Below, piece by piece: positions 1-64,000 of a stretch of DNA of 64,000 nucleotides. Each line of letters begins with the position of its first letter. Within the stretch, counting starts at the first letter, position 1. The translations under genes and the position numbers were made by a program. The notes beneath the pieces are model-generated. The model was not told where the DNA came from. It ran no database searches and saw only the letters and a program-made list of their open reading frames with translations. This DNA is from Leucobacter chromiiresistens (GTDB lineage Bacteria; Actinomycetota; Actinomycetes; Actinomycetales; Microbacteriaceae): contig NZ_FNKB01000001.1 in NCBI RefSeq assembly GCF_900102345.1, positions 2,108,001-2,172,000 of the forward strand. The letters are read 5' to 3'.

Positions 1-537
1 GAGGCGGTGCGCCGCGTGCGCGAGGCCGTCGATGTGCCGGTGCTCGTGATGACGTACTGGAACCCCGTCGTGCAGTACGGCGTCGATGCGTTCGCGCGCG
101 ACCTCGCCGCAGCCGGGGGAGCCGGACTCATCACTCCCGACATCACGCCGGACTCCGCCGACGAGTGGATCGCGGCGAGCGAGGCGCACGGTCTCGACCG
201 GGTGTTCCTCGCGGCTCCGAGCTCGACGGATGAGCGGCTCGCGCTCGTGAGCCGTTCGAGCACCGGGTTCGTGTACACGGTCTCGACGATGGGCATCACG
301 GGGGAGCGCGCCGAACTCGACGCCGCGGCACGGGGATTGACCGGTCGCCTGCGCGAGCAGGGCGCGGAGCTCGCGTGCGTCGGCATCGGGATCTCGACCG
401 CCGATCAGGTCGCCGCCGCGCTCGAGTACGCCGACGGCGCCATCGTCGGCACCGCGTTCGTGCGTGCGCTCCGCGACGGCGGCGTGGAGCGGCTCGCGGA
501 GACCGTGGCGAGCATCGCGCAGGGCACCGCGCGCTAA
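1..537 (+). CDS. trpA: Tryptophan synthase alpha chain, 5'-truncated by the window edge
   Basis: Cleaves indole-3-glycerol phosphate to indole and glyceraldehyde 3-phosphate in the last step of tryptophan synthesis, as part of the TrpA2B2 complex. The visible 178 C-terminal residues carry the TrpA features MTYWNP, GLITPDI, the GFVYTVSTMGITG segment (equivalent to the loop 6 and phosphate region of the TIM barrel) and GIGIS near the C-terminus. The N-terminal part with the catalytic Glu and Asp lies before the window. It is followed after 85 nt by lgt, the usual actinobacterial order. Family assignment is secure. Confidence 0.96.
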   Translation, partial: EAVRRVREAVDVPVLVMTYWNPVVQYGVDAFARDLAAAGGAGLITPDITPDSADEWIAASEAHGLDRVFLAAPSSTDERLALVSRSSTGFVYTVSTMGITGERAELDAAARGLTGRLREQGAELACVGIGISTADQVAAALEYADGAIVGTAFVRALRDGGVERLAETVASIAQGTAR

Positions 538-551
538 GATTGTCCCGTCCG

Positions 552-572
552 CCGCGCGGTGCAGCCGCGCGG
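552..572 (+). terminator. GC-rich hairpin after trpA
   Basis: Inverted repeat CCGCGCGG with a 5-nt loop (TGCAG), 15 nt after the trpA stop. There is no T-tract, so it may attenuate or only protect the transcript end. Weak call. Confidence 0.3.
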
Positions 573-621
573 TACCCACCCAGAGTCCTGCGGCGCGAGG
601 CCGTCGGCGAAAGAGGAGTGA

Positions 622-1626
622 ATGATTCTCCCGTTGAGCATTCCGAGCCCCGAGCTGCAGTATCTCCAGCTCGGGCCGTTCCGGATCTACTTCTACGCGC
701 TGTGCATCATCGTCGGCATCATCGCGGCCGGCATCTGGACCGCGCGGCGGCTGGGGCGGCGCGGCGGCGAGCGGGGCGCGGTCTTCGACTTCCTCGTCTG
801 GTCCCTCGTGCTCGGCATCCTGGGCGCTCGTCTGTACCACGTCGTCACGCACTGGGGCGACTACTTCGGTCCCGGCAAGAACCCGCTCGAGATCTTCGCC
901 TTCTGGAACGGCGGCATCGCGATCTTCGGCGCGCTGATCGGCGGCGCGGTCGGCGTGCTCATCGCATCGCGCATCACCGGCATCCGCTTCTGGTCGTTCG
1001 CCGACGCCCTCGTGCCCGGTCTGCTCCTCGCGCAGGCCGTCGGCCGCCTCGGCAACTGGTTCAACCACGAGCTCTTCGGCGGCCCCACTACGCTGCCCTG
1101 GGGGCTCGAGATCGAGTCGACCAACGCCGCGTTCCCGATCGGCCTGCCCGAGGGCACGCTCTTCCACCCGACGTTCCTCTACGAGGCGCTGTGGAACCTC
1201 CTCGGCATCGTGGTGCTGCTCGCGATCGAGCGGAAGTGGCGCCCGCGCTGGGGCACGTTCTTCGCGCTGTACCTCGTCTGGTACGGCATCGGGCGCGTCT
1301 TCACGGAGTCGCTGCGCGTGGATCCGAGCCTGCTCTTCTTCGGCGTGCGCACCAACGTGCTGGCAGCGGTGCTCGCCGTCGTCGCGGGCATCGTGCTGTT
1401 CGTGCTGCGCCGTCGCCGGCATGTCGGCCTCGAGAACAGCGTGTACCTGCCCGGGCGCCGCCACCCCGGCGACACGGTGCTCGTCGACACCGCCGATGCG
1501 AACGAGTTCTACCACGTGATCGATCGCGGTGACGCGCACGGATCGGCGGCGGACGCCGACGACGACGACGCGCGCGCAGCGAGTCAGGCGCCCGCGGGCG
1601 ACGCCGAGCCCAGCAAGACCCACTAA
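622..1626 (+). CDS. lgt: Prolipoprotein diacylglyceryl transferase
   Basis: Transfers diacylglycerol from phosphatidylglycerol to the lipobox cysteine of prolipoproteins, the first step of lipoprotein maturation in the membrane. The 334-residue protein has about seven hydrophobic segments and the Lgt signature GRLGNWFNHELFGG near residues 140-153. The C-terminal 60 residues are a charged, Asp/Ala-rich tail typical of actinobacterial Lgt. The ATG follows GAGGAG. The window also encodes lnt (46429-48138) and several lipoprotein substrates (the metal-binding protein, ctaC and the lipoprotein at 40168). pyk follows after 17 nt. Confidence 0.96.
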   Translation: MILPLSIPSPELQYLQLGPFRIYFYALCIIVGIIAAGIWTARRLGRRGGERGAVFDFLVWSLVLGILGARLYHVVTHWGDYFGPGKNPLEIFAFWNGGIAIFGALIGGAVGVLIASRITGIRFWSFADALVPGLLLAQAVGRLGNWFNHELFGGPTTLPWGLEIESTNAAFPIGLPEGTLFHPTFLYEALWNLLGIVVLLAIERKWRPRWGTFFALYLVWYGIGRVFTESLRVDPSLLFFGVRTNVLAAVLAVVAGIVLFVLRRRRHVGLENSVYLPGRRHPGDTVLVDTADANEFYHVIDRGDAHGSAADADDDDARAASQAPAGDAEPSKTH

Positions 1627-1643
1627 CCGAAGGAGCACGCTGC

Positions 1644-3119
1644 ATGCGTCACGCGAAGATCGTCGCCACATGGGGACCCGCCGTTTCCAGCTATGACCAC
1701 ACGCTCGCGCTGATCCAGGCCGGCGTGAACGTTGCTCGGCTCAACATGTCCCACGGCACGTACAACGTGCACGAGGGGATCTATCGCAACATTCGACGCG
1801 CGGAGGCGGAGGTGGGCCGGCCCATCGCGGTGCTCGCCGATCTCCAGGGGCCGAAGATCCGGCTCGGGGTGTTCGAGGACGGCCCGTACGCCCTCTCCGT
1901 GGGCGACGAGTTCGCGATCACGACGCGAGACATCGTCGGGGACCGCACGATCGGCGGCACGACCCACAAGGGGCTGCCGGGCGACGTGAACCCGGGGGAT
2001 CCGCTGCTCATCGATGACGGCAAGGTCACGCTCCGGGCGGTGCGGGTCACCGAGGACACGGTGCACACCGTCGTCGAGGTGCCGGGCTCGATCTCGAACA
2101 ACAAGGGCATCAACCTCCCGGGCGTCGCGGTCAACGTGCCCGCCCTCTCCGACAAGGACGAGGAGGATCTGCGCTGGGCGCTCGCCCTGGGCGTGGACTA
2201 CATCGCCCTCTCGTTCGTGCGCGATGCCGCCGACATCGACCGGGTGCACGAGATCATGGACGAGACGGGCGTGCGCCTGCCCGTGATCGCCAAGATCGAG
2301 AAGCCGCAGGCTGCGGAGCGGCTGGAGGAGATCGTCGCCGCGTTCGACGGCATCATGGTCGCCCGCGGCGATCTCGGCGTCGAGCTGCCGCTCGAGCAGG
2401 TGCCGCTGGTGCAGACCGAGGCCGTGGCGATCGCCCGCCGGAACGCGAAGCCCGTCATCGTCGCGACGCAGGTGCTCGAGTCGATGATCGAGAACCCCCG
2501 CCCGACGCGTGCGGAGGCCTCCGACTGCGCGAACGCCGTGCTCGACGGTGCGGATGCCGTGATGCTCTCGGGTGAGACGAGCGTCGGGGCGTATCCGATC
2601 GAGGCCGTCGCGACGATGGCGCGGATCATCGAGGCGACCGAGGATCACGCGCTCGAGCGCATCGAGCCGCTCGGAGCCGCACCGCGCACCCAGGGCGGCG
2701 TGCTGACGCTGGCGGCCTCCGACGTCGCGGACTTCGTCGGTGCTCGCTACATCTGCGTCTTCACGGAATCGGGAGACACCGTGCGGCGCATGTCGCGTCT
2801 GCGCCGTCCGATGCCGATCATCGGCTTCACCCCTGATCCCGACACGCGGCGCCGGATGGAGCTGACCTGGGGGGCGCGCAGCTACGAGGTGCCGCGCGTC
2901 GACAGCACGGATGAGATGTTCGTCCAGGTCGACAAGGTGCTGCTCGAGCACTCGCGCGTCGAGGTGGGCGAGAAGGTCGTCATCATCGCAGGATCGCCTC
3001 CCGGAGTGGTGGGCACCACGAACACGCTGCGGATCCACCGGATCGGCGAGGCGACGGGTCTCCTTCCCGAGGCGGGCCCGAGGAAGTTCACGAAGGGCGC
3101 CGAGGCGTCCGAGGCCTGA
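1644..3119 (+). CDS. pyk: Pyruvate kinase
   Basis: Converts phosphoenolpyruvate and ADP to pyruvate and ATP, the last step of glycolysis. The 491-residue protein starts MRHAKIVATWGPA, has the catalytic lysine in IAKIEKPQA (about residue 215), the metal and substrate motif MVARGDLGVELP (about 238) and the conserved helix motif ATQVLESMIENPRPTRAE. A C-terminal regulatory domain is present (TESGDT and ITAGSPPG-like segments). Start has an AAGGAG ribosome site. It lies directly after lgt; in several other actinobacteria gltB-gltD sit near this junction, here they are about 46 kb downstream. Confidence 0.97.
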   Translation: MRHAKIVATWGPAVSSYDHTLALIQAGVNVARLNMSHGTYNVHEGIYRNIRRAEAEVGRPIAVLADLQGPKIRLGVFEDGPYALSVGDEFAITTRDIVGDRTIGGTTHKGLPGDVNPGDPLLIDDGKVTLRAVRVTEDTVHTVVEVPGSISNNKGINLPGVAVNVPALSDKDEEDLRWALALGVDYIALSFVRDAADIDRVHEIMDETGVRLPVIAKIEKPQAAERLEEIVAAFDGIMVARGDLGVELPLEQVPLVQTEAVAIARRNAKPVIVATQVLESMIENPRPTRAEASDCANAVLDGADAVMLSGETSVGAYPIEAVATMARIIEATEDHALERIEPLGAAPRTQGGVLTLAASDVADFVGARYICVFTESGDTVRRMSRLRRPMPIIGFTPDPDTRRRMELTWGARSYEVPRVDSTDEMFVQVDKVLLEHSRVEVGEKVVIIAGSPPGVVGTTNTLRIHRIGEATGLLPEAGPRKFTKGAEASEA

Positions 3120-3200
3120 CCGGCACGAGGCGGCGATGCGCCCGCGTCCGCAGGGGCGCGTCCCGTGCGGAGCGCCCCCTGCGGTAGGGTGGGGGAGTTC

Positions 3201-3282
3201 GCCGAATTGGTGGAATTGGCAGACACGGCGCACTCAAAATGCGTTGCCGAAAGGCGTGCGGGTTCAAGTCCCGCATTCGGCA
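3201..3282 (+). tRNA. tRNA-Leu (anticodon CAA)
   Basis: Cloverleaf with acceptor arms GCCGAAT and ATTCGGC, discriminator A, no encoded CCA. Anticodon stem GCGCA/TGCGT encloses loop CTCAAAA, giving anticodon CAA. A long variable arm (TGCCGAAAGGCG) and TTCAAGTCC T-loop fit a class II leucine tRNA. A possible -10, TAGGGT, lies at 3185-3190. Confidence 0.95.
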
Positions 3283-3291
3283 CGAACATGG

Positions 3292-3330
3292 AGCCCCCGT
3301 CTCCTCGCAGTACGCGAGGGAGCGGGGGCT
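3292..3330 (+). terminator. Hairpin terminator after tRNA-Leu(CAA)
   Basis: Inverted repeat with outer arms AGCCCCCG and CGGGGGCT and inner arms CTCGC and GCGAG, starting 10 nt after the tRNA. The downstream sequence is only moderately T-rich (TTCGTCGT). Confidence 0.65.
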
Positions 3331-3466
3331 TCGTCGTGGTCGGCCCGCAGACTAGGCCCGTGGACGCTCGGCGGCTAGCCCCTGGCGGCTCGCGTCCGCC
3401 CCGTGCACACTGGTGATCCACGCAGCGCTTCCGGCGGCTGCATTCCACGTCTTGGAGGAGGACACC

Positions 3467-3628
3467 ATGTCGATGAACAACACGAGCGCGAACCCCGAGG
3501 GCGAAGAGGGTCGCGCGCCGCTCTCCCAGCCCGCCGGCGAGGACGACCTGCTGGTGCAGCACGGGCATCCGGAGGCGCCCGAGTTCGGCGAGGACGACGC
3601 CGAAGAGCCCGTCGCGAATCTCGAGTAG
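3467..3628 (+). CDS. Small acidic protein, 53 residues, unknown function
   Basis: Start chosen because ATG at 3467 is preceded by a strong GGAGGAG ribosome site at good distance; an in-frame ATG further upstream lacks one. The product begins MSMNNTSANPEGEEG and is rich in Glu, Asp, Pro and Gly with no hydrophobic segment, no Cys and no recognisable domain. It lies alone between tRNA-Leu and the ANTAR regulator. Codon use (third-position GC) agrees with neighbours, supporting a real gene. I do not recognise the family. Confidence 0.6.
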   Translation: MSMNNTSANPEGEEGRAPLSQPAGEDDLLVQHGHPEAPEFGEDDAEEPVANLE

Positions 3629-3655
3629 CGTCGGATATCCCCAGAGAGAATGTCG

Positions 3656-3661
3656 TAAGCT
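3656..3661 (+). promoter_or_regulatory. -10 element deciding the pdtaR start
   Basis: TAAGCT ends 6 nt before GTG at 3668 and only 3 nt before ATG at 3665. The 6-nt spacing matches the other leaderless promoters in the window, so GTG at 3668 is the preferred start. Confidence 0.5.
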
Positions 3662-3667
3662 GGAATG

Positions 3668-4276
3668 GTGAATGACCAGAGCACTGCACCGAGCGCTCCG
3701 CGACGCGTAGTCGTCGCGGAAGACGAATCCCTGATCCGTCTCGACATCGTCGAGACCCTGCGCGACAACGGCTTCGAAGTGGTCGGCGAAGCGGGAGACG
3801 GCGAGACCGCGGTGAAGCTCGTCGAAGAACTGCGACCCGACCTCGTCGTGATGGACGTGAAGATGCCGCAGCTCGACGGCATCTCCGCTGCAGAGCGCAT
3901 CAACAAGACGCACCTCGCACCGGTGGTCCTGCTGACCGCCTTCAGCCAGCGCGAGCTGGTCGAGCGCGCGAGCGAGGCGGGCGCTCTCGCCTACGTCGTC
4001 AAGCCGTTCACCCCGGCCGACCTGATTCCCGCCATCGAGATCGCCCTCTCGCGCTTCCAGCAGATCGTCGCCCTCGAGAGCGAGGTCGCCGATCTCGCGG
4101 AGCGGTTCGAGACCCGCAAGCTGGTGGACCGCGCCAAGGGCATCCTCAACGACAAGATGGGTCTGAGCGAGCCCGAGGCGTTCCGCTGGATCCAGAAGGC
4201 GTCGATGGACCGCCGACTGACGATGCAGGACGTCGCGAAGACCATCATCGATCAGCTGGGGCCGAAGAAGGACTAG
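3668..4276 (+). CDS. pdtaR: ANTAR-domain response regulator (PdtaR type)
   Basis: Two-component response regulator that acts on RNA rather than DNA. The 202-residue protein has an N-terminal receiver domain (acidic pair in VVVAEDES, phospho-acceptor Asp in VVMDVKMP at about residue 63, VVLLTAF, and Lys in VVKPF), then a helical linker and a C-terminal ANTAR domain from about residue 137 with the RAKGIL and AFRWIQKASM motifs. ANTAR domains bind paired-hexaloop RNA to prevent termination. The likely transcript is leaderless. No cognate histidine kinase is in the window; in actinobacteria it is usually encoded elsewhere. Confidence 0.93.
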   Translation: MNDQSTAPSAPRRVVVAEDESLIRLDIVETLRDNGFEVVGEAGDGETAVKLVEELRPDLVVMDVKMPQLDGISAAERINKTHLAPVVLLTAFSQRELVERASEAGALAYVVKPFTPADLIPAIEIALSRFQQIVALESEVADLAERFETRKLVDRAKGILNDKMGLSEPEAFRWIQKASMDRRLTMQDVAKTIIDQLGPKKD

Positions 4277-4293
4277 TCGCGCCCCCGGTCGTC

Positions 4294-4330
4294 GAACGCC
4301 CCGGATCCGCTGTCGCGGTCCGGGGCGTTC
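4294..4330. terminator. Bidirectional terminator between pdtaR and the thioesterase gene
   Basis: Perfect 12-bp inverted repeat, GAACGCCCCGGA and TCCGGGGCGTTC, with a 13-nt loop, in the 61-bp gap between two convergent genes. No clear T-tract. Confidence 0.7.
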
Positions 4331-4337
4331 GCCGTTG

Positions 4338-4796
4338 TCAGGAGGCCGATGGGGGCGCCGCCCGCTTGTAGAAGTTCGTGATGCGCACGGTCGAGCAGCG
4401 CCGCCCGCGCTCGTCGGACACGACGATCTCGTGCACGGCGATGCTGAAGCCCAGTTTGATCGGGGTGCAGACGCCCGTGACCGTCCCGTCGACGGCCGAG
4501 CCGGTGTGCGTCGCGTTGATGTCGAGGCCGACGGCCACGCAACCCGCCGGGGCGTGGTAGTTCGCGTGCATCGAGCCCAGGGTTTCCCCGAGCACCACGT
4601 ACGCGCCGCCGTGCAGCAGCATGACGGGCTGCGTATTGCCCGCCACCGGCATGGTCGCCACTGCGCGCTCTGCGGTGAACTCGGTCATCTCGATGCCCAT
4701 GCGGTCGGCGAGGGCGCCGAGACCCCGCTCGCGGATGTAGGCGAGGCCGTCCTCGGGCTTCGGTGCGGATGCGGCTGAGGCTGCGGGACTGGTCAT
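4338..4796 (-). CDS. Hotdog-fold acyl-CoA thioesterase (PaaI/MenI-like)
   Basis: Probable acyl-CoA thioesterase of 152 residues. It shows the single-hotdog pattern of the PaaI/YdiI/MenI group: LHGGAYVVLGETLGSM (the G-G-A and catalytic acidic-residue region, Glu in ALxET position), followed by VGLDINATHTGSAVDGTVTG. Substrate cannot be told; a 1,4-dihydroxy-2-naphthoyl-CoA hydrolase role in menaquinone synthesis is possible but no men genes are near. Start ATG has an AAAGG site. Divergent from polA, with a -10 element that overlaps the polA one. Confidence 0.87.
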   Translation of the reverse strand: MTSPAASAASAPKPEDGLAYIRERGLGALADRMGIEMTEFTAERAVATMPVAGNTQPVMLLHGGAYVVLGETLGSMHANYHAPAGCVAVGLDINATHTGSAVDGTVTGVCTPIKLGFSIAVHEIVVSDERGRRCSTVRITNFYKRAAPPSAS

Positions 4797-4870
4797 CGGT
4801 GCCTTTCGTCGATCGGCGACACGCGCGAGCCCGCTGCGACCGCGACCGCCCTGGGGAATGTCGGCGGCGG

Positions 4871-4880
4871 ATTGTAGGCT
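4871..4880. promoter_or_regulatory. Overlapping divergent -10 elements of polA and the thioesterase gene
   Basis: Read on the plus strand, TAGGCT (4875-4880) lies 6 nt before the polA GTG. Read on the minus strand, TACAAT covers 4876-4871. The two hexamers share the central TA, so polymerases reading in opposite directions would use the same melting region. Confidence 0.5.
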
Positions 4881-4886
4881 GGGCAC

Positions 4887-7538
4887 GTGTCGAACACTCA
4901 GCCTACCCTCATGGTCATCGACGGCCACTCGCTCGCCTTCCGCGCCTTCTACGCGCTCCCGGTCGACAGCTTCCAGACGCAGTCGGGCCAGCATACGAAT
5001 GCGATCCACGGCTTCATCGCGATGCTGATCAATCTGCTCGGCAATGAGCGGCCCGACGCCCTGGCGGTGGCCTTCGACATCTCGCGGCACTCGTTCCGCA
5101 CCGAGGAGTATCCCGAGTACAAGGGCACACGCGGCGAGACGCCGCCCGAGTTCAAGGGTCAGATCCCGCTGCTGCAGGATGCGCTGCATGCGATGGGCAT
5201 CCGCACCATCGAGAAGGAGAACTACGAGGCGGACGACATTCTCGCAACCCTCGCGACGCGCGCGTCGGAGCAGGGGTACCGCGTGCTCGTCGTCAGCGGC
5301 GACCGCGACACGATCCAGCTCGTCGACGATCGCGTGACCCTCCTGTATCCGTCGAAGCAGGGGGTGAGCGAGCTCACCCGCTACGACGCGGCGAAGGTGA
5401 TGGAGCGCTACGGCATCCGTCCCGAGCAGTACCCCGAGATCGCGGCCCTCGTCGGCGAGACGAGCGACAATCTGCCGGGCATTCCGCGCGTGGGCGAGAA
5501 GACCGCCGTCAAGTGGATCAATCAGTTCGGCTCGCTCGAGGAGATTCTGCGCAGGCAGGACGAGGTCGGCAGGAAGGTGGGGGAGAGCCTCCGCGAGCAC
5601 GCGCATCTGGCGGAGCGCAACCGCAGACTGAATCGTCTCGTGCGAGATGTCGACCTCGGCATCGAGCTCGACGAGCTCAAGCGCGGTGAGATCGACATGG
5701 GTGCCGTGCAGGAGATCTTCGCGAAGCTCGAGTTCCGCACGCTGCTGCAGCGCGTCGGGAAGCTCGCGGGCGCCGAGGTTCCCGCGGCCGGAGGGGTATC
5801 GGCGCCCGCGGCGTCGCTCGCACCCGAGCGCCCGACTCCGAAGAACCTCATCGACGAAGAGCTGGCCGACTGGCTCGCGAAGCACGAGTCGCCCGCGGTG
5901 CTGATCCGCGAAGTGGGCGACGCCTTCGACGTCGGGATCGCCACGGCTGAGAGCTCGGTCCGGTTCGATTGGCAGCCCGGGGGCCGCGATTACACGCTGT
6001 TCGAGCAGTGGTTGGCCTCGGACGCGCCGAAGGTCTTCTACGACGCGAAGCAGCAGCTCGCCCTCGCGCGTCGCGCGGGAGCGGTGATCGGGGGCATCGC
6101 CGGCGACGTGCTGCTCGCCACGTGGGTGCTGCGTCCGTCGAACGCTGAGAAGAGCCTCGCCGATGCGGTGTTCCGGTACCTCGGCGAGCAGGTGCCCGAG
6201 GGCGATCCGAACCAGCTCGTCCCCGAGGAGGGCAGCGTGGCCGACGCGGCGACGCTCGCGTGGTACGCGGTGCGCACGCACGCGGCGGCGGTCGACCGGT
6301 TCGAGTCGCGCTCGGGGGAGATCTACCGGCAGATCGAACTTCCCCTGGTGCCCGTGCTCGATGCGCTGGAGACGCGCGGGGTGCAGGTCGACGGGCCGCT
6401 GTTCGAGGCGCACCACGCCGAACTCACCGAGCGCGTCGCCCAACTGCAGCAGGCGGCGTTCGACGCGATCGGGCACGAGGTCAACCTGTCGTCGCCGAAG
6501 CAGCTCCAGGAGGTGCTGTTCGACGAGCTCGACATGCCGAAGACGCGGAAGACGCAGCGCGGGTACACCACCGATGCGGCGGCACTCGCCGACCTGCAGG
6601 CGAAGCAGCCGCACCCCTTCCTCGACGCACTGCTCGGGCACCGGGACGCGAACAAGCTGCGGCAGATGATCGAGACGCTGATCAAGTCGGTGCGCCCCGA
6701 TGGGCGCATCCACACCACGTTCGTGCAGACGGGGTCGAGCACCGGGCGGCTGGCGTCGACCGACCCGAATCTGCAGAACATCCCGGTGCGCTCCGAAGAG
6801 GGACGCCGTATCCGCGAGGGCTTCATCCACGCGGGTGAGTTCGAGACCCTGATGACGGCGGACTACTCGCAGATCGAGATGCGCATCATGGCGCACCTCT
6901 CGGGAGACGCCGGGCTCATTCAGGCGTTCAACGAGGGGGAGGACCTGCACCGCTTCGTGGGATCGCGCATCTTCGGCGTCGAACCCGCCGAGGTGACGAA
7001 CGAGATGCGATCCAAGGTGAAGGCGATGTCGTACGGCCTCGCCTACGGCCTCTCGGCGTTCGGACTCTCGAAGCAGCTCAACATCAGCTCGGCGGAGGCA
7101 AAGCAGCTGATGACCGACTACTTTGAGCGGTTCGGCGGCGTGCGCGACTACCTCCGCTCCGTCGTCGACCAGGCCAAGCGCGACATGTTCACCGAGACGA
7201 TCTACGGTCGTCGGCGTCCCTTCCCCGATCTCGCGAGCCCGAATCGCGTGCTGCGGGAGAACGCCGAGCGAGCCGCGCTGAACGCCCCGATCCAGGGCTC
7301 CGCAGCCGACATCATCAAGCGCGCCATGATCCGCGTCGAGCACCGCATCGCCGAGGCGCAGCTCTCCTCCCGCATGCTCCTGCAGATCCACGACGAACTC
7401 ATGTTCGAAGTGGCGCCCGGCGAATGGGACGCGCTCGAGTCGATCGTCCGCGAGGAGATGGCCGGCGCTGCAGAGCTCACCGTACCGCTCGAGGTGCAGG
7501 TCGGGCACGGACCGAACTGGAACGCGGCCGCCCACTGA
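4887..7538 (+). CDS. polA: DNA polymerase I
   Basis: Repair and Okazaki-fragment processing polymerase of 883 residues. The N-terminal 5'-3' exonuclease (about 1-290) has MVIDGHSLAFRAFYA, YEADDILATLA and VSGDRDTIQLV. The middle domain (about 305-485) is a DnaQ-like fold in which the DxE exo motif is not recognisable. The polymerase part (about 490-883) has DPNLQNIPVR, motif A TADYSQIEMRI, motif B RSKVKAMSYGLAYG and motif C QIHDELMFE. GTG start with a leaderless-type promoter. Confidence 0.97.
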   Translation: MSNTQPTLMVIDGHSLAFRAFYALPVDSFQTQSGQHTNAIHGFIAMLINLLGNERPDALAVAFDISRHSFRTEEYPEYKGTRGETPPEFKGQIPLLQDALHAMGIRTIEKENYEADDILATLATRASEQGYRVLVVSGDRDTIQLVDDRVTLLYPSKQGVSELTRYDAAKVMERYGIRPEQYPEIAALVGETSDNLPGIPRVGEKTAVKWINQFGSLEEILRRQDEVGRKVGESLREHAHLAERNRRLNRLVRDVDLGIELDELKRGEIDMGAVQEIFAKLEFRTLLQRVGKLAGAEVPAAGGVSAPAASLAPERPTPKNLIDEELADWLAKHESPAVLIREVGDAFDVGIATAESSVRFDWQPGGRDYTLFEQWLASDAPKVFYDAKQQLALARRAGAVIGGIAGDVLLATWVLRPSNAEKSLADAVFRYLGEQVPEGDPNQLVPEEGSVADAATLAWYAVRTHAAAVDRFESRSGEIYRQIELPLVPVLDALETRGVQVDGPLFEAHHAELTERVAQLQQAAFDAIGHEVNLSSPKQLQEVLFDELDMPKTRKTQRGYTTDAAALADLQAKQPHPFLDALLGHRDANKLRQMIETLIKSVRPDGRIHTTFVQTGSSTGRLASTDPNLQNIPVRSEEGRRIREGFIHAGEFETLMTADYSQIEMRIMAHLSGDAGLIQAFNEGEDLHRFVGSRIFGVEPAEVTNEMRSKVKAMSYGLAYGLSAFGLSKQLNISSAEAKQLMTDYFERFGGVRDYLRSVVDQAKRDMFTETIYGRRRPFPDLASPNRVLRENAERAALNAPIQGSAADIIKRAMIRVEHRIAEAQLSSRMLLQIHDELMFEVAPGEWDALESIVREEMAGAAELTVPLEVQVGHGPNWNAAAH

Positions 7539-7570
7539 CCGCGGAAGCAGATTCCGGGAGCGACGCTCGT

Positions 7571-7611
7571 TCGCCGACGCGCAGACACGCAGACGCGCCG
7601 ACGCGCCGACC
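7571..7611. repeat. Degenerate octamer tandem repeat upstream of rpsA
   Basis: Four to five imperfect copies of an 8-nt unit of the form CGCCGACG or CGCAGACG, lying between the polA stop and the rpsA promoter. Confidence 0.55.
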
Positions 7612-7621
7612 GGATTCTCGA

Positions 7622-7650
7622 TTGATCCCGGGCGCGTCTCCGGGTAGCAT
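7622..7650 (+). promoter_or_regulatory. rpsA promoter
   Basis: TTGATC at 7622-7627 and TAGCAT at 7645-7650 are separated by exactly 17 nt, a good housekeeping sigma match. It predicts a transcript start near 7657 and a 5' leader of about 117 nt before rpsA. Confidence 0.65.
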
Positions 7651-7773
7651 GAAGTGTCACAACTGTGGCGACTCAACCATGTCCACGCGTGGGAGTGCTC
7701 GCGAATCCACCGGATTCGGCCGCGATCGGCGCGCTTCCGCCTCGATACCCTGTCCATTCTGGAGACCAATTAC

Positions 7774-9219
7774 ATGACGAACGCAACGACCGAACGCAAG
7801 CAGGTCGCAGTAAACGACATCGGCTCTGCCGACGACTTCCTTGCAGCGGTCGAATCGACCCTGAAGTTTTTCAACGACGGCGACCTCATCGAAGGCACCG
7901 TTGTGAAGATCGACCGCGACGAGGTGCTCCTCGACGTCGGGTACAAGACCGAGGGCGTCATCCCCTCGCGCGAGCTGTCCATCAAGCACGACGTCGACCC
8001 CGGTGAGGTCGTCGAGGTCGGCGATTCCGTCGAGGCGCTCGTGCTCCAGAAGGAGGACAAGGAAGGCCGCCTCATCCTGTCGAAGAAGCGCGCGCAGTAC
8101 GAGCGCGCTTGGGGCGACGTGGAGAAGATCAAGGAGAACGAGGGCGTCGTCACCGGCACCGTCATCGAGGTCGTCAAGGGCGGCCTCATCGTGGACATCG
8201 GGCTCCGCGGCTTCCTCCCGGCTTCGCTCATCGAACTGCGCCGCGTGCGCGACCTGACCCCCTACCTGGGTCAGGAGATCGAGGCCAAGATTCTCGAGCT
8301 CGACAAGAACCGCAACAACGTGGTGCTCTCGCGCCGTGCGCTCCTCGAAGAGACGCAGTCGGCCACGCGCTCCTCGTTCCTCGCCGAGCTCAAGCCCGGC
8401 CAGGTGCGCAAGGGCGTCATCTCGTCGATCGTCAACTTCGGCGCGTTCGTCGATCTCGGCGGCGTCGACGGTCTCGTGCACGTCTCCGAGCTCTCCTGGA
8501 AGCACATCGAGCACGCCTCCGACGTCGTCGAGGTGGGCCAGGAGGTCACCGTCGAGGTGCTCTCCGTCGAGCTCGATCGCGAGCGCGTCTCGCTGTCGCT
8601 CAAGGCGACGCAGGAGGACCCGTGGCAGGTCTTCGCACGCACCCACGCGATCGGCCAGATCGCTCCGGGCGTCGTGACGAAGCTCGTTCCCTTCGGCGCG
8701 TTCGTGCGCGTGGCGGACGGCATCGAGGGCCTCGTGCACATCTCCGAGCTCTCGGGCCAGCACGTCGAGCTCGCCGAGCAGGTCGTGCAGGCCGGCCAGG
8801 AGGTCTTCGTCAAGATCATTGACATCGATCTCGAGCGCCGTCGCATCTCGCTCAGCCTCAAGCAGGCGAACGAGGGCGTCGACCCCGAGGGCACAGAGTT
8901 CGATCCGGCGCTCTACGGCATGACCACCGAGTACGACGAGAACGGGGAGTACAAGTACCCCGAGGGCTTCGATCCCGAGACGCAGGAGTGGAAGGAAGGC
9001 TTCGAGTCGCAGCGCGAGAAGTGGGAGCAGGAGTACGCTGCCGCTCAGGAGCGCTGGGAGGCGCACAAGAAGCAGGTCGCTTCGATGCTCGCCGAGGCCG
9101 CCGCTGCGCCCGCAGCGGACTCGCCCTCGTCGACGTTCTCGAGCGACGCCGCTTCGGCGGGCGCTCTCGCCGACGACGCTGCACTCGCAGCGCTGAAGGC
9201 GCAGCTCGAGGGCAACTGA
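7774..9219 (+). CDS. rpsA: 30S ribosomal protein S1
   Basis: RNA-binding protein that helps the 30S subunit engage mRNA. The 481-residue protein has four S1 (OB-fold) repeats, at about residues 35-105, 120-190, 205-275 and 290-360; typical lines are GTVVKIDRDEVLLDVGYKTEG, GLIVDIGLRGFLPASL and FGAFVDLGGVDGLVHVSELSW. The C-terminal tail holds YDENGEYKYPEGFDPETQEW and an Ala/Ser-rich end. Start ATG at 7774 is preceded by GGAGACC; the frame is open further upstream, but that part lies in the leader. Four repeats is the usual actinobacterial number. Confidence 0.96.
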   Translation: MTNATTERKQVAVNDIGSADDFLAAVESTLKFFNDGDLIEGTVVKIDRDEVLLDVGYKTEGVIPSRELSIKHDVDPGEVVEVGDSVEALVLQKEDKEGRLILSKKRAQYERAWGDVEKIKENEGVVTGTVIEVVKGGLIVDIGLRGFLPASLIELRRVRDLTPYLGQEIEAKILELDKNRNNVVLSRRALLEETQSATRSSFLAELKPGQVRKGVISSIVNFGAFVDLGGVDGLVHVSELSWKHIEHASDVVEVGQEVTVEVLSVELDRERVSLSLKATQEDPWQVFARTHAIGQIAPGVVTKLVPFGAFVRVADGIEGLVHISELSGQHVELAEQVVQAGQEVFVKIIDIDLERRRISLSLKQANEGVDPEGTEFDPALYGMTTEYDENGEYKYPEGFDPETQEWKEGFESQREKWEQEYAAAQERWEAHKKQVASMLAEAAAAPAADSPSSTFSSDAASAGALADDAALAALKAQLEGN

Positions 9220-9234
9220 CCCTCAGCCGCAGTG

Positions 9235-9274
9235 CGGAAGGCCCGGCCCCCGATTCCGGGGGCCGGGCCTTCCG
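9235..9274 (+). terminator. Terminator after rpsA
   Basis: Perfect 18-bp hairpin whose arm begins CGGAAGGCCCGG and whose loop is ATTC, 16 nt after the rpsA stop. No T-tract, as is usual for strong hairpins in high-GC actinobacteria. Confidence 0.8.
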
Positions 9275-9337
9275 GCGTCTCCGGCGCATGCCACCGGCAG
9301 ACGATGCCGCCTCACGAGGCCGGCATCGGGGGCCGGC

Positions 9338-9952
9338 TCACGACGCCGGCTGGCTGCCGCGCACCGCTCGGGTGCGCCGATCGCGCAGCGCGCGCCGGAG
9401 CCTGCGCACGAGCAGAGCGATGACGCCGCCGAGCACGAGGAGCGCGATCACCGGGGCCACGACGGCGAGCAGCGTAAGCACGACCGCCCCGAGATCCTCC
9501 AAGACGCTGGCGACCGCCGCTCCCGCACCCGCCGTCAGCACGTTGACGATCGGGCGCGCGATCGCTTTCAACGCGTGCGGCACGAGGGCGATGCACGCGC
9601 CCAGCACCACCGGCCACACGTCGGCCGAGGCGATGAACTGGGCGGGGTCTGCGACTGCGACGGTGTCGCTGCCCGCGCCCGCCGCGAAGACCATGCCTCC
9701 CGATGCCGGGCGGATGAGCGTGTGGAGCACATCGTTGATGGAATCGAGTGCGGGCACCTTGTCGACGAGCACCTCGAATACGAGCAGCACGGCCAGGATC
9801 CCGAGGCACCACTCGTTCTCGATCCAACTCCAGCCGCTCGGCAGAGCCACCCACTCCGTGAAGCGCGAGAGGAGGCCGAGCCCGAGCAGCGGGATGTACG
9901 CGTTGAGACCCGCCGACGCTGCGAGCACGACTCCGGTGATCACCTCGAGCAT
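9338..9952 (-). CDS. DUF4126 family membrane protein
   Basis: A 204-residue membrane protein with about five hydrophobic segments. It begins MLEVITGVVLAASAGLNAYIPLL and has the family-like features NEWCLGILAVL, LVDKVPALDSINDVLHTLIRPASGG (a cytosolic or re-entrant loop) and a Gly/Ala-rich helix near 140. The C-terminus is Arg-rich. The molecular role of DUF4126 proteins is not known to me. The start has a GGGAGG ribosome site with TAGGCT on the minus strand just upstream, divergent from coaE. Confidence 0.82.
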   Translation of the reverse strand: MLEVITGVVLAASAGLNAYIPLLGLGLLSRFTEWVALPSGWSWIENEWCLGILAVLLVFEVLVDKVPALDSINDVLHTLIRPASGGMVFAAGAGSDTVAVADPAQFIASADVWPVVLGACIALVPHALKAIARPIVNVLTAGAGAAVASVLEDLGAVVLTLLAVVAPVIALLVLGGVIALLVRRLRRALRDRRTRAVRGSQPAS

Positions 9953-9988
9953 GACTGCCTCCCGTGATCAGCCTACGGGGTCGGCGGA

Positions 9989-9994
9989 TAAGCT
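9989..9994 (+). promoter_or_regulatory. Leaderless-type -10 of coaE
   Basis: TAAGCT, 6 nt (GGCACT) before the coaE ATG. No ribosome site is present between them. Confidence 0.5.
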
Positions 9995-10000
9995 GGCACT

Positions 10001-10606
10001 ATGCGTTTGATCGGGTTGACAGGCGGCATCGCGGCGGGGAAGTCGACGATCGGGCGGCGTCTCGCGCACCACGGCGCGCACCGCATCGACGCCGATGTGC
10101 TCGCCCGCGAGGCCGTGGCGCCGGGTTCGCCGGGGCTTGCTCGCGTCGCGGCGAGGTTCGGCTCGGACGTCGTGCACGAGGACGGGTCCCTCGACCGCGC
10201 GGCGCTCGGCGCCGTCGTCTTCGGAGATCCGGCCGCGCTGGCGGATCTCAACGCCATCGTGCATCCGGAGGTGCGACGCCTCTTCCGCGAGCACGTCGAT
10301 CGCGCCGCCGCCTCCGACCCTGACGCCATCGTCGTCTACGAGGTGCCCCTGCTCGTCGAGACGTCTGCTCGGGACGAGCCGTGGGACCTGGTGGTCGTCG
10401 CGGAGGCGGACGTCGAGTCGCGTGTCGCGCGGATGACGGCGCTCCGCGGCATGACCGAAGCGGAGGCGCGGCAGCGCATCGCCCGGCAGGGGAGCGACGC
10501 CGAGCGGCGGGCGATCGCCGACATCGTGATCGACACGTCGGGCTCGGAGGCGGAGACGCTTGCGCACGCCGACCGCCTCTGGGAGCGGCTCGTCAGCCTC
10601 GGCTGA
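10001..10606 (+). CDS. coaE: Dephospho-CoA kinase
   Basis: Phosphorylates dephospho-CoA at the ribose 3'-OH, the last step of coenzyme A synthesis. The 201-residue protein has the P-loop GLTGGIAAGKST at residues 5-16, RIDADVLAREAV for substrate binding, LNAIVHPEVRRLF and the lid-region line RMTALRGMTEAEARQRIARQ. No fused C-terminal domain (mycobacterial CoaE carries an extra one). Its last 14 nt overlap the 3' end of the convergent VKOR gene. Confidence 0.96.
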   Translation: MRLIGLTGGIAAGKSTIGRRLAHHGAHRIDADVLAREAVAPGSPGLARVAARFGSDVVHEDGSLDRAALGAVVFGDPAALADLNAIVHPEVRRLFREHVDRAAASDPDAIVVYEVPLLVETSARDEPWDLVVVAEADVESRVARMTALRGMTEAEARQRIARQGSDAERRAIADIVIDTSGSEAETLAHADRLWERLVSLG

Positions 10607-11204
10607 ACTCGGAGACCCAGTCGAGCTGCAGCTGCGCGATGAACGCGATGACGGCGAAGCAGGCCAGGATGATCACCCAGCTCCACGCGTAGCAGCGGGA
10701 CAGCGCACGCTGCGCACCCGGGCGCACGGGAATGTCGCCCACCGCGTAGGGGCGCAGGAGCGTGATCCAGAAGAGCGGAATGGTGGCCGTCCAGACCACC
10801 ATGCACCACGGGCACAGCGTGCCGAGCATGAACACGCTCTGCACGAACAGCCAGCAGACCAGCGAGAAGGCGCCGAGCAGGCCCACCTGGTAGGCGACCC
10901 AGAACCACGGGGCGAAGCGGGCTCCCGCGAGCAGCGCCACACCGACGGCGATCGGCGCGACGAAGGCGGCGACTCCGATGATCGTGTTGCTGAACCCGAA
11001 GAGGGCACCCTGCCAGGAGGCCATGTTCGGCCCGCAGGTCACCAGGATGCTCACCGAGCAGTTCGGGATGTAATCGGGGTTCTGCAGGGTCTTGATATAC
11101 TCCGTGAGCAGTTCGAACGATGCGAACCACCCGACCGCTCCGGCGATGATGGTGAAGACTGCGAAAGCGACGGGGCGCGGCGCGGCGCGGAGCTCTGAAC
11201 TCAT
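10593..11204 (-). CDS. Vitamin K epoxide reductase (VKOR) family protein
   Basis: Membrane thiol oxidoreductase that reoxidises a DsbA-like partner and passes electrons to quinone; in actinobacteria it replaces DsbB. The 203-residue protein has four to five hydrophobic helices, the loop cysteines in IPNCSVSILVTCGPNM and the active-site CxxC in MLGTLCPWCMVVW. There is no fused thioredoxin domain. TAGGAT on the minus strand (11216-11211) lies 6 nt before the ATG, so the transcript is probably leaderless. Convergent with coaE, overlapping by 14 nt. Confidence 0.93.
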   Translation of the reverse strand: MSSELRAAPRPVAFAVFTIIAGAVGWFASFELLTEYIKTLQNPDYIPNCSVSILVTCGPNMASWQGALFGFSNTIIGVAAFVAPIAVGVALLAGARFAPWFWVAYQVGLLGAFSLVCWLFVQSVFMLGTLCPWCMVVWTATIPLFWITLLRPYAVGDIPVRPGAQRALSRCYAWSWVIILACFAVIAFIAQLQLDWVSEFSRG

Positions 11205-11268
11205 GGCGCGATCCTACTGCGTGGACCTGCAAGTTCAGCTCCGACCCCCTTCCCGGACACCGTCATGA

Positions 11269-11274
11269 CATAAT
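11269..11274 (+). promoter_or_regulatory. Extended -10 element upstream of rne
   Basis: TGACATAAT is an extended -10 (TG, one base, CATAAT). It would give a leader of about 180 nt to the preferred rne start. Confidence 0.45.
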
Positions 11275-11463
11275 GGAGTCGGTGAGCGGTGCCGAACCGG
11301 CGCGGCTCATGCACAGTCTTTTGAAGGTCGGGTACCTTCACCGGTCGATGAGCGACCGAGCGCGAGCCGACACGCTCGCGGAGAACAGGATTCGCGGGTG
11401 ACACCGCACGATGAGCAACCCCAGGGGAATGCGCATTCTCCCGGGGCAGAGGAGACACCAGGA

Positions 11464-13986
11464 ATGGTGAAGCACACAGCAACTGAAGAGCACGACCGCT
11501 CGGGGGACGAGCCCGTGGAGGAGTACGAGCAGGCGGCGGAGTCCGCGGACCGCCGACCGGATGCGCAGAGCGGCGAGACCCGCTCGCACGACGGCGACGC
11601 GTCCGCTGCAGACGCGCCCTCGGCTGGCGAATCGTCGGAGCAGGCCGCGGCGGAAGCGCCTCGGGCGAACGCACCGCAGCTGATCCTGCCCCTCTCGGAG
11701 ATGAGCCCCGAGGAGCGCTTCCGCGCGACGACGCGACTGATCTTCCTCGCGCCCGACGTGCCGCCGATCGCGCCGCGGCCCCGACGCGTCGACTTCCGCC
11801 CGGCCGAACTGCGCCAGCTCGACGATCTGCTCGACGAGCGCTTCTCCCGCGATGAGGCGGGCGGGGAGCGCGAGACCGCGGCCTCGCAGCGGCGCAATCG
11901 GCGACGCTCGGTCGGCGGCGAGGCGCCCGCGGCCCCCGAGGAGGAGGCGCCCCGCCGCCAGCCGCGACAGGCTCCGGTGATCACGGAGCCGCAGAAGGTC
12001 AAGGGCTCGACCCGCCTCGAGGCGAAGAAGCAGCGCCGCCGCGACGGGCGCGACGCGGGTCGGCGCCGCGTGGTCATCACGGAGTCGGAGTTCCTTGCAC
12101 GACGCGAGTCGGTGGACCGCGAGATGATCGTGCGCACCACGGCCGACCGCGTGCAGATCGGCGTGCTGGAGGACAAGGTGCTCGTGGAGCACTACGTCGC
12201 GCGATCCAGCGAGAACTCGCTCATCGGCAATGTCTACCTCGGCCGTGTGCAGAACGTGCTCCCCAGCATGGAGGCCGCCTTCGTCGACATCGGACGCGGC
12301 CGCAACGCGGTGCTGTACTCGGGCGAAGTCGACTGGTCGGAGTTCGAGGGCGGCAATGCGGCTCGGCGCATCGAGAACGCGTTGAAGCCCGGCGACCAGG
12401 TGCTCGTCCAGGTGACGAAGGATCCGGTCGGCCACAAGGGCGCGCGGCTCACCAGCCAGATCTCGCTGCCCGGCCGCTTCCTCGTGTACGTGCCCGGCGG
12501 CGCGATGAACGGCATCTCCCGCAAGCTGCCCGACACGGAGCGGGCCCGCCTGAAGAAGATCCTCAAGGAGGTGCTGCCGACGGGCGCCGGCGTCATCGTG
12601 CGCACGGCCGCCGAAGGCGCGAGCGAGGATCAGCTCACGCACGACGTGCAGCGGCTCACCCGCCAGTGGGAGTCCATCCAGAAGCGCGTCGAGAAGGGCG
12701 GCGGGCCGGTGCTGCTGCACTCGGAGCCCGACATGCTCATCAAGATCGTGCGAGACGTCTTCAACGAGGACTTCCACCGCCTGACGATCTCCGGTGCGGA
12801 TACCTACGGGACCATCGAGCACTATCTCTCCCAGGTCGCCCCCGACCTCCTGGAGCGCGTCGAGCAGTACCAGGGCGAGCGCGACATCTTCGACGAGTAC
12901 CGCGTCACGGAGCAGATCGCGAAGGCCCTCGACCGCAAGGTCTGGCTGCCCTCGGGCGGATCGCTCGTGATCGACCGCACGGAGGCCATGACGGTCGTCG
13001 ACGTCAACACGGGCAAGTTCGTGGGGTCGGGCGGCAATCTCGAGGAGACCGTGACGAAGAACAACCTCGAGGCCGCCGAGGAGATCGTGCGCCAGCTCCG
13101 CCTGCGCGACATCGGCGGGATCATCGTGGTCGACTTCATCGACATGGTGCTCGAATCGAACCGCGATCTGGTGCTGCGCCGCATGGTCGAGTGCCTGAGC
13201 CGCGACCGGACGAAGCATCAGGTCGCCGAGGTGACCTCGCTCGGCCTCGTGCAGATGACGCGCAAGAAGCTCGGGCTCGGCCTGCTCGAATCGTTCAGCG
13301 AACCCTGCGATGTCTGCGCCGGTCGCGGCGTGATCGTGCACCACGAGCCGGTCAGCAAGCACCACCGCAGCGAGGCCCCCTCGCGGGGATCGAAGCGCGG
13401 CAAGGGTCAGCAGCACGCCGCTTCGCAGCAGCACCAGCAGGCCGAGGCGAAGGCGCAGACCCACGCGATCACCGACGGTGCGAAGAACATGCTCGCGCAG
13501 GTGGCGGCCTCCACGCTGCACGCTGCGAAGGAGCCCGAGCGCGACGATCTGGTGCAGGCCCTCCGCGGCGCCGCCGAGGCGGCCGACGCCGAGCGCGACA
13601 CCCGGTCGAGCACGCGGCCGAACGCCCGGGAGGAGTCGCGAGGAGCGAGGCGCGAGGGATCCGCGGCGACGGGTCGCGTGCAGTCGGGGGACGCGCAGGC
13701 GAAGCGAGCGCCGCAGGCCCGTCAGGAGGGGCCGGAGGCGGCGGCTGGCGGTCTGCTGGATTCGGTGCTCGACGCCCTCCCGGCGGCTCCGGCCGCGGGC
13801 AACGGGCGCGCGCGGAATCGTCGGGTGTCCACCGCGCCGGTGCGCGGCGGCATGGACGCGGAGCGCTCCGGCGGGTTCGCCGATGCCGCGCCGGCGGAGC
13901 CGGTGGATCCCCAGCGCGCCGCGCAGCTCGCGCTCGCCGAGGCTCTGGATGCGACCGCCAAGCGGAAGGATGCGGGTCGTTCGTGA
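11464..13986 (+). CDS. rne: Ribonuclease E/G
   Basis: Endoribonuclease for mRNA decay and rRNA/tRNA processing. From ATG at 11464 (preceded by AGAGGAG) the protein is 840 residues; GTG at 11398 would add 22. An acidic disordered N-terminal part of about 200 residues precedes the S1 domain (GNVYLGRVQNVLPSMEAAFVDIG). The DNase I-like catalytic segment has VDVNTGKFVGSGGNLEET (about 514) and GGIIVVDFIDM, and the zinc-link CxxC is in CDVCAGRG (about 615). The C-terminal 200 residues are disordered, Ala/Arg/Gln-rich. Disordered arms on both sides of the core are typical of actinobacterial RNase E. Confidence 0.94.
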   Translation: MVKHTATEEHDRSGDEPVEEYEQAAESADRRPDAQSGETRSHDGDASAADAPSAGESSEQAAAEAPRANAPQLILPLSEMSPEERFRATTRLIFLAPDVPPIAPRPRRVDFRPAELRQLDDLLDERFSRDEAGGERETAASQRRNRRRSVGGEAPAAPEEEAPRRQPRQAPVITEPQKVKGSTRLEAKKQRRRDGRDAGRRRVVITESEFLARRESVDREMIVRTTADRVQIGVLEDKVLVEHYVARSSENSLIGNVYLGRVQNVLPSMEAAFVDIGRGRNAVLYSGEVDWSEFEGGNAARRIENALKPGDQVLVQVTKDPVGHKGARLTSQISLPGRFLVYVPGGAMNGISRKLPDTERARLKKILKEVLPTGAGVIVRTAAEGASEDQLTHDVQRLTRQWESIQKRVEKGGGPVLLHSEPDMLIKIVRDVFNEDFHRLTISGADTYGTIEHYLSQVAPDLLERVEQYQGERDIFDEYRVTEQIAKALDRKVWLPSGGSLVIDRTEAMTVVDVNTGKFVGSGGNLEETVTKNNLEAAEEIVRQLRLRDIGGIIVVDFIDMVLESNRDLVLRRMVECLSRDRTKHQVAEVTSLGLVQMTRKKLGLGLLESFSEPCDVCAGRGVIVHHEPVSKHHRSEAPSRGSKRGKGQQHAASQQHQQAEAKAQTHAITDGAKNMLAQVAASTLHAAKEPERDDLVQALRGAAEAADAERDTRSSTRPNAREESRGARREGSAATGRVQSGDAQAKRAPQARQEGPEAAAGGLLDSVLDALPAAPAAGNGRARNRRVSTAPVRGGMDAERSGGFADAAPAEPVDPQRAAQLALAEALDATAKRKDAGRS

Positions 13987-14003
13987 CACGCGCACGCGCC
14001 TAT

Positions 14004-14033
14004 TTGACCAGAATTGGTGATTCGAGATAATAT
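14004..14033 (+). promoter_or_regulatory. rplU-rpmA promoter
   Basis: TTGACC at 14004-14009 with TAATAT at 14028-14033 (18-nt spacer) or GATAAT at 14026-14031 (16-nt spacer). It leaves a leader of roughly 95 nt before rplU. Confidence 0.6.
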
Positions 14034-14044
14034 TGACCGTTGGT

Positions 14045-14062
14045 GCCACTCTTCGGAGTGGC
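14045..14062 (+). promoter_or_regulatory. UUCG-capped hairpin in the rplU leader
   Basis: GCCACTC and GAGTGGC enclose a TTCG loop at the very 5' end of the predicted leader. It may be an autogenous L21 control element or simply a stabilising 5' hairpin. Confidence 0.45.
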
Positions 14063-14132
14063 GAACACAAGCTTCGATCGCGGCGGCGCTGCGGTTCGAC
14101 ACGCAAGGCGATCCTCGAGAAAAGGGTATGAA

Positions 14133-14441
14133 GTGGTTTACGCAGTAGTGCGCACAAGCGGACGTCAGGAAAAGGTCGAGGTCGGCTCGATCATCACCGT
14201 CAACCGTGTTTCGGGCGACTCCACGGGCAAGCTCCAGCTTCCCGCGGTGCTCCTCGTCGACGGCGACAAGGTGACCACCGACGCGGCCGAACTGGCCAAG
14301 GTCACCGTGACCGCAGAGGTGCTCAACGACCTCCGCGGACCGAAGATCGTGATCCAGCGGTACAAGAACAAGACCGGTTACAAGAGCCGCCAGGGGCACC
14401 GTCAGGATCTGACGCGCCTCAAGGTCACCGGCATCAAGTAA
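14133..14441 (+). CDS. rplU: 50S ribosomal protein L21
   Basis: Large-subunit protein binding 23S rRNA. The GTG at 14133 gives [18 protein letters not shown], the normal L21 start, 102 residues, with an AAAGGG ribosome site; the frame is open upstream but that part is leader. The C-terminal [20 protein letters not shown] is characteristic. rpmA follows after 33 nt. Confidence 0.96.
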
Positions 14442-14474
14442 TCGCCTCGACAACGATTCAAGGAGTAGAGACTC

Positions 14475-14729
14475 ATGGCACATAAGAAGGGCGCCAGCTC
14501 CACCCGCAACGGCCGCGACTCGAACGCGCAGCGCCTCGGCGTCAAGCGCTTCGGCGGCCAGCAGGTGAACGCCGGCGAGATCATCGTTCGCCAGCGCGGA
14601 ACCCACTTCCACCCGGGCGCCAACGTCGGCCGTGGCGGAGACGACACGCTCTTCGCACTCGCTGCGGGCGCGGTCGAGTTCGGCGCGAAGGGCGGCCGCA
14701 AGGTCGTCAACATCGTAGCCGCAGCCTGA
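14475..14729 (+). CDS. rpmA: 50S ribosomal protein L27
   Basis: Large-subunit protein whose N-terminus reaches the peptidyl transferase centre. The 84-residue product starts [20 protein letters not shown] and has [13 protein letters not shown] and [12 protein letters not shown]. There is no N-terminal extension of the Firmicutes cleaved type. AAGGAG precedes the ATG. Confidence 0.97.
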
Positions 14730-14744
14730 CTGCGGGCATTCAAC

Positions 14745-14771
14745 GGCGAGGCGGGCTTCGGCTCGCCTTTT
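14745..14771 (+). terminator. Terminator between rpmA and obg
   Basis: GGCGAG and CTCGCC form a 6-bp stem directly followed by TTTT, one of the few intrinsic terminators in this window with a T-tract. Probably partial, letting some transcription into obg. Confidence 0.55.
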
Positions 14772-14799
14772 GCCGTATCTAGGGGTAGGAAAGACGGTA

Positions 14800-16305
14800 A
14801 TGGTCACGTTTGTCGATCGGGTGCAGGTGCACGTCCAATCAGGCCGCGGCGGAAACGGCTGCGTGTCGATTCGTCGTGAGAAGTTCAAGCCGCTCGCCGG
14901 CCCCGACGGCGGAGCGGGCGGCCACGGCGGAGACGTCGTGCTCGTCGCCGACCCCCAGGTGACCACGCTGCTCGACTACCACCGGCGCCCCCATCGGAGT
15001 GCCGAGAACGGCGGCTACGGCGCGGGCGACTACCGTGCAGGGACCAACGGCGCCGACCTCGTGCTGCCGGTGCCGGTCGGCACCGTCGTGAAGAACGAGG
15101 CGGGGGAGACCCTCGTCGATCTCACTGAGCCGGGCACACGCTTCATCGCGGCGAAGGGCGGCGTGGGAGGGCTCGGCAACCTCGCGCTCGCCAGCAGCAA
15201 GCGGAAGGCCCCTGGCTTCGCGCTCCTCGGCACCGACGGCTGGGCGGGCACGCTCACGCTGGAGCTCAAGACGATCGCCGATGTCGCACTCGTCGGGTAC
15301 CCGTCGGCCGGGAAGTCGAGCCTCATCGCAGCGATGAGCGCGGCGAAGCCGAAGATCGCCGACTACCCGTTCACGACGCTCCACCCGAACCTCGGCGTGG
15401 TGCAGGTGGCGGATCACCGATTCACCGTCGCCGACGTGCCCGGCCTGATCGAGGGCGCGAGCGAGGGCAAGGGGCTCGGACTCGACTTCCTCCGCCACGT
15501 CGAGCGGTGCAGCGCGCTGCTCCACGTGCTCGACTGCGCGACGCTGGAGCCGGGGCGAGACCCGCTCTCCGACCTCGAGGTCATCAAGAACGAACTCGCG
15601 GCCTACCCCGTGCCGGAGGGGCAGACCGCACTGCTCGAACGGCCGCAGCTCATCGCCCTCAACAAGATCGATGTGCCCGAGGGGCGCGAACTCGCCGAGT
15701 TCGTGCGCCCGGAGCTCGAAGCTCAGGGGTACCGCGTCTTCGAGATCTCGACGGTCTCCCATGAGGGGCTCCGGGAACTCGGGTTCGCGCTCGCGGAGCT
15801 CGTGGAGGCCGAGCGGCAGCGTCGCATCGACGAGGCTCCGGTGCAGGAGCGCATCGTGCTGCAGCCCAAGGCGGTCGACGACGGCGGCTTCCGCGTCGTG
15901 ACCGAGGGCGGCAGCTACGGAACGCTCTACCGCATCCTCGGCGCGAAGCCGGAGCGCTGGGTCGCGCAGACCGACTTCAAGAACGACGAAGCCGTGGGGT
16001 ACCTCGCGGATCGTCTGCAGAAGATCGGCATCGAGGATGCGCTCGTGAAGGCCGGCGCGGTCGCCGGTTCGACGGTCGTGATCGGCCCGGGCGCCGGTGT
16101 CGTCTTCGACTGGGAGCCGACGATGACGAGCGCCGCCGAGGTGCAGATGGGCGCGCGCGGCACCGACCTGCGCGTCGACCCGAACGGGCGACGGACCAAC
16201 CAGGAGCGCCGCGCGGAGTACCACGACCTCATGGACGCCAAGGCCGAGGCGCGCGCCGAACTCGAACGCGAGCGGAAGGCGGGGCTCTGGGAGGATCAGC
16301 AGTGA
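14800..16305 (+). CDS. obgE: GTPase Obg
   Basis: Ribosome-associated GTPase acting in 50S maturation and stress control. Start ATG at 14800 follows AGGAAAG and gives [12 protein letters not shown]. The 501-residue protein has the Gly-rich Obg fold (1-160, e.g. [15 protein letters not shown]), the G domain with G1 [10 protein letters not shown] at about 166, G3 DVPGLI, G4 NKID, and the actinobacterial C-terminal OCT domain (about 340-425). The GTGA junction overlaps proB by 4 nt. Confidence 0.97.
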
Positions 16306-17078
16306 CGCACGGCGACGAGCTGCTCGCCGCCCGGCGCGTCGTGGTGAAGGTGGGCTCCTCGTCGGTGAGCGGCGAGAACGCCGGGCAGATTCCCGAGCTC
16401 GTGGCGTCGCTCGCCCGGCTCCACGGCGCGGGGGCGCAGGTGATCCTCGTCTCGAGCGGGGCGATCGCGACGGGCGTGCCGTTTCTCCACCTCGACGAAC
16501 GACCCGACGATCTCGCGACCCAGCAGGCGGCCGCCGCCGTCGGCCAGAACATCCTCGTCAACCGGTATCAGCGCGCGCTGACCACGCACGAGATCATCGC
16601 GGGCCAGGTGCTCCTCACCGCGCACGACATCGAGAATCCGACGCACCGCGACAATGCGCGGCGCGCCATCGAGCGGCTGCTGCAGCTCGGCATCCTGCCG
16701 ATCATCAACGAGAACGACACGGTCGCGACCCACGAGATCCGCTTCGGCGACAACGACCGCCTCGCAGCGCTCGTCGCCCGGCTCGTCGACGCCGACCGGC
16801 TCGTGCTGCTCTCCGACGTCGACGCGCTGTACACGGCGCCGCCGGCCATGGCCGGGGCGGAGCGCATCTCCGAGGTCGCGTACGGCGATCCACTCGCGGG
16901 CATCGAGATCGGCGAGAGCCAGTCGGGCTGGGGAACCGGAGGGGCCGCGACCAAGGTGCAGGCCGCCCGGCTCGCGGCGGATGCGGGGGCGACCGTGCTG
17001 CTCACGGAGACGCGGCTGCTCGCCGCGGTGCTCGGGGGTGCGGATCACGGCACGCGCTTCGCCGCCCGCCCCGCGTAA
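16302..17078 (+). CDS. proB: Glutamate 5-kinase lacking the PUA domain
   Basis: Phosphorylates glutamate as the first step of proline synthesis. The 258-residue protein holds the whole amino-acid kinase fold: [36 protein letters not shown] and the C-terminal [16 protein letters not shown]. The PUA domain that follows in many ProB proteins (about 367 residues) is absent, and only 64 nt separate the stop from proA, so it has not been split off by a frameshift. Such short kinases occur in some lineages. Translationally coupled to obg. Confidence 0.94.
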
Positions 17079-17129
17079 CGCTCCCCGAGCCGCGGCCTGT
17101 GCAGTGCGAGCGGGCGGCCGGCGACGCGC

Positions 17130-17135
17130 TAGGCT
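17130..17135 (+). promoter_or_regulatory. -10 element deciding the proA start
   Basis: TAGGCT lies 7 nt before ATG 17143 but only 1 nt before ATG 17137. Leaderless spacing favours the second ATG. Confidence 0.5.
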
Positions 17136-17142
17136 GATGGCC

Positions 17143-18396
17143 ATGCCTGCTGCCGACGCCTTCATCGAACGTCTTCAGAACGCCCGCGACGCCGCTCGCA
17201 CGCTCGCCGGAGCGACGGCCGACGCGAAGAACGCCGCACTCGAGGCGATCGCCGTCGGCCTCGAGACGGGTGCGCCGAGCATCGTCGACGCCAATGCGCA
17301 GGACCTGGAGCGGGGCGAGCAGAACGGGATTGGCGCCGGGCTGCTCGACCGGCTGCGTCTCGACGACCCCCGCGTGCGCGCACTCGCGGGCGCCGTTCGC
17401 GAGATCATCGCGCTGCCCGACCCGGTCGGCCAGGTGGTGCGGGGCAGCACGCTCGCGAACGGCATCGGCATCAGCCAGGTGCGCGTGCCCTTCGGCGTGA
17501 TCGGCGCGATCTACGAGGCCCGCCCGAACGTCACCATCGACATCGCCGCGCTCGCGCTGAAGAGCGGCAACGGCGTGGTGCTGCGCGGCGGGAGCGCTGC
17601 CGAGCAGACGAACGCCGCTCTCGTCGACATCGTGCAGCGTGCGATCTCGAGCGTCGGGCTGGACGGCGGGGCGGTGCAGACGATCGATCCGTTCGGCCGC
17701 GAGGGCGCGGGGCGCCTGATGCGCGCGCGGGGCTACGTGGACGTGCTGATCCCGCGCGGCAGCGCGGCGCTGATCTCGACCGTGGTCACCGAGTCGACGG
17801 TTCCCGTGATCGAAACCGGCTCGGGCGTCGTGCACGTGTACGTCGACGAGACCGCCGACGACGACATGGCGGTCGACATCGCGCTCAACGCGAAGACCCA
17901 CCGGCCGAGCGTCTGCAACGCGGCCGAGACGCTGCTGGTGCACCGCGGAGCTGCCGATCGCCTGCTGCCGCGGCTCACCGACGCGCTCCGCGATGCCGAC
18001 GTGTCGATGTACGGAGATGCGGCGACGGTCGAGCGGATCGCGGGAATCGCGCCGGCCGACGAGGAGACCTGGTCGACTGAGCATCTCGCGCTGGAGATGG
18101 GGATCCGGGTCGTCGACTCGCTCGACGAGGCCCTCGCCCACATCGAACGCTATTCGACCCGGCACACCGAGGCGATCGTGACCCGGGACTACGCGAATGC
18201 CGAGCGGTTCCTCGCCGAGGTCGACTCCGCCGTGGTCATGGTGAACGCGTCCACGCGCTTCACGGACGGAGGGGAGTTCGGATTCGGAGCCGAGGTCGGC
18301 ATCTCCACGCAGAAGCTGCACGCACGCGGCCCCATGGGGCTGGCGGAGCTGACCAGCACCAAGTGGCTCGTGCGCGGCGCTGGCCAGATACGCTGA
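17143..18396 (+). CDS. proA: Gamma-glutamyl phosphate reductase
   Basis: NADPH-dependent reduction of gamma-glutamyl phosphate to glutamate semialdehyde, the second proline step. The 417-residue aldehyde-dehydrogenase-fold protein has VPFGVIGAIYEARPNVTID, LRGGSAAEQTN, the catalytic Cys in HRPSVCNAAETLL (about 257) and GGEFGFGAEVGISTQKLHARGPMGL. ATG 17143 is chosen from the promoter spacing; ATG 17137 would add two residues. It has its own promoter although it follows proB. Confidence 0.96.
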   Translation: MPAADAFIERLQNARDAARTLAGATADAKNAALEAIAVGLETGAPSIVDANAQDLERGEQNGIGAGLLDRLRLDDPRVRALAGAVREIIALPDPVGQVVRGSTLANGIGISQVRVPFGVIGAIYEARPNVTIDIAALALKSGNGVVLRGGSAAEQTNAALVDIVQRAISSVGLDGGAVQTIDPFGREGAGRLMRARGYVDVLIPRGSAALISTVVTESTVPVIETGSGVVHVYVDETADDDMAVDIALNAKTHRPSVCNAAETLLVHRGAADRLLPRLTDALRDADVSMYGDAATVERIAGIAPADEETWSTEHLALEMGIRVVDSLDEALAHIERYSTRHTEAIVTRDYANAERFLAEVDSAVVMVNASTRFTDGGEFGFGAEVGISTQKLHARGPMGLAELTSTKWLVRGAGQIR

Positions 18397-18406
18397 CGCC
18401 ACCCGC

Positions 18407-18412
18407 TAGACT
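18407..18412 (+). promoter_or_regulatory. -10 element of the small membrane protein-nadD operon
   Basis: TAGACT 41 nt before the ATG at 18454; this one has a leader with an AGGGGAC ribosome site. Confidence 0.45.
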
Positions 18413-18453
18413 GATTCGGTACCACTTTCCGTTACGAACGCAGGGGACCACCA

Positions 18454-18669
18454 ATGTCACTTCTTGCCACGATCGCAGCTGCCGCCGAAGAGGGGCACCA
18501 CATCGTCAATGAGCTGCCGTTCCCGGCCGTCGTCTTCGGCATCGTCGTCTTCGCCATCTTCGCTGTATTCGCGGCGGTCACCTTCTCCTTCCGCGACGTC
18601 GCGAACCGTCACGCGGCGAAGGCCGAGGCGTACGCCCGCGATCACGGCTCAGCGACGCATCACCCGTAA
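18454..18669 (+). CDS. One-helix membrane protein, unknown function
   Basis: A 71-residue protein with one hydrophobic helix (about residues 24-47, VVFGIVVFAIFAVFAAVTF) followed by SFRDVANRHAAKAEAYARDHG and a His-rich tail. The N-terminal MSLLATIAAAAEEGHH suggests an outside N-terminus. It sits between proA and nadD, 12 nt before nadD. The FRDVANRH line looks conserved in actinobacterial proteins at this locus, but I cannot assign a function. Confidence 0.78.
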   Translation: MSLLATIAAAAEEGHHIVNELPFPAVVFGIVVFAIFAVFAAVTFSFRDVANRHAAKAEAYARDHGSATHHP

Positions 18670-18681
18670 AGCGCGTCGAAC

Positions 18682-19278
18682 GTGTCACACACACGTCGGA
18701 TCGGGGTGATGGGCGGAACGTTCGACCCGATCCACCACGGTCATCTCGTCGCGGCGAGCGAGGTCGCCCAGAGCTTCGGGCTCGACGAAGTGCTGTTCGT
18801 CCCCACCGGGCAGCCGTGGCAGAAGCAGAACGTATCCGCGAGCGAGCACCGGTATCTCATGACGGTGATCGCGACCGCGTCGAACCCCCGCTTCACCGTG
18901 AGCCGCGTCGACGTGGATCGCGCGGGCCCCACCTACACGGTCGACACCCTGCGCGATCTGCACGAGCAGCATCTCGACGCCGAGCTGTTCTTCATCTCGG
19001 GAGCCGATGCGGTCGAGCAGATCCTCAGCTGGAAGGACGTCGAGCACCTCTGGGACTACGCGCATTTCATCGCAGTCTCGCGCCCGGGGCACGAGCTCTC
19101 GCTTTCGGGTTTGTCGGAGGAGCACGTAAGCTTGTTGGAAGTTCCCGCGCTGGCGATCTCGTCGACCGACTGTCGGGCGCGAGTCGCCCGAGGTTATCCG
19201 GTGTGGTACCTCGTCCCGGACGGTGTGGTGCAGTACATTGCGAAGCACGGGCTATACACCGAGGAAGCGACTAAGTGA
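18682..19278 (+). CDS. nadD: Nicotinate-nucleotide adenylyltransferase
   Basis: Adenylates nicotinate mononucleotide to deamido-NAD in NAD synthesis. The 198-residue protein has the nucleotidyltransferase signature [11 protein letters not shown] near the N-terminus, [22 protein letters not shown] and the C-terminal ISSTDCRAR that binds ATP phosphates. GTG start; no good ribosome site, so coupling from the preceding gene is likely. Its TGA overlaps the next ATG (TGATG). Confidence 0.95.
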
Positions 19279-21134
19279 TGAGCGAGCAGGACGAACAACG
19301 ACCGCTGACCCGGCGTGAGCGACGCATGCGCGACCTCGGGGAAACCGGAGCCATGGATCTCTCCGAGATCGGGGAAGCGGCGAGCGATGCGCCGCAGCCG
19401 GAGGCGCCCGCCGCGCGCCCGGCGACGGAGGCGGATATCGAGATCTCCCCGTTCCATCCCGACGGAACCCCGCGCAGCCGGCGAGAGATGCGGCAGCTGC
19501 GCGAGGAAGCCCTCGCCGAACTCGCCGCGCGCAGCGGGGGATCCGCAGCAGCGGGAGCAGCAGCCGATGGCGAGTCGTTTGCGGCGGGGGAGCCCGTCGT
19601 GGCCGAGCAGACGGAGTCGGGGGACGAAACTCCGGCTGAGCCGGAGACCCCCGCTGCAGCGAACGTCGCCGAGCCGAAGGCGCCCGCGCAGGAGCCGGAG
19701 ACGCCTGAGCAGGAGCCCGAGACGCCCGCTCAGGTCATCGAGGAGCCGGTCGTTCCCGAGCCCGAGGCGCCCATCGCTTCCGGCGACCCCGTGAGCGAGG
19801 AGCCCGCGAGCGATGAGCCCGACTTCGACACGCTCATGTCGCCGCCGACGGAGCCCTTCACGGTCGAAGAGCTGCGCGAGGCGGAATCCTCCGAGAACAC
19901 CGAATCGTCCGAGCAGTCCGGGGCCTCCGAGCTCGCCGCTCGCGGCGAGGGCGGATCGGAAGCAGCGGAGCACGTTACGACGGGCGAGCCCGACGCCGAG
20001 CCGACCGAAGCGACGGTGGAGCCGGAGGAGACCGACGCCCCGGTCAAGAGCAAGCGGCGCTTCCCGTGGCAGCGTTCGAAGCAGGCCGAAGAGCCCTCCG
20101 ACGAGACCGGCGAGGCGGCGCACCCGGTGGCCGCAGCCGACGCGACGGCCACCGGCGCTCCCGAGACCGCCGTGCTCGAGTCGATCGACGCCGAGCCGAT
20201 CGACGCCGGGTCGTTCGAGGCGGAGACCGCGCCGCCCGCATCCGCTGCAGCGGGCTCCGGCGCCGAGGACGCATCGGGCGCGCCCGAGACCGAGCCGGTG
20301 ATCGCAGAGCTCGTCGACGAGAGCACGGACCAGTCGGTCGCGCGCGACGAGCGCAGCGAGGCCGAGACCACTGTGCTCGACGCGGCGCCGGCCGCACCGG
20401 CGGCTCCCGCACCTGCGGACGCCCCTGAGGACCTGCCGACGGCACCCCCGGAGACGACGGCGCTGCCCGCTCAGGGTGTCGACACGGCGCCTTCGGCTGA
20501 GGAGGCGTCGGCCGAACGGGCGTCGACGCCCGGAGCCGAGCGCACGAGCGCGGGGAATCCGCAGCAGCGTGAGAACTACTCGTTCCCCGACATCGCGCCC
20601 CCCGAGGAGTGGCGATCGGTGTTCGACGACCCCTCGGGGCGCGAGTTCCCCGCGCGAAGCGGCAACGCGCAGAACGACGGCGACTTCGACGACCTGATCT
20701 CCCGCGCGGTCGCGCAGGAGGGGTCGACGAGCAGCACGGGCACGTCCGCCCTGATCCTGCCCTCGATGCCCGAGGACACCGGCGGCCTCACCGGCCCGCT
20801 CGGAGCCACCGGCGACCTGTACGTGACGGGTTCGTTGAAGCTGCCGAAGTCGCTCGGCGAGACCGGGGGGCACTCGGCCCTGCACGACTCGATCGAGATG
20901 GATCCCATCACCGGGGATCACATGCCGCACCGAGACGACGCGAACGAGGGCCCCGCCCCCGTCTCCGCCCGCCACGCGGTCAGCGCTCGAGTCGACTCCG
21001 GCATCCCCGTGGTCGCGAAGCCCACGCGGGAGAAGAGCAAGCTGCCGCTCGTGCTGTCGCTGACCGGCGGCGGTCTGCTGATCGTCGTCGTCGGCCTCGG
21101 GGCCTGGGGCGCGAGCAACGGCTTCTTCGGCTGA
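19278..21134 (+). CDS. Large acidic low-complexity protein with a C-terminal membrane helix
   Basis: A 618-residue protein of unknown function. It opens with a charged segment ([20 protein letters not shown]) that contains two RxxRRxxR-like basic stretches, then about 450 residues of Glu/Pro/Ala/Ser/Thr-rich disorder, a more ordered stretch near residues 430-540 (NYSFPDIAPPEEWRSVFDD, SALILPSMPEDTGGLTGPLG), a conserved-looking GEKTREKSKLPLV-like junction and a single helix of about 20 residues near the C-terminus with only a short tail. This suggests a long cytoplasmic arm on a C-terminal anchor. Coupled to nadD by TGATG and followed by rsfS, so it may be expressed with ribosome-linked genes. 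Confidence 0.75.
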   Translation: MSEQDEQRPLTRRERRMRDLGETGAMDLSEIGEAASDAPQPEAPAARPATEADIEISPFHPDGTPRSRREMRQLREEALAELAARSGGSAAAGAAADGESFAAGEPVVAEQTESGDETPAEPETPAAANVAEPKAPAQEPETPEQEPETPAQVIEEPVVPEPEAPIASGDPVSEEPASDEPDFDTLMSPPTEPFTVEELREAESSENTESSEQSGASELAARGEGGSEAAEHVTTGEPDAEPTEATVEPEETDAPVKSKRRFPWQRSKQAEEPSDETGEAAHPVAAADATATGAPETAVLESIDAEPIDAGSFEAETAPPASAAAGSGAEDASGAPETEPVIAELVDESTDQSVARDERSEAETTVLDAAPAAPAAPAPADAPEDLPTAPPETTALPAQGVDTAPSAEEASAERASTPGAERTSAGNPQQRENYSFPDIAPPEEWRSVFDDPSGREFPARSGNAQNDGDFDDLISRAVAQEGSTSSTGTSALILPSMPEDTGGLTGPLGATGDLYVTGSLKLPKSLGETGGHSALHDSIEMDPITGDHMPHRDDANEGPAPVSARHAVSARVDSGIPVVAKPTREKSKLPLVLSLTGGGLLIVVVGLGAWGASNGFFG

Positions 21135-21170
21135 CCGGCCGAAGCATACAGAGCGAACGAAGGACACGAA

Positions 21171-21572
21171 CTGAACGCTGCAACTGACGCACGAGATGTG
21201 CGAAGCGACCTGAAGCTGGCGGTGAATGCCGCCGACGCGAAGGGCGCCACGGCGCCCGTGGTGCTCGAAGTGACCGAGCAGTTCGGCCTCGCCGACGTGT
21301 TCCTGATCGTCAGCGGCTCCGTCGAGCGCAACGTCCAGGCGATCTCGGACGGCATCGAGGACGCCCTGAACGAGGCGGGCGTGCGTACGGTGCGCCGCGA
21401 GGGCCGTGAGAGCGGACGCTGGATCCTGCTCGACTTCGGCGACCTCATTGTGCACGTCTTCCACCAGGAGGAGCGGGACTTCTACCAGCTCGAGCGGCTC
21501 TGGCAGGACTGCCCGTCGATCGACCTGGCCGAGTTCTCGGCGCCCGTCGAGCAGGAGCCGGCGGGCGACTGA
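21171..21572 (+). CDS. rsfS: Ribosomal silencing factor RsfS, probable CTG start
   Basis: Binds L14 on the 50S subunit and blocks subunit joining when nutrients are low. Core lines are VFLIVSGSVERNVQAISDGIEDAL, GRESGRWILLDFGDLIVHVFHQEERDFYQLERLW, typical of RsfS. GTG at 21198 has no ribosome site, whereas an in-frame CTG at 21171 has AAGGA at a 6-nt distance and adds MNAATDARD, giving 133 residues and a usual N-terminal length. A tool limited to ATG, GTG and TTG would start at 21198 (124 residues). Function is secure; the start is inference. Confidence 0.93.
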   Translation: MNAATDARDVRSDLKLAVNAADAKGATAPVVLEVTEQFGLADVFLIVSGSVERNVQAISDGIEDALNEAGVRTVRREGRESGRWILLDFGDLIVHVFHQEERDFYQLERLWQDCPSIDLAEFSAPVEQEPAGD

Positions 21573-21666
21573 GCGTGACGCGCCCGAGATTCTGCGATTT
21601 GGTCTTCGGGTAGCCGGGTGATGTACAGTAGAAGAGTTGTCGGGCGAGAATTCGTCCGACTTCCCT

Positions 21667-21742
21667 GGGTCTATGGCGCAGCTGGTAGCGCACCTGCATG
21701 GCATGCAGGGGGTCAGGGGTTCGAGTCCCCTTAGATCCACCA
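21667..21742 (+). tRNA. tRNA-Ala (anticodon GGC)
   Basis: Acceptor arms GGGTCTA and TAGATCC (one G-U), discriminator A and an encoded CCA. Anticodon stem CCTGC/GCAGG encloses ATGGCAT, anticodon GGC. T-arm GGGGTTCGAGTCCCC. A -10-like TACAGT lies at 21624-21629. Confidence 0.95.
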
Positions 21743-21745
21743 CCT

Positions 21746-21785
21746 CGAGAACAGCCCCGCTTCGGCGGGGCTGTTCTCGTTTCTA
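21746..21785 (+). terminator. Terminator after tRNA-Ala
   Basis: Perfect 15-bp stem (arm CGAGAACAGCCCCGC) with a TTCG loop and a TTTCT tail. It also faces the end of the minus-strand metal transporter operon. Confidence 0.85.
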
Positions 21786-21832
21786 CGGGCGGCGCGCTGC
21801 GAAGCGACGTTGCGGCGCGCTGCACCCGTCGG

Positions 21833-22720
21833 TCAGGTGGGGCGAGCCGCTTCGCTCGCACGCCCCGAGGCGCGCCGTCGCCGGCGGAACGCGCGCACGA
21901 GCAAGCCCTGTCTCGGGCTGCCGAGGTAGGCGAGCGCGAAGGCGACCCCCTGCACCAGAATCACCAGGCCCCCTGACGATGCGTCGAGCCAGAAGCTCAC
22001 CATGATGCCCACCACGGAGCAGCTCGCGGAGAGCACCGGGGCGATGACGAGCATCCGACCGAACCGGTCGGTGAGCAGGTACGCCGTGGCCCCCGGGATG
22101 ATGAGCATCGCGACCACGAGGATCACGCCGACCACCTGCAGTGCGACCACGGAGGTCAGGGCGAGCAGCCCGAGCAGGAGCGCGCCGAGCCGGCGCGGGC
22201 TGAGGCCGATCGCGTGCGCGTGCGTCGGGTCGAAGGCGTACAGCGTCAGGTCGCGGCGTTTCACGATCAGCACGACGAACGCCACGGCGGCCAGCACGGC
22301 GATCTGCAGGAGGTCGCCGTCGGAGACCCCGAGGATGTTGCCGAACACGATGTGCGTGAGATCGGTCTGGCTCGGGATCACGGAGATCAGCACGAGCCCG
22401 AGCGCGAACAGCGTGGTGAACACGATGCCGATCGCCGCATCCTCCTTCACCCGGCTCGTATCGCGGATCGCGCCGATGAGCGCCACCGCGAGGAAGCCGA
22501 ACACGAGCGCCCCGAGCGCGAAGGGGGCGCCGACGAGGTAGGCGAGCACGACGCCGGGCAGCACGGCGTGCGAGACGGCGTCGCCCATGAGCGACCAGCC
22601 GGTGAGCACCAGCCAGCATGAGAGCAGCGCGCACACGACGGCGGCGATCGTCGTCGTGACGAGCGCCCGCACCATGAACTCGTATTGGAGGGGCTCGAGG
22701 AGGAAGTCGAGGGGCGTCAC
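21833..22720 (-). CDS. Metal ABC transporter permease (Mn/Zn family)
   Basis: Membrane subunit of a three-gene ABC importer. The 295-residue protein has eight to nine hydrophobic helices of the ABC-3 family; it begins MTPLDFLLEPLQYEFMVRALV and contains SWLVLTGWSLMGDAVSHAVLPGVVLAY, the family signature at the first helices, and VALQVVGVILVVAMLIIPGATAYLL. GTG start overlapping the ATPase stop by 4 nt (GTGA). Last gene of the operon. Confidence 0.93.
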   Translation of the reverse strand: MTPLDFLLEPLQYEFMVRALVTTTIAAVVCALLSCWLVLTGWSLMGDAVSHAVLPGVVLAYLVGAPFALGALVFGFLAVALIGAIRDTSRVKEDAAIGIVFTTLFALGLVLISVIPSQTDLTHIVFGNILGVSDGDLLQIAVLAAVAFVVLIVKRRDLTLYAFDPTHAHAIGLSPRRLGALLLGLLALTSVVALQVVGVILVVAMLIIPGATAYLLTDRFGRMLVIAPVLSASCSVVGIMVSFWLDASSGGLVILVQGVAFALAYLGSPRQGLLVRAFRRRRRASGRASEAARPT

Positions 22721-23514
22721 GCGGTATCTCCCGTGGTCGGTTGCGTGCGGTCAGCGGTCGCGCTGCTCTCCGCGGTGCTCATCGTCTCGGGTGCGGCCCG
22801 CTCGAGACCGAATGCCCGAGCGAGCCGCTCCGGCGTCAGCGCCTCCCGCACCGGGCCCCGGAAGAGCACCGTGCGCAGCAGCAGGGCGGCCTCGTCGGCG
22901 AGATCGGGGAGGGCGTGCAGGTCGTGCGTCGATACGAGCACCGTGCGTCCGCTGCCCGCGAGTTCGCGGAGCAGCCGTACGATCGTCGCCTCGCTGCGCT
23001 GATCGACGCCTGCGAACGGCTCGTCGAGCAGCAGCGTCTCCGCGTCCTGGGCGATGCACCTCGCGACGAAGGCGCGCTTCTTCTGCCCGCCCGACAGCGA
23101 GCCGATCTGGCGGTCGCCCAGGTCCGCGAGCTCGACGCGCTCGAGGGCGTGCTCCACCGCGCGCCGGTCGGCGGAGCCCGCGCGCCGCGTGATGCCCAGA
23201 CGCCCGTACCGGCCCATCATCACCACGTCTCGCACGGAGACGGGAAACGCCCAGTCGACGTCCTCGCTCTGCGGAACGTACGCGACCCGCCCGCTCGCGC
23301 GGGCGGCCGCTGGGGTCGACCCGCCGATGCGGACCGTGCCGCCCTCGGGTCTCACCGCCCCCATGATCGACTTGAAGAGCGTCGACTTGCCCGAGCCGTT
23401 CATGCCGATGAGGCCGGTCACGCAGCCCGCGTCCACCTGCAGCGACGCGTCGTCGAGCGCCAGCACGTCGCCATACCGCACCGTGACGCTCTGCACGTCG
23501 ATGGCGGCGGTCAC
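22717..23514 (-). CDS. Metal ABC transporter ATP-binding protein
   Basis: ATPase of the metal importer, 265 residues. Walker A GMNGSGKSTLFK, Q-loop VPQSEDVDW, signature LSGGQKKR, Walker B TLLLDEPFAGVD and the switch His in STHDLH are all present. VDWAFPVSVRDVVMMGRYG is typical of Mn/Zn-type ATPases. The C-terminus is Thr/Ala-rich. GTG start overlaps the stop of the binding-protein gene by 4 nt. Confidence 0.94.
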   Translation of the reverse strand: MTAAIDVQSVTVRYGDVLALDDASLQVDAGCVTGLIGMNGSGKSTLFKSIMGAVRPEGGTVRIGGSTPAAARASGRVAYVPQSEDVDWAFPVSVRDVVMMGRYGRLGITRRAGSADRRAVEHALERVELADLGDRQIGSLSGGQKKRAFVARCIAQDAETLLLDEPFAGVDQRSEATIVRLLRELAGSGRTVLVSTHDLHALPDLADEAALLLRTVLFRGPVREALTPERLARAFGLERAAPETMSTAESSATADRTQPTTGDTA

Positions 23515-24518
23515 GATCGTTCCTCGGGTGCAGCGCTCAAGGCCTCGACGATGACGTCGGTGTCGTGGGCGAGCAGGTCGAGGTACGTCGGCACCGGCCC
23601 GTCGGGCTCGGAGAGCGAATCGACGTACAGGGTGCCCCCGAAGGCGGCTCCCGACGCCTCCGCCACCTGCTTCATCGGTCGATCTGAGACGGTCGACTCG
23701 CAGAACACCGCTGGCACATCGTGATCCCTCACGAACTCGATGGTGTCTGCGATCTGACGCGGCGTCGCCTGCTGCTCGGCGTTCACAGGCCAGATGTAGC
23801 GCTCGGTGAGGCCCGCATCCCGCGCCAGGTAGGAGAAGGCCCCCTCGCAGGTGACGAGGGCGCGGTGCGACTCGGGGAGCGCGGCGACGGCATTCGCGAG
23901 GCGATCCTGCACCTGCTGCAGTTCCGCCTGATACGCGTCGCCCCGCTCGGCGAACTCGTCGGCGTGCTCGGGGGCCAGATCGCTGAAGGCGTCCACCATG
24001 CGGTCGACGTAGAGCTGCGCGTTGCGCGGGCTCATCCACGCGTGCGGATTCGGCTTGCCGGCGTACGCGTCGCCGGCGATGTCGATGGGATCGATGCCGT
24101 CGGAGACGACGACATGGGGAACATCGGCTTGGTCGACGAAGCGTGCGAACCACGCCTCGAGCCCGAGACCGTTGTCGAGAATCAGGTCGGCCTCGGAGGC
24201 CTTGGCGATGTCGAGCGGGGTGGGCTCGTAGCCGTGGATCTCGGCGCCTACCTTCGTGATGGAGCGCACGTCGAGACGATCGCCGCCGACCTCCCGGGCC
24301 ATGTCGGCCAGCACGGTGAATGTGGTGAGCACGACGGGGCGCTCGTCGTCGGCGGCTCCCGCGCCGGCCGTGTCATCGGCCGTCGACGGCGCACCGCAGC
24401 CGGTGAGGATCAGCGCCGCGCCGACCAGCGCCATCGCGCTTCGGAGCCCCCGCCGCTTCCACCGCTGCGTCTGCTCGCTCTCCCGCTTCCTCCGCACCTC
24501 CACGGCCCGAATCTGCAC
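23511..24518 (-). CDS. Metal-binding lipoprotein of ABC transporter, Mn-type ligands
   Basis: Substrate-binding protein (cluster A-I, ZnuA/PsaA family), 335 residues from GTG 24518, which has GGAAGG upstream; the frame is open further but crosses the operator. N-terminal signal ends in the lipobox LTGC. Candidate metal ligands are His in IHGYEPTP, His in NPHAWMS, Glu in CEGAFSYL and Asp in LYVDSLS. A His-His-Glu-Asp set is that of Mn-type PsaA/MntC proteins, whereas ZnuA uses three His, and there is no His-rich loop. Manganese is therefore the favoured substrate, iron possible. Confidence 0.92.
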   Translation of the reverse strand: MQIRAVEVRRKRESEQTQRWKRRGLRSAMALVGAALILTGCGAPSTADDTAGAGAADDERPVVLTTFTVLADMAREVGGDRLDVRSITKVGAEIHGYEPTPLDIAKASEADLILDNGLGLEAWFARFVDQADVPHVVVSDGIDPIDIAGDAYAGKPNPHAWMSPRNAQLYVDRMVDAFSDLAPEHADEFAERGDAYQAELQQVQDRLANAVAALPESHRALVTCEGAFSYLARDAGLTERYIWPVNAEQQATPRQIADTIEFVRDHDVPAVFCESTVSDRPMKQVAEASGAAFGGTLYVDSLSEPDGPVPTYLDLLAHDTDVIVEALSAAPEERS

Positions 24519-24548
24519 GCTCCACCGCCTTCCAGTCTCGACGAACCT

Positions 24549-24572
24549 GAAAGTTCGGCATACCGAACTTTC
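24549..24572. promoter_or_regulatory. Palindromic operator of the metal transporter operon
   Basis: Perfect inverted repeat GAAAGTTCGG - CATA - CCGAACTTTC. A minus-strand -10, TACCAT (24583-24578), places the transcript start inside it, so a bound repressor would block initiation. Layout fits a DtxR/MntR-type metalloregulator; the regulator itself is not in the window. Confidence 0.7.
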
Positions 24573-24618
24573 CTGCGATGGTAGCGGAACGGCGTCGGAA
24601 TGGCGAGTGCATACCGCG

Positions 24619-24624
24619 TACACT
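24619..24624 (+). promoter_or_regulatory. Leaderless-type -10 of crcB1
   Basis: TACACT, 7 nt before the GTG at 24632. It leaves no 5' leader for a fluoride riboswitch. Confidence 0.5.
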
Positions 24625-24631
24625 GATCCGA

Positions 24632-25075
24632 GTGACCTCCCGCGCCAGCCTGATCGAGCTCGGGCTGGTCGTGCTCGGGGGAGCGGTCGGGTCGCTCGGC
24701 CGCGCAGCGGTCTCCGCAGCCCTCGCAGCGCCGACCGACGGGCACGGGCTGCCGTGCGCGACCCTCCTGGTGAACGTGACCGGAGCGTTCGCGCTCGGGC
24801 TGCTCGTCGAGGTCATCGCCCACCGGAGCGATCCGGCACGACGTCGCATCCGCCTGCTCCTCGGCACCGGGCTGCTCGGCGGCTTCACCACGTACAGTCT
24901 GCTGGCCGGAGAACTCGCCGAGTCGCTGCTCGCGGGTCGATACGCTCTCGCGGCCGTCTACGCGGCAGCGACACTCCTCGGGGGCGCGCTGGCGGGCTGG
25001 CTCGGTCTCCTCGCCGGGCGGGGCATCGCGCAGGCCGGCGCACGCGATGCGCAGGGAGCAGGGCCGCACCGATGA
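24632..25075 (+). CDS. crcB: Fluoride channel subunit CrcB/Fluc, first copy
   Basis: Half of a dimeric fluoride exporter. The 147-residue protein has four hydrophobic helices and the family motifs GGAVGSLGR, TLLVNVTGAFALG (pore Asn) and GLLGGFTTYSL (Phe and Thr lining the pore). Start GTG follows from the promoter spacing. ATGA overlap with a second crcB makes a heterodimer likely, the usual arrangement in actinobacteria. Confidence 0.94.
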   Translation: MTSRASLIELGLVVLGGAVGSLGRAAVSAALAAPTDGHGLPCATLLVNVTGAFALGLLVEVIAHRSDPARRRIRLLLGTGLLGGFTTYSLLAGELAESLLAGRYALAAVYAAATLLGGALAGWLGLLAGRGIAQAGARDAQGAGPHR

Positions 25076-25443
25076 ACAAGGCGGGACTGGCGCTCGCCAT
25101 CGCGGCGGCCGGCGGAATCGGCGCGGGCGCCCGGCACCTCATCGACCAGGCGCTCGGCTCGCGCGTGCGCGGCCGCTTTCCGTGGGGGATCCTCGTCGTG
25201 AACCTGACCGGGGCGTTCGCGATCGGCGTGCTGGCGGGTCTCGCCGCCGATCATCCGCTCGCCGTCGTCGCGACGACGGGCTTCCTCGGCGGCTACACGA
25301 CGTTCAGCACGGCGAGCCTCGATACGGTGCAGCTCCTCGGGCAGCGACGCTACCGCGCCGCGCTCGCCAACGGGGCCGGGATGCTCGTGGCGGCCGTCGC
25401 GCTCGCGGTGTGCGGAATCCTGCTCGGGCGATCCCTCGTCTGA
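25072..25443 (+). CDS. crcB: Fluoride channel subunit CrcB/Fluc, second copy
   Basis: Partner of the preceding subunit, 123 residues and four helices. Motifs GGIGAGARHLID, ILVVNLTGAFAIG and GFLGGYTTFSTASLD are present. Overlaps the first copy by 4 nt (ATGA). The two copies differ clearly in sequence, as expected of paired rather than duplicated subunits. Confidence 0.95.
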   Translation: MNKAGLALAIAAAGGIGAGARHLIDQALGSRVRGRFPWGILVVNLTGAFAIGVLAGLAADHPLAVVATTGFLGGYTTFSTASLDTVQLLGQRRYRAALANGAGMLVAAVALAVCGILLGRSLV

Positions 25444-25509
25444 CCCGCGCCCGTCACGCAGCCCGCCGCCGCTCGCGCAGCCTCGGCGTCGTCGTCGCGG
25501 CGCCGTCCG

Positions 25510-26373
25510 TCAGCGCACGCGCTGCGCCGAGAACCGGAGATCCGGGTGCGCGTACGCGTCCTGCGCCTCGACGAGCGCGAGCTCCCGCGCGCCGCTCGCG
25601 AAGGTGCGCTGGAGGAGTGCGAATACGCTGGCGGTCGTGCGTTCGAGCGCCTCGGCGCCGCTCCCCGTGCTCCGGAAGTGCGCGGTGAAGAGCGCAGCGG
25701 TCACGTCGCCCGAGCCGTTCACCTTGAACGGGATGCGCGGCGTCTCGATGAGCCAGGCGCCCTCATCGGTCACCGCGAGCATCTCGATGGACTCCTCGGG
25801 GCGCTCCGGCCGATCCACGCTCGTGACGAGCACCGTGGAGGGGCCGTCGGCGCGCACGAGGTCGACGGAGGCGAGCGTCGACTCGAGCGTGTCGGGCGAC
25901 GTGCCCGTCAGGAACCCGAGCTCGAACTGGTTGGGCGTGATGAGGTCCGCCCGCGGCACGACCCGGTCGCGGATGAGGTTCTGCACCTCGGGCGACACAT
26001 GGCACCCGGATCGCGCATTGCCCAGCACCGGATCGCAGGCATAGATCGCGCCGGGGCTCGCCCGCTTCACGCGCGCCACGGCGTCGAGAATCGCGTCGCC
26101 GATGCTGTCGCCGCCCTGGTACCCCGAGAGCACCGCGTCGACGTCGGCCAGGCCGCCCCGCTCCTCGATGCCCGTGACGATCTCGCGAACGTCGTCGCCC
26201 GACATCATCGGGCCGCGCCACGAGCCGTACCCGGTGTGGTTCGAGAACATCACCGTGTAGATCGGCATGACCTCGACGCCGATGCGCTGCAGCGGGAAGA
26301 CCGCAGCGGAGTTGCCCACGTGACCGTACGAGACCGATGACTGGATGGAGAGGATGCGCATGCAGACGATCAT
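25510..26373 (-). CDS. pdxY: Pyridoxal kinase
   Basis: ATP-dependent phosphorylation of pyridoxal in vitamin B6 salvage. The 287-residue ribokinase-fold protein has ILSIQSSVSYGHVGNSAAVFPLQR at the N-terminus, YGSWRGPMM, YACDPVLGN, ITPNQFELGFL and the anion-hole loop FKVNGSGDVTAALF. Start ATG 26373 has GGGGA 8 nt upstream; ATG 26361 is in frame but without a site. The ribosome site lies in the 3' arm of a long hairpin. Convergent with crcB. Confidence 0.94.
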   Translation of the reverse strand: MIVCMRILSIQSSVSYGHVGNSAAVFPLQRIGVEVMPIYTVMFSNHTGYGSWRGPMMSGDDVREIVTGIEERGGLADVDAVLSGYQGGDSIGDAILDAVARVKRASPGAIYACDPVLGNARSGCHVSPEVQNLIRDRVVPRADLITPNQFELGFLTGTSPDTLESTLASVDLVRADGPSTVLVTSVDRPERPEESIEMLAVTDEGAWLIETPRIPFKVNGSGDVTAALFTAHFRSTGSGAEALERTTASVFALLQRTFASGARELALVEAQDAYAHPDLRFSAQRVR

Positions 26374-26380
26374 GCCAGTG

Positions 26381-26419
26381 GTCCCCGCGATGGACCAGTT
26401 ACGGCTTCATCGCGGGGAC
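26381..26419 (-). promoter_or_regulatory. Hairpin enclosing the pdxY ribosome binding site
   Basis: Perfect 12-bp inverted repeat GTCCCCGCGATG / CATCGCGGGGAC with a 15-nt loop, beginning 8 nt upstream of the pdxY ATG. Read on the minus strand, the GGGGA of the ribosome site is in the 3' arm. It could be a terminator of the upstream gene, a translation switch, or an operator. Confidence 0.6.
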
Positions 26420-26437
26420 CACCCGGCGGAGACGCGG

Positions 26438-26923
26438 TCAGAGCTCGGTGGTGCCCGAACGCCCGGGGCCCTCACTGCCCGTGAGCTTCGCCGCCGCGAT
26501 CTTCACGGCCGCTGCGACCTTTCCGCCGGGAATGCCCCAGTACTGCGCCGACTCGCCGTTCACGCGGAGCAGACCGAGGTTCGGATCCTCGAGTCCGCCG
26601 TCGAAGTAGGCCTCGACCTCGCCGTCCCACAGCTCCGCGGCCTTCGCGCGATCGGAGACGAACTCGGCGACGCCCGAGACCGAGAGCCAGCTTCCCGTCT
26701 CGGCGAACGCCAGGTTGACCTGCGGGTTCGCGCGGATGGCATCGGCCTGGTCGCCCTGCAACCCGATGAAGAACCAGACGTCGCCGTCGTCCGTGACCTC
26801 CTGCGGGGTCATCGGGTGCGACACGATCTTCCCGTCGGGAGTCGCCGTCGACAGCATCACGAAGCGCTCCTCGCGCATCACCTTGATCACGGTCTCCGGG
26901 GTCAACTCGGTCGATTCGCTCAT
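26438..26923 (-). CDS. Pyridoxamine 5'-phosphate oxidase-family split-barrel protein (general stress protein 26 type)
   Basis: Probable flavin-binding split-barrel protein of 161 residues. It has VIKVMREERFVMLSTATPDGKIVSHPM, DVWFFIGLQGDQADAIRANPQVNLAF and the C-terminal YWGIPGGKVAAAVKIAAAKLTG, matching the GSP26/Pyridox-oxidase-3 group, which usually bind FMN or F420 and have no proven PNPOx activity. Start has GGAGG. Adjacent to pdxY, but the B6 link is probably accidental. Confidence 0.87.
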   Translation of the reverse strand: MSESTELTPETVIKVMREERFVMLSTATPDGKIVSHPMTPQEVTDDGDVWFFIGLQGDQADAIRANPQVNLAFAETGSWLSVSGVAEFVSDRAKAAELWDGEVEAYFDGGLEDPNLGLLRVNGESAQYWGIPGGKVAAAVKIAAAKLTGSEGPGRSGTTEL

Positions 26924-27110
26924 GTTCGTCCTCCAGTCGATCGTCTGCGCACACGGGTGCGTGCCCAGAAGCAGTCTCGCGCGGCTCCGGGCGGCGCGAA
27001 AGGCCGTTGACACGACGCTCGGGGCCGGTGGCCCGGAGAACGGGGCCGCGGCCCGAGATCGGTAGCGCGGCTGACCGCGAGCACGAGTGCAGCCGCCCGG
27101 CATCGCTCGA
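26924..27110. other. Non-coding part of the pdxY-oxidase intergenic region
   Basis: First third of a 596-bp gap between two minus-strand genes. A plus-strand TTGACA (27007-27012) has no -10 partner. I see no gene here; codon pattern and start sites are absent. Confidence 0.5.
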
Positions 27111-27164
27111 GGGTGAGCAGTTCCGGCGGCTTTCCCGCGGCCGAACCGCCGCGACTGCTCACCC
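27111..27164. repeat. Palindromic unit 1 of a four-unit array
   Basis: 54 nt with perfect 11-bp arms GGGTGAGCAGT and ACTGCTCACCC, and TTCCGGCGG after the left arm. Confidence 0.8.
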
Positions 27165-27192
27165 GAGGCGAGGGCCCGCGGAATCCGCCCGG

Positions 27193-27247
27193 AGGTGAAC
27201 GCTTCCGGCGCCCGTGCCACGGTGCGATCGACGCAAACTGCTCACCC
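27193..27247. repeat. Palindromic unit 2, degenerate left arm
   Basis: 55 nt. The left arm is AGGTGAACGCTTCCGGCG and the right arm GCAAACTGCTCACCC; only the outer GGTGA/TCACC pairs well, but position and orientation match the other units. Confidence 0.7.
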
Positions 27248-27285
27248 GCAGCAGTAGGGGCTCGTGATCGTTCGATGCCGCGCGT

Positions 27286-27340
27286 GGGTGAGCAGTCTCG
27301 GGAGCCGTGGCCGCCTTCCCGTGACTGCAATCGCTCACCC
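27286..27340. repeat. Palindromic unit 3
   Basis: 55 nt with perfect 8-bp arms GGGTGAGC and GCTCACCC; the inner part diverges from the other units. Confidence 0.75.
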
Positions 27341-27376
27341 GCGGGGGAGGGGGGCTCCAGATCGGCCCTTCGATTC

Positions 27377-27439
27377 CCGGGGGTGAGCAGTTCCGGCGAG
27401 CGGAGCAGCCTCCAACCGACCGCAACTGCTCACCCCCGG
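27377..27439. repeat. Palindromic unit 4, longest stem
   Basis: Perfect 16-bp arms CCGGGGGTGAGCAGTT and AACTGCTCACCCCCGG with a 31-nt loop beginning CCGGCG. The core from GGGTG to CACCC is 55 nt as in units 2 and 3. Confidence 0.85.
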
Positions 27440-27513
27440 AAGGAGGCGCCGGGCCGGCGGCGCCGGGCAGCGTCACCCCCGGAAGGAGGCGCCGGGCGGG
27501 CGGCGCCGGCGAC
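27431..27513. repeat. Tandem direct repeat of 43 bp next to the palindrome array
   Basis: CACCCCCGGAAGGAGGCGCC starts at 27431 and again at 27474, each followed by a near-identical GGCGGCGCC-rich tail. The first copy begins within the right arm of palindromic unit 4. The GGCGCC pairs could act as terminators for the minus- or plus-strand reading. Confidence 0.75.
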
Positions 27514-27519
27514 TTCGAA

Positions 27520-28890
27520 TCAGATCGCGCGGTCGGGGGTGAGGATGCCGTTCGGGTCGAGCGCGTTCTTGATCGCGCGCTGCACGTCGAGCGAGACCGG
27601 GTCGAGCTGCCAGGCGAGCTCGTGGCGCTTCACGGACCCGATGCCGTGCTCGCCCGAGATGGTGCCCCCGAGCGAGAGCGCGAGGCGGGTGATGTCGTCG
27701 ATCACGGCGTCGGCCTCGCGGATCCCCTCGGGAGTGTCGGGGGATTCGACCGTGCTGTGGAGGTTCCCGTCGCCCGCGTGCGCGACGGTCGAGACGCGCT
27801 TGCCGTGCTGCGCCGAGATCTGCGCGATTCCGTGGAAGACCTCGGCGAGCGCCGCGACGGGCACACCGACGTCGCACGAGATCTTCAACCCGCGCGCGTT
27901 GAGCGCCGGGTTCGAGAGGCGGCGCGCTTCGAGGAGCGCGTCGGTCTCCGAGATCTCGGTGTCGTCGGCTCCGAGTTCGCGGCAGAGCGCCGTGATGGTC
28001 TCGGCCTGCACCTGCGCATCCCAGCCGACGGTCTGCCCGACGAGCATGGCCCCGGCCGGCGCCGTCAACCCGCTCGGGTGGAACGACTCGATGATCTCGA
28101 CGCTCAGGGAGTCCATCAGCTCCAGCACCTCCGGGCGCACGGCGCTGTTGACGATCGCGGTGACCGCTCGCCCCGCATCCTCGAGCTCCGGGAAACTCGC
28201 GCGGAAGGTGCGCGGCGAGCCGGGCGGCACGGGCTTGAGCCGGACGGTGGCCTCGGTGATCACGCCGAGCGTGCCCTCCGAGCCGACGAAGAGGCGCGTG
28301 AGGTCGTACCCCACGACGTTCTTCCGGGTGCGCGCGCCGGTGCGCATCACGCGGCCGTCGGCGAGCACCACCTCGAGCGCCGACACGGCATCGCTGGTGA
28401 CGCCGTGCGCGACGCAGCGCAGTCCGCCGGCGTTCGTCGCGATGTTGCCGCCGACCGTGCTCATCCGCGCGCTCGCCGGGTCGGGTGGGAAGAAGAGGCC
28501 GTGGCGACGAGCCGCAGCATCGAGGTCTGCGGTGATCACGCCGGGCTGCACCGTTGCGAGCCGGTTGGCGACGTCGATGTCGAGGATCGCGGTCATGCGA
28601 TCCACCGACACGACGAGGCCGCCCGGGTACGCCATCGCGCCTCCTGCGAGCCCGGTGCCCGCACCGCGCACGCTCACCCGCACCCCGAAGCGGTCGGCCC
28701 AGGCGAGGGCGGCCGAGACGTCGGCTGTCGATTCGGCGAGCACCACCGCGAGCGGAGCCCCGTCGTCGACGGCCCGCGACGTGTCGCGCGCGTAGGGCGC
28801 GATGAGGTCGGGATCGCGGAGGAGTCGCGGCCCGAGGGCGGACTCCAGCGCCGAGAGATCCGGGTGCGGTGCGGTGCGGGTGTCGGTCAC
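27520..28890 (-). CDS. FAD-linked oxidase (GlcD / D-lactate dehydrogenase-like)
   Basis: Probable flavin dehydrogenase for a 2-hydroxy acid such as glycolate or D-lactate. The 456-residue protein has a PCMH FAD domain (SVRGAGTGLAGGAMAYPGG, MSTVGGNIATNAGGLRCVAHG, GYDLTRLFVGSEGTLGVITEA) and a C-terminal oxidase domain ending in STVAHAGDGNLHSTV, GGTISGEHGIGSVKR. GTG 28890 is chosen from the strong AAGGAGG site. No GlcE/GlcF partner is present, so it is likely a single-subunit enzyme. Substrate is inference. Confidence 0.9.
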   Translation of the reverse strand: MTDTRTAPHPDLSALESALGPRLLRDPDLIAPYARDTSRAVDDGAPLAVVLAESTADVSAALAWADRFGVRVSVRGAGTGLAGGAMAYPGGLVVSVDRMTAILDIDVANRLATVQPGVITADLDAAARRHGLFFPPDPASARMSTVGGNIATNAGGLRCVAHGVTSDAVSALEVVLADGRVMRTGARTRKNVVGYDLTRLFVGSEGTLGVITEATVRLKPVPPGSPRTFRASFPELEDAGRAVTAIVNSAVRPEVLELMDSLSVEIIESFHPSGLTAPAGAMLVGQTVGWDAQVQAETITALCRELGADDTEISETDALLEARRLSNPALNARGLKISCDVGVPVAALAEVFHGIAQISAQHGKRVSTVAHAGDGNLHSTVESPDTPEGIREADAVIDDITRLALSLGGTISGEHGIGSVKRHELAWQLDPVSLDVQRAIKNALDPNGILTPDRAI

Positions 28891-28949
28891 GTGCGCCTCC
28901 TTGCGTTCGGGAACCAGCGTAGCGGCGACGGGACGCGCCGCGTGAGAGG

Positions 28950-29906
28950 ATGAACGGCATGATCGGAACGAGCGGGGCGGGGCGGTACGCTCCGAGCCCG
29001 TCGGGCGACCTCCACGTCGGCAATCTGCGCACGGCGCTGCTCGCCTGGTGCTTCGCCCGCGCGAGCGGCCGCCGGTTCGTCGTGCGCGTCGAGGATCTCG
29101 ATCGCGCCCGAGACTCCGGGGCGGCGTCTCGGCAGCTGGACGACCTGGCGCGTCTCGGCATCGACTGGGACGGCGCCCCGGTGCTGCAGTCGGAGCTCGG
29201 CGCCGCGCACGAGGCGGTGATCGGCGGGCTGCGCGATGCCGGCCTCGTCTACGAGTGCACGTGCACGCGCGCCGATATTCTCGCGGCGCCGAGCGCTCCG
29301 CATGCGCCGCCCGGCGCGTATCCCGGAACGTGCCGCGACCGGAGCGACGCGGAGCGAGCGCGAGAACGGGAGCGCATCGCTCCGCGACGGCCCGCTCTGC
29401 GGCTGCGCGTGCCGGCGGGCACGGTCGCTCCGCGATTCGCCGATGCGCTGCTCGGCGAGGTGACCGGCGACATCGACGACTTCGTGCTGCGCCGGGGCGA
29501 CGGCACGGTCGCGTACAACCTCGCCGTCGTCGTCGACGACGCCTCGATGGGGGTGGATCAGATCGTGCGGGGCGACGATCTCGCCTCATCGACCCCGAGG
29601 CACATCCTCCTGCAGCGGCTGCTGGGGCTGCCGTCGCCGCCGGAGGTCGTCTACGCGCACGTGCCCCTGGTGCTCGGCGCTACGGGAGCCCGTCTGGCGA
29701 AGCGCGACGGTGCGGTCACGCTCGCCGATCTGCGCGCCGACGGCATCGATGCTGCCGCGGTGCTGGGCGCGCTCGCGCGATCGCTGGGGCTCGCCGCCCC
29801 CGGGGAGCGCGTCTCCGCGGCCGAGCTCGTCGCGCGCTTCGACCCCGCAGCCCTGCCGAGGTCGCCGTGGACGTGGCCGGTGGCGGAGCGGCTCGCCGCT
29901 CCGTGA
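28950..29906 (+). CDS. gluQ: Glutamyl-Q tRNA(Asp) synthetase
   Basis: Attaches glutamate to queuosine in the tRNA(Asp) anticodon. The 318-residue protein is a truncated GluRS: class I HIGH-type motif GDLHVGNLRTAL, KMSKS-type motif RLAKRDG, the Cys-rich YECTCTRADIL insert with CRD further on, and no anticodon-binding domain. ATG 28950 or ATG 28959 could be the start. No queuosine synthesis genes are in the window. Confidence 0.92.
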   Translation: MNGMIGTSGAGRYAPSPSGDLHVGNLRTALLAWCFARASGRRFVVRVEDLDRARDSGAASRQLDDLARLGIDWDGAPVLQSELGAAHEAVIGGLRDAGLVYECTCTRADILAAPSAPHAPPGAYPGTCRDRSDAERARERERIAPRRPALRLRVPAGTVAPRFADALLGEVTGDIDDFVLRRGDGTVAYNLAVVVDDASMGVDQIVRGDDLASSTPRHILLQRLLGLPSPPEVVYAHVPLVLGATGARLAKRDGAVTLADLRADGIDAAAVLGALARSLGLAAPGERVSAAELVARFDPAALPRSPWTWPVAERLAAP

Positions 29907-29914
29907 GCGAACGG

Positions 29915-30259
29915 CTACTTCTTCAGCGCCTTCACGATGCGCGCCAGCGCGCGGCCGGCGACCCACACGAAGGGGGTGCCGACGGCGAGCAGCGCGATGA
30001 TGTTCGGCTCGAACCGCGTCGTGCCCTCGCGGGTGATGTACGAGCCGACCGGGATGGAGAATCCGCCGCCGCCTCCGCCGGAGCCCTCGCCCTGAGCGGC
30101 GCCCTCGCCGCCGCCCGCGCCCTCGCCGGCGCCGAAGCCGTATGCGGTGTACGCCACGGGGATGAGGGTCGTGCCGTCGACCTCGACGGGATCGCCGTAC
30201 GCGGAGTGCACGCCGACCTCGACCAGGGTATCTGCGATCTGCTTCGTGAGGTGAGTCAT
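29915..30259 (-). CDS. GerW/YtfJ-family protein
   Basis: A 114-residue protein with the family pattern: an N-terminal helix-turn part (TLVEVGVHSAYGDPVEVDGTTLIPVAYTAYGFGAG), a Gly-rich loop containing GEGSGGGGGGFSIPVG, then FEPNIIALLAVG and a hydrophobic C-terminus. GerW is named for spore germination in Bacillus, but the family is broad in non-sporulating actinobacteria and its role there is unknown. TAGGGT on the minus strand (30272-30267) is 7 nt from the ATG, so leaderless. Convergent with gluQ, 8 nt apart. Confidence 0.83.
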   Translation of the reverse strand: MTHLTKQIADTLVEVGVHSAYGDPVEVDGTTLIPVAYTAYGFGAGEGAGGGEGAAQGEGSGGGGGGFSIPVGSYITREGTTRFEPNIIALLAVGTPFVWVAGRALARIVKALKK

Positions 30260-30282
30260 GCGCCCCACCCTACTCGTTCGGT

Positions 30283-31110
30283 CTAGTCTTCGGCAGCCCC
30301 GTGACGCGAGGCGCGCAGGGCGGCGGCGACCGGTCGCTTCGCCTCGATGTGGTCGCCCGACGACACGTGCTTGATGCGGCGGATGACCCACGGCACGAAG
30401 TGCTCGCGGGCCCACACCACGTCTTCGCGGCGCGCCTCGCGCCAGCTCCGCTCCGGCAGGTCGGGCACGTCGAGCGGCGCGAGCTCGTGCGGCACGCCGA
30501 GGGCGGCGAGCGCAGCGCGAGCGATCGTATGGTGGCCGAGCGCATTCAGGTGCAGGCGATCCCCGGCCCAGTAGCGGCTGTCGTGCAGCTCGTCGAGCGC
30601 CCACTGGTCGACCACGATGCAGTCGTGGCGCTGCGCGACCTTGCGCACGTTCTCGTTGTAGATGGCCACCTTGCCGCGGATGGAGCGGAAGACCGGCTGG
30701 AACGCGGTGTCGACGCCGGTGAACAGCATGATGGTGGCGCCGCCCGCGCTCAGCCGCTCGACGATGCGCTCGAGCTTCGCCGCGACCTCATCGGGGTCGG
30801 TGCCGGGGCGGATCACGTCGTTGCCGCCCGCGCACACGCTGATCAGGTCTGGCCGCAGGTCGAGCGCGGCCTCCACCTGCGTGTCGGCGATCTGCTGGAT
30901 GAGCTTGCCGCGCACGGCGAGGTTCGCGTAGGCGAAGTCTTCGTCGAATCCGCTGAGCACCTCCGCGAAGCGGTCCGCCCAGCCGCGCAGCCCGCCGGGG
31001 CTGTCGGGATCGGGATCGCCCACGCCCTCGGTGAAGGAATCGCCGAGGGCGACGAAACGCGACCACGGAAGTTCGACGCGCTCCTGCTGAGCGCTGCCAT
31101 CCTGTGCCAT
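30283..31110 (-). CDS. SGNH/GDSL-family hydrolase
   Basis: Probable serine esterase of 275 residues. Block I FVALGDSFTEGVGD, block III CAGGNDVIRPG and block V DRLHLNALGHH supply the Ser, Gly, Asn and Asp-His catalytic residues. No signal peptide, so it is probably cytoplasmic. The C-terminus REHFVPWVIRRIKHVSSGD resembles the actinobacterial subgroup. Ribosome site AGAGGTAGG. Divergent from the helicase. Confidence 0.92.
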   Translation of the reverse strand: MAQDGSAQQERVELPWSRFVALGDSFTEGVGDPDPDSPGGLRGWADRFAEVLSGFDEDFAYANLAVRGKLIQQIADTQVEAALDLRPDLISVCAGGNDVIRPGTDPDEVAAKLERIVERLSAGGATIMLFTGVDTAFQPVFRSIRGKVAIYNENVRKVAQRHDCIVVDQWALDELHDSRYWAGDRLHLNALGHHTIARAALAALGVPHELAPLDVPDLPERSWREARREDVVWAREHFVPWVIRRIKHVSSGDHIEAKRPVAAALRASRHGAAED

Positions 31111-31189
31111 TGCCTACCTCTGAGTGTGTCGGGGTGCGGGGGAGCCGAGTGCGGGCCTCGACGAAGACGCAGCGCTCGGCATACAGCGA

Positions 31190-31195
31190 TAGTCT
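31190..31195 (+). promoter_or_regulatory. Leaderless-type -10 of the DEAH helicase gene
   Basis: TAGTCT, 8 nt before the GTG at 31204. Confidence 0.4.
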
Positions 31196-31203
31196 AGAAC
31201 GTC

Positions 31204-33015
31204 GTGACAGATTCGGACCTGGGCCTCCACCTTCCTGGGACGAGTGCAGCCGAGCACCTGCCGCCCGCCTATCCCGAGCGGGCCGCGCACGGCACTGCGG
31301 GCACGCTGCGCGCCTGGCAGGAGGAGGCCATCAGACGCTACCTCGACACGGCTCCTCGGGACTTCCTCGCATCGGCCACGCCCGGCGCCGGGAAGACGAC
31401 GTTCGCGCTCAGGCTCGCCGCGATCCTGCGCTCCAATCACACCGTGCGGCAGATCGTCGTCGTCGCCCCCACCGAGCACCTGAAGACGCAGTGGGCCGAC
31501 GCGGCGGCCCGTGCGGGCATCCGCCTGAACCCGCACTACTCGAACAGCGACGGGCTCGCGTACGGGCGGCACTTCCACGGCGTAGCGGTGACGTACGCCC
31601 AGGTCGCGATGAAGCCGGTGCAGCACCGGCTGCTGACCGAGCACGAGGACACGCTCGTGATCATGGACGAGGTGCACCACGGCGGCGACGCGCTCAGCTG
31701 GGGCGATGCGATCCGGGAGGCGTACGGCAACGCGCGGCGCCGGCTGTCGCTGACCGGAACCCCGTTCCGCTCCGACGACGCGCCGATCCCCTTCGTGCAG
31801 TACGCGCCGCAGGGCGACGGCTCGCGACTCTCGCTGACCGACTACGACTACGGCTACGGGCGGGCGCTCGCCGACGGCATCGTGCGGCCGGTGATCTTCA
31901 TGGTCTACGCGGGCAAGATGCGCTGGCAAACGTCGGCCGGCGAGGAGATGGAGGCGGCGCTCGGCGAGGGCAACACGAAGGACGTGACGTCGCAGGCGTG
32001 GCGCACCGCCCTCGACCCCGCGGGGGATTGGATCGGCAAGGTGCTGCGCGCCGCGGATCGCCGCCTGACCGAGGTGCGCCAGCAGGTGCCCGACGCGGGC
32101 GGCCTCGTCATCGCCACGGATCACGCCTCGGCGCGGTCGTACGCCGCGCAGCTGCAGGAGATCACGGGCGAGGAGGTCTCGCTGATCCTGTCGGACGACG
32201 CGGGCGCTTCGGAGAAGATCGACGGGTTCTCGCGCGGGGAGCAGCGGTGGATGGTGGCGGTGCGCATGGTGTCGGAGGGCGTCGACGTGCCGCGGCTCTC
32301 CGTCGGCGTGTACGCGACGAGCTCGTCGACGCCGCTCTTCTTCGCGCAGGCGATCGGACGCTTCGTGCGGTCGCGGCGTCGGGGCGAGGTGGCGTCGGTG
32401 TTCATCCCGAACGTCCCCGCGCTCATGCAGCTGGCCTCCGAGCTCGAGAAGGAGCGCAACCACGTGCTCGAGGGGCCGAAGAGCGCCGAGGAGATGTGGG
32501 ACGCCGAGGCGGCGCTCATGGCCGAGGCCGAGCGCGGGGATCAGGCGTCATCCGAGCTCGTCGAAGGGGAGACCTTCTCGTATCAGGCGCTCGCCTCGGA
32601 TGCGCACTTCGACCGCGCCGTGTTCGACGGGGCGGAGTTCGGCGGGTACGCCGAGGTCGAGACGGAGGAGGAGCTCGACTTCCTCGGATTCCCCGGGCTG
32701 CTCGAGCCGCAAGAGGTGCGGGCCCTGCTGCAGCAGCGGCAGGCCAAGCAGGCCCGTCGCAGCGCGGGGCGGCAGGGAATTCTGGAGCACGCTCCCGAGA
32801 AGTCCGAACACCCGGAGGCCCTGCACCGCACCCTCGGCGAGCAGCGCAAGCTGCTCAGCTCCCTCGTCGGCATGTACGCGAAGGTCTCGGGCGAGGCCCA
32901 CAAGGACATCCACACGGAGCTCCGCCGCGTCTGCGGCGGGCCAGCCGTGGCGCAGGCCTCGGTGACGCAGCTGCAGAAGCGGATCGAGCTGCTGCGGCGG
33001 CGCCTCCGCCCGTGA
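31204..33015 (+). CDS. DEAD/DEAH-box helicase
   Basis: Superfamily 2 helicase of 603 residues, related to RadD/type III res-subunit-like proteins. Walker A SATPGAGKTTFALRLA at about 58, DEVH box IMDEVHHGG at about 155, motif III SLTGTPFR, and motifs V-VI MVSEGVDVPRLSVGVYATSS and FFAQAIGRFVRSRR. The C-terminal 200 residues (from about 430) are a helical, charged region with FPGLLEPQEVRALLQQRQAKQARR. A DNA repair role is plausible, not shown. GTG start, leaderless. Confidence 0.9.
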   Translation: MTDSDLGLHLPGTSAAEHLPPAYPERAAHGTAGTLRAWQEEAIRRYLDTAPRDFLASATPGAGKTTFALRLAAILRSNHTVRQIVVVAPTEHLKTQWADAAARAGIRLNPHYSNSDGLAYGRHFHGVAVTYAQVAMKPVQHRLLTEHEDTLVIMDEVHHGGDALSWGDAIREAYGNARRRLSLTGTPFRSDDAPIPFVQYAPQGDGSRLSLTDYDYGYGRALADGIVRPVIFMVYAGKMRWQTSAGEEMEAALGEGNTKDVTSQAWRTALDPAGDWIGKVLRAADRRLTEVRQQVPDAGGLVIATDHASARSYAAQLQEITGEEVSLILSDDAGASEKIDGFSRGEQRWMVAVRMVSEGVDVPRLSVGVYATSSSTPLFFAQAIGRFVRSRRRGEVASVFIPNVPALMQLASELEKERNHVLEGPKSAEEMWDAEAALMAEAERGDQASSELVEGETFSYQALASDAHFDRAVFDGAEFGGYAEVETEEELDFLGFPGLLEPQEVRALLQQRQAKQARRSAGRQGILEHAPEKSEHPEALHRTLGEQRKLLSSLVGMYAKVSGEAHKDIHTELRRVCGGPAVAQASVTQLQKRIELLRRRLRP

Positions 33016-33066
33016 TCGGCGGCGCCAGCCTGTGATCGACCTCGCCCCGCCCGTGATCGGCGGCGT
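33007..33066. repeat. Three degenerate 20-bp tandem copies across the helicase stop codon
   Basis: GTGATCG occurs at 33012, 33032 and 33053, each in a similar GC-rich context (CCCGTGATCGGCGGCG in copies 1 and 3). The stop codon TGA is within copy 1 and is repeated in each copy. Confidence 0.65.
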
Positions 33067-33199
33067 TCGAGCCGGGAAACGCGGGCGTCGGCACCCCGTG
33101 CCGAGGCGCGACGCGCGCGAGATCCCGGGCCGATTCGAACGGGGCTCGAAATCCGTGCTAAGTTATCTTCTGTTCGGCCGATGAAGGTGCGGATCGTTC

Positions 33200-33284
33200 G
33201 CGCGGGTGGCGGAATGGCAGACGCGCTAGCTTGAGGTGCTAGTGCCCGTATTAGGGCGTGGGGGTTCAAGTCCCCCTCCGCGCA
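33200..33284 (+). tRNA. tRNA-Leu (anticodon GAG)
   Basis: Acceptor arms GCGCGGG and TCCGCGC, discriminator A, no encoded CCA. Anticodon stem CTAGC/GCTAG encloses TTGAGGT, anticodon GAG. Long variable arm TGCCCGTATTAGGGCG, T-arm GGGGGTTCAAGTCCCCC. A -10-like TAAGTT lies at 33159-33164. Confidence 0.94.
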
Positions 33285-33292
33285 CGTGAACG

Positions 33293-33326
33293 AAAGAGGC
33301 TCTCCACTATGGAGGGCCTCTTTTGC
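33293..33326 (+). terminator. Terminator after tRNA-Leu(GAG)
   Basis: AAAGAGGCTCTCC pairs with GGAGGGCCTCTTT (one wobble) around ACTAT, ending in TTTT. Confidence 0.85.
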
Positions 33327-33423
33327 ATTCCGGCCGCCCCATCGCATTCGGCACGCGGAGCCGCACGGGGAGGACCGTTCGGGGCTCGTTCGCGGGAGAG
33401 TGCGCCTGTCGATGCGCTCCGGC

Positions 33424-33429
33424 TACGCT
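33424..33429 (+). promoter_or_regulatory. Leaderless-type -10 of the M20 peptidase gene
   Basis: TACGCT, 6 nt (GGGATC) before ATG 33436. Confidence 0.5.
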
Positions 33430-33435
33430 GGGATC

Positions 33436-34749
33436 ATGAGCTCCGAGACCTCCGAGCAGACGCTGTCGGAAACGGCCCGCGTCGCCCGTGACCTGATCCG
33501 CATCGACACCTCCAACCGCGGCGGCGGCGACGCCGAACCGGAGCGGCCGGCGGCCGACTACGTCGCGGCGTATCTGCGCGACCTCGGCCTCGATCCGGAG
33601 ATCATCGAGACCGATCCCGGGCGCGCGAGCGTCGTCGCCCGCGTGCACGGCGCCGATCCGGCACTGCCGGCGCTCGTGCTCCACGGGCATCTCGATGTCG
33701 TGCCCGCGGACCCCGCGAACTGGACGGTGGACCCGTTCGCGGGCGTCGTCAAGGACGGGATGCTGTGGGGGCGAGGCGCCGTCGACATGAAGGACATGGA
33801 CGCCATGATCCTCACGGCGATCGCCGAGCTGCTGCGCGGCGGAGAGCGCCCCCGCCGCGACGTCGTGCTCGCCTTCTTCGCCGACGAGGAGAACGGCGGA
33901 GTGTACGGGGCCCAGCACCTCGTGCGGCACCGCCCCGAGCTCTTCGCCGGGGCCGAGACCGCGATCAGCGAGGTGGGCGGCTACTCGATCGACATCGACG
34001 GCACGCGCGCGTACCTCGTGCAGACGGGCGAGAAGTCGCTCGAGTGGATCCGGCTGCGCGCCCGCGGAACCGCGGCCCACGGCTCGCGCGTCTGGCACGA
34101 CAACGCCGTGACGCGGCTCGCCGAGGCGATCGCCGCGCTCGGGCGCCACGAGTGGCCGGTGACGCTCACCGACACGACACGAGACCTCGTCGACGCGATC
34201 GCGGGCATTCTGGGCGAGGATCCGCACGAGGTCACCCCGGAGGACCTCGTGCTGCGCCTCGGCAAGGGCGGCGGGTTCATCCAGGCGAGCCTGCGCAGCA
34301 CCAGCAACCCGACGGTGCTCCAGGCGGGCTACAAGCACAACGTCATCCCCGATGCGGCGGAGGCGCTGGTGGATGTGCGCGCGCTGCCCGCCGATCAGGC
34401 GACGATCCTCGATCAGATCCGCGCCATCGTCGGCGACGACATCGAGCTCGAGCAGGTGCACTCCGACATCGGTCTCGAGGTGCCGTTCTCCGGCGAGCTG
34501 GTCGACGCGATGACGGCGTGCCTGCAGCGTGCCGACCCGGGCGCGCGCGTGCTGCCGTACCTGCTCTCGGGCGGAACCGACAACAAGTCGCTGGCCCGCC
34601 TCGGGATCACCGGGTACGGCTTCGCCCCGCTGCGCCTGCCCGCCGATCTCGACTTCCCCGGCATGTTCCACGGCGTCGACGAGCGCGTTCCGCTCGACGC
34701 GCTCGATTTCGGGCACGCCGTGCTGGTGGACCTCCTCCGCACCTACTGA
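33436..34749 (+). CDS. M20/M25/M40 family metallo-hydrolase
   Basis: Zinc-dependent peptidase or deacylase of 437 residues. First metal motif LVLHGHLDVVPAD, bridging Asp and activator in WGRGAVDMKDMDAM, catalytic Glu pair in FFADEENGG, dimerisation domain from about residue 200 (ARGTAAHGSR), last metal His near the C-terminus (FHGVDERVPLDAL). It belongs to the ArgE/DapE/CPG2 superfamily; the substrate cannot be told and there are no arginine or lysine genes beside it. Start fixed by the leaderless promoter; the frame is open upstream into the tRNA terminator. Confidence 0.92.
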   Translation: MSSETSEQTLSETARVARDLIRIDTSNRGGGDAEPERPAADYVAAYLRDLGLDPEIIETDPGRASVVARVHGADPALPALVLHGHLDVVPADPANWTVDPFAGVVKDGMLWGRGAVDMKDMDAMILTAIAELLRGGERPRRDVVLAFFADEENGGVYGAQHLVRHRPELFAGAETAISEVGGYSIDIDGTRAYLVQTGEKSLEWIRLRARGTAAHGSRVWHDNAVTRLAEAIAALGRHEWPVTLTDTTRDLVDAIAGILGEDPHEVTPEDLVLRLGKGGGFIQASLRSTSNPTVLQAGYKHNVIPDAAEALVDVRALPADQATILDQIRAIVGDDIELEQVHSDIGLEVPFSGELVDAMTACLQRADPGARVLPYLLSGGTDNKSLARLGITGYGFAPLRLPADLDFPGMFHGVDERVPLDALDFGHAVLVDLLRTY

Positions 34750-34780
34750 CGACGGCTCCGCCGCCGCGCGGGCGGGTGCC

Positions 34781-34806
34781 CTCACGGGATTCCCGCGCGC
34801 CGTGAG
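34781..34806 (+). terminator. Weak hairpin after the M20 peptidase gene
   Basis: CTCACGG and CCGTGAG with a 12-nt loop, directly upstream of the uppP -10 element TAGTCT at 34808-34813. Confidence 0.3.
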
Positions 34807-34807
34807 C

Positions 34808-34813
34808 TAGTCT
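34808..34813 (+). promoter_or_regulatory. -10 element of uppP-mshC
   Basis: TAGTCT, about 60 nt before the uppP ATG; the gene has a normal AGGAAAGGA ribosome site, so this transcript has a leader. Confidence 0.45.
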
Positions 34814-34872
34814 GGACGGCGGTCCAAACGCGGCGCGGGCGAGTCGAGCGCCGCGCAGCCAGGAAAGGAATC

Positions 34873-35769
34873 ATGGGAATCTTCGAGGCGATCCTCCTGG
34901 GAATCATTCAGGGACTCACCGAGTTCCTGCCCATCTCGTCGAGCGCGCACCTGCGCATCGCGAGCGAGCTGCTCGGCATCGGGGATGCCGGCGCGGCGTT
35001 CACCGCGATCACGCAGATCGGCACGGAAGCGGCGGTGATCGTGTTCTTCTGGCGCGACATCGTGCGCATCATCGGGCGCTGGGCGCAGTCGCTCAGCGGC
35101 AAGCGCGTGCCGCGCAACGACCCCGACGCGCTCATGGGCTGGTGGATCATCATCGGCACGCTGCCGATCGTCGTGCTCGGCCTCCTCTTCCAGGATCAGA
35201 TCGAGACCACCCTGCGGTCGCTCTGGTTCGTCGCCATCAGCCTCATCGTGTTCGGCCTGCTCCTCGGCGTCGCGGACCGCGTCGGCTCGAAGGTGCGGCC
35301 GATCGAGCAGCTCACCTGGAAGCACGGACTCGTCTACGGCTTCGCCCAGGCGCTCGCGCTCATCCCCGGCGTCTCGCGCTCGGGCGGCACGATCACGGCG
35401 GGTCTGCTCATGGGCTACACCCGCGAGGCCGCCGCGCGCTACTCCTTCCTCCTCGCGATCCCGGCGGTGCTCGGGTCGGGCTTCTACCAGGTGTTCAAGG
35501 CCATGCGCGCACCGGCGGAGGGAACGCCGATGGGCCTCACCATCGTCGCGACGGTCGTCGCGTTCGTCATCGCGCTGTTCGTGATCGGGCTGTTCATGAA
35601 GTACATCTCGAAGCGCAGCTTCATGCCGTTCGTGATCTACCGCGTCGTCATCGGCGCCGTCATCATCGTGCTGCTCGCCACCGGCGTGCTCTCCGCGGAC
35701 GGCGGCGCCTCGGTCGCCGAGGGCGCTGCGAACGGCGCGCACGCACTCGTCGCGGGAGGCGCACGATGA
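34873..35769 (+). CDS. uppP: Undecaprenyl-diphosphate phosphatase
   Basis: Recycles the cell-wall lipid carrier by dephosphorylating undecaprenyl diphosphate at the membrane. The 298-residue protein has about eight helices, the [19 protein letters not shown] motif at residues 12-30 with the catalytic Glu, and PGVSRSGGT. Longer than E. coli BacA mainly by loops and a C-terminal extension. ATGA overlap with mshC, an arrangement seen in many actinobacteria. Confidence 0.96.
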
Positions 35770-37013
35770 GAACCTGGACCCCTCCCGAGGTGCCCGACCT
35801 CCCCGGAACGGGCGTCGCACCCAAGCTCTTCAACACGGCGACGGAACGGCTCGAGCACCCGGCCATCCCCGAGGGCCGCGCGCACTTGTACGTCTGCGGC
35901 ATCACGCCCTACGACGCCACGCACCTGGGCCACGCGTTCACCTACCTCGCCTTCGACATCATGCAGCGGGCGTGGCGCGATGCGGGCATCGAGACGGTGT
36001 ACGGCCAGAACATCACCGACATCGACGACCCGCTGCTCGAGCGGGCCAACGACACCGGGGTCGACTGGCGCGCCCTCGCCGACGAGCAGATCGGGCTCTT
36101 CCGCTCCGACATGCACCGCATGGGCATGCTGCCGCCCGAGCACTACATCGCGGTGACCGAGCAGATCGACGAGATCGCCGACGCGGTGGGCGAGCTGCTC
36201 GAACGCGGCTTCGCGTACGCCGTGCCCACCGAGGGCGCCGCGGGCGACGACATCTACTTCGACACGAGCGCCGCCGAGCGGGAGTCCCAGTGGCGTCTCG
36301 GCGACGTCGCTCCCTACGACCACGATCTGATGCTGCGGCTGAGCGCGGAGCGCGGTGGAGACCCCGAGCGGCCGGGCAAGCGCGGGCCGCTCGACCCGCT
36401 GCTCTGGCGCGCGGCGCGATCCGACGAGCCGAGCTGGGAGACCTCCGTCGGCGCCGGCCGGCCCGGGTGGCACATCGAATGCTCCGTCATTGCGCGAGGG
36501 GCCCTGGGCGGCGCCTTCACCGTGCAGGGCGGCGGCTCGGATCTCGTCTTCCCGCACCACGAGTTCACCGCGGCGCACGCGACCGCGCTGTCGGGCACCC
36601 CGCTCGCGCACGCCTACTGCCACGCGGGTCTCGTCTCGTACCAGGGGCACAAGATGTCGAAGTCCCGCGGCAACCTCGTCTTCGTCTCGAAGCTGCTGGA
36701 CGGCGGCGCCGACCCCTCGGCGATCCGTCTGGGCCTGCTCGCGCACCACTACCGCTCGGAGTGGGAGTGGCACGACAGCGATCTGGACGTCGCGCGCCGA
36801 CGGCTGGAAGCCTGGCGATCGGGGCTGCAGCGCACGAGCGCCGAGCCGGTCGCCGCGGCGGCCGTCGTGCGGCAGCTGCGATCGGCGATCGCGAACGACC
36901 TGGACACGCCCGTGATGCTGGCGACGCTCGACGCGGCACTGGATCAGGGCGTCGATTCGCCCGACCTGGTCGCCGATGCCGTGCTCGCGCTGCTCGGCGT
37001 GCAGCTGCGCTGA
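35766..37013 (+). CDS. mshC: Mycothiol synthesis cysteine ligase
   Basis: Joins cysteine to glucosaminyl-inositol using ATP, the third dedicated step of mycothiol synthesis. The 415-residue protein is a cysteinyl-tRNA synthetase relative: [14 protein letters not shown] (zinc Cys and HIGH-type motif), [27 protein letters not shown] and HHEFTAAHA (zinc ligands), and KMSKSRGN. Its short length without an anticodon-binding domain separates it from CysS. Presence points to an actinobacterium using mycothiol. Confidence 0.96.
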
Positions 37014-37033
37014 CCGGGGTGCGGCTGCGCTGA
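36999..37033. repeat. 20-bp tandem duplication across the mshC stop codon
   Basis: GTGCAGCTGCGCTGACCGG is followed at a 20-nt period by GTGCGGCTGCGCTGATCG; the TGA stop is present in both copies. Confidence 0.65.
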
Positions 37034-37041
37034 TCGCCGGG

Positions 37042-38172
37042 CTAGGGGCGGGGCGCCTCGGGAGCGTCGTCGCCGTTCGCTTCATCGGTCTGCGCGCTCC
37101 GCTTCGGGCCGCCGGGGCCGGAGCCGTCGGGATCGGACTCGGGTGAGCGCGGCTCCGCGTCATCCGTCTCCGAGGAGTCGGGGGCGGCTGCGGGCTCCGC
37201 CGCGGCCGAGGCCTCCGGTGCGGCCGAGCGCTCGACGGGGGGCCGCGGCGACTCGACGTCGCGGGCGAAGCGCTGCCCGCCCTTCAAGAACTTCTCGAAC
37301 TCGAGCGCGATCGCGTCGCCCGTCGTCTCCGCCGCGAGTTCCTCGTCCCGCGACTCCTCGAGCCGTCGGATGTAGCGCGACATGTCCTCGTCGGCGTCGG
37401 CGATCCGATTGATGTTCGCCTCCCACTCGTTGGCCTGCACGAGCAGATCGCCGCGGGGGATCACGATGTCGAGCAGCTCCTCGAGCTTGTCGAGCAGCGC
37501 GAGCGAGGCTTTGGGCGAGGGCGTGCTGTGCACGTAGTGGGGCACCTGCGCCCAGAGCGAGAGCGTCTCGATGCCTGCCTCGGCGAGTGCGAGGTCGATC
37601 ACGGTCGAGATGCCCGCCGGGCCCTCGTAGCTGCTGCGCACCGCGCCGACCTCGTCGCGGCGCGCCGCGTACTCCGACGTAACGGTTGTCACGATCGGCC
37701 GGGTGTGCGGGGCGTCGGAGAACATGGAGCCCAGGATGATGACGAAGTCGATCGCCCAGACGTCGACCAGTTCCACGATCTCGTCGGCGAAGTTCTGCCA
37801 ATCGCGCGCCGGCTCGACGCCGGCCAGCAGGAAGAGATCGCGCACGGGGCTGCCGTCGATCCGCCGCACCGTCTCGCTCTCGGCGGCGAGCGGCGCGTCG
37901 AGCGCCTCCGCCGACGCGCCCGGGCGCTGCACCGGGCCGAAGAGCCGCGTGTCGGGCCATTCGAGCACTCGCTTGCCCGTCGCGTCGAAGAGCACCTTCG
38001 GGCGATGCACCTGGAAGTCGACGTACCCCTCGGCGCCGATCTCGTGGAGCACCTCGGCGTCGATCAGCCCTGCGAGATGCTGCAGCACCTCCGTCGTGGC
38101 GTCGCCGGCATCGCTCCATCCCTGGAACGCGACGATGAGTACACGGGAATTCGGCGCGGAGGGTTCGGACAT
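37042..38172 (-). CDS. PAC2-family (proteasome assembly chaperone-like) protein
   Basis: A 376-residue protein of the PAC2 fold. The N-terminal part has VLIVAFQGWSDAGDATTEVLQHL and the middle GVEPARDWQNFADEIVELV, IILGSMFSDAPHTRP, YEGPAGISTVIDLALAEAGI and WAQVPHYVHSTPSP, all typical of the actinobacterial family. The last 80 residues are disordered and acidic. The family resembles eukaryotic proteasome assembly chaperones, but its bacterial role is not established. TACCCT on the minus strand (38185-38180) is 7 nt from the ATG. Divergent from the HAD-TrmI gene. Confidence 0.9.
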   Translation of the reverse strand: MSEPSAPNSRVLIVAFQGWSDAGDATTEVLQHLAGLIDAEVLHEIGAEGYVDFQVHRPKVLFDATGKRVLEWPDTRLFGPVQRPGASAEALDAPLAAESETVRRIDGSPVRDLFLLAGVEPARDWQNFADEIVELVDVWAIDFVIILGSMFSDAPHTRPIVTTVTSEYAARRDEVGAVRSSYEGPAGISTVIDLALAEAGIETLSLWAQVPHYVHSTPSPKASLALLDKLEELLDIVIPRGDLLVQANEWEANINRIADADEDMSRYIRRLEESRDEELAAETTGDAIALEFEKFLKGGQRFARDVESPRPPVERSAAPEASAAAEPAAAPDSSETDDAEPRSPESDPDGSGPGGPKRSAQTDEANGDDAPEAPRP

Positions 38173-38200
38173 AGGCTCCAGGGTATCGGCTGTCGATCAG

Positions 38201-38206
38201 TACACT
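38201..38206 (+). promoter_or_regulatory. Leaderless-type -10 of the HAD-TrmI fusion gene
   Basis: TACACT, 7 nt before ATG 38214. Confidence 0.5.
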
Positions 38207-38213
38207 GGTTCGG

Positions 38214-40052
38214 ATGAACGCATTCCTCTCTGAGCGGACAGCCGACGCTCGCCCCGCTGCCGTGCTCTGGGATATGGACGGCACCCTGATCGATTCGGAG
38301 CCGCTCTGGCTCGAGTCCGAACTCGCCATGCTCGGCCGCTACGGCATCGAGCTGACCCCCGAGATCCGCAACTCGCTGATCGGCTCGGGGCTGCGCGCCG
38401 CCGCGGAGCGGTTCCAGGAGCTCGGCGTGCCGATGGGGGTCGACGAGATCATCGAGGAGTGGAAGTCGGGCGTCATCGCCGGTCTCGCCGCCTCCGAGCC
38501 GCTGTGGCGACCGGGCGCGGTCGAGCTGCTGCACTCGCTGCGCGATGCCGGCATCCCGAGCGCGCTCGTGACCATGGCGGTGCGCGAGATCGCCGATGCC
38601 GTCGTGGCGCTGCTGCCCGAGGGGCTCTTCGCCCAGGTGATCGGCGGCGACGAGGTGGCGCACGAGAAGCCGCATCCCGATCCCTACCTCAGGGGAGCGG
38701 ATCTGCTCGGCGTCGACATCGCGCAGTGCGTCGCACTCGAAGACTCGGTCACCGGGCTGCGCTCCGCCCACGCCTCCGGGGCGATCGCCTTCGGCATCCC
38801 GAACCTGCTCGACCTGGCGCAGGCGCCGGCGCACGAGATCTGGCCGTCGCTCGACGGAGTCGACGCCGATGCGCTGAGCGAGCGGTACGCGGCCCTGCGG
38901 GGCGAGGCGGCGCGCACGGCTTCCGAGGCCGGCGTCGACGTCGCCGCGGCGGCTGGAGAGGCGCCCGCGGTGCGGGGTCCGTTCCAGTACGGCGACCGCG
39001 TGCAGCTCACCGGGCCGAAGGGTCGCCTCAACACGATCACGCTCGTGCGCGCGGGGGAGTTCCACAGCCACCGCGGCGTGATCCCGCACGCTGAGATCGT
39101 CGGACGACCGGATGCGTCGGTCGTGGTCAACAGCAGCGGCGAGGAGTATCTCGCGCTCCGCCCCCTGCTCTCCGACTTCGTCATGTCGATGCCGCGCGGC
39201 GCCGCCATCGTGTATCCGAAGGACGCCGCGCAGATCCTCTCGCTCGCCGACATCTTCCCGGGCGCTCGCGTGGTCGAGGCGGGCGTCGGATCCGGAGCCC
39301 TGTCGCTGCACCTGCTCAGAGGCGTCGGCTCCGACGGCGCCCTCTTCTCCTTCGAGCGCCGCGACGAGTTCGCGGAGATCGCCACCGGCAACGTGGTCGC
39401 CTTCTCGGGAAGCGTGCCCGAGAACTGGACGCTGACCGTCGGCGATCTGCAGGAGACCCTGCCGGCGGTCTGCGCGCCGGGCAGCATCGATCGCGTGGTG
39501 CTCGACATGCTCGCACCCTGGGAGTGCGTCGACGTCGCGGCCGAGGCGCTCGCCCCGGGCGGAGTGCTCATCTGCTACGTCGCCACTGTGACGCAGCTCT
39601 CGCGCACCGTGGAGCAGATTCGGCGCAGCGGCGGCTTCGCGCACGCGCAGGCCTCGGAGACGCTCGTGCGCGGCTGGCACGTCGAGGGGCTCGCGGTGCG
39701 CCCCGACCATCGCATGGTCGCGCACACGGGGTTCCTCGTGACCGCCAGACGGCTCGCGCCGGGCACCGTGCTCCCCGAGCTGAAGCGCCGCGCGTCGAAG
39801 AGCGACTTCAGCGAGGCCGACCTCGGCAGCTGGCTGCCCGACCTCGGGCCCGAGGGGGATGCCCCGGCGGGCGCCGAGGTGTGGACGCCCGAGGCGGTGG
39901 GCGAGCGGAGCAAGAGCGACAAGGTGCTGCGCAAGAAGGTGCGCGAGACGCAGCAGTTCGCGCGCGAACGGGGAGGCGAGCTCCCCGGGGGCGAAGCCGA
40001 CCCCGCGCGCCCGGACGGCGCGGACGCCGCGCGCCCGGACGGCGCCGCGTAG
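38214..40052 (+). CDS. trmI: Fusion of HAD phosphatase and tRNA (adenine-58-N1) methyltransferase TrmI
   Basis: One 612-residue frame holds two enzymes. Residues 1-230 are a HAD hydrolase: motif I WDMDGTLIDSEP (Asp20, Asp22), Thr120 in ALVTMA, Lys152 in EKPHPDP, and Glu176-Asp177 in ALEDSVTG. Residues 255-560 are a full-length TrmI: GPFQYGDRVQLTGPKGR, GEFHSHRGVI, YPKDAAQI, SAM loop VEAGVGSGALSLHLL and LDMLAPWECVDVAAEAL. The joining segment has no ATG or GTG near the domain border and no stop, so this is not two overlapping genes. The C-terminus is charged and ends in a 24-nt tandem repeat. TrmI makes m1A58 in the T-loop of tRNAs. Confidence 0.92.
   Translation: MNAFLSERTADARPAAVLWDMDGTLIDSEPLWLESELAMLGRYGIELTPEIRNSLIGSGLRAAAERFQELGVPMGVDEIIEEWKSGVIAGLAASEPLWRPGAVELLHSLRDAGIPSALVTMAVREIADAVVALLPEGLFAQVIGGDEVAHEKPHPDPYLRGADLLGVDIAQCVALEDSVTGLRSAHASGAIAFGIPNLLDLAQAPAHEIWPSLDGVDADALSERYAALRGEAARTASEAGVDVAAAAGEAPAVRGPFQYGDRVQLTGPKGRLNTITLVRAGEFHSHRGVIPHAEIVGRPDASVVVNSSGEEYLALRPLLSDFVMSMPRGAAIVYPKDAAQILSLADIFPGARVVEAGVGSGALSLHLLRGVGSDGALFSFERRDEFAEIATGNVVAFSGSVPENWTLTVGDLQETLPAVCAPGSIDRVVLDMLAPWECVDVAAEALAPGGVLICYVATVTQLSRTVEQIRRSGGFAHAQASETLVRGWHVEGLAVRPDHRMVAHTGFLVTARRLAPGTVLPELKRRASKSDFSEADLGSWLPDLGPEGDAPAGAEVWTPEAVGERSKSDKVLRKKVRETQQFARERGGELPGGEADPARPDGADAARPDGAA
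40003..40044 (+). repeat. 24-bp tandem repeat in the 3' end of the HAD-TrmI gene
   Basis: CCGCGCGCCCGGACGGCG occurs at 40003 and 40027 and encodes two ARPDGA copies just before the stop codon. Confidence 0.7.
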
Positions 40053-40073
40053 CGCGACCGGCCCACGGCTCGC

Positions 40074-40102
40074 CGCGACCCGCGCGATCCTCGTGGGTCG
40101 CG
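40074..40102 (+). terminator. Hairpin after the HAD-TrmI gene
   Basis: CGCGACCC and GGGTCGCG with a 13-nt loop; no T-tract. Confidence 0.55.
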
Positions 40103-40167
40103 CGCGCCCGCCCAGCCGCCGTTCGATAGGATGGCCGGGTTCACATCGGCTTCCTCGAGAGGTGCTC

Positions 40168-41094
40168 ATGCTCCGTCGCATCATTCCCGCTACCGCCGCC
40201 GCTGCGCTGCTCCTCGCCGGAGCGACGGGATGCAGCGCGCAGCAGGCGCAGGCCTCCGACTGCACGGCGACGCTGCAGCCGGGGGCCCTGAGCGACAGCA
40301 CGACCGTCCTGGGGAGCTTCGGCGAGGCGCCGCAGATCTCGGCCCCCGAGAACGTCGAGATCACGTCCACGCAGCGCACCGTGGTGGAATCGGGCGATCG
40401 CGACGGCTACGTCGCGGGGGAGCAGTCCCTCGTCGGCGTCAACATGGCCTTCTTCGACGCCGCCACGGGTGAGGCGCTCTTCCAGAGCGAGGGCTTCACC
40501 GACGCATCGCGGCCGCCGCAGCCGCTGCTCGTCGCGGAGGAGACGGCGAACCCGCTGAGCGAGGCCGTGCGCTGCTCCGTGCCGGGCGACCGCGTCGTGC
40601 TCGCGCTCGCACCGGAGGAGAGCGCGCAGCTCGCCGGCCAGCTCGGCGCTCCCGACGCCGGTGCGCTCATCGGCGTCGTCGACGTGGTCTCGACGGCTCC
40701 CACGTCGGCGGAGGGCCCGGCTCGCGGCCTGCCGAACGGGTTCCCGGCAGTGGTCACCGACGACGAGGGGCGCGTCGGCGTCGTGCTGCCGCCGACCGAT
40801 GCCCCCGAGGGCACGACGTCGGCGCTGCGGATCGAGGGCGATGGCGACGAGGTCTCGGCGACGGACAACGTGATCGCCCAGGTGCTCGCCGTCGGCTGGG
40901 ACGGGATGGAGCAGGAGAACACCTGGAACACGGGTCTCAAGCTGCTCTACACCGAGGCCGACATCGCGCAGTCCGGCGTGACGTACCGCGCCGAGTTGAC
41001 CGGCAAGCCGGTCGGTTCGCAGGTGGTCATCGTCGAGAACGAGGGCGGCGCCGACGCCCGCGTCGTGGTCGTCGACATCCTCGGGGTCAGCTGA
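40168..41094 (+). CDS. Lipoprotein, possibly a degenerate FKBP-type peptidyl-prolyl isomerase
   Basis: A 308-residue secreted lipoprotein: signal MLRRIIPATAAAALLLAGATGC with a lipobox Cys at about residue 22. The rest resembles two diverged beta-sheet modules. In related genomes FKBP-like lipoproteins lie upstream of pafB, and the segment ATDNVIAQVLAVGWDG and TWNTG recalls the FKBP line with V..Y.G..WDG, but the catalytic aromatic residues are not clear. Treat the isomerase function as tentative. GAGAGG ribosome site; TAGGAT at 40126-40131 is a likely -10. 8 nt before pafB. Confidence 0.72.
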   Translation: MLRRIIPATAAAALLLAGATGCSAQQAQASDCTATLQPGALSDSTTVLGSFGEAPQISAPENVEITSTQRTVVESGDRDGYVAGEQSLVGVNMAFFDAATGEALFQSEGFTDASRPPQPLLVAEETANPLSEAVRCSVPGDRVVLALAPEESAQLAGQLGAPDAGALIGVVDVVSTAPTSAEGPARGLPNGFPAVVTDDEGRVGVVLPPTDAPEGTTSALRIEGDGDEVSATDNVIAQVLAVGWDGMEQENTWNTGLKLLYTEADIAQSGVTYRAELTGKPVGSQVVIVENEGGADARVVVVDILGVS

Positions 41095-41102
41095 GGCCGG
41101 CC

Positions 41103-42257
41103 GTGCCGAGCAGCTCGGCCTCCTCCGACGCGCCCGCGAAGGCGCCGCGGTCGTCCGTGCCGAGCGAGCAGCGGCTGTTCAGCCTCGTGCTCGCCCTCGT
41201 CGTCAGCCCGTTCGGCGCGACGAAGCGCGAGCTGCTCTCGTCGGTCTACGGCTATGCCGACCGGTACCGGCACGGACCCATCAGCCCCGCCCTCGAGAAG
41301 CAGTTCGAGCGCGACAAGGATCAGCTGCGGTCGCTCGGGATTCAGATCGAGGCCTTCGACGATCCCCAGGACGCCGGCAACAACCAGCTCACCCGTTACC
41401 GCATCTCGAAGGAGCGCCTCCAGTTCCCCGCAGACCTGAGGTTCTCGGAGCGGGAGCTCATGCTGCTGCGGCTGGCGGCGCTCGCCTGGAGCGAGGGCAG
41501 CCTGAGCGCGGAGTCGCGGCGCGCGGCGATGAAGCTGGAGGCGCTCGGGGCGGGGCTCGATGTGCAGCATCTCGGCATCGCGCCGCGGCTCGGCACCGCT
41601 GAGGCGGCCGCCGCGCCGCTGCAGCGCGCGATCGATGCGGGGCGCGCGGTGCGCTTCGCGTACCGCCTGCCCGATCGGCCGGAGCCGCTGCTGAGGAGGG
41701 TGGCGCCGTTGCGTCTGCACCGCGCCGAGGGGCGGTGGCATCTGATCTCATGGGATCTGGAGCGCGACGCCGCCCGCACCTTCCTCCTCGCCCGCATCGA
41801 GGGGCGCGTGCAGCAGCTGGCCGAGGAGTTCGCCCCGGAGCTCCGCCTGCGCATCGACGCTGCGGTCGCCGAGCTCGAACGGCTGCGCAGCGAACGGCGT
41901 GCGGTGCTGTGCGTGCGACGGGGAAGCATCGCCGAGGCGAGGCTCGCGTCGCGCGCGAGCGGATCGCCCGGAGGTGCGCGCTGCGGAGCGGAGGACCACC
42001 GGGAGATCGAGGTGGGCGTGCTCGATCCGCACATCTTCGCGGCCGAGCTCATCGGATACGGAGCCGACGTGTCGGTGTGCGAGCCCGAGCGGCTGCGAGA
42101 CATCGTCGTGGCCGGGCTCCGCCGCATCGCGGAGGTGCACCGGCCGCGCCGAGGAGCGGACGCGGACGCCATCGCGACGGCCGACGAGGGAACCGACGAC
42201 GAGGGAACGGCCGACAACGGAACGGCTGCAGGCCGAGGAGGAGCATCCGGTGCGTAA
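41103..42257 (+). CDS. pafB: WYL-domain transcription regulator PafB
   Basis: With PafC forms the regulator that, in mycobacteria, induces the LexA/RecA-independent DNA damage response. The 384-residue protein has an N-terminal winged helix (EQRLFSLVLALVVSPFGATKRELLSSVYGY), a WYL domain from about residue 180 (RFAYRLPD, HLISWDLERDAARTFLLARI), and a C-terminal WCX-like extension with an Ala/Asp/Glu-rich tail. GTG start. The last 8 nt overlap pafC. Confidence 0.92.
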   Translation: MPSSSASSDAPAKAPRSSVPSEQRLFSLVLALVVSPFGATKRELLSSVYGYADRYRHGPISPALEKQFERDKDQLRSLGIQIEAFDDPQDAGNNQLTRYRISKERLQFPADLRFSERELMLLRLAALAWSEGSLSAESRRAAMKLEALGAGLDVQHLGIAPRLGTAEAAAAPLQRAIDAGRAVRFAYRLPDRPEPLLRRVAPLRLHRAEGRWHLISWDLERDAARTFLLARIEGRVQQLAEEFAPELRLRIDAAVAELERLRSERRAVLCVRRGSIAEARLASRASGSPGGARCGAEDHREIEVGVLDPHIFAAELIGYGADVSVCEPERLRDIVVAGLRRIAEVHRPRRGADADAIATADEGTDDEGTADNGTAAGRGGASGA

Positions 42258-43239
42258 ACAGGTTCTCGCCCCCGAGCGCGTCACGTTCCTCCTCTCGCTC
42301 GTCGCCTATCTGCAAGACGCGGGGTCGGCCACCGTCGCCGAGCTCGCGGAGCGCTTCTCGATGCCGCCCGAGCTGGTGCGCAGCCTCGTCCGCTTCCTGG
42401 GCACCGCGGGGGTTCCGGGCGAGACGCTGAACTATCAGCACGAGGACCTCTTCGACATCGACTGGGACGCGCTCGAGCAGCAGGACGTGGTGAGCCTCAC
42501 GCGCACCGTCGCGGTCGACGACGCGCCCCGCTTCGCGCCGATGGAGACGGCGGCCCTGATCGCGGGTCTGCAGGCGCTCACGGGCATGCTCGGTCCCGAG
42601 GACGCCGAGCTCGCTCGGGCCACCGCGGCGAAGCTCGGATCGGCACTGGGCGCCGGCGCCGCTGCGCCGATGTCGGTGACGGAGGGGCCGGGCGATGCCC
42701 GCGTGCCGCGGCTCGTGGCGGCGATCGAGGCGGATCGCCCGGTGTCGTTCGTCTATCGCGACGCCTCGGGCTCGGACTCCCGTCGCACCGTCCGTCCGCA
42801 CTCCCTCACCCAGGGGTCGGGTACCTGGTACCTCCGCGCGTACTGCTTCGACCGCGCCGCCGACCGGACGTTCCGGGTCGATCAGATGCGCGACATCGCG
42901 GTCGGGGAGTCGGCTGCGCTCGGCGGTGCTGCGCCCGTCCAGGATTCCGCCGCGCACTCGTCCGCGTCCCGTTCGGCCGGCGACGAGGCTCCCGCGATGA
43001 CGCACCTCATCGCCCGCGTGTCCGAGACCGCGCTCCAGCACCTCGCCGGCTTCGCCCCGGAGGTGCTGGAGCAGGCGGACGACGGCAGGGTCCGCGTGCG
43101 GATCGAGGCCTGGCACCGGGGCACCGCGGTGCAGGTCGTCCAGGTGCTGCCGGGCGGCGTCGAGATCGAATCGCCGGAGTCCGCGCGGGCGGCCGTGCGC
43201 GAGTGGACGGATCGCGCTCTCGCGGCGTACGGCGCCTGA
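42250..43239 (+). CDS. pafC: WYL-domain transcription regulator PafC
   Basis: Partner of PafB, 329 residues. GTG at 42250 gives MRKQVLAPERVTFLLSLVAYLQDAGSATVAELAERF (winged helix); the WYL domain (about 155-230) has VSFVYRDASG and WYLRAYCFDRAADRTFRVDQM, and a C-terminal WCX-like part follows. Overlaps pafB by 8 nt. Next gene is tatC; no tatA lies between, unlike the common pafB-pafC-tatA-tatC order. Confidence 0.92.
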   Translation: MRKQVLAPERVTFLLSLVAYLQDAGSATVAELAERFSMPPELVRSLVRFLGTAGVPGETLNYQHEDLFDIDWDALEQQDVVSLTRTVAVDDAPRFAPMETAALIAGLQALTGMLGPEDAELARATAAKLGSALGAGAAAPMSVTEGPGDARVPRLVAAIEADRPVSFVYRDASGSDSRRTVRPHSLTQGSGTWYLRAYCFDRAADRTFRVDQMRDIAVGESAALGGAAPVQDSAAHSSASRSAGDEAPAMTHLIARVSETALQHLAGFAPEVLEQADDGRVRVRIEAWHRGTAVQVVQVLPGGVEIESPESARAAVREWTDRALAAYGA

Positions 43240-43271
43240 AGGATTCGACGCGCACGCCGAGACCGCTGGGA

Positions 43272-43277
43272 TAGACT
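43272..43277 (+). promoter_or_regulatory. Leaderless-type -10 of tatC
   Basis: TAGACT, 6 nt before ATG 43284. Confidence 0.5.
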
Positions 43278-43283
43278 GAGCGA

Positions 43284-44135
43284 ATGGCAGAGCGGGGTCG
43301 GAAGCGGCGCAATTCCGAGGGGCGCATGAGCCTCGGAGAGCACCTCGTCGAGTTCCGCAAGCGGCTCCTGATCTCGGCTGCGGCCATCGTCGTCGCGCTC
43401 GTGGCCGGCTGGTTCCTGTCGACCTGGGTGTGGGAGATGCTCCGCAAGCCCATCAACGATCTCGAGATGCAGGGCCGCGATGCGATCATCTCGTACGGCG
43501 ACATCTCGAGCGGCTTCGACACGAAGGTGCAGATCGCGCTCTTCATCGCGGTGCTCATCGCCTCTCCCGTGTGGCTGTACCAGGTGTGGGCGTTCCTCGC
43601 GCCGGGTCTCACCCGGCGTGAGAAGCTCACGGGCATCGGGTTCATCGGTGCGGCCGTGCCGCTCTTCCTCGGCGGGGCCTACGCGGGCTGGCTCGTCCTC
43701 CCGAACATCGTGCGCCTCATGGCGAGCTTCCAGCCGGAGGAGGACGCGTTCTACCTCACGGCGCGCAACTACCTCGACTTCGCGATCAAGCTGCTCCTGG
43801 CCGTCGGGGTCGGCTTCGTGCTGCCGGTGCTGCTCGTGATGCTCAACTTCATCGGCGTGCTCCGCGGCGCGTCGATCATCCGGAGCTGGCGGGTCGCGAT
43901 CCTCGTCATCGTGCTGTTCGCAGCGATCGCCACCCCCGCGGCCGACCTGATGAGCATGTTCCTGCTCGCCGCACCCATCATCGTGCTGTACTTCGCGGCC
44001 GCCGGCGTCGCGATCCTCCACGATCGACGCGTCGACAAGCGGCGCGCGACCGAGCTCGCCGAGTACGACCTCGACGAGACGGCCGACCATGAAGCCGGAA
44101 CGGGCGATTCCGGGCCCGCGAGAGGACGTCGATGA
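43284..44135 (+). CDS. tatC: Twin-arginine translocase subunit TatC
   Basis: Receptor of the Tat pathway, binding twin-arginine signal peptides and recruiting TatB/TatA. The 283-residue protein has six hydrophobic helices, the N-terminal MSLGEHLVEFRKRLL motif (equivalent to the E. coli HL..LR motif) and FVLPVLLVMLNFIGVL. The C-terminal tail is charged. ATGA overlap with the following helicase gene. tatA is not in the window. Confidence 0.95.
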   Translation: MAERGRKRRNSEGRMSLGEHLVEFRKRLLISAAAIVVALVAGWFLSTWVWEMLRKPINDLEMQGRDAIISYGDISSGFDTKVQIALFIAVLIASPVWLYQVWAFLAPGLTRREKLTGIGFIGAAVPLFLGGAYAGWLVLPNIVRLMASFQPEEDAFYLTARNYLDFAIKLLLAVGVGFVLPVLLVMLNFIGVLRGASIIRSWRVAILVIVLFAAIATPAADLMSMFLLAAPIIVLYFAAAGVAILHDRRVDKRRATELAEYDLDETADHEAGTGDSGPARGRR

Positions 44136-46432
44136 TCACTGCAGGGCACCCGGAACAGCCCGGCGGCAGTGCGCTCGACGCGTTCTCCGCGCGTCTCGAG
44201 TACCCGCTCGACGGGTTTCAGCGCACCGCGTGCGAGCGCCTCGAGGAGGGCCGCAGCGTGCTCGTCGCCGCGCCCACCGGATCGGGCAAGACGACGGTGG
44301 CGGAGTTCGCGGTGTACCTCGCGCGGCGCGAGCGGGATGCGCGCATCTTCTACACCGCCCCGATCAAGGCTCTGTCGAATCAGAAGTTCCGCGAGCTCTG
44401 CGACGAGTACGGGGAGGACGAGGTGGGGCTGCTCACCGGAGACGTGAATCTGCGCTCCGACGCCCCGATCATCGTGATGACGACCGAGGTGCTCCGCAAC
44501 ATGATCTACGCGGGGTCGGATGCCCTCGACGATCTCGAGTTCGTGGTGCTCGACGAGGTGCACTACCTGGGCGACCGGTTCCGTGGTGCGGTGTGGGAGG
44601 AGATCATCCTGCATCTCCCGCCCGCCGTGCGCCTCGTGTCGCTCTCGGCGACGGTGTCGAACGCCGAGGAGTTCGGCGACTGGATGCATGCGGTGCGCGG
44701 CGACACCGACGTGATCCTCTCGGAGCACCGACCCGTGCCGCTCTATCAGCACGTGCTCACCTCGCGCGCGCTGCTGCCGCTGTACGTCGATCGCGCCGGG
44801 GAGCTCGCCACGGGCGGGCGCGTCAACCCCGAGCTGTACGCGCTCGACCGGCGCGGCGGGTGGCGGGATCGCGACGGCGACCGGGGCCGGGATCGCGGTC
44901 GCGGCCGGGGCGAGCGCTCCCGGGGGCGGCCGCCGGTGCGGCGCACGCGTCGCATCTCGCGCGCCGACATCGCACGGGCGCTCGACGAGACGGATCTCGT
45001 TCCGGCGATCGTCTTCATCTTCAGCCGGAACGGCTGCGACCAGGCGGTGCGCCAGTGCCTCATGGAGGGCATCACGCTGACGAGCCGCGAGGAGCGCGAC
45101 GAGATCCGCCGCATCGCCCGGGCCGAGGTCGCGGGGATGAGCGAGGAGGAGCGACGCGTGCTCGGCGTGCGCGAGTGGCTCGCCGGGCTCGAACGGGGCG
45201 TCGCGGCGCATCACGCCGGTCTCCTCCCGGCGTTCAAGGCGGTCGTCGAGCGCTTGTTCCAGCGTCGGCTCGTGAAGCTCGTCTTCGCGACGGAGACGCT
45301 GGCGCTCGGCATCAACATGCCCGCGCGCGCCGTCGTCATCGAGCGGTTGGACAAGTTCAACGGCGAGCAGCGCGTGCCCCTCACCTCGGGCGAGTTCACG
45401 CAGCTCACCGGTCGGGCCGGCCGACGCGGCATCGACGACGAGGGCCACGCGGTCGTCGTGTGGGGCGACGACGTCGACCTGGAGGCGCTCGCGCATCTCG
45501 CCGGCGCGCGCTCCTTCCCGGTGCGGTCGAGCTTCCGCCCGACCGCGAACATGACGGTCAACCTGCTGCAGCGCATGGACCGCGCGCACGTGCGCGAGAT
45601 GCTCGAGCTCTCGTTCGCGCAGTTCCAGGCGGATCGAGCGGTCGTGGATCAGGCGCGCGAACTGCGCGCCGAGCAGGAGTCGCTCGCGGGCTACGACGCG
45701 GCTGCGCGGCGCGCGCAGGGCTCGGACCGGAAGCGCTGGGAGGATCGCGCGCGCAAACTTCGGCGTCGCGTCGAACGCGGCCGACGCCAGATCGCGTCGC
45801 GCACGGGCACGATCGCGCGCACCTTCGACCGCGTGGTGGAGCAGCTGCTCGAGCTCGGCTACCTGGAATCCGACGGTGCGCAGGACCCGAGGGTGACCTC
45901 GTGGGGCAACCTCCTCCGCCGCATCTACGGCGATCGCGACCTGCTCGTCGCCGAGTGCATCCGCGAAGACGCCTGGCGCGGGCTCGACGCCGCGGGCCTC
46001 GCGGTGATGTGCTGCGTGCTGAGCTACGAGCCGCGGCGCGACGACGAGGGCGACCCGCGTCTGCCCGGGGGAGCGGCGTTCGCCGCCGCGCACGACCGTG
46101 TGCTCGACATCTGGGTGCGCCTCGACGATCTCGCCGAGCGGTCGCGCCTGCCCCGCGGCGAGATGCCGCATGCCGGCCTCGCGATGACGATGCACGCGTG
46201 GGCGACCGGCCGCCCGATCGAGCAGGTGCTCGAGATGGCGGGCATCGGCGCGGGCGACTTCGTGCGCTGGACGAAGCAGACGATCGATCTGCTCGACCAG
46301 GTGGCGCAGGCGTGCGAGACGGCGGTGCTCGACGGCGTCGAGCCGGATCGGCTGGGCGGCCTCGCCCGTCTCGCGCGCGAGGCGAAGCGCGCCGTGAAGC
46401 GGGGCATCGTCGAGGCCTCGAGCACCTCGTGA
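44132..46432 (+). CDS. helY: Ski2-like DEAD-box RNA helicase (HelY type)
   Basis: A 766-residue Ski2/Dob1-type helicase. Walker A VAAPTGSGKTTVAEFA at about 48, motif Ia YTAPIKALSNQKF, DEVH in VLDEVHYLGDRFRG, SAT in VSLSATVSN, and QLTGRAGRRGIDDEGHAVV. The region near residue 240 has a run of Arg/Gly/Asp repeats (RDRGRGRGERSRGR) probably a flexible RNA-contact loop. The C-terminal helical part is shorter than in many HelY proteins (often above 850 residues). A role in RNA processing is likely. Coupled to tatC and to lnt. Confidence 0.92.
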   Translation: MITAGHPEQPGGSALDAFSARLEYPLDGFQRTACERLEEGRSVLVAAPTGSGKTTVAEFAVYLARRERDARIFYTAPIKALSNQKFRELCDEYGEDEVGLLTGDVNLRSDAPIIVMTTEVLRNMIYAGSDALDDLEFVVLDEVHYLGDRFRGAVWEEIILHLPPAVRLVSLSATVSNAEEFGDWMHAVRGDTDVILSEHRPVPLYQHVLTSRALLPLYVDRAGELATGGRVNPELYALDRRGGWRDRDGDRGRDRGRGRGERSRGRPPVRRTRRISRADIARALDETDLVPAIVFIFSRNGCDQAVRQCLMEGITLTSREERDEIRRIARAEVAGMSEEERRVLGVREWLAGLERGVAAHHAGLLPAFKAVVERLFQRRLVKLVFATETLALGINMPARAVVIERLDKFNGEQRVPLTSGEFTQLTGRAGRRGIDDEGHAVVVWGDDVDLEALAHLAGARSFPVRSSFRPTANMTVNLLQRMDRAHVREMLELSFAQFQADRAVVDQARELRAEQESLAGYDAAARRAQGSDRKRWEDRARKLRRRVERGRRQIASRTGTIARTFDRVVEQLLELGYLESDGAQDPRVTSWGNLLRRIYGDRDLLVAECIREDAWRGLDAAGLAVMCCVLSYEPRRDDEGDPRLPGGAAFAAAHDRVLDIWVRLDDLAERSRLPRGEMPHAGLAMTMHAWATGRPIEQVLEMAGIGAGDFVRWTKQTIDLLDQVAQACETAVLDGVEPDRLGGLARLAREAKRAVKRGIVEASSTS

Positions 46433-48138
46433 GGCGAACGGAGCGCGCGACCCCGAAGCTCGTGCGCGCGCGGCTCGGCCGCGTCGGGGGTGACGGGGTT
46501 CCGCGTCTGCGCTGGCTCGTCGCCGTCGCCGCGGCGGTCATCGGTGGTCTCATGCTCGACGCCGCCACTCCTTCGCTCGGCTGGTGGCCGCTCGCGTTTC
46601 CCGCGGTCGCCCTCGTCGCCGCCGCCGTGTGGCACCAGCGCGCGCGCTGGGGCTTCGCGCTCGGCGCCATTGCGGGCGCCGCCTTCTGGATGCCGCACAT
46701 CAGCTGGCTCACCCTGTATCTCGGACCGGTTCCCTGGGCTGCGCTGTGCGCGGTGATGATCGCGTGGTTCGGGCTCTTCGGGCTCGCTGCCGCCGTCGCG
46801 AGCCGGGGGCTCGCACGGGTGCGCCGGCTCGACGGGCACCCCGTGCGGCTCGCGCTGGTGCAGGCCGCGACCGTGGCGGCGCTGTGGATGCTGCGCGAAC
46901 AGCTGCAGGGTGCCGTGCCGTACGGCGGCTTCGCCTGGGGGCGCCTCGCCACGACGCAGGCCGATGGCCCGATCCTGCAGGCCGTCTCCTGGCTCGGCTT
47001 CGCCGGCCTCTCAGCGGTGATCGCCCTCGCCGGAGTGCTGCCGATCGCGCTCGCCCTGGCTCCGCGGGTCCCCGCGAGGAGCGGGACGGGAAGCCGGAGC
47101 GCCGGTCGAGGTGCGCGGGCTCGCCGGTCGATGGCGGGCGCGGCCGTCTCACTCGCCATCCTCGTCGCGCTCGCCCTCGTGCCTGCCGCGGCGCTGGAGC
47201 AGACCGGATCGCTGCGGGTCGGCGCCGTGCAGGGCAACTCGAAGTCGGGGATCTTCGACGATCGGGAAGCCGGCGGGGTGATCCGCGACCACTTCGCCGC
47301 GACGGAGGAGATGCTCGACGAGCTGGAGGCGGAGGGGGAGTCCGTCGACGTCATCGTCTGGCCGGAGAACAGCGCGGAGTTCAGCGCACCCGACAATCTG
47401 CTCCGCAGCCAGCGGCTCGCGAAGCTCGCCGAACGGGCGGGTGCGCCGATCGTCGTCGGCACGATCCTCGCGAACGACGACGGCACCTACAGCAACAGCT
47501 CCGTCGTCTGGGGGCCCGACGGCCCGACCGGGGCGCGCTACGACAAGCGGTATCCGGTGCCCTTCGCCGAGTACATGCCGAATCGCCCGTTCTTCCACGC
47601 GATCGTGCCCGATCTCGTCGACCTCGTGCAGCTCGAGTACGCGCCGGGCACCCGGCCCGCGGCGCTCGATGTCGAGACCCGGGCCGGCGAGGTGTCGGCG
47701 GGCATCGCCATCTGCTTCGACATCATCTTCGATCCGCAGTCCGTGCAGCTGGCGAGCGACGGCGCCGAGGTGATCTTCGCGCAGACCAACAACGCCGACT
47801 TCGGCAGAACGGACGAGAGCGCGCAGCAGCTCGCCATCGCGCGCACCCGCGCCGTCGAGATGGGGCGAGCCGTGGTGAACGACTCGACCGTCGGCACGAG
47901 CGCGATCGTCGCGCCGGACGGGCGCGACCTCGCGACGCTCATGCCGTTCACGCGGGATGCGATGGTGGCCGAGGTTCCGCTCGTCTCGGGCGCGACCCCG
48001 GCGCTCCGATTCGGCGCTGCGGTCGCGACCGCCATCACCGCGGTCGGGGTGCTCGGTCTCGCGACCGGTGTCGCCGCGCTGGTGCGCGCGCGCCGCTCGG
48101 AGCGGTCCGCGATCCCGCGCACCGACCCTCCCGCGTGA
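46429..48138 (+). CDS. lnt: Apolipoprotein N-acyltransferase
   Basis: Adds a third acyl chain to the lipoprotein N-terminal cysteine at the membrane. The 569-residue protein starts at GTG overlapping the helicase stop (GTGA). It has about seven N-terminal hydrophobic segments, a nitrilase domain from about residue 260 with Glu in VIVWPENSAEF, Lys in YDKRYPVPFAEYMP and Cys in IAICFDIIF, and a last helix near the C-terminus. Works after Lgt and the signal peptidase. Confidence 0.95.
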   Translation: MRRTERATPKLVRARLGRVGGDGVPRLRWLVAVAAAVIGGLMLDAATPSLGWWPLAFPAVALVAAAVWHQRARWGFALGAIAGAAFWMPHISWLTLYLGPVPWAALCAVMIAWFGLFGLAAAVASRGLARVRRLDGHPVRLALVQAATVAALWMLREQLQGAVPYGGFAWGRLATTQADGPILQAVSWLGFAGLSAVIALAGVLPIALALAPRVPARSGTGSRSAGRGARARRSMAGAAVSLAILVALALVPAAALEQTGSLRVGAVQGNSKSGIFDDREAGGVIRDHFAATEEMLDELEAEGESVDVIVWPENSAEFSAPDNLLRSQRLAKLAERAGAPIVVGTILANDDGTYSNSSVVWGPDGPTGARYDKRYPVPFAEYMPNRPFFHAIVPDLVDLVQLEYAPGTRPAALDVETRAGEVSAGIAICFDIIFDPQSVQLASDGAEVIFAQTNNADFGRTDESAQQLAIARTRAVEMGRAVVNDSTVGTSAIVAPDGRDLATLMPFTRDAMVAEVPLVSGATPALRFGAAVATAITAVGVLGLATGVAALVRARRSERSAIPRTDPPA

Positions 48139-48140
48139 TG

Positions 48141-48176
48141 CGCGCGACGACCCGAGCGCATGGCGGGTCGCGCGCG
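48141..48176. terminator. Bidirectional terminator between lnt and rbpA
   Basis: CGCGCGACGACCCG pairs with CGGGTCGCGCGCG (one small bulge) around a 9-nt loop, in the gap between convergent genes. Confidence 0.7.
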
Positions 48177-48202
48177 ACGCCCGGTGCTGCGCCGGCCCGC
48201 TG

Positions 48203-48559
48203 CTAGGCGGAGCCCCGACGCGAGCGCAGCAGGCGGAGCCGCTCCTCCAGCAGCTCCTCGAGCTCCTCGCGACTGCGGCGCTCGATCAGCATGTCCCAGG
48301 GGGTGCGCTGCGACGACTCCTTCTCCTCGAACTCGGCGCGCGCAGCCCGCCCGGCCTCGTCGTCGAGGAATCCGACCTCGCCGCTCTTCTGATCCACCCA
48401 CTCCGCGGGCGGCTCGGCGTCGGCGTCGAACATGATGGTGAAGCGCTGCCCGCGATCGGTGAGGTACTCCACCGGTCGACGGGGGGAGAGCTCGACGCCC
48501 TCCTCGCCCTGCAGACTGGTCGCGCCGATGCGCGTTCCGCGGAGTGTTCGATCAGCCAT
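48203..48559 (-). CDS. rbpA: RNA polymerase-binding protein RbpA
   Basis: Actinobacterial transcription activator that stabilises the housekeeping sigma factor on RNA polymerase. The 118-residue protein starts MADRTLRGTRIGATSLQGEEG, continues with a beta core PRRPVEYLTDRGQRFTIMFDADAEPPAEW and ends with the basic linker and sigma-interaction helix TPWDMLIERRSREELEELLEERL. No Cys, so it is of the zinc-free type. GAGGGGG ribosome site. Its presence agrees with the many extended -10 and TANNNT promoters seen here. Confidence 0.96.
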   Translation of the reverse strand: MADRTLRGTRIGATSLQGEEGVELSPRRPVEYLTDRGQRFTIMFDADAEPPAEWVDQKSGEVGFLDDEAGRAARAEFEEKESSQRTPWDMLIERRSREELEELLEERLRLLRSRRGSA

Positions 48560-48677
48560 GCGGGAACCCCCTCGTGTGTGCCGCCCACGCTGCCGGGGCG
48601 CCGTGCCTCCTCCTGCAGGGTACCCGGCGGTGGTGCGCGCGCGATAGCCCCGACCTGGGCATCCGCTGGTCGTCCAG

Positions 48678-48683
48678 TACCCT
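48678..48683 (+). promoter_or_regulatory. -10 element of the SDR gene
   Basis: TACCCT, about 35 nt before the GTG; the gene has its own GAGGAG ribosome site. Confidence 0.35.
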
Positions 48684-48718
48684 GGAACGACGGTAATCAC
48701 CACGATTGAGGAGTACAT

Positions 48719-49486
48719 GTGACCCAGATTCTCGAACCCGGCAGCCTCGCCGGCCGCCGCGCGCTCGTCACGGGGTCGTCCCGCGGGGTCGGCGCCGATA
48801 CGGCGCGCTACTTCGCGCAGGCGGGCGCGGACGTGGTCGTGAACTTCCGCAACAAGGCGCCGCGCGCCGAGAAGCTGGCGGCCGAGTTCCGCGAGCTCGG
48901 CGTTCGCGCACTCGTGCAGGGAGCCGATCTCACGGACCCCGAATCGGTGCAGAGCATGATGGATTCGGTGCGGAATGAGTTCGGGGGGCTTGACATTCTC
49001 GTGCTGAACGCCTCGGGCGGTATGGAGAGCAACATGGGCGAGGATTACGCGCTGCGTTTGAACCGCGACGCGCAGCTCTCGGTGCTGCAGGCGGCGCTGC
49101 CGCTCATGGGCGAGGGGTCGCGCGTGGTCTTCGTGACGAGCCATCAGGCGCACTTCATCCGCACGACCCCGACGATGCCGGAGTACGTACCCGTGGCGCA
49201 GTCGAAGCGGGCGGGGGAGGACGCGCTGCGCGAGCTCGTGCCCGATCTGGAGGCGCGCGGGATCGGGTTCACCGTGGTGTCGGGCGACATGATCGAGGGC
49301 ACCGTGACGGCGACCCTGCTCAACCGCCTGAATCCGGGTGCGATCGAGGCGCGCCGTGAGGAGGCGGGTCGGCTGTACAACGTCGCCGAGTTCGCGGCGG
49401 AGGTCGCTCGCGCCGCCGTCGACCCGGTGCCGGCGGACCACACGCGGCTCGTGGGAGATACGAGCGGGTTCACGCCCGAGGCGTGA
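48719..49486 (+). CDS. Short-chain dehydrogenase/reductase with a replaced catalytic Tyr
   Basis: A 255-residue Rossmann protein. Cofactor loop TGSSRGVG at residues 19-26, ADLTD, and LNASGG (NAG equivalent) at about 98. The usual YxxxK is not present: the aligned line is VPVAQSKRAGEDAL, with Val where Tyr is expected before AQSK, although a Tyr lies four residues earlier. Either an unusual subgroup or a protein without classical SDR catalysis. Start GTG at 48719 has GAGGAG at good distance. Downstream is a 16-bp palindrome. Substrate unknown. Confidence 0.88.
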   Translation: MTQILEPGSLAGRRALVTGSSRGVGADTARYFAQAGADVVVNFRNKAPRAEKLAAEFRELGVRALVQGADLTDPESVQSMMDSVRNEFGGLDILVLNASGGMESNMGEDYALRLNRDAQLSVLQAALPLMGEGSRVVFVTSHQAHFIRTTPTMPEYVPVAQSKRAGEDALRELVPDLEARGIGFTVVSGDMIEGTVTATLLNRLNPGAIEARREEAGRLYNVAEFAAEVARAAVDPVPADHTRLVGDTSGFTPEA

Positions 49487-49500
49487 ACCCGGCGTGCGCG

Positions 49501-49549
49501 GTGTTCGATAATCGGACGGCTATGCGGTCGTTTTCCGATTATCGAACAC
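49501..49549. repeat. Perfect 16-bp inverted repeat, AT-rich for this genome
   Basis: GTGTTCGATAATCGGA and TCCGATTATCGAACAC around a 17-nt loop, 14 nt after the SDR stop. Each arm itself contains the small palindrome CGATAATCG. CGTGCGC occurs on both flanks. May be a terminator, a paired protein-binding site or a tiny mobile-element relic. Confidence 0.75.
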
Positions 49550-49700
49550 TACGCCGTGCGCCCTCGCGGGCGGTGGCGGCGCCCCCGTGTTTCGAGAGTG
49601 TTTCGCGCCGGAGTCGTGTGCGGAAGAAGTCAAGGAAACCCGTCGAAAATTCGGCATTCGAGGGCGCGCCTCCGAATCCCGAGCACATCGTGCGTTCACG
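49550..49700. other. Non-coding region upstream of gltB
   Basis: Part of a 351-bp gap. The gltB frame stays open through it, but there is no start with a ribosome site and the encoded sequence does not resemble the family, so I regard it as untranslated. Confidence 0.55.
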
Positions 49701-49705
49701 TGCAC

Positions 49706-49734
49706 GTTTCACCGAAGAAACGGAGTGCTACATT
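49706..49734 (+). promoter_or_regulatory. gltB promoter region with a GlnR-like site
   Basis: GTTTC - 6 nt - GAAAC (49706-49721) lies 7 nt before a possible -10, TACATT (49729-49734). The half-site GAAAC is one half of the actinobacterial GlnR consensus. Regulation by nitrogen status is inference. Confidence 0.35.
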
Positions 49735-49837
49735 CGGAGCTCAGTCACCGCATGCCGGCGCGAGCTCCTCCGGATCCGCCCCGCGCGCAGCGGATTCGCA
49801 CGGGACCGACGTCGTCCCCCAGATCGAGAGGACGTCG

Positions 49838-54482
<4,645 letters not shown>

Positions 54483-54490
<8 letters not shown>

Positions 54491-55934
54491 TCCGCGCGGA
54501 TTCCTGAAGGTGCGCGAGCGCGAGCTCGCGCCGAAGCGACCGGTCGCCCTGCGGCTCAAGGACTGGCGGGAGGTCGTCGATCCGGCCGACCCGAAGCTCG
54601 TCGCCAAGCAGGCCTCGCGCTGCATGGACTGCGGTGTCGCCTTCTGCCACCAGGGGTGCCCCCTGGGCAACCTCATCCCCGAGTGGAACGACCTCATGTT
54701 CCGCGGGCGCGAGCACGAGGCGATCGAGCGTCTGCACGCGACGAACAACTTCCCGGAGTTCACGGGTCGCGCGTGCCCGGCGCCCTGCGAGTCGGCGTGC
54801 GTGCTCGGCATCAACCAGCCGGCGGTCACGATCAAGCAGATCGAGAACAGCATCATCGATCAGGCGTTCCTGAACGGGTGGGTGGTGCCGATGCCGCCGT
54901 CACGGCTCACCGGCAAGACGGTCGCGGTCGTCGGATCGGGCCCGGCCGGGCTCGCAGCCGCGCAGCAGCTCACCCGCGCCGGCCACACGGTGGCCGTCTA
55001 CGAGCGCGACGAGGAGCCCGGCGGGCTGCTCCGGTACGGCATCCCCGATTTCAAGCTCGAGAAGAGTCTCGTCGCCCGGCGCATCGAGCAGCTGAAGGCG
55101 GAGGGCACGCGGTTCCGCTGCGGGGTCGAGATCGGACGCGACATGTCGTGGAGCGAGCTGCGCCGACGCTACGACGCCGTCGTCGTCGCCACGGGCGCGA
55201 CGGTGGCGCGCGAACTGCCCCTGCCCGGCCGCGAACTTGACGGCATCCTGCCCGCGATGACCTACCTCGCCGCATCGAACCGACTGCAGTCGGGCGCGCT
55301 CTCGGCGACACCGTTCGACGCCGCGGGCAAGCACGTCATCGTCATCGGCGGCGGCGACACGGGCGCCGACTGCATCGGCACCGCCCACCGTCAGGGCGCG
55401 GCCTCCGTGACGAACCTGGCGATCGGCAAGAAGCCCTCCGAGTTCCGCACCGCGGGGCAGCCCTGGCCCGTGCACCCGACCCTGTTCGAGGTGTCGAGCT
55501 CGCACGAGGAGGGCGGCGAGCGCCGCTTCCTGGCGTCGACCGTCGAGTTCGTCGGGAACGATCGCGGCGAAGTGACCGGGCTCCGGGTCGCCGAGACCGA
55601 GTACACGGACGCCGGGCGGGCGCCGAAGGCCGGCACGGAGCAGCTGCTCGCCGCCGACCTGGTGCTGATCGCCATGGGCTTCACGGGCCCCGAGGAGATC
55701 GAGGATCCCGCGCATCGCATCGAGCGCTCCCCGCGAGGGGCGTTCGAACGGGATCGCGACTACGCGACCGGTCTCCCCGGCGTCTTCGTCGCGGGCGACG
55801 CCGGTCGCGGTCAGTCGCTGATCGTCTGGGCCATCGCCGAGGGGCGGGCGGTCGCCGCATCCGTCGACCGGTATCTGACCGGCGGCACCGTGCTGCCGAG
55901 CCCCGTCACGGCCCACGATCGGGCCTTCGCGTAG
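54483..55934 (+). CDS. gltD: Glutamate synthase small subunit
   Basis: Passes electrons from NADPH to GltB. The 483-residue protein has the N-terminal 4Fe-4S segment CMDCGVAFCHQGCPLGN and CPAPCESACVLG, FAD motif VVGSGPAGLAAAQQL at about 143, GIPDFKLEK, NADPH motif IGGGDTGADCIGTA and a C-terminal FVAGDAGRGQSLIVWAI. Starts inside the gltB 3' end (8-nt overlap), so translation is coupled. Confidence 0.97.
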
Positions 55935-55976
55935 ACGCCCCCGGGCCCGCCGCGCGGCGCAGCCCGCGGCGGGGGA

Positions 55977-55982
55977 TACGCT
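55977..55982 (+). promoter_or_regulatory. Leaderless-type -10 of the methyltransferase gene
   Basis: TACGCT, 6 nt (GGGCGG) before ATG 55989. Confidence 0.5.
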
Positions 55983-55988
55983 GGGCGG

Positions 55989-57536
55989 ATGCATGCAGAA
56001 CTCGTGGATCGGCTGCGGGCCGATCTCGCAGCAGCCGCCTACTCGGTCGAATCGGTTGAGGCGCTGCTCGGCGCGCCCGCGGACGCCGCCCGGCAGCGCG
56101 GCGTCTTCGCACCGGCGCTCCGGGCCCTCGCGGGAGGGGAGAGCGAACCGCTGGCGATCCTCGTCCGCTGCTTCCTGCTCGGGGAGCGCGTCGCGGCGAG
56201 CGAGCTCGACCGCGCGCTGCCCGCATTGACCGCGGGCGGGGCGACGGAGCTCGGCATCGCGCGCACCGTCCCGTCACCGCACTCCGGAGCGGAGGCGATG
56301 CTCGGCGCCGCGCTGTCGCTCAATCCGGTGCGGGTCTCGCGCGACGAGCATTGGCTGGTGCTCTCCGATCTCGACGACCAGCTGCGACGCGGGCCGGCAC
56401 TCGAGCGCCACGTGATGGGCGTCGGCGGAGCGACGCGCTCCCTCCTCGCCCAGGCGCCGACGGCTCCGGTCGCATCGGCGCTCGACCTCGGCACCGGCTG
56501 CGGCGTCGTGGCCATGCACCTGACGCGCGTCGCAGATCGGGTCGTCGCCACCGACATCTCGGAGCGCGCCCTCGAGATCGCCGGAATGAACGCACGTTTG
56601 AACGGCGTCGACGACCGGATCGAGTTCCGGGCCGGCGATCTGTTCGCGCCCGTCGCCGAGGATCGCTTCGACCTCATCCTGTCGAACCCGCCGTTCGTCA
56701 TCACCCCGCGCACGGGCGACGCCCCGGTCTACGAGTACCGGGACGGCGGGCGGACGGGCGACGCGCTGGCGCAGAGCGTGATCGCGGCCGGCCCCGCGCG
56801 CCTCGCGCCGGGCGGCACGCTGCTCTGCCTCGCGAACTGGGAGTCGCCGTGGGGTGCGAACGGGCTCGCCCGCGTCGCCGAGTGGATCCGCGAAGCCGAG
56901 AGCGCGGCCGGTCCACTGCACGCCTGGGTGGTCGAGCGCGACCGCGTCGACCCGGCGAGCTACGCCGAGACTTGGGTGCGCGACGGCGGCGCCCGGCCGG
57001 GAAACGCAGCGTTCGAACGGCTCCTCTCGGCCTGGATCGACGACTTCGCGCGACGGCGGATCACCGCGGTCGGACTCGGATCGGTGCGGATCCGCCGTGC
57101 GAATGCGGCCTCGGGCGCCGAGTCCGTCGTGCACCTCGACCCCGCGTCGGGAGCATTCTCGGAGGAGGCCGGGCTGGGCGACGCGCTGCAGCGCGCCTTC
57201 GCGGTCGGCAGCGCCACCGCGAGCATGACCGCGGACGATGTGCTGGGGGTTCGTTGGGTGATCGACCCCGCGGTGGTGGAGATGCGCGAGCACCGCCCGG
57301 GGGAGGAGGCGCCCCGCCGCATCGGGCTGGAGACCACGCGCCCCATTGCGCGGCGGGTCGCGGCGGACACGCTGCTCGCCGGCGCGCTCGGCGCCTGCGA
57401 CGGCGAGCTCACGCTCGCGCAGATCGCCGATGCCCTCGCGACGCTCCTGGAGGTCGACGCGGCGGCCGCCCGGGAGGCCCTCGTGACGAGTGCGCGCGAG
57501 CTCGTGTGGTTCGGGATGCTCGCTCCCGCCTCCTGA
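55989..57536 (+). CDS. Class I SAM-dependent methyltransferase, three-domain actinobacterial type
   Basis: A 515-residue protein with a helical N-terminal domain (about 1-130), a methyltransferase core with SALDLGTGCGVVAMHLTRVA (SAM loop), VVATDISERALEIAGMNARL and the N6-type motif LSNPPFVI near residue 235, and a C-terminal domain of about 190 residues with RAPRRIGLETTRPI-like segments. The NPPF motif is shared with HemK/PrmC and RsmC-type enzymes that methylate glutamine or nucleobase amino groups; the real substrate is unknown. No PrmA neighbour. Confidence 0.88.
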   Translation: MHAELVDRLRADLAAAAYSVESVEALLGAPADAARQRGVFAPALRALAGGESEPLAILVRCFLLGERVAASELDRALPALTAGGATELGIARTVPSPHSGAEAMLGAALSLNPVRVSRDEHWLVLSDLDDQLRRGPALERHVMGVGGATRSLLAQAPTAPVASALDLGTGCGVVAMHLTRVADRVVATDISERALEIAGMNARLNGVDDRIEFRAGDLFAPVAEDRFDLILSNPPFVITPRTGDAPVYEYRDGGRTGDALAQSVIAAGPARLAPGGTLLCLANWESPWGANGLARVAEWIREAESAAGPLHAWVVERDRVDPASYAETWVRDGGARPGNAAFERLLSAWIDDFARRRITAVGLGSVRIRRANAASGAESVVHLDPASGAFSEEAGLGDALQRAFAVGSATASMTADDVLGVRWVIDPAVVEMREHRPGEEAPRRIGLETTRPIARRVAADTLLAGALGACDGELTLAQIADALATLLEVDAAAAREALVTSARELVWFGMLAPAS

Positions 57537-57602
57537 TCGCGGCCGGCGCGAGTGGAGACCCTCGCCCTCCCCGGTCGGTCACGAGGCCCGGGGACGCCTC
57601 AG

Positions 57603-57608
57603 TAGACT
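57603..57608 (+). promoter_or_regulatory. -10 element deciding the hisD start
   Basis: TAGACT is 6 nt before GTG 57615 and 9 nt before ATG 57618, favouring GTG by analogy with the other leaderless genes. Confidence 0.45.
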
Positions 57609-57614
57609 GGTGAG

Positions 57615-58937
57615 GTGATGCGAACGATCGATCTCCGGGGCCGTGCGCTCTCCCGGGATGCACTCCTCAAACTGGTTCCGCGCGCCGCCGTGAGCGCCGA
57701 AGTCGCCGTCGAGCGGGTGCGCCCGCTCGTCGCCGACGTGGCGGAGCGCGGCGAAGCGGCCCTCCGCGACCAGGCCCGCGACTTCGACGGAGTCACGGGC
57801 CACCGGCTGCGCGTGCCCGCCGAGAGCATCGCTGCGGCGCTGGAGACCTGCCCTCCCGAGGTCGAGGCCGCGCTCCGCGCGCTCATCGCACGGCTTCGGC
57901 AGGGCTCCGCCGCGCAGGTGCCCGACGAGCGGATCACTCACCTCGCCGACGGCGCCGTGATCCGGCAGCGCTGGCAGCCGGTGAGCCGAGTCGGCCTCTA
58001 CGCCCCGGGGGGCAAGGCCGCCTACCCGTCGTCCGTGGTGATGAACGCGGTCGCCGCGCAGACCGCCGGCGTGCCGGCACTCGCCCTCGCCTCGCCCGCG
58101 CAGGCCGACAACGCCGGCCTGCCGCATCCCGCCGTGCTGTGGGCAGCAGCCCTCTGCGGCATCACCGAGGTCTACGCCATCGGCGGCGCGGGTGCGATCG
58201 CCGCCTTCGCCCACGGAGTGCCCGAGATCGGGCTGGAGGCCGTCGACGTGGTGACCGGCCCAGGAAACGTCTTCGTCGCTGCTGCGAAGCGCGTGGTGTC
58301 GGGGCTCGTGGGCATCGACTCGGAGGCAGGCACGACCGAGATCCTCGTCATCGCCGACGCAGCGGCGCACCCGGGGTTCGTCGCCGCCGACCTCATCAGC
58401 CAGGCCGAGCACGACGAGGCGGCGGCATCGGTGCTCGTGACCGATTCGGAGGAGTTCGCCCGGCGCGTGGAGCAGGAGGTGGCGGCCCGCGCTGCGGCGA
58501 CCCGGCACGCCGGCCGCGTCGCGGAGGCGCTCTCCGGGCCGCAGTCCGCGATCGTGCTCGTCGACGACCTGCGCACCGCTGCGCTCGTGAGCAACGCGTA
58601 CGGGCCCGAACACCTCGAGATCCAGACGCGCGACGACGAGGGGGTGCTCCGCGACGTCACCGACGCCGGCGCGATCTTCCTCGGCGGCTACACCCCGGTG
58701 AGTCTCGGCGACTACCTCGCGGGTTCCAACCACGTGCTGCCCACGGGCGGCACCGCTCGCTTCGCCGCGGGCCTCGGCGCCCACACCTTCCTGAGGCCCC
58801 AGCAGATCATCCGGTACGAGCGCGACGCGCTGCACGAGCTGGAGCGCCCGCTTCGCGCTCTCGCCGAGGCCGAGGGGCTGCCCGCGCACGCCGACGCCGT
58901 CAGCGCGCGCTTCGAGACCGGCGAGGAGGGCCGCTGA
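57615..58937 (+). CDS. hisD: Histidinol dehydrogenase
   Basis: NAD-dependent oxidation of histidinol to histidine, the final histidine step. The 440-residue protein has [58 protein letters not shown] (zinc ligands) and the C-terminal [13 protein letters not shown]. Unlike many actinobacteria, no hisC or hisB follows; nrdR does. ATG 57618 is an alternative start one codon in. Confidence 0.96.
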
Positions 58938-59431
58938 TGCACTGCCCGTTCTGCCGACACCCCGACTCGCGCGTCATCGATTCGCGCACGGCCGACGACG
59001 GCCTCTCCATCCGCCGTCGCCGCCAGTGCCCCGAGTGCGGGCGCCGATTCACCACCACCGAGACCGCCAGCCTCACCGTGATCAAGCGCTCCGGTGTGGT
59101 CGAGCCGTTCAGCCGCGAGAAGGTCATGAGCGGCGTGCGCAAGGCCTGCCAGGGGCGGCCCGTCACCGAGGCCGACCTCGCGGTGCTCGCCCAGCAGGTC
59201 GAGGAGTCCGTGCGGTCGAGCGGCATCGCCCAGTTCGACGCGAACGAGATCGGGCTGGCGATCCTGCCGCACCTCCGCAAGCTCGACGAGGTCGCGTACC
59301 TGCGCTTCGCGAGCGTCTACCAGGCCTTCGAATCCCTCGCCGACTTCGACTCCGCGATCGAGGAGCTCCGCGCGCACCCGAACGAGCCGGCCGTGCGCGG
59401 CGGGCGCCGAGACACCGAGCAGGGGGAGTGA
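58937..59431 (+). CDS. nrdR: Ribonucleotide reductase repressor NrdR
   Basis: Zinc- and nucleotide-dependent repressor of ribonucleotide reductase genes. The 164-residue protein has the N-terminal zinc ribbon [17 protein letters not shown] with [10 protein letters not shown], then an ATP-cone (about 46-136) with [22 protein letters not shown] and [17 protein letters not shown] overlap with hisD. No NrdR box pair is visible in the window, so its targets lie elsewhere. Confidence 0.97.
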
Positions 59432-59436
59432 CCGCG

Positions 59437-60498
59437 ATGCGCTGGTACCCGATTCTCTTCAAGACCGTCCTGCGACGCATGGACCCCGAGACCGCCCACC
59501 ACTGGGCGTTCCGCGTCATTCAAGCGGTTCCGCTGGCCGGCCGCGCGATGCGCCGGATCTGCGGCCCAGATCCCGACCTGCGCGTGCGAGCGCTCGGACA
59601 GACGTTCCCGAGCCCCTTCGGGCTCGCGGCGGGCTTCGATAAGAACGCGACCGCCATCGCCGGGCTCGGCGCCATCGGCTTCGGGCACATCGAAGTCGGC
59701 ACGCTGACGCGCCACGCGCAGCCCGGCAACCCGAAGCCGCGCATGTTCCGGCTCGTCGCCGATCGAGGGCTGATCAACCGCATGGGGTTCAACAACGGCG
59801 GCTCGGCCGCGGCCGTGCCCCGCATCGAGCGCGCGCGGCTGCGCCGGCGGCGGCCCGTGATCGGCGTGAACATCGGCAAGAGCCGCGTCACCGAGGTCGA
59901 GGATGCCGTCGCGGACTACGTCTGGAGCACCGAGCGACTCGCCCCGATCGCGGACTACCTGGCCGTCAACGTCAGCTCGCCCAACACGCCGGGTCTGCGC
60001 GGACTGCAGGAACTCGAGCTGCTCGAGCCGCTGCTCGCCGCCGTGCGCGAAGCGGCGGGCGCCACCCCGCTGCTCGTGAAGATAGCCCCCGACATGGAGG
60101 ACGAGCAGATCGACGGGATCGTCGCACTCGCGAAACGGCTCGGCCTCGACGGCGTCATCGCCACCAACACGACGGTGTCGCGGGAGCACCTCCGCGCCTC
60201 CGCTGAGGAGATCGCGCGCATGGGCGCGGGAGGACTCTCCGGCGAGCCGCTCCGAGACCGCTCGCTCGAAGTGCTCCGGCGCATCCGCGCCGCGGAGTCC
60301 GATCCGGAGTTCTGCGTGATCTCGGTCGGCGGAGTGGAGAGCGCGTTCGACGTCCTGGAGCGCCTGCGCGCCGGCGCGACGCTGGTGCAGGGCTACACAG
60401 CCTTCATATACGCGGGGCCGCTGTGGGCGCGCAGCATCAACCGAGGGCTCCTGCGGGCGGGCTACCGGGGGAGCGGCGCGCCCGGCGAGCAGCTCTAG
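59437..60498 (+). CDS. pyrD: Dihydroorotate dehydrogenase (quinone), class 2
   Basis: Oxidises dihydroorotate to orotate in pyrimidine synthesis, feeding electrons to the quinone pool. The 353-residue protein has the amphipathic N-terminal helices of class 2 (MRWYPILFKTVLRRMDPETAHHWAF), SPFGLAAGFDKNA, NRMGFNNGG and the catalytic Ser in VNVSSPNTPGLRGLQ, with FMN motif VISVGGV. ATG 59437 is chosen because AGGGGGAG is 9 nt upstream; GTG 59428 would also be in frame. Its stop overlaps the convergent DUF3043 stop in CTAG. Confidence 0.96.
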   Translation: MRWYPILFKTVLRRMDPETAHHWAFRVIQAVPLAGRAMRRICGPDPDLRVRALGQTFPSPFGLAAGFDKNATAIAGLGAIGFGHIEVGTLTRHAQPGNPKPRMFRLVADRGLINRMGFNNGGSAAAVPRIERARLRRRRPVIGVNIGKSRVTEVEDAVADYVWSTERLAPIADYLAVNVSSPNTPGLRGLQELELLEPLLAAVREAAGATPLLVKIAPDMEDEQIDGIVALAKRLGLDGVIATNTTVSREHLRASAEEIARMGAGGLSGEPLRDRSLEVLRRIRAAESDPEFCVISVGGVESAFDVLERLRAGATLVQGYTAFIYAGPLWARSINRGLLRAGYRGSGAPGEQL

Positions 60499-61064
60499 CT
60501 CGGGAACGCGCCGCGCTTGACCACGGCCTTCGGAGCGCGCAGCGGGCGGAACTGGAACGCGCGCATCGCCGCATACCAGCGGTAGCCCGGCTGCACGCGA
60601 TCCTCGCCGAACTTCTCGGCGAGCTTCCGCTTGAGCCGCATGCCGAGGAACACCGCGTCGAGCACGGCGAGGCCGACGAAGGCCCAGATGACGAACAGGC
60701 TGATGACCTGCACCGGGCCGGGGATGAACGTCATGACCAGCACGACCAGCATCATCGGGATGAGCATCTCGCCGACGTTCCAGCGCGCGTCCACGTAGTC
60801 GCGCACGAAGCGCCGCTGCGGGCCGCGATCGCGCGGGCCGAGGAAGCGCTCGTCGCCCTGCATCATGCCGACGCGTGCGCGCTCGCGCAGCTCCGCCTGC
60901 TGCCGGCGCTGCTCCTTGATCGCGGCCTTGTCGCGGGAGCCGACGATCGGGCGTGCGTTCGCGGCCTCCGCCTGCTTGCGCGAGGGCGTGGGGCGCCCCT
61001 TGCCGACGACGGCCTCGCTGCCGTCCGTTGCACCCTGCTCGTTCGCAGCGCCCTTCTGAGCCAC
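60495..61064 (-). CDS. DUF3043 family membrane protein
   Basis: A 189-residue actinobacterial protein of unknown function. A basic N-terminal half has RPTPSRKQAEAANARPIVG and RARVGMMQGDERFLGPRDRGPQRRFVRDYVDARWN, followed by two helices (about 95-140) and KRKLAEKFGEDRVQPGYRWYAAMRAFQFRPLR. GTG start with GGGAGGA. The stop shares CTAG with pyrD. TACGCT on the minus strand (61132-61127) is a likely -10, leaving a leader of about 55 nt. Confidence 0.88.
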   Translation of the reverse strand: MAQKGAANEQGATDGSEAVVGKGRPTPSRKQAEAANARPIVGSRDKAAIKEQRRQQAELRERARVGMMQGDERFLGPRDRGPQRRFVRDYVDARWNVGEMLIPMMLVVLVMTFIPGPVQVISLFVIWAFVGLAVLDAVFLGMRLKRKLAEKFGEDRVQPGYRWYAAMRAFQFRPLRAPKAVVKRGAFPS

Positions 61065-61169
61065 GCAGATCCTCCCGTTCCGAGCGCTGTGCGCGCCACC
61101 TCACCCGGCGTTCGCCGAAGACCTCTAGCGTACCGCGACTTGCGTCCGCTCCTCGCCGCGCCCGAGCGG

Positions 61170-61175
61170 TAGACT
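61170..61175 (+). promoter_or_regulatory. -10 element of erpA
   Basis: TAGACT, 38 nt before ATG 61214; the gene has a normal AAGGAG site. Confidence 0.45.
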
Positions 61176-61213
61176 GGGGCGCGAACGATCACGACGTGAG
61201 CAAGGAGTTACGC

Positions 61214-61588
61214 ATGAGCACCGAGACGATCGCACCGGAGGGCGCCTCAGCCATCGAGCAGGCGCACGGCGTGCAGCTGAGCGCTGCGGCCCGCGACAAA
61301 GTCGCGAGCCTCCTCGCGCAGGAGGGCCGCGACGACCTCCGCCTCCGGATCGCCGTGCAGCCGGGCGGCTGCTCCGGCCTGATCTACCAGCTCTTCTTCG
61401 ACGAGCGCGAGCTCGAGAACGATGCGGTCGTCGACTTCGACGGCGTCGGGGTGGTCGTCGACATGATGAGCATCCCGTATCTGAACGGTGCGACCATCGA
61501 CTTCGAGGACACCATCCAGAAGCAGGGCTTCACCATCGACAACCCGAACGCGCAGGGCAGCTGCGCGTGCGGCGACAGCTTCAGCTGA
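61214..61588 (+). CDS. erpA: Iron-sulfur cluster insertion protein, A-type carrier
   Basis: Carries Fe-S clusters to target enzymes. The 124-residue protein has LRIAVQPGGCSGLIYQLFFD (first Cys) and the C-terminal GSCACGDSF (Cys-x-Cys), the three ligands of A-type carriers. Its position before the cytochrome oxidase genes is common in actinobacteria and may help supply respiratory Fe-S proteins. Confidence 0.95.
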   Translation: MSTETIAPEGASAIEQAHGVQLSAAARDKVASLLAQEGRDDLRLRIAVQPGGCSGLIYQLFFDERELENDAVVDFDGVGVVVDMMSIPYLNGATIDFEDTIQKQGFTIDNPNAQGSCACGDSFS

Positions 61589-61662
61589 CGCCGGCGAGAC
61601 GCGTCCGCTCGAACGATCTTCGCGACACCCCCCGGTGGTTCGGGGAACGCTCTCGTTCGCGC

Positions 61663-61668
61663 TAAGCT
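61663..61668 (+). promoter_or_regulatory. -10 element of ctaC
   Basis: TAAGCT about 64 nt before the ctaC GTG, in the 143-nt gap after erpA. Confidence 0.4.
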
Positions 61669-61731
61669 GTCAGGGAGTCATCAGCTTCGCTCGCATGCGT
61701 GCGGCGAAACAACGTTTTCGAAAGGTATGCG

Positions 61732-62598
61732 GTGCGTTCCAATCGTCGAATGAAATGGGTCGCAGCCCCGGTCGCGCTCTCCGCAGCGCTGATCCTGGCG
61801 GGCTGCACCCCCGAGCAGCAGCGGGGATTCCTCCCCGCCGGCTCGGAAGGTGCCACGAACCACACGGACGGAGTGACCGGCCTGTGGGTCACCTCCTGGA
61901 TCGTACTGCTCGCGGTCGGCATCATCACGTGGGGGCTCATCATCTGGGCCACCATCGCCTACCGCCGCCGCAAGGGCCAGACCGGACTGCCGGTCCAGCT
62001 GCGCTACAACATGCCGATCGAGACGTTCTTCACCGTCGTCCCGGTCATCCTCGTCATCGGCTTCTTCGCGTTCACCGCGCAGGAGCAGAGCAAGATCGAG
62101 GCGCGCTACGACAACCCCGAGAACGTCGTCGAGGTCGTCGGCAAGCGCTGGTCGTGGGACTTCAACTACGTCGATGAAGACGTGTACTTCCAGGGCGTCC
62201 AGGTTCAGACCGACGACGAGGGCGAAGCGCAGCCCGAGACGATGCCGGTGCTCTACCTCCCGGTCGACAAGACGACGGAGATCCGTCTCGAGACGCGCGA
62301 CGTCATCCACTCCTTCTGGGTGGTCGAGTTCCTCTACAAGAAGGACATGATCCCCGGCCAGACGAACTACATGAGCTTCACCCCGACCAAGACGGGCACG
62401 TTCATGGGCAAGTGCGCCGAGCTCTGCGGCGAGTACCACTCCATGATGCTGTTCGAGGTCAAGGTCGTCGAGCAGGACGAGTACGACGCGTACATCGAGA
62501 CGCTGCGCGAGGCCGGCAACACCGGTCAGGTGCCCGAGGAATACAACCCGAACCAGGATCACTTCGAGGGTGACCAGGCGAAGGCTCAGAACGAGTAA
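61732..62598 (+). CDS. ctaC: Cytochrome c oxidase subunit II
   Basis: CuA-bearing subunit of the aa3 oxidase. GTG 61732, with AAAGG upstream, gives [25 protein letters not shown], a lipoprotein signal with lipobox Cys, then two further membrane helices and the CuA domain with [17 protein letters not shown] and [12 protein letters not shown] (Cys, Cys, His, Met ligands). 288 residues. ctaD follows after 17 nt. Confidence 0.95.
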
Positions 62599-62615
62599 CG
62601 AGGGATAGCAAGAAG

Positions 62616-64000
62616 ATGAAGAAGGGCAATGTCATTGTCTCGTGGCTGACGTCCACGGACCACAAGGTGATCGGGTACATGTACCTGATCAGCTCCTTCG
62701 TGTGGTTCCTGGTAGGCGGCCTGATGGCCCTCGTAATCCGCGCGCAGCTGTTCGCTCCCGGTCTCGAGGTCATCGCCACCAAGGAGCAGTACAACCAGCT
62801 GTTCACCATGCACGGCACCATCATGCTGCTGATGTTCGCCACGCCCCTGTTCGCAGGGTTCGCGAACGTCATCATGCCGCTGCAGATCGGCGCCCCCGAC
62901 GTCGCGTTCCCGCGACTCAACGCGTTCGCCTTCTGGCTGTACACGTTCGGATCGCTCATCGCGGTCGGCGGCTTCCTCACCCCGCAGGGCGCAGCCTCGT
63001 TCGGCTGGTTCGCGTACGCGCCGCTCTCCGACATGACGTACTCGCCGGGCGTCGGCGGCAACCTCTGGGTGCTCGGCCTCGGCGTGTCCGGCTTCGGCAC
63101 CATCATGGGCGGCGTGAACTTCATCACGACGATCATCACGATGCGCGCTCCCGGCATGACCATGTGGCGCATGTCGGTGTTCACCTGGAACACGCTCATC
63201 ACGTCGATCCTCGTGCTGCTCGTCTTCCCCGTGCTCGCCGCCGCCATGTTCGGCCTGGCTGCCGACCGCATCTTCGGTGCGCAGATCTACAACGGAGAGG
63301 GCGGCGCCATTCTGTGGCAGCACCTCTTCTGGTTCTTCGGCCACCCCGAGGTGTACATCATCGCGCTGCCGTTCTTCGGCATCGTCTCCGAGATCTTCCC
63401 GGTGTTCAGCCGCAAGCCGATCTTCGGCTACAAGACGCTCATCTACGCGACCATCGCGATCGCCGCTCTGTCGATGACGGTCTGGGCGCACCACATGTAC
63501 GTCACGGGCTCGGTCCTCCTTCCCTTCTTCGCGCTGATGACCATGCTCATCGCGGTGCCCACCGGCGTGAAGATCTTCAACTGGCTCGGCACGATGTGGC
63601 GCGGCTCCATCACCTTCGAGACGCCGATGCTGTGGTCGATCGGCTTCCTGGTGACCTTCGTGTTCGGCGGTCTGACGGGCGTCATCCTCGCATCGCCGGC
63701 GCTCGACTTCCACCTCTCCGACACGTACTTCGTCGTCGCCCACTTCCATTACGTGGTGTTCGGCACCGTCGTGTTCGCGATGTTCGCCGGCTTCTACTTC
63801 TGGTGGCCCAAGTGGACGGGCAAGCTCCTCGACGAGCGCCTCGGCAAGATTCACTTCTGGGTGCTCTTCATCGGCTTCCACACGACGTTCCTCGTGCAGC
63901 ACTGGCTGGGCGTCATGGCGATGCCCCGCCGCTACTACACCTACCTGCCGTCGGACGGCGTGACCTGGGGCAACCAGCTCTCCACGGTCGGCGCGATGAT
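62616..64000 (+). CDS. ctaD: Cytochrome c oxidase subunit I, 3'-truncated by the window edge
   Basis: Catalytic subunit of the aa3 oxidase with haems a and a3 and CuB. The first 461 codons are visible; the start [24 protein letters not shown] is typical of actinobacterial CtaD. Haem and CuB ligands are seen in [25 protein letters not shown] (His-Tyr cross-link motif), HHMY and [10 protein letters not shown]. Ribosome site AGAAGA is weak but close coupling to ctaC is likely. Confidence 0.96.

What the first reader, a model, noticed from the sequence alone, without database searches (positions are those of the whole stretch)
27106..27440. Array of four oriented ~55-nt palindromes between a split-barrel flavoprotein gene and a GlcD-like gene
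Seen: four units of 54-55 nt, starting at 27111, 27193, 27286 and 27381, each bounded by GGGTGAGCAGT-type and ACTGCTCACCC-type arms. All keep the same polarity (CCGG after the left arm, GCAA or GCGA before the right arm). Unit 4 has a perfect 16-bp stem while unit 2 has a decayed left arm. Loops differ in sequence, so selection seems to act on the arms. This fits a REP-like or non-autonomous element family, or a structured RNA or protein-binding array. I know of no named family with this arm; novelty is inference.
Basis: seen in the sequence. Interest (0 to 1): 0.72.

Follow-up and report, generated by a model that had tools for sequence, protein, structure and literature searches.

The report
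Palindromes paired with a cognate nuclease
Short DNA palindromes scattered between genes of some actinobacteria turn out to be the matching partners of a little-studied DNA-cutting enzyme whose genes they flank, which looks like an undescribed kind of selfish DNA that resembles a known one but uses an unrelated enzyme.

Summary
The four-unit palindrome array at 27111-27435 is real and not local. A genome-wide model search finds 16 copies at seven intergenic loci of the window's genome (a Leucobacter, by inference). Two arrays flank a 392-aa gene 77 kb away: an AbiEi-like N-terminal half (AbiEi proteins bind inverted repeats) fused to a Vsr / I-Bth0305I-type (DUF559) nuclease. This is general: of 80 named loci encoding this nuclease, nearly all Microbacteriaceae, 67 have an adjacent 40-75-nt palindrome, 28 on both sides, at eight times the density of more distant intergenic DNA. 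Arms match across one gene and follow the nuclease: 10 of 10 nuclease pairs at least 70% identical share arms, while paralogues in one genome mostly do not. A second nuclease of this genome has its own family of at least 22 dispersed 66-nt palindromes. The window's array is absent from a close relative whose flanking proteins are 98% identical. No Y1 (RAYT) transposase was found in this genome, so it is not a REP/RAYT system, but it behaves like one. Best reading: an undescribed class of nuclease plus cognate, spreading palindromes. The pairing is near certain. That the nuclease itself spreads the palindromes is inferred, not shown.

The parts
27111..27164 (+). palindrome unit 1 (54 nt, arms GGGTGAGCAGTT.. 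/ ..CGACTGCTCACCC)
   Evidence: z -5.1; E 3.9e-13; this unit trained the model
27193..27247 (+). palindrome unit 2 (55 nt, left arm decayed)
   Evidence: z -0.3; E 6.4e-10; training copy
27286..27340 (+). palindrome unit 3 (55 nt)
   Evidence: z -4.2; E 7.7e-10; training copy
27381..27435 (+). palindrome unit 4 (55 nt; palindrome extends to 27377-27439)
   Evidence: z -6.3; E 7.1e-13; training copy
27430..27509 (+). two 37-nt repeats (43-nt step): right-arm end of unit 4 plus spacer, resembling the spacer of the array at C1:2214086
   Evidence: (family D2)
26438..26923 (-). pyridoxamine-phosphate-oxidase-like flavoprotein gene; its 5' end faces the array
   Evidence: PF16242, E 8.6e-40
27520..28980 (-). 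GlcD-like FAD-linked oxidase gene; its 3' end faces the array (start codon approximate)
   Evidence: PF01565, PF02913

Best explanation
The array is a cluster of copies of a lineage-specific palindromic element, the cognate DNA site of a two-part nuclease. The partner gene lies outside the window (C1:2212809-2213984, between ctaA and ctaB). Its N-terminal half resembles the AbiEi antitoxin fold and its C-terminal half has the Vsr / I-Bth0305I nuclease fold. SHOWN by sequence: palindromes flank these genes, often on both sides with the same arms; arms differ between nucleases and follow nuclease identity; the three specificities searched genome-wide have dispersed copies; the window's array is absent at the same place in close relatives. 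INFERRED: the AbiEi-like part binds the palindrome, probably as a dimer on the 54-66-bp site; the Vsr-like part nicks or cuts it (as duplex, cruciform or single-strand hairpin during replication); repair or strand transfer then copies palindromes, and sometimes the gene with them, to other intergenic sites. Solitary palindromes would thus be non-autonomous derivatives, as REPINs are of RAYT genes. Arrays would grow by tandem copying of palindrome plus spacer.
Against: No target-site duplication or clean insertion boundary was seen: the G022 site differs by replaced as well as inserted bases. No transposition, excision or binding was measured. 13 of 80 loci have no adjacent palindrome at the threshold used. 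In a phylum-wide PF04480 sample only about 10 of 30 loci, judged by eye, have one beside the gene. The relative orientation of 5' and 3' palindromes is mixed (15 direct, 10 inverted, 3 tied), unlike a simple transposon end pair. One site (C1:2469776) is shared with G022 as a decayed copy, so not all copies are young. The rank correlation of arm and nuclease similarity is low (Spearman 0.11), because arms are at background below 60% identity. The AbiEi structural match has a high rmsd (6.6 over 181 residues).
Confidence: 0.66

Rival explanations
1. Free-standing homing or site-specific endonuclease: the palindromes are its cutting sites, and copies spread passively by break repair or gene conversion between homologous palindromes, not by active transposition.
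For: Nearest fold is the homing endonuclease I-Bth0305I; a paper assigns a DUF559 gene to the EDxHD homing family (PMC9403480, passages); nuclease plus palindromes differ as a block beside a conserved ctaB flank; in one G017/G020 pair homology starts exactly at the palindrome edge.
Against: Complete palindromes, not half-sites, flank both sides of many genes and are dispersed, so the gene copy would not be protected from its own enzyme; the window's array appears where three relatives have no palindrome.
Confidence: 0.2
2. Operators: the AbiEi-like half autoregulates its own gene through the palindromes; dispersed copies form a regulon.
For: AbiEi-family proteins autoregulate via inverted repeats (PMC7319586, passages); four copies lie about 100 nt upstream of the nuclease gene.
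Against: Copies also lie 3' of nuclease genes and between convergent genes, come in arrays, differ between close relatives, and neighbouring genes are unrelated. Autoregulation may still be true in addition.
Confidence: 0.1
3. RNA-level function: terminator hairpins, a structured small RNA, or an RNA antitoxin array.
For: Stable hairpins in three of four units; an array upstream of a nuclease gene recalls type III antitoxin arrays (recalled).
Against: No Rfam match in 24000-30500; no T-run after the right arms of the 16 copies; covariation at shuffle level in the second family and weak in this one; copies on both sides of genes and far from them.
Confidence: 0.03
4. Local accident or an assembly artefact.
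For: None beyond GC-rich low-complexity surroundings.
Against: 16 copies in the genome, shuffles, and the same arrangement in 67 of 80 named loci.
Confidence: 0.01

Closest known systems
REP / REPIN palindromes with RAYT (REPtrons, TIRtrons)
   Same: Palindromes flank a gene, dispersed copies in intergenic DNA, cognate arms that co-diverge with the gene (PMC2817692, PMC3116915, PMC3733652, passages read).
   Different: The enzyme is an AbiEi-Vsr nuclease, not a Y1-HUH transposase; no GTAG/CGTC head; units are single 54-66-nt hairpins; copies in tens, not hundreds.
EDxHD homing endonucleases (I-Bth0305I)
   Different: Free-standing in intergenic DNA, flanked by complete palindromes that are also dispersed; DNA-binding half is AbiEi-like.
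Vsr very-short-patch-repair endonuclease / DUF559 / MTES_1575
   Different: The library searches listed no palindrome partner for them.
AbiEi antitoxins (type IV toxin-antitoxin)
   Different: No toxin seen beside it (neighbours ctaA, ctaB); fused to a nuclease.
MITEs of classical insertion sequences
   Same: Short, non-coding, inverted-repeat elements with a trans-acting enzyme presumed.
   Different: No DDE transposase identified as partner; no target-site duplication seen.

Membership tests
REP/REPIN-RAYT | Y1-HUH (PF01797) transposase gene associated with the palindromes | tested here: not met
   0 matches in the own genome; the control search rings in 5 of 14 known genomes
REP/REPIN-RAYT | GTAG (or CGTC) tetranucleotide at one end of the unit | tested here: not met
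   units begin mostly GGGTGAG and end CTCACC(C/T); no such head
REP/REPIN-RAYT | gene flanked by cognate palindromes that co-diverge with it | tested here: met
   (with a different enzyme)
REP/REPIN-RAYT | high copy number (usually over 100 per genome, PMC2817692 abstract as listed) | tested here: not met
   16 copies and at least 22 of the second family; the model search scored 150 of 10,071 first-look candidates
EDxHD homing endonuclease | I-Bth0305I-type catalytic fold | tested here: met
EDxHD homing endonuclease | E-D-x-H-D catalytic residues | tested here: inconclusive
   E237, D270, E281, D283, H287, D297 invariant in 25 of 25, but not mapped residue by residue on the structure
EDxHD homing endonuclease | homing into alleles that lack the gene | not testable with these tools
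   needs a cross or transformation experiment
AbiE type IV toxin-antitoxin | AbiEi-type N-terminal region | tested here: met
AbiE type IV toxin-antitoxin | toxin gene (AbiEii) next door | tested here: not met
   the nearest genes called on either side are ctaA and ctaB; seen for the own locus only
MITE of a DDE insertion sequence | target-site duplication and autonomous partner with the same ends | tested here: inconclusive
   no duplication seen; partner present but not a DDE transposase
Rfam RNA family | match to a covariance model | tested here: not met
   0 matches at gathering score in 24000-30500
Vsr repair endonuclease | T:G mismatch nicking linked to dcm | not tested
   fold similarity only

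The most novel reading that the evidence does not exclude
A new class of selfish DNA element: an AbiEi-Vsr (DUF559/EDxHD-like) nuclease that recognises a private 40-75-bp palindrome, spreads it in trans between genes and is carried along by it, having independently reached the REP/RAYT life style with an unrelated enzyme. Dozens of private nuclease-palindrome specificities exist in Microbacteriaceae, several per genome, and probably in other actinobacteria.
Probability: 0.6. Interest if true: 0.9.

Novelty: categorically new. Interest (0 to 1): 0.83.

Why it matters
It gives a partner and a testable role to DUF559/MTES_1575 nucleases, whose function is largely undescribed in what I could search. 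It explains otherwise orphan intergenic palindromes. It offers a second, independently built case of a gene plus dispersed palindromes beside REP/RAYT, so the long-open question of how such palindromes spread can be asked with a different enzyme chemistry. The many natural nuclease-palindrome pairs are also a ready code for learning how an AbiEi-type domain reads inverted repeats.

Tried and rejected
Rejected or not supported: (1) a RAYT partner: no PF01797 in the genome. (2) Known or structured RNA: no Rfam match; covariation in this family is weak (84.2% of cells paired against 81.7 +/- 1.2 in shuffles, 20 of 500; covariation score reached by 37 of 500; 3 pairs with changes on both sides against 4.2) and at shuffle level in the second family (226 of 500). 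Individual copies decay on one side at a time, while whole families rewrite both arms. (3) Uptake-sequence idea: not settled. Seven exact single arms outside palindromes are in the capped listing, and with one mismatch the arm has 135 hits against 37 for the reversed control; the 32 arms of the palindromes do not explain all of that excess, and codon usage may. (4) Phage link: no nuclease relative in IMG/VR by tblastn (526 pattern stretches, none confirmed), although the structural library lists phage DUF559 proteins; 39 viral stretches carry one half-arm, 0 of them a full palindrome. (5) Plasmid link: 3 weak Arthrobacter hits at 27-31% identity, not followed. (6) Consistent direct orientation of flanking palindromes: not supported (15/10/3). 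(7) 'All 16 copies lie on one strand' is partly circular, since I took the + strand of each copy to build the model.

Rows dropped or limits: of 30 loci, an ORF was recovered for 25; 21 of these 25 have a palindrome within about 330 nt at the score used; L081, L089, L099 and L106 do not. L081 is the own locus, whose copies that score misses. L111 and L112 were fetched because palindromes were already seen there, and one search used a looser score. In one search, 24 rows were examined, and 2 (one half palindrome, one out of register) were left out of alignment A3. The 80 loci are the best 80 of 203 and overlap in part with those, so the two sets are not independent. Same-genome pairs cover the loci that I labelled by organism by hand; one (0.68 identity) reaches 9.5. 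A first version of the intergenic control counted the near side by a looser rule; one search repeats it with one rule. The own-genome model search scored 150 of 10,071 first-look candidates, so copies may be missed. Palindromes at C1:2173896 and 2174082 are absent from both relatives, but the spacer aligns poorly there. The contig of G022 ends beside the nuclease and starts at the 2469776 site, so only one flank was compared in each case.

Literature: all searches covered the held open-access library only: DUF559+palindrom, DUF559+transpos, REP-like/Vsr/non-autonomous, MTES_1575 (46), palindromic repeats+Microbacteriaceae, AbiEi+inverted repeats, DUF559+AbiEi, 0 papers, RAYT/REPIN, very short patch repair+palindrom, I-Bth0305I. 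No listing showed a DUF559-palindrome link. Papers read as passages only: PMC7319586, PMC3710099, PMC3733652, PMC3116915, PMC9403480, PMC3943268, PMC2817692.

Full report
OBSERVATION. The four units are present at the stated coordinates and are far beyond chance. The two genes around them are a pyridoxamine-oxidase-like flavoprotein and a GlcD-like FAD oxidase, both on the minus strand.

COPIES IN THE GENOME. A pattern with both arms finds four places. A covariance model from 16 aligned copies finds those 16 in the 3.2-Mb genome, with the next hit at E 0.3 (150 of 10,071 first-look candidates scored). They lie at seven intergenic loci: C1:613614 (2 copies), 1964103 (1), 2135111 (4, the window), 2173896 (2), 2212665 (2), 2214086 (4, 72-nt steps) and 2469776 (1). 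Neighbouring genes are unrelated to each other. In a 60-genome sample of relatives (own included, 36 others of the genus) the model finds nothing as strong elsewhere (best E 2.4e-6). Of 15 of those weaker hits read, about ten are ~50-55-nt palindromes with other arms.

THE ASSOCIATION IS GENERAL. Of 25 homologues with a recovered reading frame, 21 have a palindrome within about 330 nt. All 16 further nuclease loci fetched, ten of them only 27-31% identical to the own protein, have one at a looser score; two of these 16 were chosen because of the palindrome. The two DUF559 genes of the own genome found by Pfam have them on both sides, with arms of their own. In 80 named loci from Leucobacter, Herbiconiux, Subtercola, Cryobacterium, Agreia, Naasia, Rathayibacter, Microterricola and others (the best 80 of 203, nearly all Microbacteriaceae), 67 have an adjacent palindrome and 28 have one on both sides. 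Density is 1.50 and 1.09 per kb beside the match against 0.00-0.26 in other bins. Counting intergenic DNA only, it is 2.48 per kb within 600 nt against 0.31 per kb beyond 1 kb; counting all DNA, 1.10 against 0.08. In a phylum-wide Pfam sample about 10 of 30 loci, judged by eye, show one beside the gene, two of them with matching arms on both sides; the short DUF559 proteins mostly do not.

ARMS FOLLOW THE NUCLEASE. Arms on the two sides of a gene agree in 25 of 28 loci beyond the 95th percentile of unrelated pairs. All 10 nuclease pairs of at least 70% identity share arms (similarity 13-16), pairs under 60% average 5-6, and 23 pairs of nucleases within one genome average 5.5 (highest 9.5). The overall correlation is r 0.277, with 0 of 2000 permutations reaching it; the rank correlation is low, 0.11, because only close pairs share arms. 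The arm GAGATGACCCNTTCGCGG has 15 hits in G017 and 9 in G020, the two genomes where it was seen to flank a nuclease, and single one-mismatch hits in 3 of the other 52 genomes. A second nuclease of the window's genome (C1:1823058) has 53 arm hits with none in the reversed control and at least 22 66-nt palindromes, some decayed. The nuclease is under purifying selection (dN/dS 0.12-0.23 in 10 of 10 pairs).

MOVEMENT. Where this genome has 596 nt between the GlcD-like and flavoprotein genes, relative G022 (97.8% and 97.5% identical proteins) has about 121 nt, G060 about 93 and G063 about 78, all without the array (spacer lengths are my arithmetic). The palindrome at C1:2469776 is shared with G022 as a decayed copy. 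Beside ctaB the DNA is 96.3% identical between this genome and G022 over 972 nt, yet of the nuclease and palindromes only a 59-nt piece aligns, whereas G022 and G060 share a nuclease (76% DNA identity over 1150 nt) and its arms; the ctaA side of G022 is not in its contig. Against G060, the own nuclease region aligns in pieces of 133 nt (69%) and 63 nt (76%). So nuclease and palindromes appear to be replaced as one module. Between G017 and G020 one homologous stretch begins exactly at the palindrome edge.

MECHANISM. Shown: pairing, private arms, dispersal, presence/absence, block replacement. Inferred: binding by the AbiEi-like half, cutting by the Vsr-like half, and copying of palindromes by repair or strand transfer. 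The absence of within-family covariation (weak) fits copies cast off by a master and decaying neutrally. Complete rewriting of both arms between families says that the active site must stay palindromic. The 54-66-bp length fits a dimeric enzyme of the I-Bth0305I kind, whose target is nearly 60 bp (PMC3943268, passage).

COMPARISON. It works like REP/RAYT (flanked gene, co-divergence, dispersed copies; PMC2817692, PMC3116915, PMC3733652, passages) but fails the defining tests: no Y1 transposase, no GTAG/CGTC head, low copy number. It shares the nuclease fold with EDxHD homing enzymes, but complete palindromes flank and surround it. I found no description of a DUF559-palindrome link in the held library. 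Most subscription journals are not covered.

HOST.

On re-reading the calls I corrected the intergenic control (eightfold instead of tenfold), the one-sided comparison at ctaB, and the arm excess.

Noticed in passing
G000:C1, loci such as 189313, 531409, 635612, 1066607 and C2:239356 (L340-L359, L034, L125): A second palindrome family (66 nt, GTGAGNGATTCGGCNTCGGTGAG arms) dispersed through the genome, flanking the DUF559 gene at C1:1823058.
   Followed up: partly
G000:C1:1315419-1316390 and C1:82796-83050 (L123, L124): Two more nuclease genes of this kind, each with its own palindromes on both sides (GAGCGGTCAGTTCGGTGC..; GCAGTGGATCC..).
   Followed up: partly
ctaA-ctaB junction: both genes seen in G000, G060, G029; ctaB side in G022; ctaA side in G064, G025, G021: The same intergenic spot holds a nuclease of this family in seven genomes, with differing palindrome arms.
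   Followed up: partly
L265:1500 and L273:1500 (G020:C22:21672, G017:C101:2401): DNA homology between the two species starts exactly at the left edge of the palindrome; the other side is unrelated, as if a break happened there.
   Followed up: partly
window 49501-49549: 49-nt palindrome GTGTTCGATAATCGG..CCGATTATCGAACAC between two plus-strand ORFs; family unknown.
   Followed up: no
window 26378-26422: 45-nt palindrome GTGGTCCCCGCGATG..CATCGCGGGGACCAC just beyond the 3' end of the flavoprotein gene, present in altered form in relative G022; may be a terminator.
   Followed up: no
G000:C1:7411-8240 and 43661-44490: Identical pattern hits 36,250 bases apart suggest a duplicated stretch in this genome.
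   Followed up: no
G000 family copies: All 16 copies were read in the same orientation on the contig; partly a result of how they were taken, but worth testing against replication direction.
   Followed up: no
G000 genome-wide: The single arm AACTGCTCACC with up to one mismatch has 135 hits against 37 for the reversed control, more than the palindromes alone explain; codon usage may be the cause.
   Followed up: no
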